This document shows, piece after piece, positions 1 through 23,384 of a stretch of 23,384 nt of DNA. The translations under genes and the position numbers were made by a program. Position 1 is the stretch's first letter. The number at the start of each line of letters is the position of its first letter. The stretch is from NCBI GenBank assembly GCA_013416795.1, contig RQSC01000003.1:272433-295816 (forward strand), given 5' to 3'. Source of the DNA: Prasinococcaceae sp. CCMP 1430. Its lineage: Eukaryota > Prasinodermophyta > Palmophyllophyceae > Prasinococcales > Prasinococcaceae. The notes beneath the pieces were generated by a model. The model did not search any database and was not told the DNA's origin. It saw nothing but the letters and a program-made list of their open reading frames with translations.

Positions 1-464
1 CGCGCGGTCGCGGCGGCAGAGCGGCGAGGCAGGCGACCATCGAGCGGCGGGCCGCCGCCCGCCTGGGCCGCCGCACTTTCCGCCCCACGCGCCGTTCCAG
101 AAAAAATAATACGCAAAAGGCCGGGAAAAAAACACCCAACCAACAAACGCAACGGCGCCCCGCCGGCATCCATCAATGATGGATCCGAACCGGGCCAATG
201 ATGGCCAATGATGGCGGCCCCGAGGTGTGTGGCGGCAGCGCCCCGCCGCCCCGGATCGCATTGCATCAATTTCGTCCGCAGGGCGGTGCGGCAGACCACC
301 CATTGGTTGACATCCAGCCCGATCCGGACGATGGTGGTGTACCTGGTTTGTAGCACTGTACCTGGTACTCCACAGCTGTTAGACTGTCAGACCGTAGATT
401 GCACCTGGGTGTAGTACAATGTGCAGGCGTCATCAGAGGATGACGTGCGTCGTTTTATTCGAGG
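1..464. other. Upstream region of the first gene; no gene seen
   Basis: No supportable coding region was found here. Around 190-215 the motif GGCCAATGAT occurs twice in tandem, giving two CCAAT-box-like cores about 250 nt before the first ATG of the next gene. A 10-nt direct repeat (TGTACCTGGT) lies at 338-347 and 357-366. The stretch 60-190 is mixed, with several A-runs. A promoter role is inference from position and the CCAAT motifs. A short 5' exon of the next gene could also lie here, because that gene's signal-like segment sits unusually far from its first ATG. Confidence 0.4.
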
Positions 465-3400
465 GTGCGCACACAAAAATGTCAGTTTGAAATTGCCGCG
501 CGCAGGTTTTGGCGCATGGGCGCCGCGTTTGATGATCGGCATGCAACACCCGCTGATCGGCGCGTCGGTGCGCGCGCGCGCGCGCACGGGGGGCCGGGGC
601 CACACAGCGCGCGCGCCCGGACGCTGCTCGCGGCGGCGGCGGCGCTCGCGGCGGCGGGCGGGGTGGGCGCGGCGGACACGAAGCCGCAGCCGCAGCTCTG
701 CGTGGGCACCAAGCCGGGGAAGTGCGACGTCATAGAGAACAACGTGCCCGCTGCGATGTATGCCCCGCCGAAGAAGGTGCGGAGCCCGCGCAGGCGAAAA
801 ATCCAACACCCATTTCCTTCCCGCGCGGAGAGCAGTGCGACTTGCCCCCCTCCCCGCTCCGCGCGCGCTCCGCCGCCACGCGCGCGGGGCAGTCGCTCGT
901 CGCGCGTGCCACACGCCAGCGAGCTCGGTGGGAGGGCCGCCAAGGTCGGCGTAGTGCGCCGTCGGTGCTCGGCAGATGAACAATGCAGCCACGACCCACG
1001 GCTCACCGCCTCTTGATGCTGGCGCTGTGTTGACCGCGGGCTGACACGGATCGGCTGCCCGCTGCTGGCGCGCCGCGCGCCCGCGCCAACGCAGGAGGAC
1101 CCTGACGAGGGGCCGGCGAATCACAAGGTGTACCCCGAGGGCAAGGACTCGGTCACGCTGTACGTCTCGGCCAAGGAAAACGAGGCCAAGAAGGCGGTGC
1201 TCATGGCGCTGGGCACCGACAAGACGCTGGACCCCAAGGTGACGGCCAACTGGACCGGCGCGATCGCCCCGGGCGACACCGGGCTGGCAACCGTCACCTT
1301 TAACTGCAAGGAGGGCAACGCGGACGCCACGCGCGTCATGCTCGTCCTCGCTGACCGGCCCTCGGGGGTCGCCGCACGCTTTGCGATGTACAAGAAGTGC
1401 GCGGGTGTCCAGACGTCGCAGGACACCGTCAAGGCCATCGGAGTGGACGTCGCCACCAAGGCCGGCCTGGGCCCTGCGACGGGCGAGAGGCACAGGGCCA
1501 TCAGCACGCCCGACGTGGTCGAGAACGGCAGCCCCACCGCTGCGTACGTCATGGGCACCGACGCCAAGAAGGACGGCCTCAAACCTGTTGCGGCTGACGT
1601 GGGCTTCACCACCTTCTTCGTCGCCCTGAGCAGCGAGGCGCGCGAGAACGGCGACAAGATCGAACTTGGCCCGATGTCAGTGATCGCCGAGGCCTCGACC
1701 GCCCGCCCCGTGGTCAGCGGCCCACTCGCCGAGGGGGGGTCGCTCGCCAAGGACTCGCCAGCGTCACTCCCGCTGACCGTCACCTACAACTGCCGCCGCA
1801 CGGGCAAGACGCCCGTCAGCGTGCGCATTCCCGTGACGAGCCCGAAGGGCTCCATCACCTTCTCGTTCATGAAGGAGTGCGCCGTCGACGACACGAACAA
1901 GACCGCCATCAAGCGCGCCGTGCGCGCCAAGGCGAGCGTGCCCGGTCTGACGGTCCAGACGTCCAACACCTACGACCCGTTCACCATGGTGGAGAACGGC
2001 TTCACCGTGCCGTCGTTCACCGAGTCGGCGGGCGGCGACCCCGGGGCACCGGGGCGCAACATGATCAGCGCTGGCCGCAAGGCGTTCTCCTTCGCGGCCT
2101 TCATGTCGGGCGAGAACACCGAAGCCGTGGCCGTCGATGCCCCCATCGTCTTCGTGGAGGACGCCGAGGTGGCGTCCGCGCGCATCGACGAGGACATCAC
2201 CCAAGTCACCGCCGAAAAGACCGAGATGAAGCTCAAGTTCCGCTGCTTCAAGACGGGCTCGACCAAGGTGTCTGTGACCATCCCGCTCAACCCGCCCACC
2301 GGCGAGGTCAAGTTCACCATCGTCAAGGTGTGCGACCCCGACCAGTCGCTGATCGAAGAGAACCGCGCCGCGGAGAATGCCGACGCGGGGGCCAAGCCGA
2401 CGATGGCGCTGGACATCGCCACGAGCGCCAAGGGAGACCCCGTTATCGTGCGCAACGGCAACGTGCAGGATGACTTCGTGGCGCGCAAGCTGGCGACCCG
2501 CTACGCGCCGCCGGTGGACGACGTCCTGAAGGCCACGCGCGCTCCTGCGCTCAAGCTGAGCGAGGGCTGCCTCGGCTGCCTGCCCGCGACCGACTCGCTG
2601 GGCATGACGGCCGCGACGGTGCAGTCCAAGCTGGTGAAGTGCAACGTCACCGCGGCGTGCTCCTTCGAGGAGTACAACGCCGCGCGCAAGGCGTTCCGCA
2701 AGGTGGTCAGCGGCGCCTACGGCGACGCCGCCGGCCCGGCGGTGATCGCCCCGGGCGCCTTCTCGATGGATGCGTTCCTGCGTGCGAGCAGCGGCGCCCT
2801 GCAGATCGGCAACGCCGAGGTGGTGTCCTTCGACGAGAAGGTGTGCGTCCCCAAGCTGGTCGGCCCCGGCGCGCTTGCCAGCACGCTCAACCCCGACGGC
2901 AGCAACAAGGCCAAGCGCCTCACGGTGACCTTCAACTGCGTGGGCTACGGCGGCACCGCTCTGGTCATGGTGACCGTGCCCGTGTACGGTCGCAAGAGCG
3001 GAACCGTGAGCTTCTCGGTGCTCAAGCAGTGCGCGGCCGTCAACGCCACCGAGTTCGGCGGCGAGGAGAGTGACAACGCGGAGATGGCCAACGAGCTCGA
3101 GAACGTCATCGCGCACGCCGGCGCGGGCCTCCACGTGGGGCGCGCGGCCTCGGGCGATGGCGCAAAGGACGTGGTCGACAATGGTCTGGTGCTGCCCGAG
3201 TTCCTGCCCACCAGCAGCGTCGAGGACCGCGATGCGGGTGGCTACCAGGTCACCGAGGACAAGAACAGCTTCACGTTCTACCTCAGCAGCGCCGAGGGGC
3301 CCGACGCCGAGGCCATCTCGGTGGGCATCCCGCAGGTGATCTCCTTCAACCCGCGCATCGCCAAGACCACCGTGAGCGAGACGAGCGACCTGCACCGCAG

Positions 3401-4943
3401 CCAGGCGTCGCGCCGCAAGTTCCAGCTCAACGAGCCGCTGGAGATGACGGTGAATTTCGACTGCCTGTCCGAAGGCATCGCGGTCATCGCCGTCGCCGTG
3501 CCGCTGGGTCCCCGCGGCGGCGGGATCCACTTCGAGTTCACCAAGGCCTGCCCGGCGGACGAGGGCTTCAAGCCCTTCACGGGCGAGGTCATCAAGGGGC
3601 TGGCGGTCGGCACCGCCGAGGGCGAGGCGGACGTCATCAAGGACGGCCAGACGGCGCGCCTGTGGACGCGCTACAAGAAGTCGGTCGGCCCAGGCGGTCG
3701 CAAGATGGTGGACGCCGGCACGCAGACGGTGGACTTCTACCTGAAGTACGATGGCGACAAGCCCATGAACTTCGGCGCCCCGCTCGTGGTCGCGCACAAG
3801 CCCACGTGCAACCCCAGGATCGAGGGCGCGGCCGCGGAGGGCGGCGCGCTCACCAAGTCGACCACAAAGCTCAGCATTCGCTTCAACTGCGTGTGGGACG
3901 GCCAGACCGCGGTGACGGTGTTTGTGCCGCTGCCAGGGCACAAGGACAACGGCCACGTCGTCTTCACCATGACCAAGCGCTGCACCACTATGGCGAGCGA
4001 CGTCAAGGGTTCCGACTTTGAGATTCCCCTCGACGAGCTCAGGCTCGTGGACGCCGACGGCGACGGCGTGGTCGGGCCGTTGCACGAGGACTGGATGCCC
4101 TGGAACGCCGACGCCGACTACGGGGACTACTACGGAGCCTACCGCGGCTACTACGCCGCGTACGACAACTACTACGCGTACGACTACGCCCCCTGGACCA
4201 ATGACTGGCAGCCAGACGAGTGGGCCGACAAGAAGAGCGACGAGTACTGGTGGTACGGCGATCAGACCTCCTACTATGGCTCGTACGACTCGTACAACGA
4301 GGGCGATATGATCGACCCTTGGAGCTACGAGCTCGAAGGCTACGGCGACGAGTACGAGGATATGGGCGACGCGCTGGTTGACGAGATCGAGGCACGCGGC
4401 TGGGACAACACCAACGCACTCAGCGTTGGCACGCATGTCGGCAGCATGGACATCGTCAAGGACGGCGTGCCGATGCCGCGCTTCAAGCTCTGTGAGCCAA
4501 CGCCGGGCCAACCGTGCGATCTCATGTCGCTGATGGGCAAGGACGCGACCTCGTTCGTCGTCACCGCCAGCTCGGGCTCCGAAATCCTGCGCCGCCCGCA
4601 GGCATTTGCCAAATACCCGCGCAGCGTGGTGGCTGAGATTACGAACGCGGACGCGATCGACGGCAAGGTGGTCACCCCCGAGGAGCCCGTCGAGGTGCAC
4701 GTCTCGTTCACATGCCTCAAGCAGGGCGTCACCTCGCCCGTGCTCATTACACTGCCGTATGGCCCGTTCCACGTGGACTTCGCGCTGGTTAAGGTGTGCG
4801 GCAAGCGCTACTCCGCCGCGACCGTCGCAATTGAGGCCACGACGGTGTTCGTGGGCATCGGCATCGTGGCGTCGATGCTACTCAGCTTCCTGGCCGGCAG
4901 CAAGCTCAAGAAGCTCAGGGACGGCCGCGACCTCAACGCTTAG
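465..4943 (+). CDS. Large single-pass surface protein with seven Cys-bounded repeat modules and a Tyr-rich insert (unknown family)
   Basis: I do not recognise this family. Exons 465..776 and 1095..4943 (both phase 0) give 1386 residues. Residues 53-70 are an Ala/Leu-rich, signal-peptide-like segment ending GVGAA before DTK. Seven modules each hold a Cys pair 28-31 residues apart, at 175/206, 337/366, 488/517, 719/750, 894/923, 1036/1067 and 1311/1339. The pattern is roughly [TR]F.C..G.T.V.V..P......V.F...K.C, suggesting a disulfide-closed beta hairpin. Linkers repeat a D[VI]..NG motif followed by an F.FYLSS-like strand. Residues 1110-1196 are Tyr/Trp/Asp-rich. A hydrophobic span at about 1353-1375 is followed by a short basic tail (SKLKKLRDGR), so a type I membrane topology is inferred: extracellular modules, small cytosolic tail. 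The intron is supported because the exon join rebuilds one copy of the linker pattern. Start uncertain: ATGs at 465 and 516, or an upstream exon. Role unknown; a wall, scale or adhesion protein is possible. Confidence 0.8.
777..1094 (+). other. Intron of the repeat-module surface protein gene
   Basis: The 318-nt interval begins GTGCGG after AAGAAG and ends CAACGCAG. A CTGAC branch-site-like motif lies at 1041-1045, about 50 nt before the acceptor. Both flanking exons are in phase 0, and removing the interval restores the linker motif found between the other modules. The exact acceptor is inferred. Confidence 0.75.
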
Positions 4944-5207
4944 GCGCGCACGCGCACTCACGCGTACGGGCTCTGCCCCAATGCATACACATACGACACG
5001 TCGATCGACCGGGGACGGCAGGGACGGGCCGGCGGGGGCGCGAGCGCCTCGGCCCGCCCGGCGCGTATCCGCTCCTCTGGCGCGCCTCCCCTCCGACGCG
5101 GCGGACGACTCGTGACAAACTAAGTAAGACTCGACCGATTGAACGACGCAACCATAGACTGTACAATGACGTATGTTACACATGCGTGCGCGGCGATGCG
5201 ACCATCT
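4944..5207. other. Convergent 3' intergenic region
   Basis: The interval separates two tail-to-tail stop codons by 264 nt and must hold both 3' UTRs. From about 5115 to 5180 it is less GC-rich. On the minus strand a TGTAA motif lies near 5170-5176, about 35 nt after the ATPase stop; TGTAA is the polyadenylation signal of many green algae. A single occurrence is weak evidence, and the other genes do not clearly share it. Confidence 0.4.
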
Positions 5208-8200
5208 TCACACGGGGGCCAGGGCGCCCCAACGCGCGCTGCTGGCCGTTGCTTGCCCATTTTGGATGAGCGGTGCGTCCTCGCGCTCCCCGAACGCCGA
5301 TACGGACGAGTCTGACCCATGCTCATCATCGAGGAGCTCGTCCGTCAGTACGGCGTCAGCCAGCGCGGATCCGTCGACCCTGTGCATGGCGTCCGGGCCG
5401 CTCCTCACGCTCGCGAGAACCTTCGGAGGCCTATACCAGCGGAGTGCGAGGCTGGAGCACACGACACTCACGCTACTGCACGCCATTGCAGCCCCGGCGA
5501 GCATGGGCGGGAGACGCAAGCGCCAGCAGGGATACAGCACGCCCGCCGCGATAGGAATCATGAAGACGTTGTAACCCATGGCCCAGACGTAGTTGATGCG
5601 GATGCGCTTGAAGGTGGTGCGCGACAGGTCGATGGCAGTGAGCACGTCGCTCAGCGCGTCACGCATGAGCACAAAGCTGGCGGCCTCCATGGCGATGTCG
5701 GCGCCCGCCCCAATGGCCACGCCGATGTCCGCGGCCGCCAAAGCTGGCGCGTCGTTGACGCCATCGCCGACCATCGCCACCACGTGCCCTTTGGCCTTGA
5801 GATCCGCCACGATGCCGGCTTTACCTCCAGGCAGCACCTCAGCGCGAACGTTCGACGGGTCGATACCCGCCGCGTACGCTACCGCCTCCGCCGTCGCCCG
5901 GTTGTCCCCTGTGATCATGTGGACCTCGATGCCAAGCTTCTCCAGCCCGCTGACAACCGCCGACGCATCCGGCTTGATCGGGTCGGCCATGCCAAATGCG
6001 GCCACGAACACGCCATTGCAGGCGGCCACGATGGGCGTGCGTGCAAAACGCGCACACTCCGACACAAACTGCTGGGCGCGCTCCATGTTGACCCCCTCGA
6101 GCTGCAGGAAAGCCGGGCTGCCCACGAGCATGGTCGTGCCATCCACGTCGCACTTGACGCCACGACCAGGAACAGCCTCGAAGTTCTCCACGCCAAGTTT
6201 GGCCATGGACCGGCCGGCCACCTCTCTGCGGCAGAAGTTCACGATGGCGCTCGCCAGCGGGTGCTCGGAGCTCCCCTCGGCCGCGCCCACCAGGGCAAGC
6301 ACGCGTTCGCGCGTGAGGCTGGGGTCGTGCGCGAGCATGGCGTGCTCTTCGAAGACCTCGACGCTGGGCCGGCCGCGCGTGAGGGTGCCCGTCTTGTCGA
6401 AGGTGATCGCCGTGACGCGGTGAGCCATCTCGAGCGCCTCGCCACCCTTGATAAGGATGCCGTGGGTCGCGCCCACACCTGTGCCCACCATCACGGCGGT
6501 CGGTGTGGCGAGGCCCAGCGCGCAGGGGCACGCGATCACCACCACGGAAATGGCGAACAACAACGAAAACAGGAAACTGTCTGTGCCCTTGGGACGCCAG
6601 TCGTCCGGGTACAGCCCCTCCACGCCCGCGAGCATCCACACAGAGAAGGTAATTAATGACAGGCTGACCACCACAGGCACGAAGATCGAGCTCACAACGT
6701 CGGCGAAAGCCTGCACAGGCGCTTTGCTCAGCTGTGCTCGCTCCACTAGTCGCACGATCTGCGACAGGACGGCGTCCGCACCGACGCGCGACGCGCGCAC
6801 CCTCAGCGCGCCGTGGCCATTCAACGTGCCGCCCGTCACCTCCGAGCCAACGCCCTTGGCCACGGGCATTGACTCGCCGGTGAGCATGGACTCGTCGACG
6901 TGTGATTGACCGTGGATGACGACGCCGTCGCAGGGCACCCGCCCCCCGGGTCCCACGCGCAGGACGTCGTTGGCCTGCACCAGTGCGGCGTCAATCTCCT
7001 TCTCAGACAACACACTGCCGTCCTTGTCGAGCTCGAGCAGTGTGGCCAGATCGGGCGTCAGCTGCAACAGCTTGCGAATGGCGTCAGACGTGCGGCCCTT
7101 GGCGAGCGCCTCGAGGTACTTGCCCAGCAGGATGAACGTGATTAGCATCGCACTGGTCTCGAAGAAGTCCGTATCCTGGAAGGATGTGAAGGCGCCGTAG
7201 ATCACCGCAAACACCGAGTAGAAGTAGCTCGCGTTGGTACCGAGTGAGACGAGCACATCCATGTTGGCCGCGCGGTTGCGCAGCGCCTTGATGGCGCCCG
7301 TGTGGAAGCGCATTCCGACCCAAAACTGCACGGGCGTGGCGAAGATGAACATGAGCACGCTGTGCAATCTGAAGGGGCCGACGTGATCGTCGAGCAGGCG
7401 GTGCGCTGCAGGGATATGCGGACAGATGCTCGTGACGACGAACGCTGGCAGCGTGAACAGGCATGAGCGTCGAAAGAGCGTCCACCACATCTGCACCTCG
7501 CCCTTCGTGCGCTCGTCGGCCACGTCGCCTCCCATGCCCCCGGCAGCCGCCGGCCGCGCCTCGAAGCCCGCCTCCGCGACAGCAGCAACGATGTCGCGCA
7601 CACCCGTGAGGGCCGGGTCATACGCTACGTGCGCGGCGCCTGCTAGAAGGTTGACCTGCGCGTCTTCCACGCCGTGTACGCGCAGTAGCGCGCCCTCCAC
7701 CGCCGAGCTGCAGCTCGCGCAGCTCATCCCCTTGACCTCCAGGTCGACCATGCGCTCGCCGATCTCGATGGCCGCCTCTGCGCCGAAGCCGCAATTCAGG
7801 ATGGCCTCGCGCAGCGCCGCCGGCTCGATCGCGCGCGGATCGTAGCTTACCTCTGCCTGTTCTGTGGTGGCAGAGACGACCGCCCGCGTGACGCCGTCCA
7901 GCTTCCGCAGCGCGTTCTCCACGGACGCCGAGCATGCCGCGCAAGTCATTCCAGTGACTACAAAGCGCGCTTTCGCCTCCGCCCCGCCAGCGGCGGCGCC
8001 GTTGCAGCCTTCCGCTCGTGCTGGCCCGCCCCCCGCCCCCCGCTGCCCGCCAACGGATCCGTTGGCGCCTGCGACGCTCGCCTCGAAGCCCGCGTCCTGT
8101 ATGGCCTGCACGATCGCCCTCTGCACCTCCTCGGTCGCCGGCTCGCCCTCCAGCAGCGTCGCGACTGCGTCACCGCTCACGGCCGACGCGGCTGCGCCGC

Positions 8201-8588
8201 CGACAGCCGGCGACGCGCCGAGAATCGCTCGCTCGCACGCAGCGCTGCACGCCGCACACGTCATCCCCCCCACGCGCAGCCTCACCTCCTCCACGGAGGC
8301 GCCCATCCCGGCCAGCCGAGCGGCGCTCGCGCCCTCCCTCCGCGCCCCCCGCTTCAGCGTGCGCACCCGCCGCGCCGCGCCGCGCCAGCACGGGGACTGG
8401 GGCATAGGTATCATCGTCTGGACGAGCGCGCTGCTGGTCATGTACACCGCGGTGTGGCCCGCCGCCGGCGGCGGCGCCGCCGCGCCGCGCTGCTGCGAAA
8501 AAACGCACCGCTTCCACCACCGGCGGGTGTTGGCGAGGAGGGATGGAAGGGGGGGCAAAGGGGCAGGCGCGCAGGGTATCATCATCAC
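5208..8588 (-). CDS. ATP7: Copper-transporting P1B-type ATPase with three HMA domains
   Basis: Pumps Cu(I) across a membrane using ATP. In the ATP7/CCC2/RAN1 group this loads copper into the secretory pathway for cuproenzymes and exports excess. Intronless, 1126 residues from the most upstream Met. Three heavy-metal domains carry CxxC: GMTCAAC at 108-114, GMTCAAC at 213-219 and GMSCASC at 287-293. Catalytic parts are all present: TGES 570-573, the CPC metal site in the membrane at 687-689, phosphorylation motif DKTGT with Asp731, HP at 776-777, TGDN 893-896 and GDGVND 941-946. The P1B-1 residues YN (about 1006-1007) and MxxSS (from Met1035) mark copper(I) specificity. Residues 1-94 are basic with one acidic residue; Mets at 50 (nt 8441) and 95 (nt 8306) are alternative starts. 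Three HMA domains favour a secretory-pathway pump over the one-HMA chloroplast PAA1 type. It converges with the gene on its left and diverges from Rab2. Confidence 0.93.
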   Translation of the reverse strand: MMMIPCAPAPLPPLPSLLANTRRWWKRCVFSQQRGAAAPPPAAGHTAVYMTSSALVQTMIPMPQSPCWRGAARRVRTLKRGARREGASAARLAGMGASVEEVRLRVGGMTCAACSAACERAILGASPAVGGAAASAVSGDAVATLLEGEPATEEVQRAIVQAIQDAGFEASVAGANGSVGGQRGAGGGPARAEGCNGAAAGGAEAKARFVVTGMTCAACSASVENALRKLDGVTRAVVSATTEQAEVSYDPRAIEPAALREAILNCGFGAEAAIEIGERMVDLEVKGMSCASCSSAVEGALLRVHGVEDAQVNLLAGAAHVAYDPALTGVRDIVAAVAEAGFEARPAAAGGMGGDVADERTKGEVQMWWTLFRRSCLFTLPAFVVTSICPHIPAAHRLLDDHVGPFRLHSVLMFIFATPVQFWVGMRFHTGAIKALRNRAANMDVLVSLGTNASYFYSVFAVIYGAFTSFQDTDFFETSAMLITFILLGKYLEALAKGRTSDAIRKLLQLTPDLATLLELDKDGSVLSEKEIDAALVQANDVLRVGPGGRVPCDGVVIHGQSHVDESMLTGESMPVAKGVGSEVTGGTLNGHGALRVRASRVGADAVLSQIVRLVERAQLSKAPVQAFADVVSSIFVPVVVSLSLITFSVWMLAGVEGLYPDDWRPKGTDSFLFSLLFAISVVVIACPCALGLATPTAVMVGTGVGATHGILIKGGEALEMAHRVTAITFDKTGTLTRGRPSVEVFEEHAMLAHDPSLTRERVLALVGAAEGSSEHPLASAIVNFCRREVAGRSMAKLGVENFEAVPGRGVKCDVDGTTMLVGSPAFLQLEGVNMERAQQFVSECARFARTPIVAACNGVFVAAFGMADPIKPDASAVVSGLEKLGIEVHMITGDNRATAEAVAYAAGIDPSNVRAEVLPGGKAGIVADLKAKGHVVAMVGDGVNDAPALAAADIGVAIGAGADIAMEAASFVLMRDALSDVLTAIDLSRTTFKRIRINYVWAMGYNVFMIPIAAGVLYPCWRLRLPPMLAGAAMACSSVSVVCSSLALRWYRPPKVLASVRSGPDAMHRVDGSALADAVLTDELLDDEHGSDSSVSAFGEREDAPLIQNGQATASSARWGALAPV

Positions 8589-8781
8589 GCTACGCTGGGC
8601 GCCATGCGCCGTGAACGTGTGGGCCTCACCATCACTTCATGCAGCTGCTCCGTTTTTTTTTTTGGTTCCCTTCTCCACGCCCCGTGTCTCCGTCAAATCG
8701 CACGTGTTTTTTGTTTTTTTTTGTCACGGAGAGGGACGCCTGGCCATATTGCTGTACTGTATAGACGGATGGTGACCTACG

Positions 8782-8850
8782 GATTTTGATTTTGATTTTA
8801 ATTTTGATTTTAATTTATAATTTTGATTTTGATTTTAATCGATTTTGTTT
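8782..8850. repeat. AT-rich hexamer tandem repeat (GATTTT/AATTTT)
   Basis: About 70 nt consist of near-perfect units GATTTT with AATTTT and ATTTAT variants. The tract stands out sharply from the surrounding 65-75% GC. On the minus strand it reads AAAATC repeats. It lies about 200 nt upstream of the ATPase start. Confidence 0.85.
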
Positions 8851-9008
8851 TCCCATTTGATGATATCATACTGTAGGAGGCTAGGAGCGTGCCAAAAAAA
8901 AAAGGGCGGGTGGGGCGGCGGCGGGGGGCTCGCGTCGGCCCGCTCGGCGTGCGGGGCGCGAGCGCGGCGCGGCATCCGCTTTGCGTGCGGTGGTGCGGGC
9001 AAAGCACA

Positions 9009-9057
9009 AATGGATTCAAAATATCTGGTTTGTCTGTGAAAAAAGTGCGAATCCATT
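9009..9057. repeat. Spaced inverted repeat
   Basis: AATGGATTC at 9009-9017 is matched exactly by its reverse complement GAATCCATT at 9049-9057, with a 31-nt AT-rich spacer. It could be a dyad protein-binding site or a weak hairpin. Function is unknown. Confidence 0.5.
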
Positions 9058-9945
9058 AAATCCACGGAGGGCACGCGCGCGAGCGCGTCGGCGCCGGCCT
9101 CCGGACCGAAGGCGTCCGAACGCCATCAGCGGGAAAAACGCGGGATATGTACGATCGAAATTGCACTACGCGGTTTCGGGCGCGGCAGCGCAGCCCGCGC
9201 GCGCGCGCGCGCGCGAGCGCGAGCGGTCGCAGCGGCGAGGGGCGGAGCGGCTCGGGGATGGAGGGGCGCCGCGCGCGATGGGCGAGGGCGGTGCGGCGCG
9301 CCACGCCCTCGCCGCGGGGCGGCGGCGCGAGGCTCCCCGGCGGTGCGAGTTTTTTTTTAGGGGGGCCGGGGGGCCGCGGCGAGGGTGTCGGGCATGCGTT
9401 TTGATGTGCGCGCCGGCGCTTCCGCCCTGTTCGAAAAAGGCGTGCGGGCCGTGGCGGGCGCGGCGGGCGGGGGCGGACGGTTGCGCCCATGGCGCCCGCG
9501 CAGCGATGGAGGGCCGCGCGGCGTCGTCACGCCCGCACCAGGGAGTTTTATCTCCCGCGCTGGGGCGCGCGCGCGCAGCGCAGCGCCGCGCACAGCTCGG
9601 GGCGGGCTGCGCTCGAAATGCGCGGCGTCCTGCGGTCAGCCAGCTGGCATGTCACGCTGCGGCGTAGTGCGGCGCGGCGTGGCACGGCAAAGAGCCTGCG
9701 AGCGCCGCCACCCACCCCTCCCATGCGGGCAGGCGATGGCGCGCATCGATGCATACTGCATGGGCACGCAGCAGCCGAGCTCCCGCGCAACTTTTCGGGC
9801 TGAGCCATGCGCTGCTGCGCGTGAAACCGACGCGACGCGGAGCGACGCGCCGCGGCGCCGCTGAAGTGCCCTCAGCCGCGCGCGTGCTGACACCCCGGCC
9901 CTGCCCTACGTGCTGCGCGCAGAGGCTCGCAGGGCGTCGGGCGCC

Positions 9946-10763
<818 letters not shown>

Positions 10764-10996
10764 GGCGCGGCAACTCGAGTCTGCCGCGGGGCGGCGGTTG
10801 GTAACTTGTACTCCTATTAGCGCCTTTTTGTTCGCACACGGTGGGCCAGCTGCCCGCATGGCGCGTGCCGGTGGGCTGCGCGCATCGAGCGTGGCTTCTG
10901 CGCCGTTTAGGACAGCCGAGCGCGGCTGCTGCGGCTCTCTTCGGGCGTGCGAGTATCTGTACTCTATAGAAAATATTAATGGTGTGACCTAACTGA
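10764..10996. other. Convergent 3' intergenic region
   Basis: 233 nt between the Rab2 and RRM-protein stop codons. A short AT-rich island (about 10960-10985, with CTATAGAAAATATTAATGG) probably lies in the overlapping 3' UTRs. No gene is seen. Confidence 0.4.
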
Positions 10997-11389
10997 CTAC
11001 TGCCCCGCCGCCTTGCGCTGCTCAATCTGCTCCTTGAGCTCGCGCTCGCCGCGTTGCCGCTCCTCCCATGTCTCTCCTTCGTCGACCGCCCAGATTGCCT
11101 CCCGCTTGCTCCCCCTACCCTGCGACACGTTCACTCTCAGCACTCGGCCGAACAGCTCGGCGTTGTCCATGTTGTCCACCGCAGCGGCGGCATCGTCTTC
11201 CTCGGCGAACTCGACGAAGCCGAAGCCCTTGTGCTTGCCCTCCTTGTAGTCCATAGGAATCTGCACGTCACGCACGTCGCCGAACGGCACGAACGCCGCG
11301 TTGAGCGTCTCCGCCGTCACCTGGTCGGCCAGGCCGCCGACGTACAGCGTGCGGCCGTCGTTGCCCACGTTCGCCGCGCCGCCCTCCAT
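10997..11389 (-). CDS. Single-RRM protein resembling the RRM of cyclophilin E (PPIE)
   Basis: 130 residues from the first Met that precedes the domain. One RRM occupies about 13-90: RNP2 is LYVGGL (15-20) and RNP1 is KGFGFVEF (54-61). Segments such as AAFVPFGDVRDVQIPMDY and DNMDNAELFGRVLRV match the RRM of the spliceosomal cyclophilin PPIE closely. The tail keeps the AIWA motif followed by WEERQRGERELKEQIEQRK, a short charged helix, then stops. The PPIase domain of PPIE is absent. In animals the PPIE RRM binds RNA and is part of the activated spliceosome; a similar RNA-binding role here is inference. Upstream in-frame sequence up to 11770 is His/Arg homopolymer-like and not believed to be coding. 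A short upstream exon near 11504-11430 on the same strand cannot be excluded. It diverges from the TMEM39 gene. Confidence 0.88.
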   Translation of the reverse strand: MEGGAANVGNDGRTLYVGGLADQVTAETLNAAFVPFGDVRDVQIPMDYKEGKHKGFGFVEFAEEDDAAAAVDNMDNAELFGRVLRVNVSQGRGSKREAIWAVDEGETWEERQRGERELKEQIEQRKAAGQ

Positions 11390-11625
11390 GGCGCCGCGCG
11401 CCGCGCCCCACCCCCACCCACCCCTGCCTGCGGGCCGCCGCAGCGGAGCACTCGCGCGGATTGGCCGCCGCGGCGGCCACCTCTGACTTCGGCTTTGTCG
11501 ACACCTCCGGCGGCCCGCAGGCCGCTGCCCTGCCTCGCCATCAACCCTAAAGCCGTCATGAAAGCCGCCCCAAAAATTCCGCTGGAAAACGGCGCGAAAA
11601 CGGGGCGAGGAAAAAAACACGACGA

Positions 11626-11656
<31 letters not shown>

Positions 11657-12024
11657 GTGGTGGTGGTGGTGGGGGGCGCCCCGCCAGAGCGCGCGCGGCG
11701 CGCGGCCTTGCTCACCCTCTCCCCCCCCCTCCTTGCCGCTGCAAGGCGGGCTGGGGGAGAGCGTGTCCACGCCGCCGTGAGCCGCTGGGGCGATCCAGGC
11801 GGCGCTGCATTGCGCAGCGAGGCGCGGCGCGGGCCCGGGGTACGCTGGCGCCAGCCGTGTCGGTGAGAGCGCGCCAGGCGTGGCGTGCCGGGCGGCCCAG
11901 TGCCGCCGGGCGTAGGGTTGCGCGCCCTCTCGCTATCGCGCGTGCCCTGCGAGCTACGGGACTGGGTTGGGGGTGCTCCTTTCGCAGCGCGCGTCGGGGG
12001 GTTCGGTGCTTACCACCGTCGGCC
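11390..12024. promoter_or_regulatory. Head-to-head intergenic region between the RRM-protein and TMEM39 genes
   Basis: 635 nt with no supportable gene. It contains a composite trinucleotide repeat (11626-11670), a run of A (11610-11617), a C/T-rich stretch (11708-11730) and a GC-rich stretch before the TMEM39 ATG. A shared promoter is inferred from the divergent arrangement only. Confidence 0.45.
11626..11670. repeat. Composite trinucleotide microsatellite (GGC)n(GAC)n(GGT)n
   Basis: Six GGC units run into about four GAC units and then five GGT units without a break. Read on the minus strand it would encode homopolymers. It lies between the two divergent starts and is probably noncoding. Confidence 0.85.
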
Positions 12025-13446
12025 ATGACTCGCAAGGGCCAGGCTAGCGCTAGCCGCTTGTCGAAGTCGTTCGGGAGTGTCAGCAAGGGCGCGGGCGGCC
12101 GAGACGTGCCCGGCGCACTGCCGCGCAATGGTCGGGACAGCCGCGACCGCAGGCCTCTGGCGGAAACGGCGTCGCTCTCGTACATTGAGATACGCTTCGA
12201 GCTGCTGCTCACGATCGTGCAGATCGCGTTCGCGTTCGCTCAGACGTACAACGTGTACCATTTCAGCTGGCTCTACAACACCAACTGGATCGCCATGGCC
12301 TTCCTGTGCCTGCTTCTCTCGCGGCGGCTGTTGCAGGCGCTGCTTCTCGCACCACTGCCCCTGCCCGCGCCGCCCCCGGTGCAGCGACATCGAAGCGCGA
12401 AGGCAACCCAGGCGGCGCATGCCGCGTACACGGCGCAGGTGGCGGCCATGCGACGCTGGAAGATCGTCGCCATCACGCTCGCTATTCTTGGCGCCACCTG
12501 GCTCATGTCGCACGTGCTGCTGGTCGTGTCTGCGGGGCAACTGCTGCACATGCTCGTCCCATGGCTGCTGCAGTCCGTCTTGATGGACTGGAAGCTGAAC
12601 AATGACATACCTGAGAAGAAGGAAGCCGAGCATGCCGACGCTGAGGGCGCCGAGGACGACCAGGGAGGGAAGGCCAGCGGGCGTCCTGAGAGCGAGCTAC
12701 GGCGGCCGCTGTCAAGAAAGGGCGGCGGCAGCAGCTCGGGAGTGGGCGGCGGGCACAGCGGTGGGGGTCGGGCGAGCGGTGGCGACGGCGGCAGTGACAC
12801 AAACAGAGGCAGCGGTGCGGGCCAGGACGTGAACGGCATCAACGACCGGATGCTTGCGAGTTTGAAGAGCTCGCCCACTCGCGGCCTCCTACGTGGTTGG
12901 CCCAAGGCCGTGTCAGAGGGCATCATTATGGCGTACATCGCCACCATTCTGCCGATGCGGCTCACGCCGCACGACGAATTCTTTTTCTACCCTTTGGATT
13001 GCGCAGCCGTGTCTGCGTCCTGCGCAATCACCTGTGCCTTGCTGCTGCGTACGTGGGCGGTCGCCTCGTCGACCTACCCGTTCGTACCCCTGTGCTCCGA
13101 CACGAGCCTGCGAAGGATCTCGGAAAACATCCTGCAGGCGTTGCAGCGCGCAAACTCTGACTTCGAGTTGCCCGCGAGCAACCAGAATCGATACAACTTG
13201 ATGGCCACGATCGTGGTCGGTGAGGCGAGCGTCTTGCTGGCGAATGGGCTTTTAGCCTTCTGGCGGAGGCATTGGCCACCCTACCTAGTCGGCTGTGTCT
13301 GCGCGGAGCTCGTGCTTCTGGTGGTTGCACAGCCGCTGTTCGCGTACCGAGGGCGCTACAAGACCGACATGAAGCATGCGAAGATATCTGCGAAAGTGGA
13401 CGCCATGATCGTCACGACCACGCAGGCAAGCCCCCGGGACGAGTAA
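12025..13446 (+). CDS. TMEM39: TMEM39-family multi-pass membrane protein
   Basis: 473 residues from the ATG at 12025. In animals TMEM39A is an ER membrane protein linked to COPII export of SAC1, PI4P balance and autophagy; C. elegans TMEM-39 aids collagen secretion. The match rests on family landmarks. The first membrane segment (about 54-76) is followed by TYNVYHFSWLY, comparable to YINIYKTVWWY in TMEM39A, then a segment ending LLSRRLLQALL. The C-terminal block RYNLMATIVVGEASVL and the TMEM39-like segment around 296-345 also align. Hydrophobic spans are seen near 54-76, 88-108, 146-168, 172-188, 298-312, 325-345, 393-412 and 418-440. A cytosolic-looking linker at 196-275 is acidic, then Gly/Ser-rich, where animal proteins have a conserved loop. 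The basic N-terminus (1-45) is Ser/Arg-rich. Intronless. The assignment is by remembered family pattern, so moderately sure. Confidence 0.72.
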   Translation: MTRKGQASASRLSKSFGSVSKGAGGRDVPGALPRNGRDSRDRRPLAETASLSYIEIRFELLLTIVQIAFAFAQTYNVYHFSWLYNTNWIAMAFLCLLLSRRLLQALLLAPLPLPAPPPVQRHRSAKATQAAHAAYTAQVAAMRRWKIVAITLAILGATWLMSHVLLVVSAGQLLHMLVPWLLQSVLMDWKLNNDIPEKKEAEHADAEGAEDDQGGKASGRPESELRRPLSRKGGGSSSGVGGGHSGGGRASGGDGGSDTNRGSGAGQDVNGINDRMLASLKSSPTRGLLRGWPKAVSEGIIMAYIATILPMRLTPHDEFFFYPLDCAAVSASCAITCALLLRTWAVASSTYPFVPLCSDTSLRRISENILQALQRANSDFELPASNQNRYNLMATIVVGEASVLLANGLLAFWRRHWPPYLVGCVCAELVLLVVAQPLFAYRGRYKTDMKHAKISAKVDAMIVTTTQASPRDE

Positions 13447-13743
13447 TCTCAGCGCGGACCGCTTTCGCCACGCAAGGCCGCTCAGTGCTCTGGCACACCC
13501 CCGTTGTCGCGCGGCTCGGCTAATAAGACACACGCTACCCGCACTGGGTTCCCGCGCGGGCCTCGCGGCGATCAACCTGCCTCCATCCTCCCCACCCCAC
13601 TTGGGCGCTCGGAGAAAGATCGATTTCATTATGAAGGGCGCGCTGCACCTCGTCGCGCGCAAGCGCCAAAGGCGCTCACGCCCACGGTCGCGGCGACGGC
13701 CCCTTCCAGTGTCGCGCTTGCGACGATGCTGATTAGAGCGCTA
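13447..13743. other. Convergent 3' intergenic region
   Basis: 297 nt between the TMEM39 and CNOT9 stops. No gene, hairpin or repeat that I can support was seen. GATTTCATTATG near 13621-13632 is a small AT-richer patch. Confidence 0.4.
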
Positions 13744-14649
13744 CTACTGCTGCTGCTGGCCCTCCATGACGAGCTCCGCGTTCTGCAGCAGCTGCGCGAG
13801 CCAGCGGCGCGTGGTTGCATCGTCCTTGAGGCAAGCCGTGAAGGAAGGGTCGCGCAGCAGCTCCGGCAGGCACTGCCGCAACGCCTCACGCGCGCGAAGG
13901 TTATCGCTCAGGCGCAGGTAGCACCGGATGATGTGCTTGAGCAGGCGCACGCTCGGCTGTTCGGCCAGGCTCTGGACCATCGACCCGAGCACGGCTCCCA
14001 CAGCAAAGAAGCGCTCCGCCGTCGCACAGATGTAGTTGAGGCCCACCTCATCCAGCAGGATCTTCTGGACGATAAAGGTTGCGACGGTCTTGCTCAGCTC
14101 GCTGCCGAGTTCCATGGTGCGCAGGCAGAGCGGAATGATTTCGGTGCTCAGCAGGAAGTTGATCACGTCGGTGTCGTCGACCTTGACGAGCGCGCCGATC
14201 ACTCCGAGGCTCGTCAGCCGCAGGTACTCAAAGGGACGCGTCTTGGACACGGTGTTCAGGAAGGGATAGAGGAAGAGCGGCACGTGCGCGTTGAGGAACA
14301 GCGAGCGCGTGTCCTGGTGCGACGCGACACACTGCAGGAGCGCGAGCGCGTTGCACACGCGGTTCGAAGCGTGCGCGGTGAGCGTCGGCGGGCTGAGCAG
14401 CGGGTAGATCGACACAATCTCTTGCAGCAGCGCCGCGATGGTTGCGCGGGAGTGCCACAGGATGGGCGCGAGGTCAGGAAATGCCTCTCGCTTCTTCGAC
14501 AGGTCCAGCAGCGCCGTCTCGCGTGTCTCGGGGTTCACGAGGTCCAGGACCAGCTGTGCGGGCTGCGCGTCCGCCCCGCCCCCCGCCGCTCCGCCGCCGC
14601 CGCCCCCGCTGTTGCTGCCCCCCTGCGGCATCGAGCTGGGCACCGCCAT
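13744..14649 (-). CDS. CNOT9: CNOT9/RCD1 subunit of the CCR4-NOT deadenylase complex
   Basis: 301 residues. CNOT9 is the armadillo-repeat subunit of CCR4-NOT, which shortens mRNA poly(A) tails; it binds the NOT1 scaffold and docks tryptophan motifs of partners such as GW182. Residues 36-292 align almost residue for residue with the family: [119 protein letters not shown] and REALRQCLP. The N-terminus (1-33) is a Gly-rich spacer and the C-terminus a short Gln run; both are low-complexity additions seen in many lineages. The start at 14649 is the nearest upstream Met. A Met at 14726 in another frame could supply a different N-terminus through a very short intron. It diverges from USP7. Confidence 0.96.
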
Positions 14650-14780
14650 GGGGCCTCTACCTGCGCCTTTGAGCGCTCTTCGCGCTCGCGTTTCTTCTGC
14701 AGGCGCAGAGCCTCCTCGTCGTTCATGGGGGCGGCCGCCTGGCCGCTCCCTCCTCCCTGGCTGCGATACCAGGCCTGCCA

Positions 14781-14812
14781 TGTGCGTGTGCGTGTGCGTG
14801 TGCGTGTACGTG
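14781..14812. repeat. TGTGCG hexanucleotide microsatellite
   Basis: Five units of TGTGCG, the last altered to TGTACG. Alternating purine-pyrimidine sequence of this kind can adopt Z-DNA. It lies 130 nt upstream of the CNOT9 start. Confidence 0.85.
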
Positions 14813-15100
14813 CCGCCACCCGCCCGCCGCCCGCCCGACGCGCGAATTAGGGCGTCGGCCCGAGGCGCGCGCGCTGTGGCCCTCGCGCGCTTTTTTTCTT
14901 TTTCGCCAAGGGGGGGGAAAAAAAACTTGTGCCCCAACGACGGGGAACGACGACCTCCAGACCCGCAGGTTCACGCGCCGAGTGGTGAATAGACCGGGTC
15001 ATCATGCGCGTGTGTAGTACTACCGGGTGTGTGCGCGGGGTGGTTGCGGTTTCGTCTGGGTGGAGGGCCGAATGACCCCGGTTCGGGCGCGGCCCCCTTC

Positions 15101-15156
15101 GTGGTTGGTTGGTGCTTGTTTGGTTTTGGTCTTGGTTTTGGTTGTTTGTGGTGGGT
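15101..15156 (+). repeat. Strand-asymmetric G/T tract with GGTTTT units
   Basis: 56 nt contain no A and only two C on the plus strand, with repeated GGTT, TGGTTTTGG and GGTTTTGGT units. The tract could favour G-quadruplex or R-loop formation on the plus strand. It lies about 390-440 nt upstream of the USP7 start; function is unknown. Confidence 0.7.
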
Positions 15157-15167
15157 CGATCGCGGGG

Positions 15168-15200
15168 GCGCGCGCGCGCGCGCGGGCGCGGGCGCGCGCC
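15168..15200. repeat. Alternating CG tract
   Basis: Near-continuous CG dinucleotides broken by two GGG/GCGGG interruptions. It has Z-DNA-forming potential next to the G/T tract. Similar runs occur near 9197-9218 and 22336-22356. Confidence 0.75.
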
Positions 15201-15541
15201 GGACCAGGACCCGCTTGCTATACGAACGTGTGACGGTACCGGCGGCGGCGGCGGCGGCCGCCGCCGCCCTCCCGCTCCCGCTCCACGCCACACGCTCTCT
15301 CGCGCGCCTGCGCGCCTCGCCGGAGCGGGTTGGGGGCGAAGAAGTGTGCGATTAATGCCACGACCGCACACCGACCGGCCGGCCTGCCTGCCGCCCCACC
15401 GCTACCGCCGCCGCCGCTGCGGGCGGCGACGGCTGCCGCAGAGGATCTGCCGCACGCGTGCACATGCGTCAGATGCGCTGACATCTGACCCGACTCACCC
15501 CTACCGCTCGTGCCCGCGCGCCTCTCGTGCAGGACGTCGAG

Positions 15542-18500
15542 ATGGTGGACTCGCCGTACACGCCGGGCGCCCAAGGTGAGGCGCTGTCGCTGCTTTGCTG
15601 CGGCCGCGGCTGCGCGGAGGGCACACACACCGCCGCAAGCGCGTGTGCGCGCGAAAAAAGTGCATGCTCTTTGTCGTTGCGATCACTTGAAATCAGTCGC
15701 TTGCTCACCCCCCGCACACGCCCGGCGATGGCGGCGGCGGTAGGATGTGTGGGGAAGTGAGCACGCGAGACGTGCCGATCCGAGCTGGCTGGGCAGGCGC
15801 CGCACGCGCGTGCTTGCGGTGGTGGCAGCGGTGCGCCCTGGCGGCGAGTTTTTGGTCTTTTGTTCGTGCGAGGCACGATGCGGCTCGGCGAGCCCCTGGT
15901 GCGGTGAGATCTATCGCCTTGCGAGACGCCGTCGCGCCGTGGCTGACGCGTCTCTCGGCGCGTGCGCGTTTGTGCCACACGAAGTGCAAGCGCCGCCGGT
16001 GGCGACGGTGGTCCAGGAAGGCATCGATAGCGGTAATGACCAGGCGCCGGTGATTGCCACGACGACGGGCAAGGCGTCTTGCCTGGAGGGCAAGTACCAG
16101 TGGCGGATCACCAACCTGAGCCAATTGCCCGACAACAAGGTCACGAGCAAGACGTTTATAATCGGCGACTTCAAGTGGAAGCTGCTCGTGTTCCCGCGTG
16201 GGAACAACATGTCAAACGCGGACTTCATGTCGGTCTTTCTCGACGTGACCGACGCATTGGAGCTGCCCCACACCTGGTCGCGCGGCGCCAAGTTCACGCT
16301 GAGGCTCGTCAACCAGCGGAACCCCGAGCAGTCGCTCGTGAAGGATACGAGCCACAACTTCACGCGGCTGGAGCGCGACTGGGGGTTCGCGCAGTTCGTG
16401 CGCCTGGATGAGGTGCGAGACCCTGCGAAGGGCTTCATGGTGAACGACTCAATCGTGCTGGAATGCGACGTGGGCATGTTCAAGGAGATCACGTGGTGGA
16501 ACTACGACAGCAAGAAGGAAACAGGCTACGTGGGGCTGAAGAATCAAGGCGCCACATGCTACATGAACAGCCTGCTGCAGTTCCTCTTCCACATCCCTTT
16601 CTTCCGCCAGGCCGTGTACGGCCTACCGACCACGGAGGCGGACGAGCCCGCGAAGAGCATCCCCCTTGCGATGCAGATCCTGTTCTACAAGCTACAATTT
16701 GACAACAAGCCGGTGGGTACCAAGGAGCTGACCAAGTCGTTCGGCTGGGACTCATTCGAGGCCTTCCAGCAGCACGACGTACAGGAGCTCAACCGCGTGC
16801 TGTGCGAGAACCTCGAGGAGAAAATGAAGAAGACAGACGTCGAGGGAACCATCCAAAAGCTCTTCGAGGGCCACATGGTCAACTACATTGAGTGTGTGAA
16901 TGTCGACTTCAAGAGCACGCGCAAGGAAGAGTTTCTGGACCTGCAGCTGCAGGTGAAGGATTGCAAGGACGTGTACGAGTCGTTCGACAAGTACTGCGAG
17001 GTTGAAACGCTGGACGGGGACAACTTGTACGAAGCCGAGGGCCACGGGAAGCAGCCCGCGCGCAAGGGCGTGCTCTTCCAAGACTTTCCGCCTGTGCTGC
17101 AGCTGCAGCTCAAGCGCTTCGAGTACGACATGATGCGCGACATGATGGTGAAGATCAACGACCGCTACGAGTTTCCGCTCGTGCTTGACCTCGGCAAGAA
17201 TGGCAAGTACATGACATCCGACGCAGACCTTTCGAAGCCCGCTCGGTATCTGTTGCACTCGGTCCTCGTCCACTCCGGGGGTGTTCACGGTGGCCACTAC
17301 TACTCCTTTGTGCGTCCCGACTGCGGCGTCGAAGGGCTTGTGACGTCGAACGCGGGCGAATCGGGGCAGTGGTACAAGTTCGACGACGACCGAGTGACCA
17401 AGGAGGACGAACACGAAGCGACGGAGTTGCAGTTTGGTGGCGACGGCACGGCGCCCGCGCCGCCCCCGACTCAGGGCTTCAACCCGCCCCTTTTCTCCAA
17501 GCTGAGCAAGTACTCGAATGCCTACATGCTCGTGTACGTGCGTGAGTGCGACGTCAAGAGCGTGCTGTGCCCTGTGACCAAGCAGGACATTGCCCAGCAC
17601 CTGCACGAGCGCGTGGAGCGAGAGGCGGCGGAGAAGGCGCGGCGGAAGAAGGAGCTGGAAGAGGCGCACATGTACACGCAGGTCAAGGTAGCCAGGGACG
17701 AGGACATGCGCGCACAGATCGGGAAGACGGAGAACATCCTCTTCGATCTGATAGACTATGAGAAAATCCCGGCGCGGCGCGTGCTCAACACCACGACGCT
17801 CGCCCAGCTCAAGGAGGAGCTCGCGCAGGAATATGGCGTGCCGGCGACGGGCCTGAGGTTTTGGCTGTGGGCCAAGCGCGTGAACAAGAGCTGCCGCCCA
17901 TCCAGATCTCTGGCGGACACGGAGCTGCAGACGCCCATGGACGAGCTCCACAAGGCGCTTGGCATGAAGGGGGGGGCGCTTGAGTTACTCGTCGAGACGC
18001 CGCAGCCACCGCTAACGTCGCTCCCGGTCGTTGCCAAGGGCGACATGCTGCTCTTCTTCAAGTTTTTCGACCCCGTCACCGCGACCATCAGCTTCGCAGG
18101 CTACATGTACTGCAACAACGGCGCGCAGCTCATGGACTACTGCACGAGGATGCGTGCCATGGTCGGCCTACCGGCCAATGAGGAGCTCCTAGCGTTCGAG
18201 GAGATCAAGTATGCTCCGGACCTGATGTGCGAGCCAGTGGACATGCGGCTGCAGCTCAGTGCTGCGCAGCTCGAGGACGGCGACATTATCGTCTTCCAGT
18301 CCTGGCGCGCCGGTAGGGGCCAGCCCTTTGAAACCGCGCTTAGCTTCCTCGAGTACCGCCTCCAGAGGCAGACGGTGGTCTTCCGCCCACTCGACAAGCC
18401 CGTGGATGACGACGCAGCCATCGAGGTGGAGCTCAGTCGCGAGTCTAACTACGACGACGTTACCGCGGCGCTCGGTGAGAAGCTGGGGGTGGACGACCCG

Positions 18501-19343
18501 ACGCACTTGCGGCTGACGGCGCACAATGTACGTATGAATGGCCCGCGGCCCGGCCCCCTTCGCTTCCGCCAGATCGTGGCCGTCGGCAACATGGTAGGTA
18601 CACCCACCATCGATGAGCTGAAGGCAGCGTCGTACGAGCCGGTCACGCTGTACTACGAGCGGCTGTCGATGCCACTCCACGAGCTGGAGACGCTCAAGAC
18701 TCTCAAGGTTGATTTGTACAGCGCCGACTGCAAGTATGTGTCGACGCACACGATTCACGTGCCGCCGAGCGCGCCCGTGGCCGCGGCGCTGGCGGAGGTG
18801 GCCAAAGCGGCATCGCGTCCACCCGATGCGCCCCCACTTCGCCTGGTGCATGTGCACCATTCCAAGATCTTCAACGCTTTTGAGGCCGGCCAAGAGCTGT
18901 CCCATGTCGACTCGAACGCATACCTGCGCGCCGAGGAAGTGCCGGAGGATGATGCGGGGGCGCCGTCGCTGCTCTACGTTTACCATGTTGAGGAAGGCTC
19001 CTTGGAACAACCTGCGCACACCACACACTTCGGTGAACCCATGCTCGTCGGGTTGCATGATGGGGAGACGGTTGCGAGCGTGAAGGCCCGCATCCAGAGG
19101 CGCCTCAGTGTCAGCGATGAGGACTTCGCCAAGTGGAAGTTCCATGGCTTCTGCGGCGGGCAGGGGTCGCCTCTGCGGGACGGGGACGTGGTTGCCGACA
19201 AGATCCACGCCATGAACCGCAACCCGACGTCGATGTACGATACATACCTGGGGGTAGAGCACGCCAACACCGGGCCGCGTCGCCCGGTGGGGGCGAGCCG
19301 GCCAGCGACGGGCTTCGAACGCTCAATCAAGATCTCAGGCTGA
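15542..19343 (+). CDS. USP7: USP7/UBP12-type ubiquitin carboxyl-terminal hydrolase
   Basis: A cysteine protease removing ubiquitin from substrates in nucleus and cytosol; plant UBP12/13, animal USP7 and fungal Ubp15 are the same family. Best model: exons 15542..15575 and 15985..19343, 1130 residues (UBP12 about 1116). MATH/TRAF-like domain about 47-177 (YQWRITNLSQ through VLECDV). USP core about 195-532: Cys box NQGATCYMNSLLQ with catalytic Cys203 (codon 16557), His box HSGGVHGGHYYSF with His449 (codon 17295) and WYKFDDDRVTK carrying the acidic partner. The QQHDVQELNRVLCENLE switch region is conserved. The remaining 600 residues match the ubiquitin-like HUBL array, ending YLGVEHANTG...FERSIKISG as in UBP12. 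The first exon (MVDSPYTPGAQ) and the acceptor are inferred; a coding exon further upstream is possible. A small insertion before WYKF (GVEGLVTSNAGES) is local. Very secure family, moderate N-terminus. Confidence 0.95.
15576..15984 (+). other. Probable intron near the 5' end of USP7
   Basis: About 409 nt, starting GTGAGG after CCAAG. CTGAC lies at 15943-15947, and the first AG downstream is at 15983-15984; a second acceptor at 15990 keeps the same frame. The alternative of reading straight through from the ATG at 15747 gives an N-terminus unlike any USP7. Boundaries are moderately sure. Confidence 0.55.
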
Positions 19344-19667
19344 GCTAGCTGCTCCACCTTTGAGCTTGCTGGCGTGTGCGGCAGGCGTCCGCTGAGGCGG
19401 CAAGGGCCGTGGCACGGGGTACATTCACTTCTTGCCTTGCCACCGGAACGCCTGACGGCGCAAGCGCGCGTAAGCGGAGCAAGCGCGTGCGGCACACTTT
19501 TAATTATGAGAACTGGATGGGCCAGCGTGTCTCTCGGCCGTCACTACTTGGCTACGTTACCGGTTTGAAACGCACCACGGCGCTTTGTGCACACGTCGCT
19601 CGCACGTGTCGCAGCCCATCATGGCGCGGCGCGTGCCTCAGGGCCGAGGCGACCCTCCCCCTGTCCC
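19344..19667. other. Convergent 3' intergenic region
   Basis: 324 nt between the USP7 and haspin stops. No gene or tRNA-like structure was seen. A short AT-rich patch (CACTTTTAATTATGAGAAC, about 19495-19513) probably lies in overlapping 3' UTRs. Confidence 0.4.
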
Positions 19668-22178
19668 TTACAGCGGGCACGTGCCCAGGGGCTCACCGTC
19701 CTCCGCGAGCCACATGTCGTCGAAGAGCTCGTCTCGCACGGCATCGCCGGCGCAGTCGTAGCCCAGTGCACGCTTGCGGAAGCCGCGCAGAGCGCGCTCC
19801 TCGTCCGAGCTGAGCGCCATGTCCTGCGCCTTTTCCGTGAGGAGCGTGTCTGCGAGGTAGTGCATCCACATTGCATTCGTGCGCAGGTTGGAGCTCTCCC
19901 AGCGCTTGCGCAGCACCTTGCGCATGCGGCGGTACGTGTCGAATTGGCACACGCCAGCCGTGCCCATGAAGATCTCGGGATCCTCCTCGAGGTTGCAGAA
20001 AAGTACCCGCCCATTCGCCTCAAGTCGGGACAGCGTGAAGTCGATGAGCTGCATGTGTAGGCCACCTGTCTTGCAGCGCGCGGTACGCCCACCCATGGTG
20101 AACTCGAAGGGCTTCGGCGCCGCCGCCTGCTCAGTGCTGGTGAGAGTCTTCTTGGGCTGCTTGGAGCGGCCACGCGGGTTGCCGGGGCGGGAGAGCAACA
20201 CGTTGCCCCAGTGCAGGTCGCGATGCTCGAAGGCGAACGCCTCTTCGGCAGCACCAAGCGCACCCGCAATCTGCAGCAGCATGCCACGCGCCTCGTCAAA
20301 GGAGCGCAATTCAAAGCCCTCCAGGTCGCGGCCGCCGTCCGCAAAGGCGAAGACAATGTACAGCTGGTCGGGCGGAAACTCCCCCGGGCGGTCGTTCTCC
20401 GATTCCTGCAGAGGCGCGCGAGAGGGCAGGAGCGGGGCAGCGGGCGCGCGAGCGAGGCAATGGGTGAGGGGGAGAACTCGTCAGGGCGCGCAGGATGGTA
20501 TACGCCCGGGCACTCACGCTCACAGACATGCCGAACGGACATGCGCCGGCGAAGCATCATGAGTGCGCACCTTCTTCTCGTCGAACTCGTCCCAGGCGGC
20601 GAGCAGCGCGGGTGAGTACTCTCCCTTGCACACGCCCACCGCGTGGCAGTGGATGAAACCGCTGGTGGCGGGGGGTGGCGCATCCACGGGCGTGTCGTCG
20701 CCGCGCGGCCCTCCAGCGCGCAGCGAGCTAAGCTCGTACGCGATCATTGCCTCGCCGAGCACCTCGTCGGCGCCCTTCTGGTGCTCTCCGTTGACCACCA
20801 GGTCGCCCTCTATGGGCATCACCTTGTACACGTGCTCTGCGCTCTTGAAAGCCTCGCCGAAGGTGCCCTCGCCGATCTTGATCACCCTGCTTCCCTTCGC
20901 GCGAGCGACCACGAAATCATCGAGCGTGGGCAGCGCGGACTCGTCCTGCTTGCACAGATGCAGCAGCTGCTGCAGCGGCGTCGCGTCCTCGGGCAGCGCG
21001 CTCACCTCCTCAGCCGCAATGTCGGTGTCCTCGCGGGTCTCTGCAGATGCGGGCACCTCGGCAATGCTCGCAATGTCCGACACATCTGCGATCAGCGTGC
21101 TGCTCTGCTCGACCTCTTCGGCGAGCTCAGGCAGCGCAGGCACTGTGGAAAGCCTTCCAGGGAGCGGCGCTAGCGATGCGCGGCCCAATGAACCCAGCGG
21201 GAGTGGTGCTGCGATCGACGAGCGGCGAGCCACGCCCGCGCCGACGGACGACCAGCGCGCGCCCGCGTGCAGCGGCGGCGGTGCGGCGACGCTGCTGCGC
21301 CTGTGCGCCACGCTAGAGCGCCGCCCGTGGTGCGACTTGCGCACGCGTGTGTGCGCCTCGCGCTCGCACGGAGCTTCCTCGTCCTGCCCCGCGATGGCAG
21401 GCTCGGCGGGCTCGGCGATGGACGCCCCCTGCAAACCTTCGCGTCCGGTCTCCGCCGCAGCGGCGGCAGCCGAGTCGCGCGCATCAGGCTCGATCTGCTC
21501 GTCACCAGTGCGCACCAGCGCTGTGTGGCCGTCCTCCACGACCTCTTTGTTCTGCTCGGGCGCGTCAGCTTCGGACTCGAGTGGCTCCTCCACGGCGAGC
21601 TCGGCGATCTCATCCGCGAGCTCTGCCACCGTCGCCGTGTCATTGGCCTCCAGGATGGCCTCCAGCCCGCCGCGCGCGGGGGGCGGCGCCGACCGAGCCG
21701 CTGGCGCGGCCTGCGTGGGCTCATCTCCTTCACTATCGCAGGCATCGTAGTCACCGGCGTCTTCCTCGAGCTCGAACTCGTCCACTTCGGCGAAATGCGC
21801 GCGCTGTGCCTCGAATCTCTGCGCGTGCGTTCGCTCCCACTTGGCAAAGTCGAATTCCTTGGGGCCAGCACGCCTGCTTCCCGGCACGGCGGGCGCGATC
21901 AGGTCGCCGCGGGTGCTGTTCTCGTCCTCCAAAGCGGCTTCAGCGTCAGCCTCTGCCGCAGCGACGTCTGTGGCGCTCGCGGCCTCGCTGCCGGTGGAGG
22001 GCCGGCCGCGCGAGGACGCGCCAGAGACGCTCTCGCTGTCGTCGTCACCACTGTCGTCTTCGCGCGCGAGTTGCGCGCGCTTGAGGGCGGCGAGGCTCAG
22101 GCTCTTGCGCCTGTATCCGAGGGAGCGCCCGACAAAGACGGAGCTGCGGCGGCGGTCGGCATCGTCACTCCACACCAT
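19668..22178 (-). CDS. HASPIN: Haspin-family atypical protein kinase
   Basis: Haspin phosphorylates histone H3 at Thr3 at mitotic centromeres, recruiting the chromosomal passenger complex. Exons (minus) 22178..20571 and 20405..19668, both phase 0, give 781 residues. The kinase domain fills the last 350: glycine loop GEGTFGEAF 436-444, Lys452, haspin-specific NGEHQK, GFIHCHAVGVCKGEYSPALLAAWD, then across the intron NDRPGEFPPDQLYIVF, EHRDLHWGNVLL with catalytic Asp599, and IDFTLSR with Asp658. The last replaces DFG, as haspin's DYT does. FDTYRRMRK and NAMWMHYLADTLL complete the haspin C-lobe. The N-terminal 430 residues are acidic and Ala/Ser-rich with repeated RRSS[VI] motifs. Met at 22178 is chosen because upstream frame sequence is Arg/Ala low complexity and contains an undetermined base at 22283; a 5' exon further right is possible. 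Confidence 0.93.
20406..20570 (-). other. Intron of haspin
   Basis: 165 nt on the minus strand, starting GTGCGC after GAGAAGAAG and ending with a long pyrimidine-rich stretch and CTCTGCAG. A CTGAC motif lies at 20484-20480, about 75 nt before the acceptor. Joining restores the conserved haspin segment AWDEFDEKK/ESENDRPGEF, so the boundaries are secure. Confidence 0.92.
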
Positions 22179-22729
22179 CTCCGCTGGAAAGCGCCGGCGC
22201 GCGTACGTGGCAGGCCCGCCGCGCGCCGCCGCCGCCTCGCCTGCGGCCACGCTGCCGTCCTGCGCACCGCGGCGCGCGGAGANGCCCCCTCCCTCCTGGC
22301 AGGCGTGGGCACGCGCGCGCGCTGTGGCCGCGGGCGCGCGCGCGCGCGCGCGCGCTCGAACTTGAACCTCCCCGCCATCACACCGCACTCGCTTTGTTTC
22401 TCGCGCGCGCCCCCGAACCTCAACCTCCCGCCGCCTCCGACCCCACCCCAACCAAACTCAAACTGACCTCTGCGAACGCCAGTACAGAAACCCTACATAC
22501 GAACCAACCTCAAAGAGTCGGCCGGCGCGCCTCCTAACAACGCGCGGCGGGGACCTTTTTTTTTTTCCTGTGCGGAGGGGGAGTCTCTCCCGCGGGCGAT
22601 TCCGCATGCGTTTTGACCTCCGTACCCTTTTTTTTCTCGCGCTCGCCGCGCGCGCCCGCGCGCGCCCGCCGCGCGCCGAACGTGACCCTAAAAATATCCC
22701 GGGCGGGCCCGGAGGCTTGATCGCGGCGC

Positions 22730-22746
22730 ATTACATCATTTGTAAT
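22730..22746. repeat. Inverted repeat in an AT-rich island
   Basis: ATTACA and TGTAAT form perfect 6-nt arms around a 5-nt spacer. A second, imperfect dyad (GGGTTACAT ... ACGTAAACCC, about 22771-22793) follows within 50 nt. Together they may be binding sites in the haspin upstream region. Confidence 0.5.
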
Positions 22747-22883
22747 CCGAAATTACGCGATGCGCGTGTTTGGGTTACATTTTACGTAAACCCTGATTGC
22801 ACGTAGCCGTTGGCGCGCGCCTCGTCTGACTTTTCCTTCTGTGCCCAACCGGTTGCGCTCCGCAGGCGCGCGCACAGCAACCG

Positions 22884-22920
22884 CGCACACGCACGCACGC
22901 ACACACAAACACACGCACGC
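22884..22920. repeat. CA/CACG microsatellite
   Basis: Runs of CACG units change to CACA and back within about 37 nt. It is the left part of a cluster of simple repeats that continues to 23100. Confidence 0.7.
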
Positions 22921-23034
22921 GGTGTGCGAGAGGCAGCGTCGGGTGGTAGCGAGCGAGCGAGGGTGCCACAGCGCGCGCGCGCGCAGCAGGGCGGAGCGCG
23001 TGGCCGTGCCCGTCCACCCACCCACCCACCTGCC

Positions 23035-23070
23035 CACCACCACCACCACCACCACCACCACCACCACCAC
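23035..23070. repeat. (CAC)12 trinucleotide microsatellite
   Basis: Twelve uninterrupted CAC units. They are preceded by CCCA repeats (about 23014-23030) and followed by tandem CCCTTGCC-type units (23071-23100). In minus-strand frames the run would encode poly-Val or poly-Trp, so it is unlikely to be coding. Confidence 0.9.
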
Positions 23071-23384
23071 CTTGCGCCCTTGCCCCCTTGCCCCCTTGCC
23101 GGCAGCGGCCATGCCGCCGACGAGGCGCCGCGCGGCATGCGCACCGCGGCGCGCGGAGAGCGCCGTGGCGGCCGCTGTCCCCGCACGCACGGCGCGCGCG
23201 CGCGCGCCTGCCGCACCCCACTCGCGCTCAATCGCCTTGGCGGCCGTCGCCGCATCGCTACCCACGTTGGTCACGTCCCCCAGCGCCATGCCCGCCGCGC
23301 GCCGACGACGCCCGCGAGGGAGGTGGGGTCGGGGGGCGAGGGGAGGTGCAGCGGACCTGCGCGACCTGCGCACGCGTCCGCGGC

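Follow-up and report, generated by a model that had tools for sequence, protein, structure and literature searches.

In animal proteins such as WIF-1, RYK/Derailed/Drl-2 and Shifted, the WIF domain is known as the part that binds Wnt or Hedgehog. One survey recorded WIF-1 in bilaterians only and in neither sponges nor diploblasts (PMC7565927), and in zebrafish Ryk the conserved Cys 155 and Cys 188 are disulfide-linked and keep the cleaved chains together (PMC3776778). At the level of titles and abstracts, no paper was found that joined the WIF domain with choanoflagellates, and none relevant for algae or protists. Here, the analysis of a 23,384-nucleotide stretch of genomic DNA (the window) reveals a gene encoding seven tandem modules, whose predicted fold is a beta-sandwich nearest to the WIF domain, an assignment with moderate to good support from the structural models. 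As far as these models hold, the new element is a set of tandem WIF-like modules named by no sequence database that we searched, and its main value is that of a lead, i.e., a WIF-type module, in tandem, outside animals.

Judging from its light-harvesting (LHC) proteins, the host is a Chl a/b alga: the 24.5-Mb genome (145 contigs) gave at least 22 LHC matches, and the best PDB matches of the LHC protein tested were Chl a/b proteins. The LHC protein of locus L005 had its top score against the long multi-domain LHCI chains of PDB 9vfj; these scores exceed those of single-domain plant and green-algal LHC, partly perhaps from several domains adding up.

The original prediction had taken positions 465-4943 as a protein-coding stretch. 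The plus frame proved to be the coding one, since the GC content of exon 2 at codon positions 1/2/3 is 0.61/0.47/0.92 and an antisense ORF of 1002 residues mirrors these values, as is expected of a non-coding reverse frame. The limits of the gene had to be revised (Table 1). The GTG at 465 belongs to the 5' region, 516 is the first in-frame ATG past the last upstream stop, and the frame noted earlier is interrupted by a stop codon at about 1014, ahead of exon 2, so that a phase-0 GT..AG intron is the best reading of the segment between the two exons.

Table 1. Features of the locus and its neighbours in window coordinates; residue numbers refer to the encoded protein.
Feature	Position	Strand	Basis or remark
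Gene	516..4943	+	two exons, single intron; product of 1369 residues
Exon 1	516..776	+	start Met, signal-like segment and beginning of module 1; ORF and intron reading, phase-0 GT..AG junction
Putative phase-0 intron, 318 bp	777..1094	+	GT at 777 and AG at 1093-1094; contains an in-frame stop, removal restores the frame; from sequence
Exon 2	1095..4943	+	remainder of module 1, all of modules 2-7, membrane anchor and stop codon; open frame, GC3 0.92
Module 1 (residues 59-191, split by intron; Cys 158/189)	690..1406	+	leave-one-out 34.7 bits
Module 2 (199-351; Cys 320/349)	1428..1886	+	leave-one-out 53.7 bits
Module 3 (369-502; Cys 471/500)	1938..2339	+	leave-one-out 64.8 bits; AlphaFold2 model
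Module 4 (523-735; Cys 702/733), with insert	2400..3038	+	leave-one-out 51.6 bits
Insert inside module 4, about 92 residues, four Cys	2478..2753	+	module alignment; DNA match to contig C2
Module 5 (762-908; Cys 877/906)	3117..3557	+	leave-one-out 57.2 bits
Module 6 (920-1052; Cys 1019/1050)	3591..3989	+	leave-one-out 77.1 bits; AlphaFold2 model
Acidic Tyr/Asp/Trp-rich linker, modules 6-7	4020..4403	+	composition; DADGDG stretch at its opening
Module 7 (1193-1324; Cys 1294/1322), membrane-proximal	4410..4805	+	leave-one-out 43.4 bits
C-terminal membrane segment (residues about 1335-1356)	4836..4901	+	Kyte-Doolittle up to 2.14 over 19 residues
Cytoplasmic tail, short, basic, 13 residues, KLKKLRDGRDLNA	4902..4940	+	translation
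P-type ATPase with heavy-metal-binding domains (neighbour)	5208-8588	-	
Rcd1/CNOT9-like protein (neighbour)	13744-14937	-	
USP7-like ubiquitin protease with MATH domain (neighbour)	15747-19343	+	

The seven modules, each of about 130 residues, are homologous and can be aligned. When each was scored by a profile built from the remaining six, they reached 34.7-77.1 bits against 13.3 bits for the best of 1000 shuffles, which upholds the earlier description of seven cysteine-bounded modules with a Cys pair 28-31 residues apart (31, 29, 29, 31, 29, 31 and 28 in modules 1 to 7). The order within a module is a first strand L-x-V, D[VI]..NG, a mid strand and a closing ...F-x-C...V-x-V...F...K-x-C, and four columns (Cys, Phe, Lys and Cys) are invariant in all seven copies. 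The D[VI]..NG motif, previously assigned to the linkers, turned out to sit within each module, about 20 residues past its start, with the variants DVIENN in module 1, TMVENG in module 3 and VIVRNG in module 4. Periods of 142-275 residues had been explained by independent enlargement of the linkers; measured from start to start they are 140, 170, 154, 239, 158 and 273, most linkers are short, and two enlargements dominate, namely the insert, which lies inside module 4, and the linker of about 140 residues between modules 6 and 7. Modules 2 and 5 have smaller extra loops.

Searched against the 24.5-Mb genome, a consensus module matched at these seven places and nowhere else, and the gene is single-copy at this search depth. 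No named sequence family was matched in Pfam, NCBIfam or PDB sequences, and no strong match of the modules to a named Pfam profile came to light. Relatives were likewise not found among phages, plasmids, viral (IMG/VR) contigs or GTDB contigs, which says little on other algae because algal nuclear DNA is all but absent from these collections; the module alignment is too divergent to serve degenerate-pattern searches.

The fold was predicted with AlphaFold2 from the target module with the other six as alignment, i.e., from the seven paralogous modules only. Module 6 gave a beta-sandwich with pLDDT 82.2 and pTM 0.76 and module 3, modelled as a replication, a beta-sandwich with pLDDT 72.9 and pTM 0.69, the two models being not fully independent since both use one seven-sequence alignment. 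In the Foldseek search of the PDB with module 6, the two best hits were both human WIF-1 (E 1.6e-4 and 2.4e-4), and the six WIF-domain entries seen there all lay within the top eight, while with module 3 WIF-1 came first as the sole match below 1e-3. VIA-align placed module 6 on fly Drl-2 with Z 11.1 (3.1 A, 119 aligned) and on WIF-1 with Z 10.7 (3.4 A, 127 aligned); two other domains came within 1 of WIF in Z, with less coverage, one an SPD-2 domain of CEP192 (Z 10.5, 2.1 A, 101 aligned) and one from VesC (Z 10.3, 2.8 A, 101 aligned), and most other sandwich folds covered about 87-112 residues. For module 3, ranks 1-6 were all six WIF entries (Z 9.3-10.8, 3.1-3.5 A, 119-124 of 133 residues aligned), and the best non-WIF chain (Z 9.2, 2.7 A, 102 aligned) was within 1-2 of them. 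The two predicted sandwiches align with the WIF domain over nearly its entire length (119-129 of 133 residues, Z 9.2-11.1). A viral-protein structure library returned no match below 1e-3. The original statement that no named domain fits is thus right for sequence families and needs amending at the fold level, where both modelled modules match WIF best in the PDB.

The sequences of WIF-1 and RYK used for comparison were verified with PDB and Pfam. Each of three MAFFT modes placed the two cysteines of the modules on the pair conserved in WIF-1, RYK and Drl-2 and the D[VI]..NG turn opposite the WIF V-x-[NE]-[GD]; the N-terminal part of module 4 was out of register because of its insert. The position and spacing of the cysteines agree with WIF in seven of seven modules (28-31 residues here vs 33 in zebrafish Ryk), and by their positions they form a putative disulfide. 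The K-x-C ending and, close to the module start, a V-x-[NE]-G turn are also WIF-like. Pfam WIF (PF02019) had no match at E up to 10 in the protein, the modules, the consensus or the genome, with human RYK (157.8 bits) and WIF-1 (115.2 bits) as positive controls and a membership threshold of 25 bits. Identity in the structural alignments is 11-14%, and of the Phe-x-Trp strand common to WIF-1, RYK and Drl-2 the Trp is present at that place in no module, most modules having F or Y in that strand. The module profile compared with WIF by hhalign was not significant (E 0.14-0.54). The module HMM gave WIF-1 4.3 bits, a score reached by 11 of 2000 shuffles and also by natural E. coli decoy segments, for which reason it is not claimed as homology. 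As sequence comparison gave no proof of WIF homology, we call the modules WIF-like in fold.

That the long frame merely reflects the high G+C content of the DNA, with repeats at the DNA level only, might be suspected from the long antisense ORFs occurring all through the G+C-rich window. The codon-position GC of exon 2, the conservation of the pattern in the protein, where Cys, Phe and Lys do not vary among the seven modules, and the good confidence with which the alignment of paralogous modules folds have in practice already refuted this exceedingly improbable explanation. Much more weight attaches to the question of descent. Sandwiches of such type arise often, and the modules could be a separate lineage-specific Ig-like or PapD/ASH-like family, their likeness to WIF being convergence within a common fold. 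PapD-like/ASH/MSP and other Ig-like sandwiches (CEP192, HYDIN, FimC) share the general arrangement with Z 8-10.5, several PapD/ASH-like domains reach Z 9-10.5 with module 6, and the absence of sequence-level support for WIF speaks for convergence. Yet the coverage of these domains is limited to about 93-102 of 133 residues, and WIF comes first in both models, with all six WIF entries above every other chain and about 15-25 more residues covered in module 3. The PapD-like/ASH/MSP and related sandwiches are moreover mostly intracellular or periplasmic and, to our knowledge, are without a WIF-type Cys pair at that position, whereas the Cys pair of the modules coincides with that of WIF. We regard convergence as a serious possibility, if one short of an even chance. 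The modules may instead be genuinely homologous to the animal WIF domain, which would then have existed outside animals without a Wnt or Hedgehog partner and have been multiplied in this alga to a seven-unit surface stalk; we put forward this reading tentatively.

Compared with the known WIF proteins, which have one copy of the domain, the algal protein has seven in tandem and lacks an EGF or pseudokinase domain, although it resembles RYK in being a single-pass membrane protein with a probably extracellular setting of the modules. It also differs in its host, in which neither the Wnt (PF00110) nor the Hedgehog signal (PF01085) profile had a match, in a search without positive control as the control genomes gave none either. 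Tandem surface sandwich modules are likewise known from the Ig-like domains of the S-layer protein SbsC (4uid, Z 8.4-8.5), which is bacterial, covers 87-89 residues and has no sequence relation to the modules that we found.

As to the whole protein, we lean towards a type I membrane protein of a Chl a/b alga, in which seven WIF-like, disulfide-pinned sandwich modules would form a passive multivalent binding stalk. The flanks had been described earlier as a signal-like segment and a membrane anchor, and both stand: an Ala/Leu-rich signal-like stretch occupies residues 36-52 (h-region LLAAAAALAAAGGVGAA, then DTK), the exact start being uncertain because its n-region is unusually long, and the hydrophobic anchor lies near the C-terminus. 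The earlier reading as a surface protein of seven cysteine-bounded modules with such flanks is supported, the surface location itself being probable. Large repeated ectodomains of the disulfide type are typical of surface proteins, and no KKxx or KDEL-type retrieval signal is present at the extreme C-terminus of the sequence; both points argue against a protein acting inside the secretory pathway, e.g., as a Golgi cargo, scale-assembly or chaperone protein, which we consider unlikely. Such a role would be in keeping with the short basic tail without a signalling domain and with the habit of some prasinophyte algae of building scales in the Golgi, as described for Bathycoccus (PMC3491373).

Returning to the surface stalk, each module probably has one pinning disulfide that runs from the end of an inner strand (F-x-C) to the end of the last strand (K-x-C), and the ectodomain may project as a semi-rigid, multivalent stalk. 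Since the 13-residue tail lacks signalling domains, the protein most likely has a passive role, and its architecture, a single anchor carrying seven sandwich modules of the disulfide type and neither an enzymatic nor a signalling part, suggests multivalent binding or anchoring. It could serve as an adhesin, a matrix anchor or a ligand-binding ectodomain, with polymers of the cell wall or of scales, other cells or secreted ligands as candidate partners. The flexible acidic Tyr/Trp-rich stretch before module 7 might give reach or a cross-linking site; 106 of the linker residues comprise 20 Y, 18 D and 9 W with a net charge of -24, a composition from which a cross-linking or adhesive function could be imagined. 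Ahead of this stretch, LVDADGDGVVG resembles a calcium-binding loop, and its DADGDG is recognised by no Pfam model.

A seven-fold WIF-like module in a Chl a/b alga would suggest either a non-Wnt role long before animals or two origins. The WIF-type domain shape may thus be older or more widespread than animals, common ancestry being unproven. The seven modules, as a family absent from Pfam so far, offer a sequence seed for searches of algal proteomes.

Within the insert of module 4, window positions 2504-2560 contain 57 bp identical, with sharp ends, to contig C2 at 217.7 kb (minus strand), where the partner is a Polyketide_cyc2/SRPBCC-like gene. A second locus on C2 was considered as a paralogue and rejected, as the match is a 57-bp DNA copy. 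The C2 gene is the likelier source, because a hand-joined reading that takes in the 57-bp stretch passes the PF10604 cut-off and the C2 ORF without it fails. Additional cysteines occur as close pairs in module 1 (62/70) and module 7 (1220/1228) and singly, at a roughly equivalent place, in module 4 (671) and module 6 (992); by their positions, these extra cysteines could pair between modules or chains.
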